Assembly (NCBI RefSeq): GCF_000378725.1
Contig: NZ_KB900377.1
Coordinates: 1 to 53,127 of the forward strand
Source of the DNA: Peptoniphilus lacrimalis DSM 7455
Lineage (GTDB): Bacteria; Bacillota; Clostridia; Tissierellales; Peptoniphilaceae
Direction of reading: 5' to 3'
DNA length: 53,127 nt
Position 1 is the stretch's first letter. Every line of letters begins with the position of its first letter. A program made the position numbers and the translations under genes. This document shows positions 1 through 53,127 of this stretch, one piece after another. Below the pieces are notes generated by a model that made no database searches, was not told the DNA's origin, and was given only the letters and a program-made list of their open reading frames with translations.

Positions 1-95
1 CCCCGAAGGGTTCTGTTAAGATTTCATCGCTCGACTTGCATGTGTTAAGCGCGCCGCCAGCGTTCGTCCTGAGCCAGGATCAAACTCTCAATTAA
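1..95 (-). rRNA. rrs: 16S ribosomal RNA, 5' end only
   Basis: Read on the minus strand, the segment contains the universal 16S start motif GAGTTTGATCCTGGCTCAG, then GACGAACGCTGGCGGCG and AACACATGCAAGTCGAG. These are the first about 90 bases of small-subunit rRNA. The gene runs off the left edge, so more than 90% of it is missing. The 5' boundary is placed by alignment to the usual start and may be off by a few bases. The sequence after the universal block resembles Anaerococcus/Peptoniphilaceae, but that is from memory and not a search. Confidence 0.97.
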
Positions 96-221
96 AAATT
101 TGTCTAACTCAAAAAATCATTTCTGATTTACGAATTCTGGTTTCTTTGTTCTTTCGAACTGCTTTGTGATTTATTCTTACACTATTTAATTATCATGTTT
201 CTTGGCTACTTTTGAAGTAGC
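96..221 (-). other. 16S rRNA leader with small hairpins
   Basis: This is the transcribed leader between the rRNA promoter and 16S. The first bases of the transcript fold into a 7-bp hairpin (arms 205-211 and 215-221). A GTTC-GAAA-GAAC tetraloop hairpin lies near 149-160, and an AATCA-GAAA-TGATT hairpin followed by a run of T lies near 111-125. Such leaders normally carry antitermination (boxA/boxB) and RNase III processing signals. The hairpins are visible, but no convincing boxA was identified. Read on the plus strand the 205-221 hairpin plus T-run would look like a terminator, but no plus-strand gene feeds it. Confidence 0.6.
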
Positions 222-227
222 TTTTTT

Positions 228-256
228 ATTATATATCCCTCTTACGTTTCTGTCAA
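228..256 (-). promoter_or_regulatory. rRNA operon promoter, consensus
   Basis: A perfect sigma-A promoter on the minus strand: -35 TTGACA at 251-256, 17-bp spacer, -10 TATAAT at 228-233. The predicted start is near 221, directly at the leader hairpin. Upstream (257-300) is rich in A/T tracts, as expected for an UP element. Position and strand match the 16S gene. Confidence 0.9.
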
Positions 257-323
257 GTATTTTTTCAAGTTTTTTGAAATTATTTTACAGTAACTATATG
301 AGGTTTTTACTGTTACAAGACAT

Positions 324-887
324 TCACTCTTGCGACTTGTATATATTAACATCATTTAAATCTCTTGTCAATAAATTTTTAAAAGTTTTTTTAATTTCAT
401 CTCTATTTTTTAATTCTAATCTTCTGTATAAAACTGTTAGACAGTTCTTTACTGTCTTTTCACTCAGGTATAACTCTCTGCCTATTTCTATGTTTGTTTT
501 TTCTTCAACTATTTTTTCTATTAGTGTTTTATCTCTTGAGCTTAATTCTCTATATAATATTTCAATTTCTAATTCTTTATTTATTTTTGATTCTAAACTT
601 TTTTCTATATATATTAAGCCTTGCATATTTTCATCTATGCATTTTAATAGTTCATCTTCTGTGATGTCATATGTTATTTGCGAATAGGATTTACTTATTA
701 TTGTGTCTTCTTTTTCTCTAACATATATAACTTTACTTAAGCTTTTATCATTTATTTTACCTGAGCTTATTATCAGATCAGCTTTTTCTTCATTTTTAGT
801 TTTTACTATATATTTATCTTCTAATATTTTGGTAAGACCTTTTCTAAATATATCTTTTTTTATATTGAGAATTATGGCCTTTTTCAT
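324..887 (-). CDS. LuxR-type HTH regulator with a degenerate receiver-like N-terminus
   Basis: Protein of 187 residues. The C-terminal third (about 113-165) is a LuxR/NarL helix-turn-helix: LSSRDKTLIEKI, then TNIEIGRELYLSEKTVKN and a recognition helix ending near LELKNRDEI. The first about 100 residues have the size and beta/alpha alternation of a response-regulator receiver but lack an obvious acidic pocket and phospho-acceptor Asp, so activation by a histidine kinase is unlikely; this is inference. Its start codon overlaps the LacI-type gene stop (ATGA), so the two are translationally coupled. Downstream, a hairpin at 287-313 without a clear U-tract separates it from the rRNA promoter. Target genes are unknown. 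Confidence 0.8.
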   Translation of the reverse strand: MKKAIILNIKKDIFRKGLTKILEDKYIVKTKNEEKADLIISSGKINDKSLSKVIYVREKEDTIISKSYSQITYDITEDELLKCIDENMQGLIYIEKSLESKINKELEIEILYRELSSRDKTLIEKIVEEKTNIEIGRELYLSEKTVKNCLTVLYRRLELKNRDEIKKTFKNLLTRDLNDVNIYKSQE

Positions 888-1897
888 TTTATTTCTTTTA
901 CGCTTTCTCTTTCAAGTATCCTTATTGGTAATAGTACTCCCTCTCCCTTGATTTCTTTTTCTTTGTTGGAGATTGTTTTTAAAATTTGTCTTATGGAGAT
1001 TGCCCCTATGTCATAGTAGGGCATTTTTACTGTTGTAAGTCTTGGTCTATAGATACTTGATAGATATCCTCCTCCAAATCCTGTAACAGATACATCTTCT
1101 GGAACTTTTATGCCATTATCATATAGGACATTTATAAGATTTATAGCTAGAGTGTCATATGTTGTAAATATTGCTGTAATATTTTCTTCTTTTATTGTCT
1201 TTATGATTTTTTCTTTTTCTTTTTCAATGTTTTCTGATTGCCATCCATCAACAAATAATTGTACTTTTTTAAGATTATGTTCTTCCATAGCTTTTTCATA
1301 GCCCTTAACTTTAAATCTCTCTAAAGTTCTATCTATATCTTTTTTTACAGCTAATGAAGCTATTTTCTTATGACCTTTTTTCATTAGAAGTTCGACCATG
1401 TTTTTTGATGCTTTTTCAAAATCAATTGATGCTTGAAATTTTTCCACTTGGTAGAAATTATTTATTAGGACATGTGGTATTTTTGCTTCTTCTAATTTAT
1501 ACTCCAACTTAGGGTTTTGCATATTTGATACTACTATTATTCCTTCTACTTGCTTTTGTAATAATAGATTTGCAAATTTTACTTCTGTTTTTAGATCTTT
1601 ATAGGAAGACGATAATAATATATCATAATTATACATTTTCCCTACTTCTTCTAAGCCTTGTAAAATTCTACTTATAAAATTTAATCCTATATCTTCTACG
1701 ATGACTCCTATTAGGTTTGACTTTTTGGTTACTAGGCTTCGAGCAACTTCATTTGGCTTATAGTCTAAAACATCTATAGCGTGAAGCACTCTTCTTCTGG
1801 CTTCAGGGCTTACTGGTTTCGAGTCATTTATAACCCTTGAAACTGTTGAGATTGAAACATCAGCCATTTTTGCTACGTCTTTTATTGTTGATGTCAT
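884..1897 (-). CDS. LacI-family transcriptional regulator, CcpA-like
   Basis: Protein of 337 residues with the LacI architecture. Residues 3-50 are the helix-turn-helix and hinge (TIKDVAKMADVSISTVSRVI, then YKPNEVARSL), followed by a periplasmic-binding-protein-like core (NLIGVIVEDIG at the start, VPEDVSVTGFGG and RPRLTTVKMPYYDIG near the end). The layout and the PxYDIGA segment resemble catabolite control protein A of Firmicutes, so it may sense carbon status through HPr-Ser-P, but a sugar-specific paralogue cannot be excluded. It lies 14 bp downstream of the lipid kinase gene, has a strong GGAGG ribosome site and overlaps the LuxR-type gene by 4 bp. Confidence 0.88.
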   Translation of the reverse strand: MTSTIKDVAKMADVSISTVSRVINDSKPVSPEARRRVLHAIDVLDYKPNEVARSLVTKKSNLIGVIVEDIGLNFISRILQGLEEVGKMYNYDILLSSSYKDLKTEVKFANLLLQKQVEGIIVVSNMQNPKLEYKLEEAKIPHVLINNFYQVEKFQASIDFEKASKNMVELLMKKGHKKIASLAVKKDIDRTLERFKVKGYEKAMEEHNLKKVQLFVDGWQSENIEKEKEKIIKTIKEENITAIFTTYDTLAINLINVLYDNGIKVPEDVSVTGFGGGYLSSIYRPRLTTVKMPYYDIGAISIRQILKTISNKEKEIKGEGVLLPIRILERESVKEIK

Positions 1898-1911
1898 ATT
1901 TCCTCCTCTTA

Positions 1912-2805
1912 TTAAACTATCAAAACTGTTAGTGCCTTTTCTAAAATTTTGAATCTCATCGGTAGCCTTCCGGCTCTTTCTCCATCTAAATCTACGACTA
2001 TATCTTTATCGCTTGTAATTTCAATATCTTTTGTCTTTAAATATATAACCTTATTATGGTCAACATGATTACCATTTAATAAAGCTCTTACAAATTCTGG
2101 TATATCAAAGAATTCCATCCCTTTTATAAATATAACATCTAAATATCCATCGCTTACTTCAGCAGCCGGTGCCATTCTTTTAAATCCGCCGACAGAAGGA
2201 GAATTTGCTATTATAAAAACTGAAACTTTTTCTTCTTTTTCTAGGTCTTCTGATTTTATTTTTATGTTTAATAAATTTTCAGGTTTAAACATTTCACCTT
2301 TTAAAAGCTCTTTGGCTCCATCTATATAATATGCCATTGAACCTAAGACTTGTTTTTTGTCCTCACTTGTTGTATAAGCGATTTCAGTTAAAAGACCTCC
2401 TGCTGCAACATTAACAAAGACTCTGTCATTTGCCTGTCCTAAGTCAACATCTAAAGTCTTTCCATTTTTTATCATTTTATAAAAATCATTTATGTTTGTT
2501 GGTAATTTGATTGAATTTGCGAAATCGTTTACTGTACCACATTGAAGTATAGCTAGAGGTTTTCTCCTTTCCGATCTGTATAATCCATTTACAACACCGT
2601 TGACAGTCCCATCTCCTCCACAACAAACTACTAAATCTTCACCATCATCATTCATGGCAAATTTTGTAGAGTCTTTTTCTTCATGGGTAAATTGAAGAAT
2701 TATTTGACACTTGTCTTTACTAAGTAACTTCACTAATTGTAATACTTTTGTTAAAGCTGATTCCCTACCTGCATTGGGATTGGCAATTATTTTTATTTTT
2801 TTCAT
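1912..2805 (-). CDS. Diacylglycerol kinase-family lipid kinase (DgkB/YegS type)
   Basis: Protein of 297 residues. The start is the ATG at 2805 because GGAGG lies 5 bases before it; an in-frame TTG at 2817 falls inside that ribosome site and was rejected. The DAGK catalytic fold is visible: IIANPNAGR at the N-terminus (phosphate-binding), VVCCGGDGTVNGVVNGL (GGDGT nucleotide motif), LAILQCGTVNDFANS and a C-terminal VDLDGE motif. It probably phosphorylates diacylglycerol, returning it to phospholipid and lipoteichoic-acid metabolism at the membrane inner face. It is the first gene of a kinase-LacI-LuxR operon; why a lipid kinase is paired with two regulators is unclear. Confidence 0.9.
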   Translation of the reverse strand: MKKIKIIANPNAGRESALTKVLQLVKLLSKDKCQIILQFTHEEKDSTKFAMNDDGEDLVVCCGGDGTVNGVVNGLYRSERRKPLAILQCGTVNDFANSIKLPTNINDFYKMIKNGKTLDVDLGQANDRVFVNVAAGGLLTEIAYTTSEDKKQVLGSMAYYIDGAKELLKGEMFKPENLLNIKIKSEDLEKEEKVSVFIIANSPSVGGFKRMAPAAEVSDGYLDVIFIKGMEFFDIPEFVRALLNGNHVDHNKVIYLKTKDIEITSDKDIVVDLDGERAGRLPMRFKILEKALTVLIV

Positions 2806-2828
2806 AATTCCCTCCAATATTTAAGTGT

Positions 2829-2857
2829 ATTATACTATATTAAAGGCTTAAGTAAAA
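2829..2857 (-). promoter_or_regulatory. Promoter of the lipid kinase-LacI-LuxR operon
   Basis: TATAAT at 2829-2834, with a weak -35 (TTTTAC, 2852-2857) at 17-bp spacing, 24 bases upstream of the kinase start codon. It lies just downstream of a terminator for the preceding unit. Confidence 0.6.
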
Positions 2858-2881
2858 GATTAATTAATAAGTTTAATTTCA

Positions 2882-2919
2882 AATAAATAGAGAAGACGAA
2901 TCGTCTTCCCCTATTTATT
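2882..2919 (-). terminator. Intrinsic terminator after the ytxH-ytxG pair
   Basis: Long inverted repeat: an outer AATAAATAG/CTATTTATT stem and an inner GAAGACGA/TCGTCTTC stem. It lies immediately after the stop of the YtxG-like gene and before the kinase promoter. A T-rich stretch follows the stem on the minus strand. Confidence 0.8.
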
Positions 2920-2938
2920 AATTAAATATTTACAATAA

Positions 2939-3430
2939 TCATTTCAATAATACATCTTTTAATGTTGCAACAATTTCTTTAAAAATGTAAAAGTAGTCAA
3001 TTACATTATCTACATTTAAAGAAACTGTCTTCGCTGTATCTGAAACTACATCTGATACATTATTTACTGTATTTGTAACCTTAAGGCTTGTGGTATCTAC
3101 TTTTCTTGCAATTCCGTTTACAGTATCTGATACATTACCTACTGCACCCATTACCTTAGCAATTTCAGGTTTTGAATTGTCCACAAGTTCTGTAGCATCA
3201 TCAGTAATTTTATTGACATTTTTTGTGATTCCATTTACATTTTCCATCACTTCCGGTAGTGAACTTATGGTGGTGTCAATTTCTTCACGATTTTTTTCCA
3301 AAACTTCACTTACACTTTTTAAAATTTTAAAAACTTTAAGCAATGTTAAAAATAGTGCAACTAAGACTAAAATTCCGGCTACAGAAAGAAAAAAAGTTAA
3401 TAAATCACTAAGAGTAAATGCTTGATTCAT
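2939..3430 (-). CDS. DUF948/YtxG-like membrane-anchored coiled-coil protein
   Basis: Protein of 163 residues with one N-terminal membrane segment (about 8-31, LLTFFLSVAGILVLVALFLTL) and then a helical, repeat-like cytoplasmic or surface tail. The tail has heptad-like VNxIxxxVxxxVxDT segments, e.g. NVNGITKNVNKITDDATELV and later VGNVSDTVNGIARKV. This is the look of DUF948 proteins such as Bacillus YtxG, which sits next to YtxH in a general-stress operon; the same neighbour order is found here. It lies 9 bp after the YtxH-like gene with a GTGAGG ribosome site. The molecular role is unknown. Confidence 0.75.
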   Translation of the reverse strand: MNQAFTLSDLLTFFLSVAGILVLVALFLTLLKVFKILKSVSEVLEKNREEIDTTISSLPEVMENVNGITKNVNKITDDATELVDNSKPEIAKVMGAVGNVSDTVNGIARKVDTTSLKVTNTVNNVSDVVSDTAKTVSLNVDNVIDYFYIFKEIVATLKDVLLK

Positions 3431-3439
3431 CTAAAAACC

Positions 3440-4000
3440 TCACTTCTTGTTTGCTTCTTTTTCCACCTTATCTTTTGTTTCCTTAACTGTTTCTTTTGCC
3501 TTATCTTTAGACTTTTCTGCTTCTTCTTTTATATTTTTTGCTCCTTCTTTGACATCTTCTTTTACATCTTCAGCAGTTTTTTTAACTTCTTTGGTTGTAT
3601 TTTTTACGTCTTCTTTGAGTTCACTTGCTCCAGATTTTACAATTTCACCAATAGCTTTTGCTTTTGCTTTTGCAACTTCAACATTATCATCAAGTTGGTC
3701 TTTTTTAATAGCTATATTATCTTTTAAATCAGCATATGTTTTTTTAACTTGGTCAGAAGCTTGATATGCTTTAAATTGTATTGTATCAGCTGTATCTTTA
3801 GCAACATTAACTGCAGAATCAGCTAAATCTTTTGATTTATTAGCAATATCTTCTCTTGTCTTTTTACCTTCTTGTGGAGCAAATAAAATTCCGCCTAAAA
3901 TTCCAAGTGCTGCACCTGTAAGTATTTTTGATGCTTCCTTTAATTGTCTTCTTCTTACTGCTTGGCGTTTTTTTTCTTCTAAATAATCAAATAATCCCAT
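3440..4000 (-). CDS. YtxH-domain (LEA-like) stress protein
   Basis: Protein of 186 residues. The YtxH signature is a glycine-rich hydrophobic hairpin at about 26-45 (ILTGAALGILGGILFAPQEG, then KKTRED). The remainder is a lysine/glutamate/alanine-rich, highly charged helix with 11-residue periodicity (AEDVKEDVKEGAKNIKEEAE and similar), resembling late-embryogenesis-abundant proteins. Bacillus YtxH is a general-stress protein of unknown mechanism; a role in envelope or desiccation stress is inference. It is the first gene of the ytxH-ytxG unit and follows the 6S RNA gene. Confidence 0.8.
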   Translation of the reverse strand: MGLFDYLEEKKRQAVRRRQLKEASKILTGAALGILGGILFAPQEGKKTREDIANKSKDLADSAVNVAKDTADTIQFKAYQASDQVKKTYADLKDNIAIKKDQLDDNVEVAKAKAKAIGEIVKSGASELKEDVKNTTKEVKKTAEDVKEDVKEGAKNIKEEAEKSKDKAKETVKETKDKVEKEANKK

Positions 4001-4077
4001 AAATTATCTCCTTTGTCTGTAATTGATATGTATTTACCCTTTTTATATAGGTAATAATCAATTAATGCAATATTTTT

Positions 4078-4263
4078 AAAAAAAATCCGCAATGCCGCTT
4101 GCCCATTAATTCAGACCCGCCCTAAAAATAAGGTGGGTAACTTATTAAGGTATTCTGACTTCCACTCTAAGGAGGCTTGCCATAGGACCTTAAACACAGT
4201 TTCCCGTGTCTGATTTGTCGGTTGAATTAACTGGAACTAACACGTACACCGCAGATATCTTTT
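4078..4263 (-). ncRNA. ssrS: Probable 6S RNA
   Basis: A gene-free stretch of about 185 bases between its own promoter and a terminal run of eight U. The 5' segment ATATCTGCGGTGTACGTG pairs with the 3' segment GCGGCATTGCGGAT through a helix of about 12 bp with G-U pairs, and TTAATTCA pairs with TGAATTAA inside it. The closed ends, size, CTGCGGTGTNCGTG start and AGCGGCAT end match the 6S RNA consensus as I recall it; 6S RNA binds sigma-A RNA polymerase and lowers transcription in stationary phase. An internal GTCAGAATACC resembles a cobalamin-riboswitch box, but the downstream gene (ytxH) and the paired ends argue against that. Confidence 0.75.
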
Positions 4264-4269
4264 AGTAAA

Positions 4270-4298
4270 TTATACAATAATTCAGCTAAAATTTCAAG
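4270..4298 (-). promoter_or_regulatory. Promoter of the 6S RNA gene
   Basis: TTGAAA (4293-4298), 17-bp spacer, TATAAT (4270-4275), giving a start near 4263. The -35 box overlaps the stop codon region of the upstream pseudouridine synthase gene, so the RNA has its own strong start but can also be reached by read-through. Confidence 0.85.
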
Positions 4299-5196
4299 AA
4301 ATTTCGTTATTTAGCATATCCATATCATCGGAAAGTTTTGCAGTAAAAGTTTTTAACTCACCTGTTCTTGGCAGCTTAAAACTTAAACTATAACTGTGTA
4401 AAGCTTGCCTATCCAATAAATTTTGTTCCTCATTACTGTCATTATATAGTTTGTCACCAATTATTGGATGCCCTATACTTTTTAGATGCACTCTTATCTG
4501 ATGAGTCCTTCCTGTAAATAGTTTGAGTTTAACTAATGCTAATTTTTTATTATCTTTTAATACTTGGTATTTTGTTTTTGCATATTTACCATTATCATCA
4601 TCTACTTCTCTTCTTATCCCATCTTGGCAAAGTGATATTTTCTTTACAATTTCTCCTTGTTTTTCTTTAAAATCTCCTCTACAAATCGCCAAATATATTT
4701 TATCTACTTGATTATTTGAAAATTCATCCATTATTTTTGCGTGGGCATAAGAATTTTTTGCAACTATAATAAGACCGGATGTATCTCTATCAAGCCTATT
4801 TACAAATCTAACTTTTCTTTTAATATTGTTTTTTTCAAAATAAGCGGCTAGATAGTTTAGAAGAGTATCTTGGGAATCATCCTTTGCTGTATGAGTAACA
4901 CAGTTATATTCTTTATTTACTATCAATAAATCATAATCTTCATAACATATGTCTATATCCTTATATTGACAAAGGGCATTTAAACTTTCATCAGGAAATT
5001 TGATTGCAACAGAATCTCCTTTTTTTACTTCTATATTCTCAAAAGTTCTTTTGCCATTGACATATATGCTATTTTCTCTGCAAGCTCTTCTGATATGCCT
5101 TGAGGATATATCCATTTTTTCCAAAAATTTTCTTGATTTTATTTTCTCGTCTGTAACTATGAATTCTAAAAATTCGTATGGATTTAATTTTTCCAT
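4294..5196 (-). CDS. RluA/RluD-family pseudouridine synthase
   Basis: Protein of 300 residues when started at the ATG at 5196, which has a GAGG ribosome site; the longer reading frame would overlap nadK and is rejected. An S4 RNA-binding domain comes first (about 15-70: KSRKFLEKMDISSRHIRRAC, then IYVNGKR). The catalytic domain follows, with the family motif RLDRDTSGLIIVAKN holding the active-site Asp and a C-terminal TGRTHQIRVHLKSIGHPIIGD. It isomerises uridine to pseudouridine in ribosomal RNA; whether it is RluD, RluC or another RluA paralogue cannot be told from the sequence. It is divergent to nadK across 81 bp. Confidence 0.9.
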   Translation of the reverse strand: MEKLNPYEFLEFIVTDEKIKSRKFLEKMDISSRHIRRACRENSIYVNGKRTFENIEVKKGDSVAIKFPDESLNALCQYKDIDICYEDYDLLIVNKEYNCVTHTAKDDSQDTLLNYLAAYFEKNNIKRKVRFVNRLDRDTSGLIIVAKNSYAHAKIMDEFSNNQVDKIYLAICRGDFKEKQGEIVKKISLCQDGIRREVDDDNGKYAKTKYQVLKDNKKLALVKLKLFTGRTHQIRVHLKSIGHPIIGDKLYNDSNEEQNLLDRQALHSYSLSFKLPRTGELKTFTAKLSDDMDMLNNEIS

Positions 5197-5277
5197 TTTT
5201 TCCTCTTTTTCTAGTTTTACAATTAATCTTAGTTTATAATAATAAATAGTAAAAAGAATTTCAAGTGAGGTTAAAAT

Positions 5278-6081
5278 ATGACAGAAGGCATTATAAGTAT
5301 TATTACTAACGCAAATTATCATTCAAAAAGAATTGCACAAAAACTTTATAATTCTCTTTCCATTAGAGGTTTTAAACCTTTTTATGGTTTTAGAAACGAT
5401 GCATCCTTATGTGTTTGTGTTGGTGGTGATGGTTCTTTTCTAAAAGCTATTCATAGGAATAATTTTCCTAAGATTGCTTTTGTAGGAATTAATACGGGTC
5501 ATCTAGGTTTTTACCAAGAAATTCTTCCCGAAGACATTGACAGTTTTTTAGATGCTTATGAAGAAAAAAATTATAAAGAAACTACAATTAAACTTTTAAA
5601 GGCGGAAATTTTTACAAAAAATAAGACCTATGTTCAATATGGAATAAATGAAATGGTTTTGAAGGCAAGTCATTCTAAACTGATACACATGAATGTTTTT
5701 ATAGATAGAAATCACTTAGAAAAATTTTCCGGTGATGGGCTTTTAATTTCCACTCCTTCCGGTTCAACTGCTTACAATTTTTCAAGTGGTGGTTCTATAG
5801 TTCATCCTTCGCTTGATGTTTTACAGATGACCCCTATTTCACCAGTAAATTCAGCTGCATATAGATCTTTAGCTTCATCAATTATTGTACCAGGATCTCA
5901 CAGCCTATCTCTAGTTGTTGAGAAGAGATATGCTAATGCTAATCTCTTATTAATTGATGGAGTAGAAAATTTTTATGCTAACCTACAGAGGGTTAATTTT
6001 AGTTTGTCTGATAAGTGCATTACGAAATTGTTATTTTCTGAAAATTCTTATTGGGAGAAATTAAAAGATAAATTCCTATAA
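5278..6081 (+). CDS. nadK: NAD kinase
   Basis: Protein of 267 residues, standard for short Gram-positive NAD kinases. It carries the family motifs CVGGDGSFLKAIH (GGDG, catalytic Asp), INTGHLGFYQE, NEMVLK and the SGDGLLISTPSGSTAYNFSS signature, then GGSIVHPSLDVLQMTPISP. It makes NADP from NAD and ATP or polyphosphate in the cytoplasm. GTGAGG lies before the ATG. It is monocistronic on the plus strand and ends at a hairpin shared with the convergent anti-sigma gene. Confidence 0.95.
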   Translation: MTEGIISIITNANYHSKRIAQKLYNSLSIRGFKPFYGFRNDASLCVCVGGDGSFLKAIHRNNFPKIAFVGINTGHLGFYQEILPEDIDSFLDAYEEKNYKETTIKLLKAEIFTKNKTYVQYGINEMVLKASHSKLIHMNVFIDRNHLEKFSGDGLLISTPSGSTAYNFSSGGSIVHPSLDVLQMTPISPVNSAAYRSLASSIIVPGSHSLSLVVEKRYANANLLLIDGVENFYANLQRVNFSLSDKCITKLLFSENSYWEKLKDKFL

Positions 6082-6082
6082 A

Positions 6083-6112
6083 AAACGAGTAGACACAACA
6101 ATCTACCCGTTT
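6083..6112. terminator. Bidirectional terminator between nadK and the anti-sigma gene
   Basis: Stem AACGaGTAGA/TCTACcCGTT with an 8-base loop. It is flanked by A-tract on the left and T-tract on the right, so it can stop both nadK and the convergent operon. Confidence 0.85.
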
Positions 6113-6115
6113 TTC

Positions 6116-7189
6116 TTATTTCGATAAATCTAAGTCAAAAGTTTTTCCTATAATTTTTTCTTTCTTATTAATTATTTTTCCTTTTTCTCTTTTGCCTTCA
6201 ACTCTTATTAAATTCATTTTGAAAATATCTTTAGAATTATAAAGATCATCCAAACTTATATCACTTTTATAGGGTGTTCCCTTACAATTTTTATCAATAA
6301 ATTCATATATGCACTTATATAAACCATCTACTGATTTTCCTTGGTTCAAATCAAATATTAAAGTTTGACCCTTAGAATTTTTTCCTTTCACATAATAATC
6401 TACCGTCTTTTTATTACCCCAAATTTTAATGATCGGTTGGTCTATTTCGATAATCGCCTTAACTTTATTTATTTTAGCCTTTAAAATTCTATATTTCTTG
6501 TCCTTATCAATATAGTAATTTTCCAAGAAAACTCTTTGGTTTATCTGAGATTTTTCCTTAGGAACTTTTACTTCAATATAATTTCTGTCACTTGAATCAT
6601 CAAATTTATCATATCCTAGAATTATATCTAAATCTACATTAGAAGGTATTTCTTTATCCAAAAGAATTTCTGAATAGGCACTGATCAAATTGTTTTCAAT
6701 TTTATCTGGTTTAACAGATGTAGATTCAGGGCAATATTCAACCCCGTTTATTTTTAAAGAGCTTGGTATATAAATTTCATTTTCGTATTTTTGAGGATAA
6801 ATTAGATTTAAGTATATAAATCTGCCATCAGTTAAAATATTTTCGATCATAAAAGACGCTTTTTTAAAATTAATAGGTTTATGAAGCTCAACCACATTTG
6901 CTTCTATATCTTTAGACAAATCACCGGCATCAGAAAGACTAATTTTTTTATCTGTAAAAAATTCTTCAACATAGGCATTAATTTTTTCATTAGATGCAAA
7001 AACAAAAGACCCAAAAATAAATATACCTGCTGCTATTGCTCCAACTTTTCTAAAATTAAATTTTTTATTTGAGTGGATTTTTTCCTTGATTTTTCTTTCA
7101 AGTTTTATGTTTTCTTCATAAGTTAATTTTTGTTCTTTATACACAGTATTCACTTCATTTAAAAGCCCATAAATTTCTTTTTTATTCAT
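6116..7189 (-). CDS. Membrane anti-sigma-like protein (DUF4179 type)
   Basis: Protein of 357 residues, started at the ATG at 7189, whose AAAGGTGA ribosome site overlaps the sigma gene stop. The N-terminal about 45 residues are charged and cytoplasmic. One membrane segment follows at about 49-66 (VGAIAAGIFIFGSFVFAS), then a large extracytoplasmic domain of about 290 residues with beta-rich character. This arrangement, directly behind an ECF sigma gene, is that of DUF4179-type regulators thought to hold the sigma factor at the membrane. The signal sensed is unknown. The N-terminus lacks the zinc-binding HxxxCxxC of classic ZAS anti-sigmas. Confidence 0.7.
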   Translation of the reverse strand: MNKKEIYGLLNEVNTVYKEQKLTYEENIKLERKIKEKIHSNKKFNFRKVGAIAAGIFIFGSFVFASNEKINAYVEEFFTDKKISLSDAGDLSKDIEANVVELHKPINFKKASFMIENILTDGRFIYLNLIYPQKYENEIYIPSSLKINGVEYCPESTSVKPDKIENNLISAYSEILLDKEIPSNVDLDIILGYDKFDDSSDRNYIEVKVPKEKSQINQRVFLENYYIDKDKKYRILKAKINKVKAIIEIDQPIIKIWGNKKTVDYYVKGKNSKGQTLIFDLNQGKSVDGLYKCIYEFIDKNCKGTPYKSDISLDDLYNSKDIFKMNLIRVEGKREKGKIINKKEKIIGKTFDLDLSK

Positions 7190-7193
7190 ATAA

Positions 7194-7703
7194 TCACCTT
7201 TCAAATTCATCTTTTAAATTCTTCCTTGCTCTTTTTACTCTCGAATAAAGGACATCCTTGCTTACAGAAAGCTCATTTGATAATTCATCATAAGTTCTTC
7301 CCTCCAAAAAAATTTTTTCAAAAATCATCTTATCTTCTGCTGATAAATAATTAAAAATTTCTTCAATCAGTAAAAGATTTAAAATCCTATCATCTTTTAT
7401 ATGAAGATTGTCATCAAGCTCACAAGATTTGTGCCTTAATTCTTTTCTCAGTGCATCTATAGCCTTATATCTGGCAATACTTGCACACCAATTTTTAAAA
7501 GAAGACTTTTTTTCATTATAAGAATTTATATTTTCCCATACCGCAAATATAGAATCATTTAAAACTTCTTCCCTTATATTTGGAAAAACTTTCAGCCTGT
7601 CACTTATAACATTTTTCATTAACCCGGCATATTCTTCAATAAAAGCTGATAAAATTCGCTCATCCTTCCTCTTTAATCCTCTTATTATTTCTTTTTCATT
7701 CAT
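7194..7703 (-). CDS. ECF-type RNA polymerase sigma factor
   Basis: Protein of 169 residues started at the ATG at 7703 (AGGTGAG ribosome site); a longer frame to 7817 lacks such a site and overlaps the PspC gene. Region 2 spans about 12-80 (AFIEEYAGLMKNVISDRL, then EVLNDSIFAVWENINSYN, then FKNWCASIARYKAIDALRKE). Region 4 is at the C-terminus (LSAEDKMIFEKIFLEGRTYDELSNEL, then SVSKDVLYSRVKRARKNLK). It directs RNA polymerase to a small stress regulon. It is in an operon with the membrane protein that probably controls it. The start region lies right after the PspC terminator, so it has its own promoter within about 60 bp. Confidence 0.88.
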   Translation of the reverse strand: MNEKEIIRGLKRKDERILSAFIEEYAGLMKNVISDRLKVFPNIREEVLNDSIFAVWENINSYNEKKSSFKNWCASIARYKAIDALRKELRHKSCELDDNLHIKDDRILNLLLIEEIFNYLSAEDKMIFEKIFLEGRTYDELSNELSVSKDVLYSRVKRARKNLKDEFER

Positions 7704-7750
7704 TTTCTCACCTATTAATATATTCGTATAAACTCTTAAATTTAGGCAAT

Positions 7751-7780
7751 AAAAAATCCTCAGAATAAATCTGAGGAATC
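7751..7780 (-). terminator. Intrinsic terminator after the PspC gene
   Basis: Stem TCCTCAG (7757-7763)/CTGAGGA (7771-7777) followed on the minus strand by six U (7751-7756). It begins just after the stop of the PspC gene at 7783. Confidence 0.85.
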
Positions 7781-7782
7781 TT

Positions 7783-8019
7783 TTAATAAAAATCTTTGTC
7801 ATTATTATTTTCATCATAGTAACCTTTATGATAATTTTCAGGTTCTAAAGGTATAAGAAAAATCGCTATAATATATATCCATATACTTACACCGCCTAGT
7901 AAAACTAAGGCTAAAGTTACAAGCCTTACAATAGATACATCTACTTCAAAATATTCAGCTAAGCCTCCACAAATTCCAGCAAGAACTTTATTATCCCTTG
8001 ACCTATATAATTTTTTCAT
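7783..8019 (-). CDS. PspC-domain membrane protein
   Basis: Protein of 78 residues consisting of a single PspC domain. The signature KKLYRSRDNKVLAGICGGLAE is followed by YFEVDVSIVRL, a membrane segment (about 32-57) and a short acidic, Asn-rich tail. PspC proteins take part in envelope-stress responses (phage-shock-like systems). No pspA or pspB neighbour is present. It is monocistronic with a GGGGGTG ribosome site. It lies next to, but is terminated before, the ECF sigma operon, so a shared envelope-stress theme is only suggested. Confidence 0.88.
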   Translation of the reverse strand: MKKLYRSRDNKVLAGICGGLAEYFEVDVSIVRLVTLALVLLGGVSIWIYIIAIFLIPLEPENYHKGYYDENNNDKDFY

Positions 8020-8151
8020 CTTACACCCCCATCTTTTATTTATACAATAAATTATATTTCTTAACTTTTTCTAAACTTAATATTAAAATTTACCTAAGAT
8101 TTATACCCAACTATTGAATAATAAAATTAAATTTTTAAACTCATTATAATT

Positions 8152-11100
8152 TTATTCAAAAGTCAATAAAAGTTGACCATTTTCTACAGCATCATTAACT
8201 TCAACAAAAATTTCCTTAACAGTTCCATCAATGTTTGCAACAACATTTGCTTCCATCTTCATAGCCTCAGCTATAAATAAGGTATCTCCTGCTTTAACTT
8301 TATCTCCAACTTTAACATTTATTTTAACAATTTGTCCTGGAATTGAAGAACCAACTTCTTTTTCATTGTTCTTATCAGCAAATAAAGTTTGACTTCTAGC
8401 TTTTGATGTTACAGTAGCAGTTTTATCTTCAAGATTTATTGTTCTTCTGTTTCCGTTGATTTCAAAAGTAAGATTTCTAGTTCCATCATCTAGTAATTTG
8501 CCTACTTCAATAAGAGTAACAATTAAATTTTTACCCTCATCAATAGAAATTTCAGCAGTTTCTCCTTCCATCAAACCATGGAAAAATACATCTGAACCTA
8601 TTCCTGAAACATCGCCATTTTCTTTTACATAATCAATATAATCATCAATAACCTTAGGATAAAGAGTATAGGATACGGCATTTCTATCACTTGCTTCCAT
8701 ACCTTTTTCTTCTAGATGTTTCTTAACAGCTTGGAAATCTTCATCAGCCAATAATTCACCGGGTCTTACTGTGATAGGTTCTTCTCCTTTTAACACTAAT
8801 TTTTGCAATTCTTTAGGAAATTCACCATAAGGTTGACCCATCATACCCTTAAAATAAGTTCTTACTGAATCAGGATAGTCAAGATTTTTTCCTTTTTCAT
8901 AAATATTGTCCTTAGTTAGTCCATTTTGTACCATGAAGATTGCCATGTCGCCAACCATTTTTGAAGATGGAGTTACTTTTATAATATCTCCTACCATTTG
9001 GTTAACTTCCTTATACATTTCTTTTACTTCTTTAAACTTATGTCCAAGACCAAAGCTTTCTACTTGTGGCTTAAGGTTTGAATATTGACCACCAGGAATT
9101 TCATACCTGTAAATTTCAGTTGTTCCAGATTTTAAATCTGATTCAAAATTAGCATAAACAGGTCTTACTGCTTCCCAATATTTAGAAATTTCTTCAACTT
9201 TTTCAATATTCATGCCAGTATCTCTATCAGTATTTTCAAGAGCTGCTACCACAGAATTTAAAGCTGCTTGAGATGTCAAACCGCTCATAGAATCAACTGC
9301 CGTATCAGCTATATCAACTCCTGCTTCAGCCGCCATAAGAATTGTAGCGACACCATTACCTGTTGTGTCATGAGTGTGAAGATGAACAGGAATTCCAATT
9401 TCATTTTTTAATGCCTTAATTAATTTTTTTGCTGCATAAGGTTTTAAAAGTCCTGACATATCTTTAATTCCTAAAATTTGAGCTCCAGTTTTTTCTAGTT
9501 CTTTGGCTAAATTTACATAATAAGCTAAATTATATTTATCCTTAGTTTCATCTAAAATATCACCAGTATAACACATTGTAGCTTCTGCAATCTTTCCATT
9601 TTTTAAAGTTTCTTCAATGGAGAGTTGCATACCCGGCAACCAATTTAGAGCATCAAAAATTCTAAAAACATCAATACCTGCTTTAGCTGATTCCTTAATA
9701 AAAGATTTTACAACATTATCTGGATAATTTTTATAACCTACTGTATTATTGCCACGCACTAACATTTGTAAAAGCATATTAGGCATCTTTTCTCTTAAGA
9801 TTTCAAGTCTTTGCCATGGATCTTCGTGCAAAAATCTGTAAGCTACATCAAAAGTAGCTCCGCCCCACATTTCTATAGAAAATAAATCAGGCATATTATA
9901 ATTTGTAGCTTCAGCAATCTTTACAAGGTCAATTGTTCTAACCCTTGTTGCCATAAGTGATTGATGAGCATCACGCATAGTTGTATCTGTCAGAAGAAGT
10001 TTCTTTTGAGATTTAATCCATTTAACTAGACCATCTGGACCTTCTTCATCTAAAATTTGTTTTGTTCCTCTGAAGGATTTTCTTTCAAATTTTGGAACTT
10101 GCGGAACATCAAAATGTTTTTGTATTTTATTGGGATCATTTACTACAATATTACCAATAAGTTTCATTAATTGCAGTTCCTTATCTTTTTTAGTCTTTAT
10201 TTGGAAAAGTTCAGGGTGTTCTTCTATAAATCCTGTATCACAAGTCCCTTTTAAAAATTCATCTGTATTTAAAACATTTAATAAAAATCCTATATTAGTT
10301 TTAACTCCACCAACTTTAAGTTCAGATAAAGACCTTACAGCCTTTCTAATTGTATCTGACCATGTTCTTGCATGAGTTATTACTTTTACAAGAAGAGAAT
10401 CATAATATGGTGAAATTACTGCTCCTGTAAATCCATTACCACCATCAAGTCTTACTCCATATCCTGAAGATGATCTATATAAACTAATATGGCCAGTATC
10501 AGGCATAAAGTTATTAAGAGGGTCTTCAGTTGTAACACGACATTGGATGGCAAATCCTCTATGTTTTATGGATTCTTGAGATTCTATACCAATTTCTTTT
10601 GAATTTAATGGATAACCTTGTGCAACTAAAATTTGTGATTGAACAAGATCAATATCTGTGCACATTTCCGTAACCGTATGTTCAACTTGAATCCTTGGAT
10701 TAACTTCTATGAAATAATGGTTGAGATTTTTGTCGACTAAAAATTCTACAGTTCCAGCATTTGTATATCCTATAGAATTTGCAATTTTTAGAGCATCTTG
10801 ACATATGCTTTCCCTTACATTTTTAGGTAAAGAAAAGGCAGGAGTAAATTCTATAACTTTTTGATGACGTCTTTGAATAGAACAATCTCTTTCAAAAAGA
10901 TGAACAATATTACCAAATTTATCTCCTAAAATTTGAACTTCAATATGTTTTGGCTTTTCCAAATATTTTTCTATAAAAATTGCATCATTTCCAAAAGCTT
11001 GTTTAGCTTCACTTTTAGCAGAATGAAGTTTTTCAATCAATTCTTTTTCATTATTGACAACTCTCATTCCACGACCACCGCCGCCGAAAGAGGCTTTAAT

Positions 11101-11577
11101 AATAACAGGGTATCCCGCTTCTTTTGCAAAATCCTTAGCTTGTTCATCATTTTCAATTGGTTTTTGAATACCAGGAATCGTTGGCACTTTGGCATTATTT
11201 GCAACAATTTTTGATTTTATTTTATCTCCTAAAGCTTCCATAGCACTAGAGCTTGGTCCGATAAATGTTATTCCTTCTTTTTCACATTTAGCTGCGAATT
11301 CAGCATTTTCAGCTAAAAATCCATAACCTGGATGGATAGCATCAACCGCCTTAGCCTTGGCAAGCTTAATAATTTCATCTATATCTAAGTATGCACCTAA
11401 TGGTGATTTATCTTTTCCTATTAAGTAGGATTCATCAGCCTTAGTTCTAAATAAAGATAGCTGATCTTCTTTTGAATAAATTGCAACACTTCTTATGCCA
11501 AGTTCTCTCAAAGCACGAAAAACACGAATTGCAATTTCACCACGGTTGGCAACCATGACTCTTTTAAATTTTTTCAT
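8152..11577 (-). CDS. pyc: Pyruvate carboxylase
   Basis: Protein of 1141 residues, full length for the single-chain enzyme that forms oxaloacetate from pyruvate, bicarbonate and ATP. Biotin carboxylase is at about 1-450 (KRVMVANRGEIAIRVFRALR; ATP-grasp loop GGGGRGMR; FIEVNPRIQVEHTVTE). The carboxyltransferase barrel starts near 530 (LLTDTTMRDAHQSLMATRVR). The C-terminal biotinyl domain has EAMKMEANV with the biotinylated Lys at residue 1107. It is monocistronic. In an organism fermenting amino acids or sugars it supplies oxaloacetate for aspartate and C4 acids; no other TCA genes are in the window. Confidence 0.97.
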   Translation of the reverse strand: MKKFKRVMVANRGEIAIRVFRALRELGIRSVAIYSKEDQLSLFRTKADESYLIGKDKSPLGAYLDIDEIIKLAKAKAVDAIHPGYGFLAENAEFAAKCEKEGITFIGPSSSAMEALGDKIKSKIVANNAKVPTIPGIQKPIENDEQAKDFAKEAGYPVIIKASFGGGGRGMRVVNNEKELIEKLHSAKSEAKQAFGNDAIFIEKYLEKPKHIEVQILGDKFGNIVHLFERDCSIQRRHQKVIEFTPAFSLPKNVRESICQDALKIANSIGYTNAGTVEFLVDKNLNHYFIEVNPRIQVEHTVTEMCTDIDLVQSQILVAQGYPLNSKEIGIESQESIKHRGFAIQCRVTTEDPLNNFMPDTGHISLYRSSSGYGVRLDGGNGFTGAVISPYYDSLLVKVITHARTWSDTIRKAVRSLSELKVGGVKTNIGFLLNVLNTDEFLKGTCDTGFIEEHPELFQIKTKKDKELQLMKLIGNIVVNDPNKIQKHFDVPQVPKFERKSFRGTKQILDEEGPDGLVKWIKSQKKLLLTDTTMRDAHQSLMATRVRTIDLVKIAEATNYNMPDLFSIEMWGGATFDVAYRFLHEDPWQRLEILREKMPNMLLQMLVRGNNTVGYKNYPDNVVKSFIKESAKAGIDVFRIFDALNWLPGMQLSIEETLKNGKIAEATMCYTGDILDETKDKYNLAYYVNLAKELEKTGAQILGIKDMSGLLKPYAAKKLIKALKNEIGIPVHLHTHDTTGNGVATILMAAEAGVDIADTAVDSMSGLTSQAALNSVVAALENTDRDTGMNIEKVEEISKYWEAVRPVYANFESDLKSGTTEIYRYEIPGGQYSNLKPQVESFGLGHKFKEVKEMYKEVNQMVGDIIKVTPSSKMVGDMAIFMVQNGLTKDNIYEKGKNLDYPDSVRTYFKGMMGQPYGEFPKELQKLVLKGEEPITVRPGELLADEDFQAVKKHLEEKGMEASDRNAVSYTLYPKVIDDYIDYVKENGDVSGIGSDVFFHGLMEGETAEISIDEGKNLIVTLIEVGKLLDDGTRNLTFEINGNRRTINLEDKTATVTSKARSQTLFADKNNEKEVGSSIPGQIVKINVKVGDKVKAGDTLFIAEAMKMEANVVANIDGTVKEIFVEVNDAVENGQLLLTFE

Positions 11578-11606
11578 CTTCTACCCTCCATTATATTTTG
11601 AAATCA

Positions 11607-11635
11607 ATTATACAACAAAATTATAAATTCTACAA
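11607..11635 (-). promoter_or_regulatory. Promoter of pyc
   Basis: TATAAT at 11607-11612 and TTGTAG at 11630-11635, 17-bp spacing, about 30 bases upstream of the pyc start codon. The upstream DNA is very A/T-rich. Confidence 0.65.
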
Positions 11636-11698
11636 AAATATTTATAATTATTATAACATATTCTTTAAAATTAGTTACATTATTCTAGACACAAAAAA

Positions 11699-11725
11699 AC
11701 TATACAGAAAAAATTTCTATATAGT
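11699..11725 (-). terminator. Extra terminator-like hairpin between rpsI and pyc
   Basis: Stem ACTATA-AGAAA/TTTCT-TATAGT followed on the minus strand by seven U. The rpsI gene already has its own terminator about 200 bases earlier, so this one would end a separate short transcript. The 370-base gap (11578-11950) otherwise holds only the pyc promoter and a lone TTGACA near 11754-11759 with no good -10; no open reading frame is evident. Confidence 0.6.
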
Positions 11726-11894
11726 TAAATCAAATTTATAAAAATACATATTTTGTCAAATGGTACACCAATGAAAAGACACAAATTTTTTTTAATTTAC
11801 TTTTTCGCAAGAAATAAATAGATGAAGCAATAATATTAATTTCTTAAAACTGACTAAATAAATTTAAGATCAAAATCCAAAACTTATCATAAAT

Positions 11895-11927
11895 AAAAAA
11901 ACCTCGGAATGTTGGTGCTTTCCAAGG
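11895..11927 (-). terminator. Terminator of the rplM-rpsI operon
   Basis: Stem CCTTGGAA/TTCCGAGG (11902-11909 with 11920-11927), followed on the minus strand by seven U (11895-11901). It starts 24 bases after the rpsI stop. Confidence 0.9.
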
Positions 11928-11950
11928 CTTTGTTCTTGTGTTTTTTGAAA

Positions 11951-12340
11951 TTATCTCTTTGAGAATTGTGGTGCACGTCTTGCTTTTTTAAGACCGTATT
12001 TCTTTCTTTCCTTCATACGAGGATCTCTTGTTAAGAAACCAGCCTTTTTTAAAACTGACCTATATTCTGGATCAACTTCTAGAAGTGCTCTAGCAACACC
12101 ATGTCTAACTGCGCCAGCTTGTCCAGTAAATCCACCACCCTTAACTTTTACAATTACATCAAAAGATGCAAGAGTATCTGTTAATTCAAGAGGTGATTTA
12201 CTAACTTCTCTTAGTGTTTCATAATCAAAATAATCATTAATATCTCTACCGTTGATAGTAAAATTACCACTGCCTGCTAACAGTCTAACTTGGGCAATAG
12301 ATGTTTTACGTCTTCCAGTTGCTCTGTATTGTGTTTGCAT
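11951..12340 (-). CDS. rpsI: 30S ribosomal protein S9 (uS9)
   Basis: Protein of 129 residues, standard length. It begins [16 protein letters not shown], has the central [16 protein letters not shown] and ends with the universal basic tail [10 protein letters not shown] that reaches the P-site tRNA. It is the second gene of the conserved rplM-rpsI operon, 13 bp after rplM. Confidence 0.98.
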
Positions 12341-12353
12341 ATATTACCTCCAA

Positions 12354-12782
12354 TTAAATTTCATAAACTTCAGGCATTTGAGCAGCATGTGGATGTTGCG
12401 CTCCGCTATATACCTTTAATTTCTTAAACATCTTTCTTCCAAGTCTTGATTTTGGAAGCATGCCTTTAACAGCAAGTTCGATGATTTTTTCTGGTCTTTT
12501 TTCCCTTAATTGTTGGTAACTAACTTCACGTCTTCCTCCTGGATATCCAGTATGATAAATATGAAGCTTTTGGTCCCACTTGTTTCCAGTTAATTTTATT
12601 TTTTCTGCATTAATAATTATTACAAAGTCTCCAGTATCAACGTGAGGTGTGTAAATTGGTTTTTTCTTTCCTTTTAAGATACTTGCAACTTCAGTAGCAA
12701 GTCTACCCAATACCTTATCCTCAGCATCAATAATATACCATTTTCTTTCAACTTCATTAGCTTTCGCCATGTAGCTTTTCAA
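12354..12782 (-). CDS. rplM: 50S ribosomal protein L13 (uL13)
   Basis: Protein of 142 residues, standard length. Motifs: [55 protein letters not shown] and [19 protein letters not shown]. The start codon is TTG at 12782, seven bases after a strong AGGAGG; the next ATG (12770) has no such site and would remove the conserved KSYM start. It is the first gene of the rplM-rpsI operon, preceded by a leader hairpin. Confidence 0.97.
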
Positions 12783-12796
12783 AGTATTTCCTCCTA

Positions 12797-12834
12797 AAGT
12801 ATTTAAAAAATATTCCGGGGCTTTTTAAACACTT
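12797..12834 (-). promoter_or_regulatory. L13 leader hairpin (possible autoregulatory site)
   Basis: The rplM 5' untranslated region folds as AAGTgTTTAAAAA/TTTTTTAAATaCTT around a GC-rich loop GCCCCGG. It lies between the promoter and the AGGAGG ribosome site. L13 leaders of this type are known in Firmicutes, where L13 is thought to repress its own operon. Similarity is by shape and position only. Confidence 0.55.
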
Positions 12835-12839
12835 AGAAC

Positions 12840-12868
12840 ATTTTAAGGTAATTTCTGCATTTTGTCAA
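12840..12868 (-). promoter_or_regulatory. Promoter of rplM-rpsI
   Basis: TTGACA (12863-12868), 17-bp spacer, TAAAAT (12840-12845). It is close to consensus, about 58 bases upstream of the rplM start, leaving room for the leader hairpin. Confidence 0.85.
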
Positions 12869-12930
12869 GATTTATCTACATAAAAGTTTGATTTTATAAT
12901 ATAAATTTATAAAAAATTTTTAACAAATAA

Positions 12931-12970
12931 AAATGAAGCTGATAAAAATAATTTCTTAACAGCTTCATTT
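12931..12970 (-). terminator. Terminator of the large protease gene
   Basis: Perfect 11-bp stem AAATGAAGCTG/CAGCTTCATTT (12931-12941 with 12960-12970), with U-rich sequence following on the minus strand. It lies 14 bases after the protease stop codon. Confidence 0.88.
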
Positions 12971-12984
12971 CATTTAAAATAATC

Positions 12985-15900
12985 TTATTTACTCAAATTG
13001 TAGGTTATTTGTGCCATTTGGCAACGTTTAAATTTTCCCATTGGGTTAAATGTTCCATCATCGTTTCCATTTAAAATTCCAAAGTCTACCATTTCCTTAA
13101 TGGCATCTTTAGCCCATGACGGAATTTTATCTTTGTCTTTAAAATCAATATTCTTATCCAAACTCTTTAAATCTATTTTTATAGATTTTAAGAATCTATA
13201 TAACATAGTCGTCATCTCTGCTCTTGATATAGGTTTATCAGGTGAAAATTTTCCATTTCCCGTACCCGCTGTAATATTATTTTCCTTAGCCCAAGCAACA
13301 AAAGGTGCATAATACATATTTTTATCTATATCTGTGAAAGATGTTTTTGCATTTGATTCTTTTGCTCCTGCAAATCTAGCTAGAACTGTTATAAATTCTC
13401 CCCTTGTTATTTGTTTTTCAGGCTCGAATTTTTGGTCTTTTACTATATCTTTAAAATAGCCCTTAGACAAACAATATTCAATTGCTTCTTTTGCCCAATG
13501 CTTTTGAGCATCCTTTGGTATAGTATAGGCAGTCTTAGTATTTTCACTAAATTTATTATTTTCTTCACTGCTATTTACAATACTATTAACTTTAGAAGTG
13601 TCTTTTTGAACTTTAGATTCATTTGACCAAGGTAAATAATGATTTTTATTGTTGTTTCCACCATCATTATTTTCAGGTTTTATTTCTGGACTTGGTTTTA
13701 ATTCAATCTCAGGTTCCACTTTTGGTCCAGGAGTTGGAATTTTATCCTTCCAAATAGCTTTTATCTGCGTATCTGAATTAATTATAATTTCTTCCCCAGG
13801 TGATTTTCTTTGACCATTTATTTCCCATGCATCAAATTCTTTTCCCTCTGCAGGAATAAAAGTAGATATAGGCAAAATATACTTTTGGTCTTTATCTTTT
13901 TCAATTGTATTCATTTCGCCAGTTCCACCATTTCCTATAAATGAAATTGTAAATTTTTTAATTTCTTTTTCCCATTTTGCATAAATACTTGTATCGCTTA
14001 TAATTTTTGAATTAAAATCAAAATTTTCTTTGCAAGCACTATCTTTATACCAACCCTTAAAAATATATCCATCTTTTGTTGGATCTGTCTTCGGTTTTTT
14101 TACATTTTCAGCCCAAATTGGAGTAACTTTTATTACTTGATCATCTACTTTACTTCCATCAAATGTTTCAAATTTTACTCTTGAAATAATTTCTGTCGTG
14201 TATATTGCATTCATGAAATTATCATCTGCTAATGCTATATGAAGTCTTAAATCCTTATATCCTCTTGCACAAATAATTATTTCATCATCCCTATTAAAGA
14301 AGAAGTTAGAATTAAATACAATACTTGTCATATCTTTTTTGGTTTTTCCTATTCCATCTGAGACTACATATTTTCCATACTCTTTTGTAAGGAGATATTT
14401 TTTTATAATTTTACCATCGTGCTTTATTGTTATAAGATTAATCGCATCAATATATGCCCTATCATCTTTTTTGTATCCAATAAAATGTTTACAATTTTCT
14501 TTTGTATATGAGGGGTCATCTGACTTAACTTCTGTTAAGATTGGTTCTACGGGGTCTTTTGTTTTTTCAAGCTTTTGTGTCCAAAGTGCTTTAAGTGTAA
14601 TATTTTCACTCAAAACTAATTCTTCTCCAGGATATTTTCTTTGACCATTTATTTCCCATGCATCAAATTCCTTGCCTTGTGGTGGTGTAAATTTGCTTTC
14701 AGGAATAATAAACTTTTCATTTTCAAGCTTACTTTCATCTGGCATTTCACCTTGTCCGGCATTTGAATCATAGTGTATAGTAATATTATTTGTTGCTATT
14801 TTTTTCCATATAGCTTTAATAGTCACATCGTTATTGATTTGATATTTATGACCGACTTCACTTTCATCTCCCAAATACTCCCAAGCCTTAAATTCATATC
14901 CTATTGGAGGAGTTATTGTGCATTCTGGCAATGAATAAATAGTTCCATTTTCAACCTCAACATCTTTCATATTGTTGGTTCCACCATTGGCATCAAAATG
15001 AATTATACGCACTATTTTTTGCCCTTCAACATTTGCACTAAGTGTATAATAAATGTCATTGCCAACGTCTGCAACATTTAATATTTTTATAAGAACATTT
15101 TTATACTTGCTAGAAATAATTGTAATCGTGTCATCTTTATCAAGCTTTGAGTTAAATGGGAAAGCTAATTTTTTATTTGCATTCCCCATAAAATCTGTTG
15201 AATCAATTCCTTTTGCACCTGTAATTTCTTGTGTTTTTCCCTTATGTTTTACAATAACTTTTTCAATAGATTTTAAATATTCATCAGACTCAGTTTCATT
15301 TTTATAAGTGATAAAATGTTCAAAATTTGTTACATTGGTTTGACCCATCAAAGGATATGGCATTACTGGTTCAAGTTTTTCTTTATTTTCTGGCAATTTA
15401 TCTTTCCATAGAGCCTTTATCTTTGTGTCTTTATCTACAACAATAGATTCTTTTGCTAGTTTTTTTGTGCCTTCAATTTCCCAAGCTTCAAATTCTTTGC
15501 CTTCTGGAGCGGTAAATGTGCATTCCGGTAAAGTATATTCTTTTCCTTTTTCTACCTTTACATCTGCCATGCTTCCATTTCCATCACCTTTATCAAATGA
15601 AATAGTAATCATTTCTTTTAGTTCTTCAATAGATGAGCTTATACCATATAAAATTGAATCTTTCGCATTTTTTGCATAAGTTATTTTTATAACAACATTT
15701 TTGTATTTGTTTGAAACAATTGTAATTGTGTCGTCCTTGTCTAGTCCTGAACTAAATTTAAATACCAATCTCTTGATCGGTTCTTCAAGGTAGTCTTTTC
15801 CATCTACTATATTTTTCTCAGTAACAACTGTTTCTTTTCCATCGTGGCTTACAATTAGCTTATCAATTGAATTTATATATTCTTCAGCATTTACATCTTT

Positions 15901-18900
15901 ATATGATATATAGTGTGTGTAACTCGGAAGTTCTGCCATATTTTTTGCAGGTATAGGTTTTATTGGTTCAAGTTTTTCTTTATTTTCTGGCAATTTATCT
16001 TTCCATAGAGCCTTTATCTTTGTGTCTTTATTTACAACAATAGATTCATTTGCTTGTTTTTTTGTACTTTCAATTTCCCAAGCTTCAAATTCTTTGCCTT
16101 CTGGAGCTGTGAATGTGCATTTCGGTAAAGTATATTCTTTTCCTTTTTCTACCTTAACATCTGCCATGTTGCCATTTCCATCACCTTTATCAAATGATAT
16201 AGTGCATTTTTCCTTATTTTCCTTGTCGCTACACTCTTCTACTTTTGCACCAATCATATAAGTTCCCTTTGTATCTGGCACATCCCAAGCATCATTAAAC
16301 ATTTGATAGGACATTGTATTTTCTTTATTATTATCTATTCCAAGAGCAAGATTACCATCAAGCTTTGTAAAAGCTATATAATAATCTCCCCAAACTTGAA
16401 CATTAGAAACATCAATTTTATTCCATCCCTCTTTTTCAAAAGTTAAATCTTTTGAGAACAGAATTTTACCTGGAAGTTCATCATCATCATTTTTGTCATA
16501 AATAGAAATTCTGTATTTACTTCCTTTTAAATCAACATCTTTTGTTTTGGTGATGAAGTATGAAATTTCCTTTATCTGTGCAATCTTGTCATTTGTAATT
16601 TTATTGGCAAAAGCCCTGTTTTTTAAATCCATTCCGGCAAGTTCTAAAGGAGTTACATCTGTATAACCAACACTTGATTCTTTTTGTGGAAAGATCTTTT
16701 CATGAAGTCTTGCATTAAAAGGTCTACTATGGTCATCTAATGTGAAATCTTGTTCTATTTTTTTATATCCATCACTATTTACAATAAATTTATACTCTCC
16801 TGGATATAAATTTTCAAATGTAACATTTACACCCTCTTTTTCAGCAATAGGTGCAATTTCACCTTTTTTATAAAGAGTAACTTTTCCTAATCCCTTAAAT
16901 TTTTCAAAATTTTCACCTTCAAGATTAACAGTAACAGAAGCCCCTCCTGCTTTTTCAAGGTATATATCCTTATTTAGTCCATCTTTTTTTAATGTTATAT
17001 AATCATGCTCACTATTTTTGTATCCATCAGCACTTCCTACGATAAGATAATCACCAACTGGAAGTTTAATAGAAAATGCACCTGTCCCTGGTTCTGTTTG
17101 AACAGTTGCTATAACTTTTTCTAGTGAAATCTGTTCTGCAATAATAATCTTTCCAGAAAGTGGTAAAACTGATTTATTTTCACTAGCTGGTCTCTCAAGA
17201 TTTGTAAGTTTAAAAGGAGCTGGATTTTTATCAATAACTATATTTTTATCCTCTAAATTTTTTGAGTTAATAGTAACATCATCAATATACCATCCGCCTG
17301 ATTGTTCCGGAGCTGATGAACCCATATCACTACCTGTGTCAAGTAAAAATTTAACTTTAAAATCTTTCACAAGATAATCTTTTGGAATTTCAACTTTATT
17401 AGTAAACCAAGAATTTTTTATTCCAACTTTTTCAAGATTTTTTTCATCAAGTGTGTAAAATTTTTCCCAAGTTTTGCCGGAATCTTTTGAAAAATAAACT
17501 TCTCCTATATCTTGGTTATAGGTATCATAATCATCGCTATATCTTTTTCCACTAGAACCAAACCAATTTTGATAATAAAGAGTTCCATCTGATAAACTTG
17601 AAAGGTCCATACTTGGAGAAACAAGTGCATATTTTGTTTTAGGGCTCCTATAATCATTCATATTAGTTGCCCACATATTCATACCGTCATTTTTGCCTAA
17701 AGATTGTTTTTCGATAGGTTTTTTGTATTGTGTACTATATTGATCTCCATATTTTAAGTTTCCAAATTCCCATAAACTTTTTTCATCGCCATTTATTGAA
17801 CTTGTCCAGCCTTCTTCTCCATTTTCAAAATCAAAACTCTTAAATTCTTTACCTTCTGTGAAAGTAACTGATTTTATTTCAGATGGTTCACTTTTATTGT
17901 CCCCAATTTTGGAAACTGCATAATAGTAGTAAGTTCCTTTTTGGGGCTTGGGTGTATCCGATAAATCTATAGAATATTTTCCGAAACCATTATTTTTATC
18001 ACCCTTTAAAACAGTTTTTATACATTCAAAACCTGAATTTTCTGATTTCGACCTATAAAGTTCATATGCTGTAACTTTATCATTTTTTATAGGCGAAAAT
18101 GAATAAACTATTCTACCATCTTTTTTATTACGTAAATTTAAAGACTTGCTAGGCTTTTCAGGAACTTCTTTTGATACTTCTTCAACTTTTAAGTCATCAA
18201 TATACCAGCCTTTACCTTCACTTTTCCATTCACCATTTGGTCTAAAACCGAACATTATACAAATTTTTTTGCCAGAATATTCTGATAAGTCAATATATTC
18301 ATTAGTCCATCCTTTTGAAGAATTTTTATAAGTTCTTTTTAATTTCCATTGCAATGTATCTGGATCGCTATCTTCTTTTGCTTGTGCAATCCAAATCTCT
18401 GCAGTATCAAAAAATGCATTTTCAGAATTTCCTAAATCATACCAATGTTTAAAAGTTAAAGCGGCCTTTCTATTTTCACCTGTCAAATCAATTGGCGGCA
18501 TAACAGCAATAGAGTTTCCCCTAATCTTATCGTAAGGTTCTATTCCAATAACTTTATTATTCGCTTCGTCGTTTTTAATCTTTCCCCATTTAAAAAGTTT
18601 TGCCTCTCCACCAAAATCAAAACCAGAAATATCTGATTCAAAATCATTCACATATCCAATCCCTATTCCTTTTTGAACTTCAAAAGGATAGACAGGAGTT
18701 TTTGTGACTTTATCATTAATGTCACTAACTTCAATGTAATATTTTCCAGCAGATAGACCTTTGAAAGTTTCAACAGGAATATTTGTTGAATAATAGCCGT
18801 CAACTTTATTTCCTCTTTTTAGTTCTAAATCGTATGATTTATAACCATTTCCTAAGTCTAATAAAAGTTTTACAGATTTAACTCCCGTATTGTCTTTGGC

Positions 18901-20520
18901 ATCAACATCAAATGTTGTTTTATAAGTTGTAAAAATTTTATTGATTGGATTGTGTGAAATTACAGGCGCTTGTGTGTCTTGCCCATGAGCAAGAAGTCTA
19001 CCTGATAATATTGCTATATTATCCTTTTTAATGTCTTTTCCTTTTTCTTGACCCATTGCAAGTTGAACAGCACTAACAGCATTAACTTTTCCATAACCAT
19101 AACCATTGTTTGGTGTTGTTGTGTAATATTCATCTTTTAATGGAAGGGCAGTTTCATTTAATATATTTTCAATTTGGTCTACAGTTAAATTTGGATTAAC
19201 TTGAAGCATAAGAGCAATAACACCTGTTACGTGTGGAGCTGCCATAGAAGTTCCAGTATAAATTGTATATTTTTCTCCAGGAATACAAGATAAAATATTA
19301 ACTCCAGGTGCAACAATATCAGGCTTAATTTTATTTGTATAACTTGACTTACCTCTTAAAGAAAACTTTGCAATATGTTCATCTTTTCTTATTGCTCCAA
19401 CTGCATAACTTTCAGGATAGGCCCCTGGAGTACCGATTGAATCATCTCCACCATCATTAAAGGGTCCAACATTTCCAGCTGAAAACACAGGAAAGATTCC
19501 TGCTTCTCTCCATTTTTTAACAATTTCTTGGAAAAATCCATCATTTGAATTTCCACCCCAAGAATTATTTACAACTTTTGGTGCCTTTGTTGGATCACCA
19601 TTTGGTGCCATAATCCATTCTCCAGCCTTTAATAGTTTTACATTATCTGTTTCGCCGTCTTGATCAAAAACTTTTACACCAATCCACTTTGCTTTTGGTG
19701 CAACCCCTAACAAAGCATTTTCCTTTGAGCCTAAAATAGTACCGCAAACATGAGTTCCATGTCCTCTGTCATCATAGGGTTTTTCTTGTGAACCATCCTT
19801 ACCATTAATAGTGTTATACCATGAATAGGCTGCAAGAGAAGAATCATTTCCCCTGTAATTTTTACTTATTGCACTGTGAGTAGAGTCAACTCCTGAATCA
19901 ATAATTCCTACAACAACTTCGTTATTACAATCTTTGGTATATCTTTGAGCTTTATATGCATTAATAGCCTTTAAATTCCATGGAATATGCATATCATATA
20001 CAGATCTTGACATTCTTATTTTTTCATTTTTTTCCGGCTTTTCTACTTTAATGACCTTATTTTCAATAATTTTTTCTACATCATCTCTTTTTGCAAGCTC
20101 CACTATTACAGATTTTCTAGCTACAAGATTTACACAGTTAATTATAAAAAATGATTCGTAAGACTTCACATTTCCCTTGTTCTTTTCATTTTTCAAAATC
20201 TCTAAAATTGATGCTTGAGAGCTTTTTGCAAGTTCTTTAGATTCATTTACAATTTCTTTTCTGATTTCTTTTTGTAACTCCTCTTTAGATTTTTCTGCAT
20301 TCGCATTTTTAACATCATTTTTAATTCTTTGGGAATTTACTTCCTTCTTTAATTTAACTATTACATCAAAAAATTCATCATTTTTTGATCTTATTAAATT
20401 TTCGCTTAGCTTTTTACTTATATCCTCAGAACTTTTGCTAATTGCAAGAACTGGAATAAAATCCGTAAAAAGAATAGCAGTAAATAGAATAATTGCTAAT
20501 ATTTTATTTAATTTTTTCAT
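12985..20520 (-). CDS. Giant secreted subtilisin-like protease with InlB-type repeats and SLH wall anchor
   Basis: Protein of 2511 residues. Signal peptide about 1-26, I9-like propeptide to about 165, then an S8 catalytic domain with Asp208 (IIDSGVD), His254 (GHGTHV), Asn350 (SAGN) and Ser425 (GTSMAAPH). It continues with two jelly-roll 'choice-of-anchor J'-like domains (about 620-800 and 890-1090) and a carboxypeptidase-regulatory-like domain (about 1125-1190). From about 1438 to 2262 there are six InlB/Listeria-Bacteroides-type repeats (ending KALWKD or similar) alternating with three modules beginning HYISYKD, HFITYKN and HFIGYKK that resemble hemoglobin-interacting (HID, DUF1533) domains. 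A linker and three SLH domains (about 2338-2511) finish the chain. It is predicted to be wall-bound and outward-facing, cleaving host proteins. The promoter carries Fur-like sites, and the gene is monocistronic. The HID assignment is the least certain part. Confidence 0.9.
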   Translation of the reverse strand: MKKLNKILAIILFTAILFTDFIPVLAISKSSEDISKKLSENLIRSKNDEFFDVIVKLKKEVNSQRIKNDVKNANAEKSKEELQKEIRKEIVNESKELAKSSQASILEILKNEKNKGNVKSYESFFIINCVNLVARKSVIVELAKRDDVEKIIENKVIKVEKPEKNEKIRMSRSVYDMHIPWNLKAINAYKAQRYTKDCNNEVVVGIIDSGVDSTHSAISKNYRGNDSSLAAYSWYNTINGKDGSQEKPYDDRGHGTHVCGTILGSKENALLGVAPKAKWIGVKVFDQDGETDNVKLLKAGEWIMAPNGDPTKAPKVVNNSWGGNSNDGFFQEIVKKWREAGIFPVFSAGNVGPFNDGGDDSIGTPGAYPESYAVGAIRKDEHIAKFSLRGKSSYTNKIKPDIVAPGVNILSCIPGEKYTIYTGTSMAAPHVTGVIALMLQVNPNLTVDQIENILNETALPLKDEYYTTTPNNGYGYGKVNAVSAVQLAMGQEKGKDIKKDNIAILSGRLLAHGQDTQAPVISHNPINKIFTTYKTTFDVDAKDNTGVKSVKLLLDLGNGYKSYDLELKRGNKVDGYYSTNIPVETFKGLSAGKYYIEVSDINDKVTKTPVYPFEVQKGIGIGYVNDFESDISGFDFGGEAKLFKWGKIKNDEANNKVIGIEPYDKIRGNSIAVMPPIDLTGENRKAALTFKHWYDLGNSENAFFDTAEIWIAQAKEDSDPDTLQWKLKRTYKNSSKGWTNEYIDLSEYSGKKICIMFGFRPNGEWKSEGKGWYIDDLKVEEVSKEVPEKPSKSLNLRNKKDGRIVYSFSPIKNDKVTAYELYRSKSENSGFECIKTVLKGDKNNGFGKYSIDLSDTPKPQKGTYYYYAVSKIGDNKSEPSEIKSVTFTEGKEFKSFDFENGEEGWTSSINGDEKSLWEFGNLKYGDQYSTQYKKPIEKQSLGKNDGMNMWATNMNDYRSPKTKYALVSPSMDLSSLSDGTLYYQNWFGSSGKRYSDDYDTYNQDIGEVYFSKDSGKTWEKFYTLDEKNLEKVGIKNSWFTNKVEIPKDYLVKDFKVKFLLDTGSDMGSSAPEQSGGWYIDDVTINSKNLEDKNIVIDKNPAPFKLTNLERPASENKSVLPLSGKIIIAEQISLEKVIATVQTEPGTGAFSIKLPVGDYLIVGSADGYKNSEHDYITLKKDGLNKDIYLEKAGGASVTVNLEGENFEKFKGLGKVTLYKKGEIAPIAEKEGVNVTFENLYPGEYKFIVNSDGYKKIEQDFTLDDHSRPFNARLHEKIFPQKESSVGYTDVTPLELAGMDLKNRAFANKITNDKIAQIKEISYFITKTKDVDLKGSKYRISIYDKNDDDELPGKILFSKDLTFEKEGWNKIDVSNVQVWGDYYIAFTKLDGNLALGIDNNKENTMSYQMFNDAWDVPDTKGTYMIGAKVEECSDKENKEKCTISFDKGDGNGNMADVKVEKGKEYTLPKCTFTAPEGKEFEAWEIESTKKQANESIVVNKDTKIKALWKDKLPENKEKLEPIKPIPAKNMAELPSYTHYISYKDVNAEEYINSIDKLIVSHDGKETVVTEKNIVDGKDYLEEPIKRLVFKFSSGLDKDDTITIVSNKYKNVVIKITYAKNAKDSILYGISSSIEELKEMITISFDKGDGNGSMADVKVEKGKEYTLPECTFTAPEGKEFEAWEIEGTKKLAKESIVVDKDTKIKALWKDKLPENKEKLEPVMPYPLMGQTNVTNFEHFITYKNETESDEYLKSIEKVIVKHKGKTQEITGAKGIDSTDFMGNANKKLAFPFNSKLDKDDTITIISSKYKNVLIKILNVADVGNDIYYTLSANVEGQKIVRIIHFDANGGTNNMKDVEVENGTIYSLPECTITPPIGYEFKAWEYLGDESEVGHKYQINNDVTIKAIWKKIATNNITIHYDSNAGQGEMPDESKLENEKFIIPESKFTPPQGKEFDAWEINGQRKYPGEELVLSENITLKALWTQKLEKTKDPVEPILTEVKSDDPSYTKENCKHFIGYKKDDRAYIDAINLITIKHDGKIIKKYLLTKEYGKYVVSDGIGKTKKDMTSIVFNSNFFFNRDDEIIICARGYKDLRLHIALADDNFMNAIYTTEIISRVKFETFDGSKVDDQVIKVTPIWAENVKKPKTDPTKDGYIFKGWYKDSACKENFDFNSKIISDTSIYAKWEKEIKKFTISFIGNGGTGEMNTIEKDKDQKYILPISTFIPAEGKEFDAWEINGQRKSPGEEIIINSDTQIKAIWKDKIPTPGPKVEPEIELKPSPEIKPENNDGGNNNKNHYLPWSNESKVQKDTSKVNSIVNSSEENNKFSENTKTAYTIPKDAQKHWAKEAIEYCLSKGYFKDIVKDQKFEPEKQITRGEFITVLARFAGAKESNAKTSFTDIDKNMYYAPFVAWAKENNITAGTGNGKFSPDKPISRAEMTTMLYRFLKSIKIDLKSLDKNIDFKDKDKIPSWAKDAIKEMVDFGILNGNDDGTFNPMGKFKRCQMAQITYNLSK
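15368..15607 (-). repeat. Near-identical internal repeat, copy B (InlB-type module)
   Basis: About 240 bases encoding protease residues about 1639-1718. It matches copy A exactly 597 bases away with only scattered substitutions. This is a tandem duplication of an InlB repeat plus adjoining linker, much more conserved at DNA level than the other repeats of the same gene. Confidence 0.85.
15965..16204 (-). repeat. Near-identical internal repeat, copy A (InlB-type module)
   Basis: Partner of the copy at 15368-15607, encoding residues about 1440-1519. The two copies are separated by one HID-like module, so the duplicated unit is about 199 residues (InlB repeat plus HID-like module), although the HID-like halves have diverged. 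Confidence 0.85.
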
Positions 20521-20542
20521 GAATACCTCCTTTATTTAGCAA

Positions 20543-20581
20543 AATCGTTATCATTTTATCATAATTAATAATCGTTATCAA
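20543..20581 (-). promoter_or_regulatory. Protease promoter with two Fur-box-like operators
   Basis: On the minus strand: -35 TTGATA (20576-20581), 17-bp spacer, -10 TAAAAT (20553-20558). The spacer holds TGATAAC-G-ATTATTA (20566-20580), a 7-1-7 Fur-type palindrome with one mismatch, and the same 11-mer TGATAACGATT recurs at 20543-20553, just past the -10. A Fur-like repressor bound here would block polymerase directly when iron is plentiful. The 7-1-7 form is shared by Fur, Zur and PerR, so the metal is inferred. Confidence 0.75.
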
Positions 20582-20676
20582 TAATTACATTTTATTTGTA
20601 ATCTTTTGACATATTATTTATAAAAAAACGCAAATCTCACATTTAAAAGCTTTTTAAGAGAATTATTATATACAAA

Positions 20677-20735
20677 AAATAGCACTATATGTTATTTCTT
20701 AACCACAGGCCTAAAATAACGTATAAGTGCTATTT
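20677..20735 (-). terminator. Long terminator hairpin after the hydrogenase-like operon
   Basis: Inverted repeat of about 20 bp (20677-20697 with 20714-20735), core AAATAGCACT/AGTGCTATTT, with a 16-base GC-richer loop and six U following on the minus strand. It lies about 55 bases after the hydrogenase-like stop. The region 20582-20676 shows nothing else. Confidence 0.8.
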
Positions 20736-20790
20736 AAAAAATTTATTTAGTTTTTATTTTATATAGAAAAATAAATATCTGTAATAAAAT

Positions 20791-22308
20791 TTATTTTTCT
20801 TCTATTATTTTTGTTTTTTCGCTTTCGATTTTTGTATTTTCAAGAGGAGTCTTAAACTGAGCTTCCTTCATATATTTTTCAACAGATCTTTTAACTTTTC
20901 CTAAGGCTGCAATAGTACCAACTCCGGCAATACATCCTCCAGGACAAGCCATTCCTTCCAAAAGATAGCCGTTTAATTTTCCTGCTTTAGCAATTTTAAG
21001 CATCTTTATACATTCATCAAGACTATTTGCCCCTTGTATATTGATTTCCTTTTCTGGTTCCAAAATTTCAGCAGTAACTTTAACAGATTGGGCTACACCA
21101 CCTGCTATAGGATATCCACGACCTAGTGCAGATGATTCTTCTTCTTCATTTTCAAATTCAATAGAAGAAATATCAATATCTTTTGCTGCGAGCATTCCCA
21201 TAACTTCTTCAAATGTTACAACAAAATCAACATCACTCTTAACTTTTGTATCTAGAGCTTCAAGTTTTTTAGAAGTACAAGGACCAATAAATACAACTAC
21301 TGCTTCTGGGTCAATTTTCTTGATATAATTTGCAGTATATCTCATTGGTGAGCCTGAGTCGGAAACTTGTTCATAAATTTCCGGGAAATTCTTTTTAATC
21401 ATCAATGACCACGAATAACAGCACGATGTTCCCATAAATGGAATTTTATCAGGAACTCTTTCCAAATATTCTTTTGCTTCATGAAGTGTTGTAATATCAG
21501 CACCTAATGCAACTTCAATTACATCTTTAAAACCAAGTTGTTTTATCCCTTCAAGAATTTGCATAGGCTTAGCCTTTGGACCAAATTGTCCTATATATGA
21601 CGGTGCTATTGCTCCATAAATTCTTTTGCCTGATTTAATAGCCTTAATTAATTGGAAAATTTGTGTCTTGTCAGATATTGCTCCAAAAGGACAAGTTGCA
21701 ATACATCTTCCACAAGCAACACACTTATCTTGGTCGATATCTGCTCTATCAAAATCATCAGAACCTATAGCCTTAACTCCACAAACAGCGGCACAAGGTC
21801 TATCATACATGACTATAGCATTATATGGACAAGCTTCATGACATCTTCCACATCTTATACATTTATCTTTATCAATAATTGTAGAGTCCTTACCCATTGA
21901 TATTGCATTTACAGGGCATACATTTATACATGGATGCGCAATACATTTTCTACAATTGTTAGTTACAAAATATGATTTAGTAGGACAAGCTTCGCAAGCA
22001 AATTTGATTACATTTATTAAAGGTTTTGTATAAGCATTTGTATCAATATCAACTTGGTCAAATCCATCAGTTACTTTTTTATATTCCCCAATTTGACGGA
22101 TATCCATACCCATGGCCAGTCTAACCATTTCTTCTGCTATAGCTCTTTCTCTAAATATATCTCCCCTATCTCTTCCTACTTCACCTGGAACAATTCTATA
22201 AGAAGAATCTTCGAGTTCAGACATATCATAATCACCAAAGGCAATTCTTGCGACCTCAGCATATACCCTCCTACGTATATCCACTATTGGACCGTAAATC
22301 TCTTTCAT
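20791..22308 (-). CDS. [FeFe]-hydrogenase-like iron-sulfur protein (group B type)
   Basis: Protein of 505 residues. Cys-rich ferredoxin-type region at about 104-225: FACEACPTKS, CRKCIAHPCINVCP, CIRCGRCHEACP and CVACGRCIATCP, i.e. several [4Fe-4S] clusters. The C-terminal half has all three H-cluster motifs in modified form: GTSCCYSW, GPCTSKKLE and GMACPGGCIAGVG. This fits monomeric group-B [FeFe]-hydrogenases of Clostridia and Tissierellia, which exchange electrons between ferredoxin and protons. Activity is not proven, as P1 has Tyr in place of the usual Pro. It is preceded 21 bp upstream by a small thioredoxin-like ferredoxin gene. The maturases HydE/F/G are not in the window. Confidence 0.85.
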   Translation of the reverse strand: MKEIYGPIVDIRRRVYAEVARIAFGDYDMSELEDSSYRIVPGEVGRDRGDIFRERAIAEEMVRLAMGMDIRQIGEYKKVTDGFDQVDIDTNAYTKPLINVIKFACEACPTKSYFVTNNCRKCIAHPCINVCPVNAISMGKDSTIIDKDKCIRCGRCHEACPYNAIVMYDRPCAAVCGVKAIGSDDFDRADIDQDKCVACGRCIATCPFGAISDKTQIFQLIKAIKSGKRIYGAIAPSYIGQFGPKAKPMQILEGIKQLGFKDVIEVALGADITTLHEAKEYLERVPDKIPFMGTSCCYSWSLMIKKNFPEIYEQVSDSGSPMRYTANYIKKIDPEAVVVFIGPCTSKKLEALDTKVKSDVDFVVTFEEVMGMLAAKDIDISSIEFENEEEESSALGRGYPIAGGVAQSVKVTAEILEPEKEINIQGANSLDECIKMLKIAKAGKLNGYLLEGMACPGGCIAGVGTIAALGKVKRSVEKYMKEAQFKTPLENTKIESEKTKIIEEK

Positions 22309-22329
22309 TGTCTTTTTTCCCCCCTCAAG

Positions 22330-22605
22330 TTAAATTTTTAATTTATTTACAATAATCTCGCTTATTTCTTGGGCAGTCGCATTGGTGTATATGGTATCAT
22401 CTATGGCTACAACAGGCGAAATTTCAGAATCAGTATTTTCTTTGCATATTCCGAGAGAATCGGAAGCTTCAAATTCTAAGTTTTGAGCATTACAAAATTC
22501 AGAACCCGGTGCGCATAAACTTTCGTGTAAGTACTCGACTGCATCAAATATTGCGTTTGCACCCATTAGTGTGCATTTAGAACACATACATATTGTTACT
22601 TTCAT
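22330..22605 (-). CDS. Small NuoE/thioredoxin-like [2Fe-2S] ferredoxin
   Basis: Protein of 91 residues with the thioredoxin-like ferredoxin pattern: VTICMCSKCTLMGA at the start (Cys ligand pair), a second Cys in LGICKEN and the closing strand SPVVAIDDTIYTNAT. An additional Cys pair (LCAPGSEFC) sits in the middle. Such domains receive or pass electrons next to hydrogenase and NADH dehydrogenase subunits. The gene lies directly upstream of, and probably is co-transcribed with, the hydrogenase-like protein. It has a strong AGGAG ribosome site. The gap 22606-22894 upstream shows only A/T-rich DNA with no confident promoter. Confidence 0.75.
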   Translation of the reverse strand: MKVTICMCSKCTLMGANAIFDAVEYLHESLCAPGSEFCNAQNLEFEASDSLGICKENTDSEISPVVAIDDTIYTNATAQEISEIIVNKLKI

Positions 22606-22894
22606 GACAATCTCCTTTCTTATTGATAGGATAACATATTTTAACCTTAAAATATATAGATTTTAAAATTTTCTTTTAAAATTTTTCCATATAAAATTTA
22701 TTATTATAAATAATAATATTTTTAATATTTTTTATAAAAAGAAAAAAATTTTCTCAAATCCCAATAAATCAAAACTTAGAAGCCCTGCCTATTAGATTAA
22801 GAAAATTTATCAAGTTAAAATATATGGCAAAATATTAATAGTAGAACAAAATTACCTTCATCTTATTGACATAAAAAATTAATTTTTTTATTAT

Positions 22895-23398
22895 TTATTT
22901 GCCATCGTAAATATTTTTATGTGCAATTCTTGAAGCTGTAGCTGCAGCAAGTGCAGCAACAATATCATCTGCAAAGGTGGTTACTATGTCCTTAGATTTC
23001 ATTTCATCAAGATATTTTATTATGCCAATTTTTTTCTTATCTAAATATCCAAAATTAGTAAAGCCAATTGATCCGTAACAATTTACAATGCCAAGTGGCA
23101 ACACTTCATCAATTCCATAAAGTCCTTCATCTACAGAAATTATTGATTGAATTGGTTCTGGCAGTAATTTTTCTGTTGCCATTTTATCTATTGCAAGACC
23201 TGTTAAAACTGCATGAATAACTTCTCTTTTGTGCAAAACCATTTTAAGATTTTCAAGAGCGTATTCATGTGTCAAGCTAGGCAGATAATCCTTTTGTAGC
23301 ATTAAAACAATTTCTGCAATATCATCTAAACTAACTCCAATTTCTTCTAATTTCTTTATAGACATTTCATATAATTCTTCCATATTATATTTATACAT
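22895..23398 (-). CDS. Phosphatidylglycerophosphatase A family protein (YutG-like)
   Basis: Protein of 167 residues. It has the conserved GVSLDDIAEIVLMLQKDYLP start, KREVIHAVLTGLAID, the SVDEGLYGIDEVLPLGIVN block and a C-terminal TFADDIVAALAAATASRIAH, as in Bacillus YutG/PgpA relatives. The family removes the phosphate of phosphatidylglycerophosphate in membrane lipid synthesis; the Gram-positive short form lacks clear membrane spans and its exact substrate is less certain. It is the last gene of the nine-gene operon, 3 bp after the nuclease gene. Confidence 0.82.
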   Translation of the reverse strand: MYKYNMEELYEMSIKKLEEIGVSLDDIAEIVLMLQKDYLPSLTHEYALENLKMVLHKREVIHAVLTGLAIDKMATEKLLPEPIQSIISVDEGLYGIDEVLPLGIVNCYGSIGFTNFGYLDKKKIGIIKYLDEMKSKDIVTTFADDIVAALAAATASRIAHKNIYDGK

Positions 23399-23401
23399 AT
23401 T

Positions 23402-23929
23402 TCACCTCTTATTTCCTCTTGTTACAGGCTTTTTATATATCCAAAAACCTCTTTTAAATTTTTTTGCCTTCTTCTCAATTTTTTTAAATTCCTTTAAATA
23501 CAATGTGTCTGGTTCAAAAGTATAAGTTCTTGCCAAACCTTTTTTTAACATTATTGCCGACACATTAAGTTCCTCTATATTTTTAAAGTTTTTCTTTTTA
23601 GGTTTCTTTAGCCAAACGTATCTCAAATATCTGCCATATTTATCCTTATCGGAAGTGTCTTTCTCCAAATAGCAGTATTTATTTTCCATAAGTTTTTGTG
23701 CATATGATTTAGATTCTTTCCAATACTTTTCTTTGCCCTTTTCAGGTGCGTTTATGCCTATCAATCTTACTTTAAAATTGGAATCATCTGAACTTGTAGC
23801 TCTTATAGTATCACCATCAATGACCTTAGTAACATAGACCTTATCAAAGCTTGAACTTGTGCTCTTATAAAAATATAGAAAAAGTAAAACAAAAATTGTT
23901 AAAAAGATATATTTTAATTTATCTTTCAT
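23402..23929 (-). CDS. Thermonuclease-like (SNase) secreted nuclease
   Basis: Protein of 175 residues with an N-terminal hydrophobic segment (about 5-21) that may anchor or export it, then an SNase fold. VIDGDTIRA, VRLIGINAPE and KYGRYLRYVWL contain the usual Asp, Arg and Glu active-site positions. It degrades DNA and RNA, probably outside the membrane. The start codon lies 11 bp inside the preceding membrane protein gene. Confidence 0.88.
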   Translation of the reverse strand: MKDKLKYIFLTIFVLLFLYFYKSTSSSFDKVYVTKVIDGDTIRATSSDDSNFKVRLIGINAPEKGKEKYWKESKSYAQKLMENKYCYLEKDTSDKDKYGRYLRYVWLKKPKKKNFKNIEELNVSAIMLKKGLARTYTFEPDTLYLKEFKKIEKKAKKFKRGFWIYKKPVTRGNKR

Positions 23930-24431
23930 ACCTTTTTCTCGTATTTCTCATGTATCTTTGTCTTTTACTTATCTTTTCCCTAGAAATTCTTATGCTTAAC
24001 CCATAAATAAATGTGGGAGCAAGAGTAGCTATAGCTACAGTTAATAAATTATAAGGTATATTTAAAACTTTAATCACATATATTTGCGGTGTTAAAAATA
24101 TTTCAAAAGGAAATTTAAAAGCATTTGAGGCAACACTTTCCTTGAAAATATCAAAGCCACTTGCTAAAAATGCAGGTACGAATAAAATTATTGCTAATAA
24201 AATTATTAAATTACCATTTAGGTAGTCAAGTTTTGGTGTTCTTTTTTTGGTCATAATCTTGGAAAAATTATAATATAAAATAATTGGTATAAGGCAAATT
24301 ATTAGTCTAAAAATTATGTTGCCATATACTATTGAGCTGACAATTTTTGATAAGTTAATTATATAGGCTATAAAAAATATTATTATACCTACAAAAATAT
24401 GAATAATAAGCCCTCTAGTATTATTTCTCAT
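23919..24431 (-). CDS. Small four-helix membrane protein, unknown
   Basis: Protein of 170 residues with about four membrane segments (roughly 8-28, 38-54, 72-90, 124-145) and a very basic C-terminal tail ending RQRYMRNTRKRYER. I do not recognise the family. It abuts apbE with no gap and overlaps the nuclease gene by 11 bp, so it is translated as part of the operon. A link to ApbE-dependent flavinylation or to envelope nucleases is possible only by position. Confidence 0.55.
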   Translation of the reverse strand: MRNNTRGLIIHIFVGIIIFFIAYIINLSKIVSSIVYGNIIFRLIICLIPIILYYNFSKIMTKKRTPKLDYLNGNLIILLAIILFVPAFLASGFDIFKESVASNAFKFPFEIFLTPQIYVIKVLNIPYNLLTVAIATLAPTFIYGLSIRISREKISKRQRYMRNTRKRYER

Positions 24432-25526
24432 TTAATCACCTTTAACTATATATTTTTCTGCACCAGGTGTATATTTAATATTCATCTGATTATCAATCCA
24501 TATAATTTTACTGTCTGTTTTTTCTGCAAGTTTACTAATATCTTTTTCATCAGATAAAAATGCTGCAGTTGATATAAAATCGCACAAGCCGGAATCTTTT
24601 AAAATAACTGTAGTAGATTTTAAATTATCGCTTGGTCTTAAAGTTACGGGGTCTATTATGTGTGGGTACCTCTTGCCATCTAAATCAAAAAATCTTTGGT
24701 AATCACCGCTAGTTACAATTGAAATATCAGTAGCTTCAAGGGCAGCAAACACTTGATTTTCATCATTTAGATCAGGATTTTGAATGCCTATAGAAAATTT
24801 ATCTCTTCCGTCAAGTGGTTTTCCTATTAACTTTACATTTCCGCCAGCTGATATAAGGGCAGATTTTACCCCTCTTGTTCTCAATTCTTCCCCAACAATT
24901 TCTGTAGCATATCCTTTGGCTACTGAGCCTAAATCAAGGGACATATGGGGATCTTCAAGATAAACCGTATTGTTATGTTCATCTAATATAATTTTATTAA
25001 TATCGGTATATTTTCTTAAAGTTTCCAAATATTTTTGGTCTGGAAGATAATTACCCATCAATTTTTTAACTTCTTCCTTTGTTTTTCCTTCTATATATTT
25101 ATCGCTATAAGCTTTCCATACATCAATAATTGGACCCATGGCAATATTATTTTTTGAAGAAATTTTAATGTAATCTTCTTTTGATGTTTTAATAAGATTA
25201 AATAGAGTATCATCTACCTTAACTGGTTTTTTGCCAGCATTATCATTTATAGTTTTTACATTAATTACCCCATCATAAGATTTGTATCTGTCAAAAAGAG
25301 CATTTAATTCCCTAAATCTCTTAGCTAGATAATTCAAATCTTCATTTGCTTTTTTTTCATCATCAGAATAAATAACTGCACTTATTACAGTATCAAAAGT
25401 ATCATAAAAAGTTAACTCATACTTTTCAATACTAGCCGCCTCTTTTTCTTGTGAGGGTGCCAAATCTTTTTTAGAGCAAGAAGTAAATAATAAAATAAAT
25501 ATAATTAATATAATAAATTTTTTCAT
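24432..25526 (-). CDS. apbE: FAD:protein FMN transferase, lipoprotein (ApbE)
   Basis: Protein of 364 residues. Lipoprotein signal with lipobox LLFTSCSKK (Cys at about 17). ApbE landmarks: FYDTFDTVISAVIY, the DLGSVAKGYATEIVGEEL segment, SALISAGGNVKLIGKPLDG and a C-terminal YPHIIDPVTLRPSDN region with the substrate and metal-binding residues. It transfers FMN from FAD to a Thr/Ser on membrane electron-transfer proteins such as RnfG/NqrC. No acceptor is seen in the window. It lies 16 bp after the chorismate mutase-shikimate kinase gene. Confidence 0.92.
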   Translation of the reverse strand: MKKFIILIIFILLFTSCSKKDLAPSQEKEAASIEKYELTFYDTFDTVISAVIYSDDEKKANEDLNYLAKRFRELNALFDRYKSYDGVINVKTINDNAGKKPVKVDDTLFNLIKTSKEDYIKISSKNNIAMGPIIDVWKAYSDKYIEGKTKEEVKKLMGNYLPDQKYLETLRKYTDINKIILDEHNNTVYLEDPHMSLDLGSVAKGYATEIVGEELRTRGVKSALISAGGNVKLIGKPLDGRDKFSIGIQNPDLNDENQVFAALEATDISIVTSGDYQRFFDLDGKRYPHIIDPVTLRPSDNLKSTTVILKDSGLCDFISTAAFLSDEKDISKLAEKTDSKIIWIDNQMNIKYTPGAEKYIVKGD

Positions 25527-25542
25527 AAGTTCACCTTTACTA

Positions 25543-26298
25543 TCATAACACCCCTGCTCTTGCCTTTACAAGTATATCATTATTAAAACTTTCTATAAGT
25601 TTTCCAACAGCTTCTTGAGGATCAGTGTTATTTTTTATAATTTCATCAGAAAACTCCCTATATAAATTCTCTCTTTTTTCTCTGAGCTTATATAAGTCTT
25701 TTTTATAGGATGGCTGAATTCCACTTAAAATTAGCTTATCTGTATCCCTATCTATATAATAAACAAAAGAATTATCTTTTAGAATTTCTAGATTTTCCTT
25801 TCTTTCAACTATACCTCCACCTGTAGAAATTACTCCATATTTATTTTTTGAAAATTTTCTTAAAATTTCACTTTCAATATCCCTAAATTTACTAAGACCT
25901 TCTCTTATTATAAATTCTTCAGGACTTCCATATAAGTTTTCAAATTCCTTGTCAGTGTCAAAAAAATCTCTTTTTAATTTTTTTGATAAAATTTCTCCTA
26001 GAGTTGTTTTGCCACAACCTGGCATCCCTATCAAGACTATATTTTTATCCAAATAAGCAAAAAGTTTTTCTTGCATATGCTTAGAATTTTTAAATATTTC
26101 CCTATAAATATTTTCAATATTTTTTTTATATAAATCGGGAAAAGATTTTGCTATCTCATCTTCTCTTTTTAAATTTTCAATTTCTAACTTATTAATTTTT
26201 TTATATGAGCCAATTTTTATTGACAAATCAAATCTTTCTATTAAAAGATCTACGATTTTTTCATCTATTAAATCTATTTTTTCTCTAAATTCTTTCAC
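25543..26298 (-). CDS. Chorismate mutase-shikimate kinase fusion
   Basis: Protein of 251 residues with two domains. Residues 1-80 are an AroQ-type chorismate mutase (REKIDLIDEKIVDLLIERFDLS, IGSYKK, then a third helix). Residues about 84-240 are shikimate kinase (IVLIGMPGCGKTTLGEIL with Walker A, DTDKEFE, STGGGIVERKENL). The kinase part makes shikimate-3-phosphate and the mutase part makes prephenate, so one chain serves two separated steps. The start is GTG at 26298, 14 bp inside aroC; its ribosome site is weak, suggesting coupling to aroC translation. Confidence 0.9.
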   Translation of the reverse strand: MKEFREKIDLIDEKIVDLLIERFDLSIKIGSYKKINKLEIENLKREDEIAKSFPDLYKKNIENIYREIFKNSKHMQEKLFAYLDKNIVLIGMPGCGKTTLGEILSKKLKRDFFDTDKEFENLYGSPEEFIIREGLSKFRDIESEILRKFSKNKYGVISTGGGIVERKENLEILKDNSFVYYIDRDTDKLILSGIQPSYKKDLYKLREKRENLYREFSDEIIKNNTDPQEAVGKLIESFNNDILVKARAGVL

Positions 26299-27361
26299 TT
26301 TTTATCAAATCCAATACACAAAGTCCAGCCATGGACTCTACAACTGGCAAAGCCCTCAATCCAATACATGGATCGTGCCTTCCCTTTATAACTATCTCTT
26401 CATTTTTTTTACTTATTAAATTAACAGTTTTTTGCTTCTTTCCTATACTTGCCGGTGCTTTAAAATGTATTTTAAAAACAATATCCATACCATTTGTGAT
26501 TCCGCCTTGAATACCACCGCAATTATTGGTTTTTGTCTTTATTTGCCCGTCATCATAATAAAAACTATCATTGTTTTCAGAAGCCTTACTGATACTTGCA
26601 TCAAAACCACTGCCAAATTCCATGCCGCAAGTTCCTGGGATAGAAAAAATATAAGAACTTATTTTAGCTCTTGCGTTATCAAAAAGATTTGAACCATATC
26701 CAGCTTTAAGTCCCTTAACTACACAAGTAACTGTAGATCCTATTGAATCTTCTTGACTCATTAATCTTTGCAAGAAAATTTTTACTTGTTCAATTTTTTT
26801 ATCATCAGCCATAGGAATATCTTTTTTCATTAAATTTTTAAAATCACAAGTAGAAATATCTCTATAAGATATATCACAAATATTTCCAACACTTGATAAA
26901 TGTGAATAAATTTCCACACCATAATCTTCTTTTAATTCTTGTAATGAAAAAAATCCACCAACACAAATAGGAGCTGTTAGTCTACCTGAAAAATGACCCC
27001 CACCCCTTAAATCTGCATGTCCTTTATATTTAATATTTGCCACAAAATCTGCATGAGAAGGTCTTGGAGTATTTATTAAATTATCATAATCTGAAGAGTT
27101 TTGATTTTTATTTTCTATAATAAAAGCAAGAGGTGTGCCCATAGTTTTATTTTCAGAAAATCCAGACAGAAATATAACCTTATCCAATTCGTGCCTTTTA
27201 CTTTTAAATTCTCCCTTTGCCCTTCTCCTATCCATAAAGCTTTCCAAATCTTCTAGATTTATTAGAAGTCCCGGCTTAATATTATCTAAAACTCCACCGA
27301 TACATTTCCCATGACTTTCGCCAAAAATGGTGAATTTGAGATTTTTACCTATAACAGACAA
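26285..27361 (-). CDS. aroC: Chorismate synthase
   Basis: Protein of 358 residues, typical length. Motifs: FTIFGESHGKCIGGVLD, RRRAKGEFKSKRHE, RPSHADFVANIKY, GGGHFSGRLTA, NCGGIQGGITNG and a C-terminal RHDPCIGLRALPVVE. It converts EPSP to chorismate using reduced FMN. The start is a TTG at 27361 placed 5 bases after GGAGG and overlapping aroA by 17 bp; no ATG nearby fits the conserved GKNLKFTIFG start. Confidence 0.95.
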   Translation of the reverse strand: MSVIGKNLKFTIFGESHGKCIGGVLDNIKPGLLINLEDLESFMDRRRAKGEFKSKRHELDKVIFLSGFSENKTMGTPLAFIIENKNQNSSDYDNLINTPRPSHADFVANIKYKGHADLRGGGHFSGRLTAPICVGGFFSLQELKEDYGVEIYSHLSSVGNICDISYRDISTCDFKNLMKKDIPMADDKKIEQVKIFLQRLMSQEDSIGSTVTCVVKGLKAGYGSNLFDNARAKISSYIFSIPGTCGMEFGSGFDASISKASENNDSFYYDDGQIKTKTNNCGGIQGGITNGMDIVFKIHFKAPASIGKKQKTVNLISKKNEEIVIKGRHDPCIGLRALPVVESMAGLCVLDLIKSERI

Positions 27362-28592
27362 AATTACCTCCTAATTTTTTAAAATCTTCAAAAAAATTCT
27401 TATAAGATTTTTCAACAGCTTGCGCCCCATCTATTATAATTTCTTCCTTAGCAAAAGTAGATGCTAGACAAGCTGCCATAACAATCCTGTGGTCATTAAA
27501 GGAATTTACATGACCACCTTTAATTTTTCCTGTAATTTCTAATGAATCTCCTACTATTTTCCCATCAGCACCTAAATCATTAATCATTTTACAAAGGGAA
27601 AAAAGTCTGTCGCTTTCTTTAAATCTCAACCTCTTTGCATTTATTAGTCTTGATTTCTCAGTACTTGCTGCAAGTATTACGCACAGAACTGGTGCTAAAT
27701 CAGGTATATTTTTTATATCAATTTCCATTGACCTTATATCAGCTTTTGAATTTTCCAAGATATTATCTTCTGTAAAAATTTTTGAGCCGAACTTTTTTGC
27801 TATAGTCAAAATTTCCTTGTCACCTTGAAGACTATCAATATTTAAGCCCCTAATCTTTACCTTTGATCCAAGTAGATTTGCTCCAATAAAAACTGACGCA
27901 TTAGACCAATCTCCTTCTACATATAATTTACCAGGAGATTTGAGATTTCCTCCCTTTATTTTGTAAGAGTTTTCCATTTTTTTCACATCTATACAAAATT
28001 TTTTTAATTCATTTATAGTTAAATCAACATAAGGTTTAGACTCTAAATTTGATTTTAAAATAATTTGACTTTCAAAGGGAGATTTACTTGCAACAAGTAA
28101 AATTCCTGATATATATTGGCTGGAAATATCTCCTCTGAAGGTAAATTTCCCACCCTTAAAATATCCTCTTGCTTCTAGGGGAAGATGATTTTGACTGAAT
28201 GAAAAATTATTCTTTTCAAGCTCTTCAATTAGTTCTTTAAGGGGTCTTTTAGAAAGACTTTCTGAGCCTATATATTTTACATTTTCTCCATAAAAATTTC
28301 CTATTGCCAATAAAAACCTTAATGATGAGCCAGAATCCTTAAAATCTATTTGAGGATTTTTAACATCGACTCTGTCTTTAATTAAAAATGAATTTTCTTT
28401 TCTTTCTATAACAAAGCCTAGATTTTCCAAAGCTTTTACTGTTACTAATATATCATCAGAAAAATTATTTAAAAAAATTTCTGTCTTTTCCTCACATAAA
28501 GCTCCAAGAATTAAATCCCTATGTCCTTGGCTCTTTGAAGATATTGCATCAATATCTCCCTCAAGTTTTCCCGGTTTTATTTTAACTTTCAT
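27345..28592 (-). CDS. aroA: 3-phosphoshikimate 1-carboxyvinyltransferase (EPSP synthase)
   Basis: Protein of 415 residues. Motifs: SKSQGHRDLILGAL (substrate-binding Ser/Arg), DSGSSLRFLL, LKELIEELEKNNF, SSQYISGILLV, LRFKESDRL and SFNDHRIVMAACLAS. It joins shikimate-3-phosphate and phosphoenolpyruvate. The second enzyme of the enolpyruvyl-transferase type in the window is murA, which is clearly distinct. ATG at 28592 has GAGG; it overlaps aroD by 4 bp. Confidence 0.96.
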   Translation of the reverse strand: MKVKIKPGKLEGDIDAISSKSQGHRDLILGALCEEKTEIFLNNFSDDILVTVKALENLGFVIERKENSFLIKDRVDVKNPQIDFKDSGSSLRFLLAIGNFYGENVKYIGSESLSKRPLKELIEELEKNNFSFSQNHLPLEARGYFKGGKFTFRGDISSQYISGILLVASKSPFESQIILKSNLESKPYVDLTINELKKFCIDVKKMENSYKIKGGNLKSPGKLYVEGDWSNASVFIGANLLGSKVKIRGLNIDSLQGDKEILTIAKKFGSKIFTEDNILENSKADIRSMEIDIKNIPDLAPVLCVILAASTEKSRLINAKRLRFKESDRLFSLCKMINDLGADGKIVGDSLEITGKIKGGHVNSFNDHRIVMAACLASTFAKEEIIIDGAQAVEKSYKNFFEDFKKLGGNFVCYR

Positions 28593-29314
28593 AGAATTTC
28601 CTCATAAATTTTTAGCATATTTTCATAAGAAATTTGCCCTTTTGCTGAATTTTTAGAATAATAAGAAAAGGTATAAAAAGATCCAAAAAGTGGTGATAAA
28701 ATTCTTGTCATCTTTCCAAAATCTCCCATTGCCATAATTATTAATTTCTTATCCGTTTTCTTTCTAAATTCATCAGTAGCATTTAGTATTCTTAGCGAAT
28801 CCTCATAGGAATTAGACCAAGTTATATATTTTATAATATTAAAATTTAGCTTATCCATATCTTCTAAAGTATTTATAATATTCATAAAATCTGGAGTATT
28901 TTCAAAATTATGTAAAGAAAGAAGGCTTAACTTATTGTAATCTCTAATTAAAGTATTCATATCTTTTAAGAAGTCTTTACTACTATTAAATTCAATATCA
29001 TAAATAGAAAAAATATCATTATCTAGTAGATTTTTTATAAGAATTTCTTGATAATTTTGCTTGAAAATTCCATTTCCCCCTTGGCCCTTAGACCTTAATG
29101 TGAAAATTAAATCTTTATCTGATAAAATTTCTTTAATTTTTTTGGATATTTCAAGGGTTCTATTGATATCCTTATAATTATTATAACAATCTGCACGCCA
29201 CTCTATTGTATTTACCTTTAATTTGCTGAGATTTTGACAATCTTTTAAAATCTCAGCATCATCTCTACTAACTATAGGCAAAATTATTTGAAAATTACTT
29301 TTTTTTATATTCAT
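28589..29314 (-). CDS. aroD: Type I 3-dehydroquinate dehydratase
   Basis: Protein of 241 residues with the class I (Schiff-base) barrel: IEWRADCYNNYKDI, FTLRSKGQGG, YDIEF, SLHNFENTPD (catalytic His) and FNIIKYITWSNS (Schiff-base Lys), then LIIMAMGDFGKMTRILSPLFGS and AKGQIS. It dehydrates 3-dehydroquinate to 3-dehydroshikimate. It overlaps the macrodomain gene by 4 bp (ATGA) with little ribosome site of its own, so translation is probably coupled. Confidence 0.92.
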   Translation of the reverse strand: MNIKKSNFQIILPIVSRDDAEILKDCQNLSKLKVNTIEWRADCYNNYKDINRTLEISKKIKEILSDKDLIFTLRSKGQGGNGIFKQNYQEILIKNLLDNDIFSIYDIEFNSSKDFLKDMNTLIRDYNKLSLLSLHNFENTPDFMNIINTLEDMDKLNFNIIKYITWSNSYEDSLRILNATDEFRKKTDKKLIIMAMGDFGKMTRILSPLFGSFYTFSYYSKNSAKGQISYENMLKIYEEIL

Positions 29315-29802
29315 AGCTTTGTTAAAATATCATAAATATTTGGATCCAAAACTGCTATTGTTACATCCATATCTTCTTTTTTTAAAAATTCTCTTATGGT
29401 ATCAACAGCAATTTTGCAAGCTTCTTTAAGAGGGTAACCGTAAATACCTGCTGAAATCAAGGGGAAAGCTATAGATTTTATAGAATGTTTTTTTGCAAGT
29501 TTCAAAGAATTAATATAAGCATTTCTTAAAAATTCTTCTTCTCCACTCAATCCATCTCTGTAAATAGGTCCCACTGCATGAATTATGTACTTACTGGGAA
29601 GATTATATGCACTTGTTATTACAGCTTGTCCAGTTTTAATGGGTCCTAGTTTCTTACAATCCATTTCAAGACTTTTAGATTTAGCACCTTGAAATATTGC
29701 ACCACATACACCTCCACCTGGAAAAAGCTCTTTATTTGCAGCATTAACTATCGCATCAACATCCATCTTTACTAAATTTTCTAATTTTATATTTAAAGAC
29801 AT
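29311..29802 (-). CDS. Macrodomain protein (ADP-ribose/O-acetyl-ADP-ribose processing)
   Basis: Protein of 163 residues, a single macrodomain: VDAIVNAANKELFPGGGVCGAIF (ADP-ribose site), KTGQAVITSAYNLPSKYIIHAVGP and SIAFPLISAGIYGYPLKEA. It matches the MacroD/YmdB type that hydrolyses O-acetyl-ADP-ribose or removes ADP-ribose from proteins. It is the first gene of the operon, with AAGGAGG before the ATG and overlapping aroD. No sirtuin or ADP-ribosyltransferase partner is visible in the window. Confidence 0.93.
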   Translation of the reverse strand: MSLNIKLENLVKMDVDAIVNAANKELFPGGGVCGAIFQGAKSKSLEMDCKKLGPIKTGQAVITSAYNLPSKYIIHAVGPIYRDGLSGEEEFLRNAYINSLKLAKKHSIKSIAFPLISAGIYGYPLKEACKIAVDTIREFLKKEDMDVTIAVLDPNIYDILTKL

Positions 29803-29892
29803 AAGCTCCTCCTTGTAAATTTATTTGATAAAAACTCCCTCAATCTAATCTCACATAGATGAGCCTTTTAGAATATTTTTTTCTTCAATAAA

Positions 29893-29921
29893 AGTATATC
29901 TTTTTCTTTAATTTTATGCAA
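29893..29921 (-). promoter_or_regulatory. Promoter of the macrodomain-aro-apbE operon
   Basis: TTGCAT (29916-29921), 17-bp spacer, TATACT (29893-29898). The transcript would have a leader of about 85 bases containing a small CTCA-TGAG hairpin; no T-box specifier or other riboswitch core is recognisable. Confidence 0.65.
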
Positions 29922-29924
29922 AAA

Positions 29925-29955
29925 AATATTAAGATGAAAAAGTCATCTTAATATT
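29925..29955 (-). terminator. Terminator of nhaC
   Basis: Perfect 13-bp stem AATATTAAGATGA/TCATCTTAATATT with a 5-base loop and U-rich tails, starting 5 bases after the nhaC stop. It touches the -35 of the next operon. Confidence 0.9.
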
Positions 29956-29960
29956 TTTGA

Positions 29961-31463
29961 TTAGCCTTCAATTTGTCCATATTTTTTTATTGTCTTTTTC
30001 TTGTAGAAAAATACTATTATCAATAACATGACAATTCCTGCAGGAACAGCAGTATAACCTATGTCTGTAATTCCAGCAACTAAAAATCCAAAGATAGACG
30101 AAATTCCGCATATTATGGCATAAGGTAGTTGCGAAGAAACATGGGCTATATGATCGCACCCAGCTCCAGCCGATGAAAGAATAGTGGTATCAGAAATCGG
30201 TGAGCAGTGGTCACCAAAAACTGAACCTGAAAAAATTGCAGCCAAAATTATTACTAAATAATCCATAGCATCAGTTTCAATTAAAATAGGTACAATTATA
30301 GGAACCAAAATACCAAAAGTACCCCAAGCTGTGCCTGTGGAGAAAGATAAGAATGCTGCCACTATAAAAATTATAGCAGGAAGTATCCACATGGGCATTT
30401 GTGAATCAGAAATTTTAGAAGCTATAAAACCACCTGTATTTAGATAGTCACTTGAAGTAATTCCTCCAATTGTCCATGCTAATGTTAAAATAACAATAGC
30501 TGAAATCATAGACTTCATACCTTCTACAATGCCTGACATAAATTGATTAAAGCTTAGAAGTTTTCTCGGAATATACATTATAAACGCGAGGAATAATCCA
30601 CTAACAGACCCTACCACCAAAGATAAATTTACATTAGCATTTCCAAAAGCAGCAGGTGCTGATTTACCTTGAAAAAATCCACCAGTTTTTAGCATCATAA
30701 TTAAAGTAATAGAAATAAGACACAAAATTGGCAAAACCAAATCATAAACCTTGCCTTCTTTTGAATGTACATAGCCTACATCTTCCTTCTCAATTATTTT
30801 AGATGTATCTTTTATTTCATACTTTTGCATGACACCAATTTCATTTTTAGAAAAGCAAAAATATATAATAGAAAAAATTGTTAAAATCGCATAAGCATTT
30901 AAAGGAATTGTACTTAAAAAAACTTTCATAGGATTTTCAATACCAGCTTCTCCAATAATTGCAACAACAGAAGCCGCCCATGATGATATAGGTGCCATAA
31001 TACAAATAGGGGCTGCTGTAGAATCTATTATTTGTGCTAATTTTGCTCTGGAAACTTTATTTTCATCAATAATTGGTTTCATAACAGCACCCACTGTTAA
31101 ACAGTTGAAATAGTCATCAATAAAAATTAAAATCCCCAAAATAACTGAAGCAAGTTTTGCAGAAGTTTTACTTTTTATTTTCTTACTTGCCCACTTGCCA
31201 TAGGCAAAAGAACCGCCAGCCATGTTCATAACCATGACTAAAGACCCTAAAAGAGCAAGAAACATAATCATAAGAGAATTATCTCCTAATTTTTGTGACA
31301 TAAGGGTAAATACTTCTTCAATAGCAGCAATAAAATTACCGCCAGTAAAAATTAGACCACCGGCTAATATACCCAATAACAATGAAGTAATTACTTCTTT
31401 AGTAAGTAGTGCTAAAATAATAGCAATAATTGGTGGTAAAATAGTTAAAATTCCGTAATTCAT
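29961..31463 (-). CDS. NhaC-family Na+/H+ antiporter
   Basis: Protein of 500 residues with about 11-12 membrane segments. NhaC-type features include ILIFIDDYFNCLTVGAVMKP and STAAPICIMAPISSWAA in the first half, and FSTGTAWGTFGILVPI followed by AAIFSGSVFGDHCSPISDTTILSSAGAGCDH near the end, with the acidic residues of the ion path. It exchanges Na+ for H+, or an organic solute with Na+, across the membrane; the substrate cannot be fixed from sequence. It is monocistronic, with a palindromic operator in its promoter. Confidence 0.88.
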   Translation of the reverse strand: MNYGILTILPPIIAIILALLTKEVITSLLLGILAGGLIFTGGNFIAAIEEVFTLMSQKLGDNSLMIMFLALLGSLVMVMNMAGGSFAYGKWASKKIKSKTSAKLASVILGILIFIDDYFNCLTVGAVMKPIIDENKVSRAKLAQIIDSTAAPICIMAPISSWAASVVAIIGEAGIENPMKVFLSTIPLNAYAILTIFSIIYFCFSKNEIGVMQKYEIKDTSKIIEKEDVGYVHSKEGKVYDLVLPILCLISITLIMMLKTGGFFQGKSAPAAFGNANVNLSLVVGSVSGLFLAFIMYIPRKLLSFNQFMSGIVEGMKSMISAIVILTLAWTIGGITSSDYLNTGGFIASKISDSQMPMWILPAIIFIVAAFLSFSTGTAWGTFGILVPIIVPILIETDAMDYLVIILAAIFSGSVFGDHCSPISDTTILSSAGAGCDHIAHVSSQLPYAIICGISSIFGFLVAGITDIGYTAVPAGIVMLLIIVFFYKKKTIKKYGQIEG

Positions 31464-31489
31464 CTTTATTCTCCTTTGTAATAAATACT

Positions 31490-31533
31490 ATTGTAGTGTA
31501 ATTAACAAAATATTTCAACTATTTTGTTAATTA
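31490..31533 (-). promoter_or_regulatory. nhaC promoter overlapped by a perfect palindromic operator
   Basis: Promoter TTGAAA (31513-31518), 17-bp spacer, TACAAT (31490-31495). An exact 14-bp inverted repeat, TAATTAACAAAATA (31499-31512) and TATTTTGTTAATTA (31520-31533), brackets the -35 box and fills most of the spacer. The geometry is that of a repressor site; it carries TTAACAA/TTGTTAA half-sites but in the opposite order from the Rex consensus. The cognate regulator is unknown. Confidence 0.75.
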
Positions 31534-31553
31534 TGCCCCTTAAATCTACATAT

Positions 31554-31575
31554 AAAAAAGGGAGCCTAAGCTCCC
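31554..31575 (-). terminator. Terminator of sodA
   Basis: Stem GGGAGC (31560-31565)/GCTCCC (31570-31575), CTAA loop (TTAG when read on the minus strand), followed on the minus strand by six U, 14 bases after the sodA stop. Confidence 0.92.
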
Positions 31576-31589
31576 AAAAATTTTATAAA

Positions 31590-32204
31590 TTATTTAGCTT
31601 TGTTAAATCTTTCTTCTGCAATATCCCAGTTAACAACATTCCACCAAGCTTTTAGATAATCGGCTCTCTTATTTTGATATCTCAAATAATAAGCATGTTC
31701 CCAAACATCATTACCGATAATGACGCTGTATCCAAAAGATACTGGTGAATCTTGGTTAGGGTTTGTCATAATTTCAACTTTTCCATTTTTAGCTACTAAA
31801 TTTACCCAACCTGAACCAAATCTTCCAGCTCCCTTAGCTTCAAATTCTTCTTTAAATTTTTCAAATGAACCGTAAGCTTCTTCTATTGCTTTTTTTAAAT
31901 TTCCAACAGGTTCTTTTGAGCCACCTGGTGTCATTGTTTCCCAAAATAGACTATGATTATAATGTCCTCCACCGTTGTTAATAACAGCAGTTTTGATATT
32001 TTCAGGAATTTCATCAAGATTTCTCAAGATTTCTTCAAGATCATCTAAAGATTCTTTATCAAGATTTGTTCCATTAACAGCCTTGTTTAAATTGTCAACA
32101 TAAGTTTTATGGTGTCTGTCGTGATGAATTCTCATAGTTTCTTCATCAATTGTTTCTTCAAGTGCATTATAATCATATTTTAAATCTTCTAATTTAAATG
32201 CCAT
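31590..32204 (-). CDS. sodA: Superoxide dismutase, Fe/Mn type
   Basis: Protein of 204 residues. Metal ligands are visible in the usual places: [17 protein letters not shown] (first His), [14 protein letters not shown] (second His) and [14 protein letters not shown] (Asp/His from the DVWEHAYY motif). It disproportionates superoxide in the cytoplasm and would protect oxygen-labile enzymes such as NrdD and the hydrogenase-like protein. It is monocistronic with a GGGGGAG ribosome site. Confidence 0.96.
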
Positions 32205-32276
32205 TTTACTCCCCCTTCAATTACCCATTTAAATTTTTACATTAATATATTACCCAAAAAATATATAATTAAAACT

Positions 32277-32975
32277 TTAATTTTTCTCTCTCATTTTTTC
32301 TCTATATCCATTCATAACTTCAGAAAAAATTTCTGAAGAAGATTGCGGTGTATATGTTATAGCATTAGCACCAGCCTCAATAGTTTCTAAAATATGTTCA
32401 TCAGTATGACCGCCAGTAGCAATAATAGGATATTCTTCTCCAACAATTTTTCTACATAGTTCAATAAGTTCTGGTGTTCTTTTTCCTCCAGCAACATTTA
32501 ATACTCTAGCTCCTGCTTTTACCTTTCCTTCAATATCATCTTTTAAAGATAATACTGTTGCTATAACAGGCACATCTAAAACTTCACTTATTCTCTTTAT
32601 AGTTTCATTAGCCATTGGGGCATTAACTACAACTCCTTTTGCTCCCAAAAGTTCTGCTTGCATACCAATATTTAAAGAACGATATCCATTTGTAACAGCC
32701 CCACCTATACCAACAAAAACAGGTACAGATGCAACCTCACAAATAGCATTAATAATTTTAAGCTCAGGTGTAAAAGGATAAACAGCCATTATTGCTTGAG
32801 CATTGGTATTACAAATAATTGGTAAATCATTAGAAAATAAAAGAGATTTTATCCTTTTGCCCATAAAATTTATGCCACTAGCTCTGTAAATGACTTCAGG
32901 AATTAAAACTTGTCTTTTCCTTAAATTTGTTTCAATCTTAGGTATTAATTTATCTTTCTTATTAGATTGTTCCAT
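32277..32975 (-). CDS. TIM-barrel protein of unknown function
   Basis: Protein of 232 residues that reads as a (beta/alpha)8 barrel: LLFSNDLPIICNTNAQAIMAVYP, VPVFVGIGGAVTNG, LGAKGVVVNAPMANE, VPVIATVLSLKDDI, GARVLNVAGGKRT, YPIIATGGHTDEHI and AGANAITYTPQ. The closing GG-phosphate-type loop and IATGG resemble phosphate-binding barrels, such as ribulose-phosphate or thiazole-synthase relatives. Proteins like this are often labelled only 'hydrolase'. I do not assign a reaction. It is divergent from the alkaline phosphatase, with 148 bp between. Confidence 0.65.
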   Translation of the reverse strand: MEQSNKKDKLIPKIETNLRKRQVLIPEVIYRASGINFMGKRIKSLLFSNDLPIICNTNAQAIMAVYPFTPELKIINAICEVASVPVFVGIGGAVTNGYRSLNIGMQAELLGAKGVVVNAPMANETIKRISEVLDVPVIATVLSLKDDIEGKVKAGARVLNVAGGKRTPELIELCRKIVGEEYPIIATGGHTDEHILETIEAGANAITYTPQSSSEIFSEVMNGYREKMREKN

Positions 32976-33045
32976 AATATCACCTCTAAATATATTTTAT
33001 AGTAAAATAGGACAAATAACATTAATTTTTTAAAATTTTTAATTA

Positions 33046-33090
33046 TTTACATACTTTAAATAAAGATTTTACATTTATATCTTATATTGA
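33046..33090 (+). promoter_or_regulatory. Possible Pho-type direct repeats upstream of the alkaline phosphatase
   Basis: TTTACA at 33046-33051 and again at 33068-33073, 22 bases apart (two helical turns), upstream of TATATT at 33083-33088. PhoP boxes of Firmicutes are TT-A-ACA hexamers at 11-bp steps, but the middle position (TAAATA) is poor and no proper -35/-10 pair is seen. Weak. Confidence 0.3.
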
Positions 33091-33123
33091 ATCAAAGACA
33101 TTATTTAGAAAAGGAGAAACTAC

Positions 33124-34749
33124 ATGAGAAATTTTAAAAAAATCTGTGCAACAATCTTTGCTGTATCAACTTTATTGCCTTCATTTATCTTTGCAGAAAA
33201 TAATAATGAATACGGTAGTGCAAAAAATGTTATTATGATGATTCCTGATGGCTATTCAATTGAAATTGAAACAGCTACAAGATGGACAACAGCTGAAAAG
33301 AAATTAGTTTTAGATGATATGGTTAAAGGACTTGTTAGAGTCAACAATTCAAATACACCAATTGCTGACTCAGCTCCAGCTGCAACAGCAATGGCAACAG
33401 GTTCAAAAACAGAAACGCCATTTATTTCTTGCTATTCTACAAAAGATGGAATGCCTGGATTTTATGATTTTGACAAAAACAAAGCAAAAATGCCACTTGC
33501 AACAGTTCTTGAAGGTGCTAAAAGATCAGGAAGGTCAACAGGAATTGTTTCAACTTCTAACATCCAACACGCAACTCCAGCTGCATTTTGCTCTCACTAT
33601 CCAAACAGAAATGAATATGAAATTTTAGGTGAGCAACAAGTTTACCAAGATATGGATGTGGTTTTGGGGGCTGGCAGTCAATATTTAGATGCAAGCAAGA
33701 GAAAAGATAAGGAAGATTTAATAAATGAAATTAAATCTTTAGGTTACGATTATTTCACAACAAAATCTGAAATGGATAAGACAACTTCAAATAAAATTTG
33801 GGGAATGTTCGCTGAAAAATCAATGAAGTATGATATTGATAGAGAGCCATCTGTAGAACCTTCATTAGCTGAAATGACTACAAAAGCAATAAATACTCTA
33901 TCAAAAAATGATAAAGGATTTTTCTTAATGGTTGAAGGGTCAGAAATTGACTGGGGCGCTCACGCAAATGATCCAGTTGCAACAATTACAGATGCCATAG
34001 CTTTTGATAAAGCTGTAGCTGTTGCAAAAGAATTTGTTAAGAAAACCCCTAATTCCGTTCTAATAGTTGCTGCAGACCACGGAACAGGTGGGATGACTTT
34101 TGGCTCAACAGGAATTAATAGTGGATATGATAAAACAGAGCTTGATAAATTCACAAACTTGGTTGCTAATGCAAAAATGACTGGTCAAAAAGTTGCTGAA
34201 AAACTTGATGATAACAGAACAAATATAAAAGATATTATGAAAGAAGCTTACGCAATTAATGATTTAACAGCTGAAGAAGAAAATTTAATTAAAACTGCTG
34301 ATAAAAAAGATTTACAAACTGCTGTTGGAAAAGTTGTTTCCGATAGGTCATATATAGGCTGGACAACAAGAGGTCATGTTGGTGGTGATATTGCCCTACA
34401 CTGCTTAACTAATGGAGATAATTTAAAAACTCTCGAAGGAACTATATTTAATAATCAAATTGGTTTATATATGGCAGATGTTTTAGACATAGACCTTAAC
34501 AAATTAACTAATGAATTATACGTTTGTGCAAGAGAAGCTTTTATTAAAAAAGGTGCAAAAGTAGAATATAGCAAAGCTTCTGAAGATAACTATGAACTTA
34601 AAGTTACAAAAGACGACAATGTATTAATTATACCCATGAACAAAAACTACGCTAAGTTAAATGGTAAAAAAGTTACTATTGGTGGACTTGCAATAAACAC
34701 AAGTAATAAAGTTTACCTACCACAAAAAGCTATTGAATTAATTAAATAA
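33124..34749 (+). CDS. Secreted alkaline phosphatase
   Basis: Protein of 541 residues with a signal peptide of about 24 residues (ends FIFA-ENN). Alkaline phosphatase landmarks: VIMMIPDGYS (first metal Asp), IADSAPAATAMATG (nucleophile Ser after Asp), EGSEIDWGAHANDP, VAADHGTGGM and WTTRGHVGGDIALHCLTNG (last metal His). A short C-terminal domain (about 480-541, KLNGKKVTIGG to KVYLPQKAIELIK) resembles the stalk domain of copper-amine-oxidase N-termini and may bind the wall. It frees phosphate from organic esters outside the cell. Monocistronic. Confidence 0.93.
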   Translation: MRNFKKICATIFAVSTLLPSFIFAENNNEYGSAKNVIMMIPDGYSIEIETATRWTTAEKKLVLDDMVKGLVRVNNSNTPIADSAPAATAMATGSKTETPFISCYSTKDGMPGFYDFDKNKAKMPLATVLEGAKRSGRSTGIVSTSNIQHATPAAFCSHYPNRNEYEILGEQQVYQDMDVVLGAGSQYLDASKRKDKEDLINEIKSLGYDYFTTKSEMDKTTSNKIWGMFAEKSMKYDIDREPSVEPSLAEMTTKAINTLSKNDKGFFLMVEGSEIDWGAHANDPVATITDAIAFDKAVAVAKEFVKKTPNSVLIVAADHGTGGMTFGSTGINSGYDKTELDKFTNLVANAKMTGQKVAEKLDDNRTNIKDIMKEAYAINDLTAEEENLIKTADKKDLQTAVGKVVSDRSYIGWTTRGHVGGDIALHCLTNGDNLKTLEGTIFNNQIGLYMADVLDIDLNKLTNELYVCAREAFIKKGAKVEYSKASEDNYELKVTKDDNVLIIPMNKNYAKLNGKKVTIGGLAINTSNKVYLPQKAIELIK

Positions 34750-34785
34750 AATCAAAAATAATTTAACCTCTTAATAATATAAATT

Positions 34786-34804
34786 GGCTTAAAAAAAATA
34801 AGCC
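34786..34804 (+). terminator. First hairpin after the alkaline phosphatase gene
   Basis: Stem GGCTTA/TAAGCC with a seven-A loop, 37 bases after the stop, followed by A-rich sequence. It is probably part of a double terminator with the next hairpin. Confidence 0.5.
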
Positions 34805-34811
34805 GAAAAAA

Positions 34812-34839
34812 GACTATAAGAAAACTTATAGCCTTTTTT
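34812..34839 (+). terminator. Terminator of the alkaline phosphatase gene
   Basis: Stem CTATAAG/CTTATAG (34814-34820 with 34825-34831) followed by CC and six T. The gap 34840-34987 is A/T-rich with nothing else recognised. Confidence 0.85.
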
Positions 34840-34987
34840 GTTAGAAAAATATTAATAAAAATAAAATTATAAAATTCATTAACAATCTTCTAATTTTCTT
34901 TTTATTTACTTTTGTATAATTTTTTTATTTTATTTTTTCTATAATCTTTTAAAAATATTTGATTTTTAAAAGGGATAATATTTTGTA

Positions 34988-35263
34988 TTAGCTAATAACA
35001 TCTATATATTTTGTATTTTTAGAAAAAACACTCTTGGCTAAAGAATCAAGTGCAATTATTTTTTTCTTATTTTCTCTAGCAATATCCACAAATTTATCTA
35101 TAATTTGTAAAATAAATATTTTTATATTATATTCTGCATCAAGGTATACTTCTTCTATTATCCATACATCTTTAGCTTGACTAAAACTGATGTATCCTAT
35201 CTCAGCCTTGCCATCATAAGCAAATAAGTGATTTTTTTCTTTATCAAAAGTAAAAGAAACCAT
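34988..35263 (-). CDS. Small GNAT-like N-acetyltransferase (YjdJ type)
   Basis: Protein of 91 residues if started at 35263 (GGGGGG ribosome site, and matches the compact family start FDKEKNHLFAYDGKAEIGYI). A 17-residue longer form from 35314 would overlap the ABC gene stop by 4 bp and is also possible. The central VWIIEEVYLDAEYN and FVDIARENKKKIIALDSLAKSVF correspond to the small YjdJ-like GNAT fold, though the usual R/Q-x-x-G-x-A loop is replaced by EYNIKIF, so acetyl-CoA binding may be lost. It is the last gene of the murA-peptide-transporter operon. Confidence 0.6.
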   Translation of the reverse strand: MVSFTFDKEKNHLFAYDGKAEIGYISFSQAKDVWIIEEVYLDAEYNIKIFILQIIDKFVDIARENKKKIIALDSLAKSVFSKNTKYIDVIS

Positions 35264-35310
35264 CTCTTTGATTCCCCCCTGTAAATGAGTTTTACCCAAT
35301 TTAAAATTTA

Positions 35311-36090
35311 TCATTCATTGGGGTCTTCTTTTGGAAGTGAAGATAATAATTTTTTTGTATAGTCATCCTTAGGATTTTCAAAAATTTCATCTACAGTATT
35401 TTTTTCTTTCAAACTTCCCTTTTGCATAACTAATACTTGATCAGCTATGTGCTTTACCAAAGCTAAATCATGAGAAATAAATACAAGAGTTAAACCATAC
35501 TGACTTTTTAAATCACTTAAAAGATTTATTATCTGTGCCTGAATTGAAACATCAAGGGCTGAGGTTGGCTCATCAGCTATTATTATCTTTGGATTTACGG
35601 CTATTGCCCTTGCTATAGAAATTCTTTGCCTTTGACCACCGGAAAATTCATAGGGATACCTATCCCTGAAAAATTTTGAAAGACCACAGATTTCCATAGT
35701 TTTTAATACTCTCTTTTCAAGCTCTTTTTTGTCATTAACTTTTTCTAGATTTTTTAATCCCTCAGAAATTATTTGAAAACAGGTTTTTCTTGGATTTAAA
35801 GATGAATAGGGGTCTTGAAATATCATCTGAACATTTACCCAATAATTTACATACTCTTTCTTGTTAAATTCAAGAATATTTTTATTTTGATAAATTATTT
35901 GCCCTTTTGCATCTTTATAAAGTCCCATTAAGCACCTTGCAAGAGTTGATTTACCAGACCCACTTTCTCCCACAATACCAAGGCACTCTCCCTTATTAAT
36001 ATCAAAAGAAATATCATTTAAGGCATTAACAGTTTTATTTTTTATCTTGAAACTTTTCATCAAATTTTTAATTTGCAAAATTTCATTCAT
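35311..36090 (-). CDS. Oligopeptide ABC transporter ATP-binding protein (OppF/DppF-like)
   Basis: Protein of 259 residues. Walker A GIVGESGSGKSTLARCL, Q-loop VQMIFQDPYSSLNPR, signature FSGGQRQRISIARAI, Walker B KIIIADEPTSALDVS and the H-loop His in FISHDLALVKHIADQV. It drives peptide import together with its OppD-like partner. It overlaps that gene by 8 bp. The typical OppF C-terminal extension is short. Confidence 0.93.
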   Translation of the reverse strand: MNEILQIKNLMKSFKIKNKTVNALNDISFDINKGECLGIVGESGSGKSTLARCLMGLYKDAKGQIIYQNKNILEFNKKEYVNYWVNVQMIFQDPYSSLNPRKTCFQIISEGLKNLEKVNDKKELEKRVLKTMEICGLSKFFRDRYPYEFSGGQRQRISIARAIAVNPKIIIADEPTSALDVSIQAQIINLLSDLKSQYGLTLVFISHDLALVKHIADQVLVMQKGSLKEKNTVDEIFENPKDDYTKKLLSSLPKEDPNE

Positions 36091-37045
36091 AGAGGAAGCA
36101 CCTCACTTTATGACCATTAAAATCTTTTTGTATAGGTATTTTTCTTTTACAAATATCCATAACATATTGACATCTGTTGCAAAAATAACAGTTTTCGTTT
36201 AAATTTCTAGGGTCTTGTAAACTTCCTTTTATTGAAAATAATCTTTTTCTTGTATCACTAATAAGAGGTCTAGCTCTCATAAGCCCCTTAGTATAAGGAT
36301 GTAGGGGGTTTTTAAAAATTTCTTTAACAGGAGCTTCTTCTACAATTAGTCCCTGGTACATCACATTTACCACATCAGCAATTTCAGCAACTAATGACAA
36401 ATCATGAGATATGAATATTAGGCTTGTTTTATAATATTTCTTTAGTTTTTTCATCAATTCTAAAATTTCTTTTTGAATGGTTACATCAAGAGCTGTTGTC
36501 GGTTCATCTGCTATTAAAATCTTAGGATTTGGAGCAAGTGCCATAGCAATCATAACCCTTTGCCTCATGCCTCCTGAAAGTTCGTGGGGATAAGAGTTAT
36601 ATATCAATTTAGCATTATTTAGCTCAACTTTTTCAAGCATCTCTATAGATTTTTCCTTAGCTTCTTTTCTTGATATATTTGAATGTGCCCTATAAATTTC
36701 AGATACCTGATAGCCGATTTTTAAAACAGGATTAAGTGATGTCATTGGTTCTTGAAAAATCATACTTATATCCTTACCACGTATTTTTTCAATCTGCTTT
36801 TCACTTTTCTCCAAGAGATTTTCTCCCGAAAATATAATTTCACCTTCTAAAGAATCAAGAGATTTTTTATCTAATAATCCCATAATTGCAAGAGATGTTA
36901 AAGATTTTCCACAACCACTTTCACCTACTAGCCCTAGGGTCTGACCTTCTTTTAAAGTCAAATCAACTCCATTGAGTGACTTTATTGGTCCTTTGGAACT
37001 AGCAAAATAAATTTTTAAATTTTTAATATTTAAAATTTCTTTCAT
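36083..37045 (-). CDS. Oligopeptide ABC transporter ATP-binding protein (OppD/DppD-like)
   Basis: Protein of 320 residues, started at the ATG at 37045 behind AAGAGGAT; a ten-residue longer form lies inside the permease gene. Walker A GLVGESGCGKSLTSLAI, Q-loop SMIFQEPMTSLNPV, signature LSGGMRQRVMIAMAL, Walker B KILIADEPTTALDVT. The C-terminal oligopeptide-transporter motif has the Cys pattern ENCYFCNRCQYVMDICKRK, seen in OppD/DppD proteins (an iron-sulfur-like site in some). ATPase subunit of the peptide importer. Confidence 0.93.
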   Translation of the reverse strand: MKEILNIKNLKIYFASSKGPIKSLNGVDLTLKEGQTLGLVGESGCGKSLTSLAIMGLLDKKSLDSLEGEIIFSGENLLEKSEKQIEKIRGKDISMIFQEPMTSLNPVLKIGYQVSEIYRAHSNISRKEAKEKSIEMLEKVELNNAKLIYNSYPHELSGGMRQRVMIAMALAPNPKILIADEPTTALDVTIQKEILELMKKLKKYYKTSLIFISHDLSLVAEIADVVNVMYQGLIVEEAPVKEIFKNPLHPYTKGLMRARPLISDTRKRLFSIKGSLQDPRNLNENCYFCNRCQYVMDICKRKIPIQKDFNGHKVRCFLYE

Positions 37046-37046
37046 A

Positions 37047-37889
37047 CTATCCTCTTTTCTTAGGATCAAAGGCATCTCTTAAACCATCCCCCACTAAATT
37101 AAATAATAAAATACTTATACAAATTGCAAGCCCTGGAAATACTGTAAGAAATGGATAATCTCTTATGAAAGTTCTGCCTTCACTTAACATCTGTCCCCAT
37201 TCTGCTTGTGGAGGCTCTATTCCCATTCCAATGAATGATAGGGATGCACTTGATAAAATATTTACGCCCACACCAATAGTTGCTTCAACTATGATTGGTC
37301 CTAATGAATTTGGCAAAATCTCACAAAAAATAATTTTTAAATCATTTTCTCCTAATATTCTTGCAGCCGTGACATACTCTAAATTTTTCTCCTCAATTAC
37401 CTTTGCTCTTATAAGCCTTGCATATTTAGGAGTTGAAGATAAGGATAAGGCTAAAATTAAATTAAAAACACCATTTCCCAAAGTTGCAGCCAAGGCAATA
37501 GCTAAAATAAGTTGAGGAATTGATAAAAATATATCCATAACCCTCATTGCAAAAACATCAAATTTACCACCGTAATATCCGGCAAATAATCCTATAATAA
37601 GTCCAATTATTATTGAAAAAAAAGTAGAGCTTATACCTATTAATAAAGACATCTGTCCGCCATGTAAAATTCTTGAGAATTCATCTCTGCCAAAATTATC
37701 TGTACCCATCAAATGAGTTGGGCTTGGACTTAAAAATGTATTTGATACATCTTGTTTTGTATAATCATATGGAGAAATAAAATCAGCAAATATTGATAGA
37801 ACAATTAATATTAAAAGTAAAACAAAACAAAGCCTCGCTGCTTTATTTTGCATATAATATTTTGCAAATTTTCTAAATCTTTTAATCAT
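37047..37889 (-). CDS. Oligopeptide ABC transporter permease (OppC/DppC-like)
   Basis: Protein of 280 residues. N-terminal OppC segment (YMQNKAARLCFVLLLILIVLSI), then DFISPYDYTKQD and LMGTDNFGRDEFSRILHGGQMSLLIG, about six membrane spans, and the EAA loop near RAKVIEEKNLEYVTAARILGE that contacts the ATPases. It ends DGLRDAFDPKKRG, the usual OppC end. It lies 3 bp after the OppB-like gene. Confidence 0.93.
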   Translation of the reverse strand: MIKRFRKFAKYYMQNKAARLCFVLLLILIVLSIFADFISPYDYTKQDVSNTFLSPSPTHLMGTDNFGRDEFSRILHGGQMSLLIGISSTFFSIIIGLIIGLFAGYYGGKFDVFAMRVMDIFLSIPQLILAIALAATLGNGVFNLILALSLSSTPKYARLIRAKVIEEKNLEYVTAARILGENDLKIIFCEILPNSLGPIIVEATIGVGVNILSSASLSFIGMGIEPPQAEWGQMLSEGRTFIRDYPFLTVFPGLAICISILLFNLVGDGLRDAFDPKKRG

Positions 37890-37892
37890 AAG

Positions 37893-38816
37893 TTACTCCA
37901 TCTTAATTTGAGGGTTTAAAAATCCATAAAGTATATCTACAATTATAGAAATTATTGAATATACAAGGGCTATAAACATTACACCACCTAAAATTACAGG
38001 ATAATCTCTGGTCTTTACGCTATCAACCATAAGCCTTCCAATACCTGAAATTGAAAATACTGTTTCTGTCAATATGCTTCCACCTAAAAGTCCACCAGCT
38101 TGAAGTCCAATAGTTGTTATAATTGGAATCATTGCATTTTTTAAAGCATGAATAAAGATAATTCTTGATTTTTTGAGTCCCTTTGCCCTCGCCGTTCTTA
38201 TATAATCCTTATCTAAAACTTCTATCATAGAAGACCTTGTCATTCTCATAATTGAAGATGAAGTTTGTAAACCCAAAGCAAGAACAGGAAGTATCATATG
38301 CCTCCATGAAGAAAAACCACTTGCAGGAAGTAGTTTTAATTTGCTTGAAAATATAATAATTAACAATAATCCTGACCAAAATATTGGCATTGCAAGTCCT
38401 ATCATTCCTGCAAAAGAAATGAGTGAATCTATAATATTATTTTTATTTATCCCTGCAATTATCCCTAATATTATTCCTGAAATTATGGCAAAAATTAGAG
38501 AAACTCCTGCCAACTTTAAAGTATTAGGAAATACTCTTAAAATCTTTTCTATGACAGGAGTTTTTGACTGATATGAAGTTCCTAAATCAAAATGAAAAAT
38601 TAAGTTTTTTAAAAATCGTCCATATTGAATTAAAAATGGGTCATTAAGACCCATTTTATCTCTTAATATCTCAACAGTCTCTTTTGGAGCATTAGGGCCG
38701 GCACTTGCTAATGCTGCATCTCCAGGTGACAAATATAGTAGGGAAAATACTACAAAAGATACCCCAATTATTGTAGGAATTAAAATTAAAATTCTTTTCA
38801 AAATATATTTAGGCAT
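37893..38816 (-). CDS. Oligopeptide ABC transporter permease (OppB/DppB-like)
   Basis: Protein of 307 residues with about six membrane spans. It starts YILKRILILIPTIIGVSFVVF and has LSPGDAA, the RMTRSSMIEVLDKDYIRTARAKGL EAA loop and an HALKNAMIPIITTIGLQ segment. It forms the transmembrane channel together with the OppC-like protein. The ribosome site GGGGTG is clear, 44 bp after the binding-protein gene. Confidence 0.93.
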   Translation of the reverse strand: MPKYILKRILILIPTIIGVSFVVFSLLYLSPGDAALASAGPNAPKETVEILRDKMGLNDPFLIQYGRFLKNLIFHFDLGTSYQSKTPVIEKILRVFPNTLKLAGVSLIFAIISGIILGIIAGINKNNIIDSLISFAGMIGLAMPIFWSGLLLIIIFSSKLKLLPASGFSSWRHMILPVLALGLQTSSSIMRMTRSSMIEVLDKDYIRTARAKGLKKSRIIFIHALKNAMIPIITTIGLQAGGLLGGSILTETVFSISGIGRLMVDSVKTRDYPVILGGVMFIALVYSIISIIVDILYGFLNPQIKME

Positions 38817-38860
38817 TTTTCACCCCATTAATTTTTAAAAATTTTTTCAAACTGAAAAAT

Positions 38861-40372
38861 TTATCTAATATTTTTAAATCTCTGTGCATATCCTGCTTCC
38901 ATGTCAAAATCTGGTAAATCCTTAGATGCTGCCATCAAAGTTTCTCCATAACAAATATACATCCAAGGCATATCTTCATATATTAATCTTTGTGCCTTTT
39001 CATATATTTCCTTTCTTTTGTTGTCATCAAAGGTTTGTGTTCCTTGGTCTATCAAAGTATCTAAATCCCTATTACCATAAAAGGTAAAATTGGGACCAAT
39101 TCCTTTATTATTTGAATGGAAAGGTTGATATAATTCGTAGTGAGTATCAATAATAGATGGATTCCAAGACATTATAAACATATTATGGTCTCCATTTTTT
39201 AAAGCATCCATAAAGGCTCCCCATTCAAGTCTTACCACTTTTAAATTTATACCAAAATCTTTAAGCTGGTCTTGCATCATTGTTGCAACATTTACTCTTG
39301 TTTGGTTATCAGAAACATAAATAGTCAGTTCACTATCATCTTTAATATTTGCCTTGGCAAATAATTCTTTGGCTTTTTCTATATTTTTATTATAGGGTTT
39401 GAGTTCACCAGCTAGGGAATATTTAAAATTTGGATTAACAGGACTTGATGCTAAAGTGCCACTGTTCATATAAACAGTTTTAAAAATTGATTCCATATCT
39501 ATAGCATTAACTAGAGCTTGTCTTGCTATTTTATTATCAAAAGGTTTTTTTGCCATATTAAAACCTATGAAATGCACTGAATTGTCCATTTTTTTAAGAA
39601 GTTTTAAATCTTCATTTTCTTCAATACTTTTAATATCATTAGGGTCAATTTTTAAAGCTAAGTCCATACCTCCTGATTCAACTTCAATTAACCTTTGTGA
39701 CGATTCAGGAATGACTTTCATTTCTATATTTTTATATTTAGGTTCAGCACCCCAATAATATTTATTATAAGAAAAATTTGCATGGTCATTTTGTACCCAT
39801 TCGTCAAGAACATAAGCCCCCGTACCAAGACAATCTTTAGTTAAATCTCCACCATTTTCTACAAATTTCTTTGAAACTATTGAAACTGCAGGATGACCAA
39901 GTGCTTTTAGAAAAGTAGCATCAATTTCTTTTAGAGTAAACTTCAAAGTTCTATCATCTATTTTTTCATAAGAATTTTCATCTATTTTTCCGTAAAAAGT
40001 CTTGAATTGGTCGCTAGATGCTGCTCTCTTTAAAGAAAAAATTACATCTTCAACAGTTAAATCATCACCATTTGAAAATTTAATCCCTGGTTTTAAAGTT
40101 ATTATAAAAGTTTGTGGATCTGGATTTTCAATTTTTTCAGCCAGAGAATTTACAAGGCTTCCATCAGGTTTTAATTCTACCAAAGTATCATAAACTTGAT
40201 TTATAATATTAACTGAATAATCATCGTTAATTTGAGCAGTATCAATATTTTTGGCATCTTCAGATAAACAAACTCTCAATGTATCAGAATTATTTTTTGA
40301 TTGAGAAGTATTTTTTCCACATCCTGTAAAAAATAACATGATTCCCAACATTAATACTATAATTTTTTTCAT
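38861..40372 (-). CDS. Peptide-binding lipoprotein (OppA/DppA, SBP_bac_5 family)
   Basis: Protein of 503 residues. Lipobox LFFTGCGKN (Cys at about 18). Family features: DTLRVCLSEDAKNID, VYDTLVELKPDGSLVNSLAEK, LKPGIKFSNGDDLTVEDVIFSLKRA, GTGAYVLDEW, VHFIGFNMAKKPFDNKIARQALVNAID and a C-terminal KAQRLIYEDMPWMYI. It binds peptides outside the cell and presents them to the permease. Substrate (oligo-, dipeptide or glutathione) is undetermined. It begins 12 bp after murA with its GAGAGGATG ribosome site overlapping the murA end. Confidence 0.94.
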   Translation of the reverse strand: MKKIIVLMLGIMLFFTGCGKNTSQSKNNSDTLRVCLSEDAKNIDTAQINDDYSVNIINQVYDTLVELKPDGSLVNSLAEKIENPDPQTFIITLKPGIKFSNGDDLTVEDVIFSLKRAASSDQFKTFYGKIDENSYEKIDDRTLKFTLKEIDATFLKALGHPAVSIVSKKFVENGGDLTKDCLGTGAYVLDEWVQNDHANFSYNKYYWGAEPKYKNIEMKVIPESSQRLIEVESGGMDLALKIDPNDIKSIEENEDLKLLKKMDNSVHFIGFNMAKKPFDNKIARQALVNAIDMESIFKTVYMNSGTLASSPVNPNFKYSLAGELKPYNKNIEKAKELFAKANIKDDSELTIYVSDNQTRVNVATMMQDQLKDFGINLKVVRLEWGAFMDALKNGDHNMFIMSWNPSIIDTHYELYQPFHSNNKGIGPNFTFYGNRDLDTLIDQGTQTFDDNKRKEIYEKAQRLIYEDMPWMYICYGETLMAASKDLPDFDMEAGYAQRFKNIR

Positions 40373-40384
40373 ACAATCATCCTC

Positions 40385-41641
40385 TCAATCTGTTTCTATT
40401 CGTCTAATGTCAGCACCTAAATCTTGGAATTTTTCAACTATATTTTCGTATCCCCTATCTATATGGTAAATTTGTGAGATTTCTGTCTGTCCTTCAGCTA
40501 CTAATCCGGCTAAAATTAGAGCAGCACCTGCTCTTAAATCAGTTGCATTTACTTTTGAGCCATACAATTTAGACTTGCCCAATATTATTGCTTCCCTATC
40601 AACAACCTTGATTTTTGCCCCCATTTTCTTTAATTCTTCAGCGTGCATAAATCTATTTTCAAAAACTGTTTCAATGATTGATGATTGACCTTCAGCCTGA
40701 GTTAGTAAAGCCATAAAAGGAGCTTGCATATCTGTAGGAAATCCTGGATGAGGAAGAGTTTTTATTTCAAATGGATAAATTTTTTCCTTACCTATAACTC
40801 TTACCTTATCATCATCTACTATAACTTCTGCCCCAGCTTCTTCAAGCTTTGCTAAAATTGGTTTCATATGATTTGTGATTACATTTTCTAAAAGAACATC
40901 TCCGCCAGTAATTGCCGGTGCTATCATAAAAGTACCAGCAACAATTCTATCAGGAATTATTTGATGGTAACATCCTTTCAATTTTTGAACTCCCTTTATT
41001 TTTATAGTTGAAGTTCCTGCACCTGTGATTTTAGCCCCCATCTTATTAAGAAAACTTGCTAAATCGACAATTTCAGGCTCCTTGGCACAATTTTCTATCA
41101 AAGTTTCTCCTTCAGCTAAAGTGGCAGTCATAATAATATTTTCTGTTGCACCTACTGACGGGAAATCTAAATAAATATTATTTGCTTGTAATTTATCAGC
41201 TTTAGCAGAAATATTTCCATGAGTCATTTCAACTTTTGCTCCTAAAGCTTTAAAACCTTTTAAGTGTAAATCTATTGGTCTTGAACCTATGGCACATCCG
41301 CCGGGTAAAGAATTAACAGCTTTGCCCATTCTTGCAAGTAGTGGTCCCATAACTAAGAATGATGCTCTCATTTTGCTCATAAGCTCATAATTTGTCTGAT
41401 AACTTGTTAGATTTTTTGAATTAATAACAATTAGGTCTCCATCATATTTTACTTTAACCCCAAGTTCTCTTAGAACTTCAATCATTATTTCTACATCTTT
41501 TAATTTTGGTACATCTTCCAAAACTATATCTTCTGTTCCTAAAAGACAAGCTGCCAAAATAGGAAGTGCTGCATTTTTTGCCCCACCTATTCTTATTTTC
41601 CCTTTTAATGGGCCGCTTGGTCTGACTACTATCTTTTCCAT
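40385..41641 (-). CDS. murA: UDP-N-acetylglucosamine 1-carboxyvinyltransferase
   Basis: Protein of 418 residues, typical length. The active-site Cys is present in LPGGCAIGSRPIDLHLKG, with flanking IGGAKNAALPILAA at the N-terminus (KNAALP), ASVGATENIIM-like loop FPSVGATENIIMTA and the GFPTDMQAPFMAL motif. It catalyses the first committed step of peptidoglycan synthesis. It heads the transcript with the peptide transporter behind it. The -10 TATAAT is at 41669-41674, about 28 bp upstream. Presence of the Cys indicates the fosfomycin-sensitive type by family knowledge. Confidence 0.96.
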   Translation of the reverse strand: MEKIVVRPSGPLKGKIRIGGAKNAALPILAACLLGTEDIVLEDVPKLKDVEIMIEVLRELGVKVKYDGDLIVINSKNLTSYQTNYELMSKMRASFLVMGPLLARMGKAVNSLPGGCAIGSRPIDLHLKGFKALGAKVEMTHGNISAKADKLQANNIYLDFPSVGATENIIMTATLAEGETLIENCAKEPEIVDLASFLNKMGAKITGAGTSTIKIKGVQKLKGCYHQIIPDRIVAGTFMIAPAITGGDVLLENVITNHMKPILAKLEEAGAEVIVDDDKVRVIGKEKIYPFEIKTLPHPGFPTDMQAPFMALLTQAEGQSSIIETVFENRFMHAEELKKMGAKIKVVDREAIILGKSKLYGSKVNATDLRAGAALILAGLVAEGQTEISQIYHIDRGYENIVEKFQDLGADIRRIETD

Positions 41642-41752
41642 TGCCCCTCCAAATTAGTTAGTGTTTTAATTATACCATATATATACCCCCTATAAATTAC
41701 ACTTTATTCATATATAAAAAATATGTTAAAATTACAAAAGGAGGAAAAAAGA

Positions 41753-42904
41753 ATGAAAAATTTTATTGGAAGAAATTTTAGAAAAATCCCTGCATCTCCA
41801 TTTTCAGATGACTATTCAAAAATATACAGAGATTTAATTGATTTTGGTGTGGGCGATCCTGATATAGAAACAGATAAAGGAATAATTGAAAGTATTTATA
41901 AGGCAGGTCTAAACGGTCAAACTCACTACACCGACCCAAGAGGTACTTTAGAATTTAGAAAAGCCTATGTTGATTTTTATAAAGAAGAATACCATATAGA
42001 TATCAACGAAAAAAATGTTCTTTCCACAATGTCAGGCACAGAAGCTTTATATATTATTTTTAAAGGAATCATTGATGAAGGTGATGAGGTTATTATTCCC
42101 TCACCATTTTTTAGTCCCTATGCGTACCAACTCAAAATTTGCGGTGGAAAGGCAAAATTTCTTGAAACATATATTGAAAATGAATATGAATTTACTATAT
42201 CTGATTTAGAAAAATTAGTTAGCGATAGAACAAAAGCTATTCTTATAAATACACCTAATAATCCTACAGGTGCAGTTTATTCAAAACATTTTTTAGAAGA
42301 AATATATAATTTTTGTTTAGAAAAAAATATTCTCATCATTTGCGATGATATTTATGATAATTACACATATTATGATGATTTTTATCCTAGCCTTAAATTT
42401 GATAAGAATTTAGAAAATGTAATAACAATAAATTCTCTTTCTAAGGATTTTGTAATGACAGGTTTAAGACTTGGAGCAATAATTGCAAATGAAAAATTAA
42501 TTGATGTTTTTGAATATATACACGAAAATATTTTGTATTGTATCCCATCTTTAACTCAAGTAGCTCAAGTTTATGCCCTAAAAAACAGAAAACAAATTTG
42601 CCCACCTCTAAAAGATGAGTACAAAAAAAGAATGAAACTCGCCTACAAAAGGCTTAAAGAATTGAAAAATGTTGAAGTTATTGAGCCAAAAGGAGCATTC
42701 TATTTATTTCCAAAAATAAATTCAAATAAATATTCTATGGAAGAAATAGTTGATAAAATTTTAAAAGAAGCTCATATACGGGTAATAAATGGCAAGGCTT
42801 TCGGTCCTGGTGGAGAGAACCATATTAGAATTGCTGTTACTGTAAAAGAAGAAAAAATAAATGAAGCCTTTGACAGGTTGCGTAAATTGGATATTTTTAA
42901 TTGA
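41753..42904 (+). CDS. PLP-dependent aminotransferase, class I/II
   Basis: Protein of 383 residues. The start is the ATG at 41753 after GGAGG; a ten-residue upstream form is inside the leader. Fold-type I features: VGDPDIETDKG, PRGTLEFRKAY, TPNNPTGAVYS, CDDIYDNYTY and SLSKDFVMTGLRLGAI, where the Lys holds PLP. Closest in outlook to aspartate/tyrosine/histidinol-phosphate type enzymes of anaerobes; the amino donor cannot be set. Monocistronic, convergent with brnQ. Confidence 0.88.
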   Translation: MKNFIGRNFRKIPASPFSDDYSKIYRDLIDFGVGDPDIETDKGIIESIYKAGLNGQTHYTDPRGTLEFRKAYVDFYKEEYHIDINEKNVLSTMSGTEALYIIFKGIIDEGDEVIIPSPFFSPYAYQLKICGGKAKFLETYIENEYEFTISDLEKLVSDRTKAILINTPNNPTGAVYSKHFLEEIYNFCLEKNILIICDDIYDNYTYYDDFYPSLKFDKNLENVITINSLSKDFVMTGLRLGAIIANEKLIDVFEYIHENILYCIPSLTQVAQVYALKNRKQICPPLKDEYKKRMKLAYKRLKELKNVEVIEPKGAFYLFPKINSNKYSMEEIVDKILKEAHIRVINGKAFGPGGENHIRIAVTVKEEKINEAFDRLRKLDIFN

Positions 42905-42965
42905 TCAGTAATTAATATTATAAAATTTTTGAAATATATATACTTTTATATTTTCTAAAATAAAA

Positions 42966-43052
42966 AATCTCAAATTCCCTTATGAACTGACCCCCAAAAG
43001 TTGGACTAACAAACCAACTAAATGAGATCAGTTTTTTAAGGAATCTGAGATT
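42966..43052. repeat. Nested palindrome: convergent terminator containing an IS3-type end
   Basis: Outer arms 42966-42982 and 43036-43052 (AATCTCA-ATTCC, two mismatches) with T/A tracts outside form a bidirectional terminator for the aminotransferase and brnQ. Inside lie AACTGA/TCAGTT (42985-42990, 43028-43033) and AGTTGG/CCAACT. The segment 42988-43006 (TGACCCCCAAAAGTTGGAC) matches 17 of 19 bases of the IS3-family end at 52852-52870 and the IS150-group terminal sequence I recall. It looks like a solo IS end trapped in the terminator loop; no transposase remains. Confidence 0.7.
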
Positions 43053-43061
43053 TTTTTTATT

Positions 43062-44363
43062 TTATATAGCTCTTTTCTTGTGACTAATGCTTGCAATAAT
43101 TGTACAAATAATAGCAACAATAACTACAGGAATTAACCATTCAAAACCATAATTTTTTAAGGGTAAATTTTTTATAATATCTGTTGGTCCTTGTAAAATA
43201 CCGAAAACCATATTTAAGGACTGAACAATAGAAATTATAAAAGTAGTAAGAGTTGCTGAAATATAAGTTTCATTATATTTAATGAATTTATCAAAAGCAC
43301 TCATAACAATTAAAACAATTATTACAGGATAAATAGTTGATAGAACTGGTACAGCCAAATTTATAAGTCCTTCTACTCCTAATAGGGATAGAATAACAGA
43401 AACAGTGGCTGATGCCAAAACTACATATTTGTATTTTAATTTGCCTTTTGAAATAGATTCAAAATAATTACCACAGGTAGCTGTTAAACCTACAGATGTT
43501 GTGAGGCAAGCCAAAGATACACCAATACCCATGACAACTCTTCCTAAATTTCCAAAAAGTGCATGAACTGATCCCATTAAAATATCGACTCTTTCACTTT
43601 GAGCTGTAAAACTTGAAGATGCTGTAGAGCCCATATATGTTAGACCTCCATAAACAAAAGCAAGAAGTAAAAAGCATACAAATCCCACTCCCAACATCAT
43701 CTTCATCTGTTCATCTTTTTTAAGATACCCACGTCTTTTAATATCTCCCATAACAATACCAGCCATCAAAGCAGAACCTAGGGCATCCATTGTCTGATAA
43801 CCTTCAGTAAAACCCCTCAAAAAGAAATTATCATCAGGAATTTGTCTTACAGGTCCAATTGGATCAAATATACTTTTAACTATAATAATAGTTAGCACTA
43901 TTAAAAGTCCCGGTGTCAAAATATTTCCCACATAGGAAATAACTTCACCCTCATTTAAAACAAAAACTATAGTCAGTGCAAAAAATACAATTGAAGTTAT
44001 CCATAAAGGAACACTTGGAAAAATTTGCTTTACAGCTATATCATAAGTTGTAGCTGCTGTTCTTGGAACACAAAAAAATGGTCCTATTGTTAAAATTGCT
44101 ATTGCTCCAAGAACTTTCGCAAAAGTCGGTGAAACTCTTTTACCTAAATCTTCAGCACGACCCCCAAGATTTGCCGTAACTATTACACCTAAAACTGGAA
44201 GAACTGGGTCTGTTAGTAAAAAACCTATCATTGCCTTAATATAATTTGACCCTGATATTACTCCCAAATATGGAGGAAAAATTAAATTTCCAGCCCCAAA
44301 AAATATTGCAAAAAGTGCAAAACCAATTGTAATCGTATCTCTAAAAATCTTATTAATATCCAT
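43062..44363 (-). CDS. Branched-chain amino acid transporter (BrnQ-type, Na+-coupled)
   Basis: Protein of 433 residues (the ATG at 44363 is used; a GTG one codon earlier is alternative). It has about 12 membrane spans and the BrnQ/LIVCS start FALFAIFFGAGNLIFPPYLG, then LPVLGVIVTA, GPFFCVPRTAATTYDIA and GYQTMDALGSALMAG. It imports Leu/Ile/Val with sodium. AAAGG precedes the start. Monocistronic, with a palindrome in its promoter. Confidence 0.93.
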   Translation of the reverse strand: MDINKIFRDTITIGFALFAIFFGAGNLIFPPYLGVISGSNYIKAMIGFLLTDPVLPVLGVIVTANLGGRAEDLGKRVSPTFAKVLGAIAILTIGPFFCVPRTAATTYDIAVKQIFPSVPLWITSIVFFALTIVFVLNEGEVISYVGNILTPGLLIVLTIIIVKSIFDPIGPVRQIPDDNFFLRGFTEGYQTMDALGSALMAGIVMGDIKRRGYLKKDEQMKMMLGVGFVCFLLLAFVYGGLTYMGSTASSSFTAQSERVDILMGSVHALFGNLGRVVMGIGVSLACLTTSVGLTATCGNYFESISKGKLKYKYVVLASATVSVILSLLGVEGLINLAVPVLSTIYPVIIVLIVMSAFDKFIKYNETYISATLTTFIISIVQSLNMVFGILQGPTDIIKNLPLKNYGFEWLIPVVIVAIICTIIASISHKKRAI

Positions 44364-44394
44364 CACCCTTTCTCTTAAAATATCATTAATTGTT

Positions 44395-44423
44395 ATTATA
44401 TATTTTACTTATGTAAATATCAA
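44395..44423 (-). promoter_or_regulatory. brnQ promoter with palindromic spacer
   Basis: TTGATA (44418-44423), 17-bp spacer, TATAAT (44395-44400). The spacer and edge read TATTTAC-ATAA-GTAAAATA (44402-44417 region), a near-perfect palindrome placed exactly between the two boxes, a likely repressor operator. CodY's AATTTTCWGAAAATT is not matched. Confidence 0.65.
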
Positions 44424-44458
44424 TTTAAAGTGACGAAATATTTAAAATTTTTAAATAA

Positions 44459-45262
44459 CTATTTACTTGCTAGCTGATAAATTTTTCCGTTGCCAAAAGT
44501 TTTTTCTAAAATTTTACCTTGTTTTAAAAGATTATCGAGGCTTTGTTCAGAAAAAAGAATATTTATCTCTTCCTTTAAGACGTGACTAAAAGTTGAAACA
44601 AATTCAACAAGTAATGAATCATTTATTTCCCTTTTCTCAATACCTACTTCATCATCAATAAACTTACACAAATCCTCATAAGATTTATAGCCCTTTATTA
44701 ATCTTTTATTATCTTCAATTAAAAAAGCTGGCGGATTTTTGACCCTGTAGTCAAAGGCAAGCATCCTATCTTCAAGAAAAATCTCATCAATAAATTCAAG
44801 CTCGCTTGTAAAATTATTAAAATCAATATCTAGTTCTTTTAAAATTTCCTTTTGTACTTGCATATCATATATGTTTTCCTCTTTTAAAATTGCCCACTCC
44901 TTTAACCTTCTCATATATAAGTTGCTCTTATCATAAGAAATTTGTCTAACAGCATTATAATATTTATCTAGAATATAAGATGACTTATGTTCTTCTGAAA
45001 AAAGACTTGGAATTTTCTTAAAATGTGGAAATTTTGTTATAGTTGATGCAGCCCTATACATATCGAACAAAATTTTATTTCCTAATTCAACAGAATTTAA
45101 CTGAGAGAAATTTTTAGGCAAAAAATCTTCATAATTTTCTACAAGACCTGTCATAATAAATTCATAAGATAAATCCCTATATGTAAAAGTTAGAGCTCTT
45201 AAAACTCCTTCTAAACCCCAAGACCAAGGGTCTAAGACATCTGAAAAAATTAATAGTTTCAT
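44459..45262 (-). CDS. DsbA-family thioredoxin-fold protein lacking the CxxC (SpxH-like)
   Basis: Protein of 267 residues. It starts KLLIFSDVLDPWSWGLEGVLRAL, corresponding to the DP-x-C-P-x-C-W active-site region of DsbA/FrnE and of SpxH (YjbH), but both Cys are gone (DPWSWG). A helical insertion domain follows (SVELGNKILFDMYRAASTI) and then the cis-Pro strand VKNPPAFLIEDNKRLIKGYKSYED. A DsbA-like redox enzyme is therefore unlikely; an adaptor role, as for SpxH handing Spx to ClpXP, is inference. It has AGGTGA before the start and is divergent from nrdD. Confidence 0.75.
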   Translation of the reverse strand: MKLLIFSDVLDPWSWGLEGVLRALTFTYRDLSYEFIMTGLVENYEDFLPKNFSQLNSVELGNKILFDMYRAASTITKFPHFKKIPSLFSEEHKSSYILDKYYNAVRQISYDKSNLYMRRLKEWAILKEENIYDMQVQKEILKELDIDFNNFTSELEFIDEIFLEDRMLAFDYRVKNPPAFLIEDNKRLIKGYKSYEDLCKFIDDEVGIEKREINDSLLVEFVSTFSHVLKEEINILFSEQSLDNLLKQGKILEKTFGNGKIYQLASK

Positions 45263-45283
45263 ATTTCACCTCATTTAATATTT

Positions 45284-45293
45284 ATTATAGCAT
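45284..45293 (-). promoter_or_regulatory. Extended -10 promoter of the DsbA-like gene
   Basis: On the minus strand TATGC-TATAAT, i.e. TGn immediately before TATAAT (45284-45289), about 22 bp upstream of the start codon. The -35 is poor, as expected for an extended -10 promoter. Confidence 0.5.
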
Positions 45294-45401
45294 ACCAAAA
45301 AATATAAGAATTAAACAATTTTAACCTTTCTTTTGCATATTTCCTCAAAATATGACGAAATGTAAAATTTCTACAAGATATAGTTTTTATGTTCCTTTTA
45401 T

Positions 45402-45420
45402 ACACAATATGTTGTATAAT
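45402..45420 (+). promoter_or_regulatory. NrdR box overlapping the nrdD -10
   Basis: ACACAATATGTTGTAT (45402-45417) matches the NrdR consensus acaCwATATaTwGtgt and overlaps TATAAT (45415-45420). A degenerate second copy (ACAAGATATAGTTTTT, about 45373-45388) lies about 29 bases upstream. Binding of NrdR would repress nrdDG when dATP is high. The -35 (TTCCTT) is poor. Confidence 0.75.
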
Positions 45421-45441
45421 TATTTGAAAAGGGAGGGCATT

Positions 45442-47565
45442 ATGTTAACGGTAATAAAAAGAAATGGAACCGAGGTCCCATTTGACAAAGAAAAAATCAC
45501 AATAGCAATAGAAAAAGCAATGAATTCTACAACAGGAGTTTTTGTAGAAGACCAAGCAGAAAAAATCGCAAGAGAAATTGAAGAATATGCAAATACAAAA
45601 GAAGTTCCCATGTCTATTTATGATATTGAAACTGAAGTTTATTATAAACTCATAAATTATAATAACCCTGCAACAGCAAGAGCTTACGAATCTTACAAGT
45701 CAGTTCAACAATATAAGAGGGAACAAAATACAACAGACAATGAAATTTTAGGCTTATTAAATGAAACAAACATTGATGTAATGGATGAAAATTCAAATAA
45801 AAATCCAATAATCGCATCTACACAAAGGGATTTAATAGCAGGAGAAGTATCAAAAGATATAGCTAAAAGAAAAATGATACCACTAGATCTAGTGGAAGCT
45901 CACGAATCTGGAGCAATTCATATTCATGATATGGATTATATTATCCAACCAATTTTTAACTGTTGTTTGGTAAATATGAAAGATATGCTTGATAACGGAA
46001 CAGTAGTAAATGGAAAGATGATCGAAACTCCAAAATCATTCCAAGTAGCTTGCAACGTAATGACACAAATAATTGCGCAGATAGCATCAAATCAATACGG
46101 CGGTCAATCAATAGATATTTCTTGTTTAGGGAAATATTTAAGAAGATCCTTTGATAAAAATTTAAGTACAGCTATAGAAACCCTAGGCGATGTAGATTTG
46201 GCTGAAAAAATGGCAAAAAAAATGACTCAAAAGGATTTGGAAAGTGGTATTCAAACAATACAATATCAAATAAATACTCTAATGACTTCAAATGGACAAG
46301 CACCCTTTGTAACCTTGTTTATGCATATTAAAGACGGCGATATTTATGAAAATGAAGTTGCACTTATTATTGAAGAAATTTTAAAACAAAGAATTAAAGG
46401 AATAAAAAATGACGCCGGAGTTTATGTAACACCAGCTTTTCCAAAATTAATATATGTACTAGATGAAAATAATATACACAAGGATTCAAAATATTATTAT
46501 CTAACAAGTTTAGCTATCCGTTGCACAGCTAAAAGAATGTATCCTGATTACATTTCAGCTAAAAAAATGGCTTCAAATTACGAAGGAAATGTATTTTCAC
46601 CAATGGGCTGCAGGGCATTTTTACCACCATACAAAGACCAAAAAGGCAAATACAAATTTGATGGTCGTTTCAATATGGGAGCTTGCACAATTAATCTTCC
46701 ACAAATAGGAATTTTAGCAAATGGCGATGAAAATAAATTCTTTGAAATTTTAAACAAAAGACTAGACCTTGTAAAAAGAGTTGGACTTTTAAGATACGAA
46801 CATTTAAAGAAAGTAACTAGTGATTCCTCACCAATCCACTGGCAACATGGAGCAATTGCAAGACTTGGCAAGCATGAAAGTATAGCTCCTCTTCTATTGG
46901 ATGGATATTCAACAGTATCATTAGGATATATAGGAATTTATGAAGCGACATATTTAACTAAGGGCGTATCCCATACAGATGCTAAGGGCTATCCTTTTGC
47001 AATGAGAATTATGGATACATTAAACGCAGCAGTAAAAAAATGGACCAAAGAATATGGAATTAAATTTACCCTATACGCAACTCCTGCTGAATCCTTAACT
47101 AACAGATTCAATTCAATAGATAGAAAAAGATTCGGAATTATAGAAAATGTTACAGACAAGGGTTACTATACAAACTCATTCCATGTAGATGTGCGTGAAG
47201 AAATTTCTGCCTTTGAAAAATTTTCTTTCGAATCAAAATTCCAAGATAAATCTTCAGGTGGTTGCATATCCTATGTAGAAATTCCAAACATGGAACACAA
47301 CCTTGAAGCTTTGGAAACAATTGTAAGATATATTTATGATAATATCCAATATGCAGAATTTAACACTAAATCAGATTATTGTGCAGAATGTGGTTTTGAT
47401 GGAGAAATAAAATTAAACGAAGATGGTCAATGGCAATGTCCACAATGTGGCAACACTGACCGTGCAACTTTAACTGTAGTAAGAAGAACCTGCGGATATT
47501 TAGGCGAAAATTTCTGGAATGAAGGAAGAACTAAGGAAATAAAAGATAGAGTGCTTCATATATAA
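45442..47565 (+). CDS. nrdD: Anaerobic ribonucleoside-triphosphate reductase, large subunit
   Basis: Protein of 707 residues, started at the ATG at 45442 behind GGGAGGG; a 30-residue longer form would read through the promoter. ATP-cone at 1-90 (VIKRNGTEVPFDKEKITIAIEKA). The catalytic core includes HIHDMDYI and NCCLVNMKDML. The C-terminus has the zinc site CAECGFDGEIKLNEDGQWQC with CPQCG, and the glycyl-radical loop RRTCGYLG. It makes dNTPs anaerobically, using formate as a reductant in the class III family. It is followed by its activase, overlapping by 1 base (TAATG). Confidence 0.96.
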   Translation: MLTVIKRNGTEVPFDKEKITIAIEKAMNSTTGVFVEDQAEKIAREIEEYANTKEVPMSIYDIETEVYYKLINYNNPATARAYESYKSVQQYKREQNTTDNEILGLLNETNIDVMDENSNKNPIIASTQRDLIAGEVSKDIAKRKMIPLDLVEAHESGAIHIHDMDYIIQPIFNCCLVNMKDMLDNGTVVNGKMIETPKSFQVACNVMTQIIAQIASNQYGGQSIDISCLGKYLRRSFDKNLSTAIETLGDVDLAEKMAKKMTQKDLESGIQTIQYQINTLMTSNGQAPFVTLFMHIKDGDIYENEVALIIEEILKQRIKGIKNDAGVYVTPAFPKLIYVLDENNIHKDSKYYYLTSLAIRCTAKRMYPDYISAKKMASNYEGNVFSPMGCRAFLPPYKDQKGKYKFDGRFNMGACTINLPQIGILANGDENKFFEILNKRLDLVKRVGLLRYEHLKKVTSDSSPIHWQHGAIARLGKHESIAPLLLDGYSTVSLGYIGIYEATYLTKGVSHTDAKGYPFAMRIMDTLNAAVKKWTKEYGIKFTLYATPAESLTNRFNSIDRKRFGIIENVTDKGYYTNSFHVDVREEISAFEKFSFESKFQDKSSGGCISYVEIPNMEHNLEALETIVRYIYDNIQYAEFNTKSDYCAECGFDGEIKLNEDGQWQCPQCGNTDRATLTVVRRTCGYLGENFWNEGRTKEIKDRVLHI

Positions 47566-48068
47566 TGAAATATGGTCAAATAAGAAAATATGATGTCGCA
47601 AACGGACCTGGAATAAGATGTAGCTTTTTTGTTACTGGTTGCAATCATAAATGCCCCCAATGTTTCAATAAAGAGTATCAAGATTTTAGCTATGGTAAGT
47701 TGTGGACCAATGAAGAAACCAAAAAGATAATTTCCTATATGAATTTAGAAGAAATAAAGGGGCTTACCATTTTAGGTGGCGAGCCCTTTCAAAATACTGA
47801 GGATTTAATAGAAATTGTAGGAAAAATTAGAGAAAAAAGCCATAAATCTATTTGGATATATTCAGGTTACACTTACGAACAAATACAAGCTGACCCACTG
47901 AAGAAAAAACTCTTAAGCTATTGTGACGTTTTGGTAGATGGTCTATTTATAATAAAACTTAAAGATCTAAGGCTAAAATTTAGAGGTTCCTCCAATCAAA
48001 GAATAATAGATGTAAAAAAATCTCAAGAAGAAAATAAGATTATAACAATTGATAAATTTATGAATTAA
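47565..48068 (+). CDS. nrdG: Anaerobic ribonucleotide reductase activating protein
   Basis: Protein of 167 residues, radical-SAM enzyme that installs the glycyl radical on NrdD. The cluster motif is CNHKCPQC (CxxxCxxC) after CSFFVTG; LTILGGEPFQNTEDL is the SAM-binding GGEP loop. Its start codon overlaps the nrdD stop (TAATG), a sign of coupled translation. Confidence 0.95.
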   Translation: MKYGQIRKYDVANGPGIRCSFFVTGCNHKCPQCFNKEYQDFSYGKLWTNEETKKIISYMNLEEIKGLTILGGEPFQNTEDLIEIVGKIREKSHKSIWIYSGYTYEQIQADPLKKKLLSYCDVLVDGLFIIKLKDLRLKFRGSSNQRIIDVKKSQEENKIITIDKFMN

Positions 48069-48130
48069 AACCAAAGATAGTTACAAGTAAATAATTCAGT
48101 TATTAATTTAAGCCTTTTATAAAGGTGATA

Positions 48131-48171
48131 TAGTAAAAGTGTCAGTTAATTATGAACTGGCACTTTTACTA
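48131..48171. terminator. Strong bidirectional terminator between nrdG and csaB
   Basis: 17-bp stem TAGTAAAAGTGTCAGTT/AACTGGCACTTTTACTA (48131-48147 with 48155-48171, one G-U pair), 7-base loop. It lies between the convergent nrdG and csaB genes. Confidence 0.85.
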
Positions 48172-48182
48172 TATATATTGTT

Positions 48183-49277
48183 TTATTTATTTAATAACTC
48201 TAAGGCTATGGAAATATTCTCTTTTGCTTTTTCTTTCTTTTTATTGGTATTTTTTTCTAAAATAATTCTTCTTTGATCTAGATTATCTAGGGCTTTTTTC
48301 ACCTGGTCTATTAACTCATCTGTGGTGAAAGTTTCTACATCTACAGACTCACTGATTCCAAGTTCATCTACCATTGCCCTTACTTTTGGATCATATATAA
48401 GACCTACCATGGGAAGATTTACAACTGCTGCATAAATTACTGAATGTAGGCGCATGGCTAATAATAATTTGCATTTTCTAAATATTCCCATAAGTTCTTG
48501 AGCCTTGTAAGTTTTTGTAATTGTAGAAATTCTGTCCTTATTTTTGCACAATTTTGCAAGTTCCATTGAATAAACATTATCTCTTGGCATATGAAAGGGA
48601 ACAAGCAAGACATCATAACCCATATCTACCAAATAATCACAGACATAGGCTAATTTTTCCTTTAAGTCTTGTGCTTTTTTCCATTCTCTTATACATATAC
48701 CAATTGTATTTTGAGAAATTTTTATGCCTTCCTTAGCCAAAATTTCTTCTGTTTTTTTGTCACTTATAGGCTCCAGTGAGAATACAGGATCAGCCGTTAC
48801 TTTAATATTTTTATTTTTTAATTTTAACTTTTTTACAAAGTCATAAGAAAGCTTATCTCTTAAACTTATGAAGTCAACTTTTTCCAGAATGATTTTTGTC
48901 ATAAATCTGTTAAAGGGCTTATTTATCGGTCCTATACCATTTGCATAAACATAGACTTTTTTACCTAAAATTTTGGCAAGAAAGATTAAAAATAAATAGT
49001 ATGCAAGTGACCTAGTTGAGGTTACATCTTGAAGAAGCGAACCTCCCCCTGATATAAAGAGGTCTGTTTCCTTTAAATTTGCGATAAGATGAGATAGGTT
49101 GAACCTATCGGCACTTTTGATATCATAAATTTTTTCCGTTTTTACTGGATTGTTAGAAAAGGCCTTTAATTCAATATCAATATTTAGTTTTTTAAAATCA
49201 TCTACCATGGCTTTTAAGATGGCATCATCACCTGAGTTATCAAAACCAAAGTAGCCGGAAAAAAGAATTTTTTTCAT
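48183..49277 (-). CDS. csaB: Polysaccharide pyruvyl transferase (CsaB-like)
   Basis: Protein of 364 residues. It begins KKILFSGYFGFDNSGDDAIL, with SGGGSLLQDVTSTRSLAYYLF, YANGIGPINKP, VDFISLRDKLSYDFVKKL, LLAMRLHSVIYAA and PMVGLIYDPKVRAM, the CsaB/polysaccharide pyruvyltransferase pattern. CsaB adds pyruvate to the secondary cell-wall polymer to which SLH domains bind. The large SLH protease in this window is a plausible client. It overlaps the ligase-like gene by 4 bp. Confidence 0.9.
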   Translation of the reverse strand: MKKILFSGYFGFDNSGDDAILKAMVDDFKKLNIDIELKAFSNNPVKTEKIYDIKSADRFNLSHLIANLKETDLFISGGGSLLQDVTSTRSLAYYLFLIFLAKILGKKVYVYANGIGPINKPFNRFMTKIILEKVDFISLRDKLSYDFVKKLKLKNKNIKVTADPVFSLEPISDKKTEEILAKEGIKISQNTIGICIREWKKAQDLKEKLAYVCDYLVDMGYDVLLVPFHMPRDNVYSMELAKLCKNKDRISTITKTYKAQELMGIFRKCKLLLAMRLHSVIYAAVVNLPMVGLIYDPKVRAMVDELGISESVDVETFTTDELIDQVKKALDNLDQRRIILEKNTNKKKEKAKENISIALELLNK

Positions 49278-50632
49278 GAAACCCCTTCTACTTTTAAATT
49301 TTCTTTTTTTGTTAGCTCTAATTTTTCATTTTTAGAAATTCTTATAAGACTAATAATTATTCCTAGTAAAATCCAAAATGTAAATATTATCCTTGGCATA
49401 TATAAAATATGTTCAGTCATCCCATTGGCTAAAATTCCAAATAAAGATGCAATCGCACCAGCTCCCAAATATTTTATATATTTATCATCACTTTTTGCTA
49501 AATATAAATTAGCATTTTTTAATATAGAAAAAATCATATATAAAAACACAAGAAGTCCTATTATTCCGCCTTCTGCAAAGATTTCAAGAAAAGTATTGTG
49601 GGCGTGATAAATGGGCATTGTTCTTATATAAGTTTCAAAAACTTGCTTGAACGGTATATAGCCAAAGCCTACACCATTTATGAAATTATCCTTTATTAAA
49701 TGAAAGGTTATATCATATATCTTAGTTCTATATAGGATAGATGAATCCACATTTGAGCCTATGGAAATAAATCTTTCCAATATACTTTTTGGTAGGAAAG
49801 GAATCATTATAAGAATAATTGGTATGGACAAAAGTAATAGTCTTTTATCTACAATTAAGACAAAAATAAATGCCGCAACAAAAATTCCTAACCAGCCGCC
49901 TCTTGACATTGTCATCACTAAGGCTATAAGCAAAAGTCCAACTCCTGCCATAAATAGCATTTTTTTCTTCATAGATTTGGTATACCACATAAGACCAACA
50001 CCTAAGGGAATAGTCATTACTAAATATTCTGCAAAAATATTGGGATTAGTGAATACAGAGTAAATTCTAACTGCTATATCTTGTGAATTTTCCACATCAG
50101 TCCACTCTGGTCTCATAACAACACCTGTAAAAATTTGTCTTATACCTACTAGAGCAACCATTAAGACTGAAACCATTAAAACTGATACAAAAACATTTAT
50201 ATCTTCTTTTTTTCTTAGACTGTTAACCATGGCAAAAACAAAAGAAACTCCTGCACAGTTCAGACCAAGATCTCTTATAGAGCCCCCTACATTTACCGAT
50301 GTCAGGGTATTTACAAGGGCTAAAACTATAAAAAATCCTATGCTTAGACCATAAATATCTACTGTAAAATCTCTTTGGTCCAATAAAATTTTTCTTAAAA
50401 ATATTACAAAGCCCATGGATAAAAAACCTAAAAGTCCAATGATATCAGGTAAAAATGGATAAGCAAAAGCCATAAGGCAAAGACCAATTTTTATATCGTA
50501 AAGGACAAAAAATATTCCGCAAAACACAAGCATTGTAGCAAGAAAAAATTTTGTGCTTAGAAATATATAGGATACTAGGACAAGTAATGCCATAAAAATT
50601 ATCAAAGGAAGTTTTTTTGTTCTTACCACCAT
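49274..50632 (-). CDS. O-antigen ligase-like membrane protein (Wzy/WaaL fold)
   Basis: Protein of 452 residues with about 11-12 membrane spans. It carries the large loop of O-antigen ligase/polymerase proteins (about 290-345: FISIGSNVDSSILYRTKIYD, NGVGFGYIPFKQVFETYIR, YHAHNTFLEIFAEGGIIGL). The His-rich loop HAHNTFLE is the family's most conserved feature. It probably polymerises or transfers the secondary cell-wall polysaccharide next to CsaB. The start ATG overlaps the preceding gene by 10 bp, with GAGGTGG just before. Confidence 0.82.
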   Translation of the reverse strand: MVVRTKKLPLIIFMALLVLVSYIFLSTKFFLATMLVFCGIFFVLYDIKIGLCLMAFAYPFLPDIIGLLGFLSMGFVIFLRKILLDQRDFTVDIYGLSIGFFIVLALVNTLTSVNVGGSIRDLGLNCAGVSFVFAMVNSLRKKEDINVFVSVLMVSVLMVALVGIRQIFTGVVMRPEWTDVENSQDIAVRIYSVFTNPNIFAEYLVMTIPLGVGLMWYTKSMKKKMLFMAGVGLLLIALVMTMSRGGWLGIFVAAFIFVLIVDKRLLLLSIPIILIMIPFLPKSILERFISIGSNVDSSILYRTKIYDITFHLIKDNFINGVGFGYIPFKQVFETYIRTMPIYHAHNTFLEIFAEGGIIGLLVFLYMIFSILKNANLYLAKSDDKYIKYLGAGAIASLFGILANGMTEHILYMPRIIFTFWILLGIIISLIRISKNEKLELTKKENLKVEGVS

Positions 50633-51162
50633 TGGTCCACCTCTTTGTCTAGTTTAAAGAAATCTGTAAAGTAATTTATAAATAAAGAATTATCTAGTAT
50701 ATCCTTGTATAAACCCTTTAAGCTTGCTCCAATAAAACCTAATAGTAAAATGATAAGACTTAGCTTGATAGGCTTAGAAAATACAAGACCATATATGCTT
50801 GTAAACAAACCACAATAGAGTATAAAGGTAAATATAAAGGATAATAATGAATTCAAATCCTTTGCTACAACTTTAATAGGACTTAGAAAAAGAGAATTCT
50901 TTATAGGTTCTCTCAAAATTCTATTTAAAAAATTACAAAAACAATTTAAAATCCCAAAAAATCCTATGAATATTTTATAGGTAAAAGAATTTTCAAATAT
51001 AGATTTTCCATCATTTAAAGTTCTTCTAACAAATGAGTACCTATAAAAATTGGCAAAAATATTTAATTTTTTTATCAATTTACTCAGTAAACTATGGGAA
51101 TAAATTTCTCCTAATTTACTGGTAATTTTCATTGATATTCCAACAATTATGGAATTATACAT
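50623..51162 (-). CDS. Membrane protein of unknown function in the wall-polymer cluster
   Basis: Protein of 179 residues, basic N-terminal half and two to three membrane segments (about 64-80, 107-130, 132-150). I recognise no family. It overlaps the ligase-like gene by 10 bp and follows the DUF4330-like gene by 4 bp, so it belongs to the same transcript. It may help anchor the other enzymes, an inference from position only. Confidence 0.5.
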   Translation of the reverse strand: MYNSIIVGISMKITSKLGEIYSHSLLSKLIKKLNIFANFYRYSFVRRTLNDGKSIFENSFTYKIFIGFFGILNCFCNFLNRILREPIKNSLFLSPIKVVAKDLNSLLSFIFTFILYCGLFTSIYGLVFSKPIKLSLIILLLGFIGASLKGLYKDILDNSLFINYFTDFFKLDKEVDQWW

Positions 51163-51166
51163 TTTA

Positions 51167-51652
51167 TCACTCTACTTTTATGTCCATCACTATTGCAAAA
51201 GTTGCAATATTTTTATTCTTTACTCTTTGTTGGTTGCCGATTCTAATTTGTTCAGTTCCAACTTGATAGAAATCGTCATTTTCTTTCACATCACATTCAA
51301 CTTCCATATGAACAATATATTTTTCTGGAACTTCTGCTAAAACAACTTGTCCCTTATATTCAACTTCTTTTTTAAAAGGTTCGTAAGAAACTTTTTTTAT
51401 CTTGCCTAGGTAGGTTCCCTTATCATAATCATACAAGGGGTCCCCTTCTTTAATCTTAGAAACAGTTGCCATTTTAACTTCATTAACATCCATATATATT
51501 ATGCCCTTCTTGCTTTGAGCATTTGAAACTGAAGGCGATTTAGATAGTCTTTTAGCACCGAATACAGCAATTAAAGCTACTAACAAAATCACCAATAAAT
51601 CAATAATATTGATAATGCCAAATATCTTACCTTTTTTATCAATTATTTTCAT
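51167..51652 (-). CDS. DUF4330-like membrane-anchored protein
   Basis: Protein of 161 residues, started at the ATG at 51652 behind GGAGGAA. The N-terminal segment KGKIFGIINIIDLLVILLVA is a short cytoplasmic stretch plus one membrane span, followed by an extracellular beta-rich domain (VNEVKMATVSKIKEGDPLYD, GTYLGKIKKVSYEP, VEVECDVKENDDFY, EQIRIGNQQ). This matches DUF4330, often seen beside polysaccharide genes. No function is known. It overlaps the glycosyltransferase by 14 bp. Confidence 0.7.
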   Translation of the reverse strand: MKIIDKKGKIFGIINIIDLLVILLVALIAVFGAKRLSKSPSVSNAQSKKGIIYMDVNEVKMATVSKIKEGDPLYDYDKGTYLGKIKKVSYEPFKKEVEYKGQVVLAEVPEKYIVHMEVECDVKENDDFYQVGTEQIRIGNQQRVKNKNIATFAIVMDIKVE

Positions 51653-52766
51653 TATATTCCTCCAAAATTTTATTATAAATTTCAAATTGTGCCTTACCCA
51701 TAGCATCAGTAGAGAATTTTTCTTCTACAAGCTTATGGATATTTTCTCCTAATTCTTTTAACTTTTGCCTGTTGTTGTACAGGTAAAGTATTTTTTGGCT
51801 TAAGCTCTTATAATCACAAACTCCAATTAAATATCCTGTCTTATCATTTATAATTACCTTAGATATGCCCCCAACATCTGTTGAAATGCTTGCTACATTC
51901 ATAAGAGCACTTTCTAAAATAACATAGGGAAAGGACTCAGATATGCTGGTCAAAACATTTAAATCAATAGCATTAAAGAAAGAATAGTTATCTTTAACAA
52001 AGTCTAGAAAATAAATATTTTTCTCAAAACCCTTAATTTCTTTAAGCAAATTTTCCTTCTCTTCCCCTTCTCCTGCAATAAGAAAAATAATATCGGTGTT
52101 TTCTTTTAAGACTTCTTTGCAAGCAGCTATAAAAGTTTGATGGTCCTTTACCTTGTCAAGCCTTGCAGCTATACCTACCAAGAACTCCCCATTATAATTA
52201 ATATTATATCTTGAAAGAAAATCTTCTTTGGGGATAAAATTAAATTTTTTATCCTTATCTATACCGTTATATAATACGAAAATTTTGTCTTTATTAAAAT
52301 TTCTCTCAATAAGCATTTGCCTGAAAGAATCTGAAACAGTTATATAATAATCAAAATATTTCAAAGCAACTTTATTTAAAGTTGTAAAGACAAGATTCTT
52401 ATAAAATGAATCTTTAAAATCTAATTTATAATCAGAATGAATCGTAGTAATTACAGGAACTCTTATATATTTTTTTAAAAACATAACAATAAAATTTGCT
52501 CTGGCTCCATGAGCATGGATAATATCAAATTTTTCTCTATCAATCTCTTCTCTTAATTTTTTAACAACAGACATATCGGCCCTAGATTTTTGTGGAAAAA
52601 CTTTGATGTTATAACCTAAATCTTTAGCCTCATCATAAAAAGAATCTTTAATGAAGCAAATTATTCTTGCATCTACAAGATTTTTTAAGCCCTTCATTAA
52701 AGAAAAAATATGAGTTTTGGCTCCGCCTGTATCTCCGCCACTAATTAAATGGAGAACTTTAATCAT
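51639..52766 (-). CDS. Glycosyltransferase family 4 protein
   Basis: Protein of 375 residues with the GT-B fold: KVLHLISGGDTGGAKTHIF at the N-terminus (donor-side GG), FDIIHAHGARANF, VPVITTIHSD, FVLYNGIDKDKKF, FLVGIAARLDKVKDHQTFI and the E(x7)E-like ISESFPYVILESALM near the C-terminus. It adds a sugar to a lipid-linked wall-polymer precursor. It is the first gene of the csaB cluster with AAGGAGG at the start. Acceptor and donor sugar are unknown. Confidence 0.9.
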   Translation of the reverse strand: MIKVLHLISGGDTGGAKTHIFSLMKGLKNLVDARIICFIKDSFYDEAKDLGYNIKVFPQKSRADMSVVKKLREEIDREKFDIIHAHGARANFIVMFLKKYIRVPVITTIHSDYKLDFKDSFYKNLVFTTLNKVALKYFDYYITVSDSFRQMLIERNFNKDKIFVLYNGIDKDKKFNFIPKEDFLSRYNINYNGEFLVGIAARLDKVKDHQTFIAACKEVLKENTDIIFLIAGEGEEKENLLKEIKGFEKNIYFLDFVKDNYSFFNAIDLNVLTSISESFPYVILESALMNVASISTDVGGISKVIINDKTGYLIGVCDYKSLSQKILYLYNNRQKLKELGENIHKLVEEKFSTDAMGKAQFEIYNKILEEYNENN

Positions 52767-52851
52767 AACTCTCCTCCTTACTTAGATAAGTATATAATAA
52801 ATTTCCATATATTTGTAGCTTTTTTATAAAAAAACATCCTAAAAATGTGGT

Positions 52852-52871
52852 GACCCCATAAAGTTGGACCA
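52852..52871 (-). mobile_element. Terminal inverted repeat of an IS3-family element
   Basis: TGACCCCATAAAGTTGGACC, read from the outside into the element, is of IS150-group type and lies 37 bases past the stop of the transposase fragment. It marks the element boundary; the target duplication cannot be checked because the other end is outside the window. Confidence 0.8.
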
Positions 52872-52874
52872 AAT

Positions 52875-52907
52875 ACCAGAGAGAATTTATATTTTCTCTG
52901 GTATTTT
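52875..52907 (-). terminator. Hairpin at the 3' end of the IS element
   Basis: Stem ACCAGAGA/TCTCTGGT (about 52876-52883 with 52896-52903), flanked by T-rich and A-rich runs, immediately after the transposase stop. It is probably the transposase terminator and may also shield the element from outside transcription. Confidence 0.65.
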
Positions 52908-53127
52908 TTATGCTGCATTCTTTTCTCTATATTCTATTGGACTTAAATATCCTAATTTTTCTTTTATCCTATCTTTATTGTAATATTCGATATATTCTTC
53001 TATTGTTTCTTTTAATTCTTTGTATGAATAGAATTTTTTACCATGGTAGATTTCTTGTTTTAGTATCCCAAAGAAGTTTTCCATTGGGGAGTTATCTAGG
53101 CAATTTCCCTTTCTTGACATTGATTGG
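52908..53127 (-). CDS. IS3-family transposase OrfB (InsF/rve), C-terminal part
   Basis: Seventy-two visible C-terminal residues; the 5' part lies beyond the right edge. The segment MSRKGNCLDNSPMENFFGILKQE contains the last catalytic Glu of the DDE triad, followed by YKELKETIEEYIEYYNKDR and the LGYLSPIEYREKN end. The reading frame continues past 53120 (Q-S before M), so the Met there is internal. The element is probably a complete IS extending to the right. Confidence 0.93.
   Translation of the reverse strand, partial: QSMSRKGNCLDNSPMENFFGILKQEIYHGKKFYSYKELKETIEEYIEYYNKDRIKEKLGYLSPIEYREKNAA

Follow-up and report, generated by a model that had tools for sequence, protein, structure and literature searches.

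The window analysed here, a stretch of 53,127 nucleotides from Peptoniphilus lacrimalis DSM 7455 (contig NZ_KB900377.1), carries a gene for a giant surface protease, and the question it raises is whether iron controls this gene and what the cell would gain from its product. The initial annotation proposed an S8 protease with a wall anchor and three hemoglobin-interacting-like modules, induced by iron starvation through a Fur-box-like operator, that captures and digests hemoglobin. The genome is 1.85 Mb in size and 99.6% complete, and belongs to the same genus as P. genitalis SAHP1 (G002). The gene and its principal domains are:

12985..20520, minus strand: subtilase gene with SLH anchor, 2511 amino acids (open reading frame, translation and Pfam; signal peptide judged by eye)
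19090..19923, minus strand: Peptidase S8 domain, residues 200-477 (Pfam, E 4.5e-62)
13213..13341, minus strand: best of three SLH stretches, residues 2394-2436 (Pfam)

The combination of an S8 protease with a wall anchor is borne out by these Pfam matches, with three C-terminal SLH stretches (E 2.1e-30 for the whole protein). The S8 domain carries the motifs DSGVD at 208, HGTHV at 254 and GTSMAAP at 423, and we take D208, H254 and S425 to be its catalytic triad. Pfam also matched five PF09479 (Listeria-Bacteroides repeat) stretches and three PF18998 (InlB-type) stretches, the latter of which may overlap the former. For the middle region, residues 620-1090, no PDB relative was found at E values up to 1 and NCBIfam gave weak matches only, to an M36 model and, in the G070 homolog, to choice-of-anchor J (24.6 bits, cut-off 30); a named scan returned 11 loci with this region as query and no match with the whole protein. 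An [FeFe] hydrogenase gene lies upstream, and genes for ribosomal proteins L13 and S9 and for pyruvate carboxylase lie downstream; these neighbours place the protease gene outside any heme locus.

The case for iron control starts from the promoter, where three elements were assigned:

20553..20581, minus strand: promoter TTGATA-17-TAAAAT with extended -10 (10 of 12 positions, consensus match only)
20566..20580, minus strand: Fur-box-like operator TGATAACGATTATTA, over the -35 and the spacer (pattern match; counterparts at two orthologs)
20543..20553, minus strand: second copy of the 11-mer TGATAACGATT, a half-site, from the last base of the -10 (exact match)

The promoter is the top of six sigma-70-like matches between 20450 and 20850, where shuffled sequences average 3.7. 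Two exact copies of TGATAACGATT are present as annotated, on the minus strand at 20580-20570 and 20553-20543, and the suggested scan of the whole 1.85 Mb genome found no other exact copy. Their placement requires correction: the first copy covers five of the six -35 bases together with the first six spacer bases and extends into TGATAACGATTATTA, and so does not lie entirely within the spacer, while the second has the final T of the -10 as its first base. The annotated 7-1-7 palindrome, TGATAAC-G-ATTATTA, likewise overlaps the -35 and is not wholly in the spacer; five of its seven arm pairs match, and with its inverted-repeat layout TGATAACGATTATTA differs at two positions from the classical Fur box consensus, TGATAATNATTATCA. 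The 15-mer of the second copy has three mismatches, counted by hand, to the tuned pattern described below. A search of Rfam found no known RNA in the window promoter.

Chance expectations temper these observations. Shuffling the 270-bp intergenic region produced a direct repeat of at least 11 bp in 386 of 2000 trials, and shuffling its last 80 bp did so in 14 of 2000; the repeated 11-mer alone is not rare in such AT-rich DNA. A match to the classical pattern, fixed beforehand, as good as that of the window occurred in 7 of 500 shuffles, and of the 25 upstream regions that were examined in the window, that of pyruvate carboxylase also has a two-mismatch match. Genome-wide, the same pattern with up to two mismatches gives 60 sites against 43 for a reversed control. 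Taken alone, the window promoter is weak evidence for a Fur box; comparison across species strengthens the Fur reading.

Homologs of the first 1100 residues (E up to 1e-60) were found in 19 of the 130 family genomes, and seven of these reach at least 65% identity: the window genome itself, P. genitalis, P. asaccharolyticus (G119) and four of the g35/Parvimonas group (G114, G115, G117 and G118). The distribution is patchy, with the protease in two of the 14 genomes of the window's genus, and the anchor differs among orthologs: SLH in the window and, judged by eye, a tail that spans the membrane in P. parva and one of stalk type in P. genitalis. Both features are what one would expect of a modular surface enzyme. 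At the P. asaccharolyticus ortholog the element TAATAATTGTTATCA (reverse complement TGATAACAATTATTA) differs from the window box at the centre only and sits 7 nt past a TTGAAA-17-TAGAAT pair, 296 bp from the start codon; at the P. genitalis ortholog TGAGAATTGTTATCA (reverse complement TGATAACAATTCTCA) sits at the equal offset of 7 nt from a TTTACA-16-TATCAT pair and 359 bp from the start codon, both promoters being read by eye. Judged by the classical pattern, 5 of 500 shuffles were as good in each of these two species. The P. micra protease promoter has a two-mismatch element (3 of 500 shuffles as good), and those of P. parva and G115 have three mismatches (91 and 108 of 500); upstream scans of the G070, G091, Johnsonella, Atopobium and P. 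alvei homologs gave no significant Fur-type site.

For genome-wide counts we used a tuned pattern, TGATAAYNRTTATCA, with one mismatch allowed, written after some sites had been seen. It finds nine sites in the window genome, seven in P. genitalis and ten in P. asaccharolyticus, one of them at the protease in each, against six, five and eight for reversed-pattern controls; the three g35 genomes searched have two, five and four sites against two, seven and ten, and none at the protease. As these totals barely exceed the controls, most sites may be chance. The expectation for a tuned site falling within 270-420 bp is about 0.001-0.002 in each of the three Peptoniphilus-type genomes, a simple proportion worked out by hand for a pattern tuned after seeing sites and for two orthologs related to each other. 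A Fur matrix trained on five non-protease sites, themselves found with the tuned pattern or, for the Isd-like operon, earlier by eye, gave scores at the protease sites that were reached by 8 (window), 1 (P. asaccharolyticus) and 1 (P. genitalis) of 1000 shuffles. It was weak at the P. micra and G115 proteases (31 and 50 of 1000) and at two g35 FecCD promoters (44 and 23 of 1000), and found no match at the P. parva, Johnsonella, Atopobium and G070 proteases (791, 487, 731 and 196 of 1000). The window protease ranks eighth by this matrix among 145 upstream regions of its own genome, regions partly chosen for having sites.

In P. asaccharolyticus the sites keep company with heme and iron genes. 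Besides the protease, they stand at two operons, one of FecCD and one of Isd/Shp-like heme type, and at single genes for a NEAT protein and for ZinT; two more are intergenic at genes of no assigned role, and three fall within open reading frames. The FecCD operon has the sole perfect match, and the FecCD and ZinT sites are counted as intergenic after setting aside predicted open reading frames drawn across them. The heme operon starts some 4.5 kb beyond the protease gene and encodes NEAT, HemeBinding_Shp, Peripla_BP_2 and FecCD proteins, with a NEAT+SLH protein and a protein with a stalk domain encoded farther along; the NEAT matches of the two smaller proteins fall under the Pfam cut-off. The heme operon's promoter resembles that of the window by eye (TTGATAACAGTTATAAATTAGATGAAAT against TTGATAACGATTATTAATTATGATAAAAT). 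Isd/Shp-like heme-uptake clusters with NEAT, Shp, FecCD and NEAT+SLH lie at L110:4771-16516 in P. asaccharolyticus and L111:6090-17388 in P. genitalis, families having been tested for most genes of the former and one gene of the latter. In P. genitalis the sites are at the genes for the protease, for ZinT and for an ABC transporter, at a rubrerythrin/redoxin pair, at a gene that looks TetR-like by eye, at a methyltransferase-like gene (named by likeness to the methyltransferase of the window genome) and within one open reading frame; the heme operon of this species has a two-mismatch element only. In the window genome the sites are at the protease, three secreted Cys-rich proteins, a methyltransferase and a DUF6796 gene, with one more 144 bp before a 748-residue open reading frame and two inside open reading frames; its feoAB is without such a site.

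The genes of the Cys-rich trio (L034:1589-2290, L039:1621-2646 and, on the minus strand of L087, G000:C12:32058-33585) are each preceded by a Fur box with one mismatch, which stands 5-7 bp ahead of a hexamer that resembles a -35 by eye. Two of the proteins have CGCSC...CPCC-type repeats and two have stalk domains (Pfam), and all three may belong to the same regulon and bind metal outside the cell. Similar methyltransferase genes of the window genome and P. genitalis (L142:3065 and L140:3074) each carry a Fur-box-like site, at 8-14 bp from the start.

Two other accounts of the operator have to be set against Fur. On one, the 11-mer repeat and the palindrome are accidents of AT-rich DNA in a constitutive promoter; the frequency of long repeats in 270-bp shuffles and site counts near control favor this, but a near-identical 15-mer, rare genome-wide, recurs at the protease orthologs of two further species and keeps heme and iron company in P. 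asaccharolyticus, and we hold chance to be quite improbable. On the other, the operator serves a different metal or redox regulator, of DtxR, PerR or Zur type. The window genome has two Fur-family genes (PF01475, 2.0e-37), so that the Fur-type protein whose presence the initial annotation had made a test of its proposal does exist; the protein of L066:5672-6139 has Fur as its best NCBIfam match, at 168 bits and below the cut-off of 220. The second Fur-family gene adjoins a znuABC-like operon, and is called Zur because of these neighbours. This gene and a DtxR-family gene supply candidates for another regulator, and the P. genitalis site between the rubrerythrin and redoxin genes would suit a PerR-type protein. 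Against this, the znuABC-like (L065) and adcABC-like (L064) promoters have TGCGAAT-type elements, and feoAB (L062) and the mnt-like ABC operon (L063 ~4440) have DtxR/MntR-type boxes just after the -10, all read by eye, the latter with the DtxR consensus. The Fur matrix finds no match at feoA, mnt-like, znuA or adc (389, 273, 696 and 798 of 1000 shuffles reach the score). Control of the protease by such a regulator seems to us rather improbable.

Fur-type control, as initially proposed, is favored by the return of the operator in two other Peptoniphilus species, at the protease ortholog in both and at heme and iron genes in one, and the window protease is likely to be Fur-regulated. The identified iron importer may itself lie outside the Fur regulon, given the DtxR-type box of feoAB, its poor Fur matrix score and the presence of a DtxR-family gene. 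A DtxR-type reading of the Parvimonas-group protease promoters, based on a TTAGTTTATGCTAATTTTA element following the -10, was considered and dropped; PF02742 has no match in G114 or G115, which speaks against it, and no DtxR-type box of 14/19 or better was found at seven metal-transport loci of these two genomes.

What the protease might act on depends on its modules. The three repeats lie where the initial annotation had placed hemoglobin-interacting-like modules:

15637..15951, minus strand: HID-like module 1, residues ~1524-1628 (module alignment)
15037..15354, minus strand: HID-like module 2, residues ~1723-1828 (predicted structure)
14191..14505, minus strand: HID-like module 3, residues ~2006-2110 (PF07550)

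Their assignment holds in part. DUF1533, named for the suggested profile search, is the older name of the PF07550 family. Module 3 scores 21.2-21.5 bits, below the PF07550 cut-off of 22.3, fragments of modules 1 and 2 match no family at E values up to 10, and a six-frame PF07550 search of the window genome gave no match. For the predicted structure of module 2 (pLDDT 87) the top VIA-align rows are HID2 of Shr; Foldseek with the same predicted structure gave no significant match (best rows MHC, E ~0.1), and when profiles of the modules were compared with one HID2 fragment the match was weak (probability 27%). The sequences support a remote relationship of the modules to HID, and the structural model of module 2 suggests that they may share the HID2 fold. 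The contact residues speak against Shr-like hemoglobin binding: among the HID2 hot spots R196, Y197, Q209, I224, S225 and M238 only Y197 is identical in all modules in the sequence alignment, and the R196 position is G, S or T in 11 of 11 modules.

The proposal that the protein captures and digests hemoglobin has to reckon with the single hot spot of six that is identical in all modules, and with several further findings. DUF1533 modules also occur in the SLH beta-glucanase of Paenibacillus JDR-2, a carbohydrate enzyme in the excerpt available of its description (PMC4765114); the same Pfam family is thus found on an SLH surface enzyme that differs from ours in its carbohydrate substrate, and having the domain need not mean hemoglobin. 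A search of the window genome for NEAT domains found none, and profile search found no clear FecCD heme/siderophore permease there: three matches reach 27-33 bits (cut-off 26.5), against 285-291 for the clear ones in G114 and G115, and their gene order leads us to read them as zinc/manganese ABC operons. At 99.6% completeness, absence of NEAT and FecCD is likely, not certain. The modules are absent from the protease orthologs of both NEAT-bearing species, P. asaccharolyticus and P. genitalis, and occur where NEAT was not found, in the window species and the three g35 genomes tested.

Hemoglobin capture by the protease is possible nonetheless. A gingipain-like route, with hemoglobin bound by the HID-like modules and digested by the S8 domain to supply the cell with heme or iron, strikes us as doubtful. 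A more specific form would be a wall-bound, Fur-controlled subtilase, a Gram-positive analogue of the gingipains, that uses divergent HID modules to hold hemoglobin, or some other iron protein of the host, digests it in place and passes iron to FeoB. We consider it unlikely.

The reading we favor, and think probably correct, is a broader one: a Fur-repressed cell-surface subtilase induced by iron starvation, as operator and domains suggest. For Fur binding, iron response, substrate and uptake route we infer the following scheme. When iron is plentiful, Fur with iron would occupy TGATAACGATTATTA and block the promoter at its -35 and spacer; under iron shortage the protease gene would be derepressed. 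The protease would be secreted, dock through its three SLH domains and cut host or neighbour proteins, with the HID-like and InlB-type modules perhaps keeping substrates close to the catalytic domain. FeoB is present and no clear FecCD permease was found, so the likeliest gain would be iron and peptides freed from host proteins, with hemoglobin, transferrin and lactoferrin as candidates; the iron would enter as Fe2+ through FeoB, and the products would feed Feo and peptide uptake.

Several surface proteins invite comparison. IlsA is anchored by SLH and is not known to have a protease domain; SufA is subtilisin-like; the gingipains carry adhesin modules and are cysteine proteases, with a catalytic domain unrelated to S8. 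In the excerpts available of the respective papers, Shr of Streptococcus pyogenes is an HID1/HID2 hemoglobin receptor with NEAT domains (PMC10912661), and IlsA of Bacillus cereus is a surface protein made under iron restriction that binds heme, probably via NEAT (PMC2777315). The window modules resemble HID2 of Shr weakly in sequence and may resemble it in fold; the window protein differs in being a protease, which Shr is not described as in that excerpt, and in the single hot spot shared. With IlsA it would share production under iron restriction and a surface location, whereas IlsA binds heme and the window protein has an S8 domain. SufA of Finegoldia magna, likened here by description and not by sequence, is also a proteinase of a Gram-positive anaerobic coccus, with a reported role in fibrinogen cleavage in the excerpt available (PMC2885652). 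The likeness to the gingipains Kgp and RgpA of Porphyromonas gingivalis, proteases serving heme supply in the part of the source at hand (PMC10100897), is one of working and not of catalytic domain.

Iron acquisition seems to be little described in Gram-positive anaerobic cocci, which are human commensals and opportunists. In the literature library searched, pairing Peptoniphilus with heme and a NEAT domain, or with a Fur box, brought up a single paper, which by its excerpt concerns Gemella. For this genus the data propose a small Fur regulon that would join a giant protease to heme uptake, with an operator that is directly testable.

Two further observations concern the orthologs. In P. genitalis (L029 ~3510-3799) and P. 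asaccharolyticus (L030 ~3530-3815) the protease gene is preceded by a highly similar leader of some 300 nt; no conserved open reading frame was seen in it by eye, and the P. genitalis leader had no Rfam match. Unlike the other ortholog rows, in which the matched stretch is without a stop, the KA00581 protease ortholog (L028/L079) has an in-frame TAA within its S8 region.
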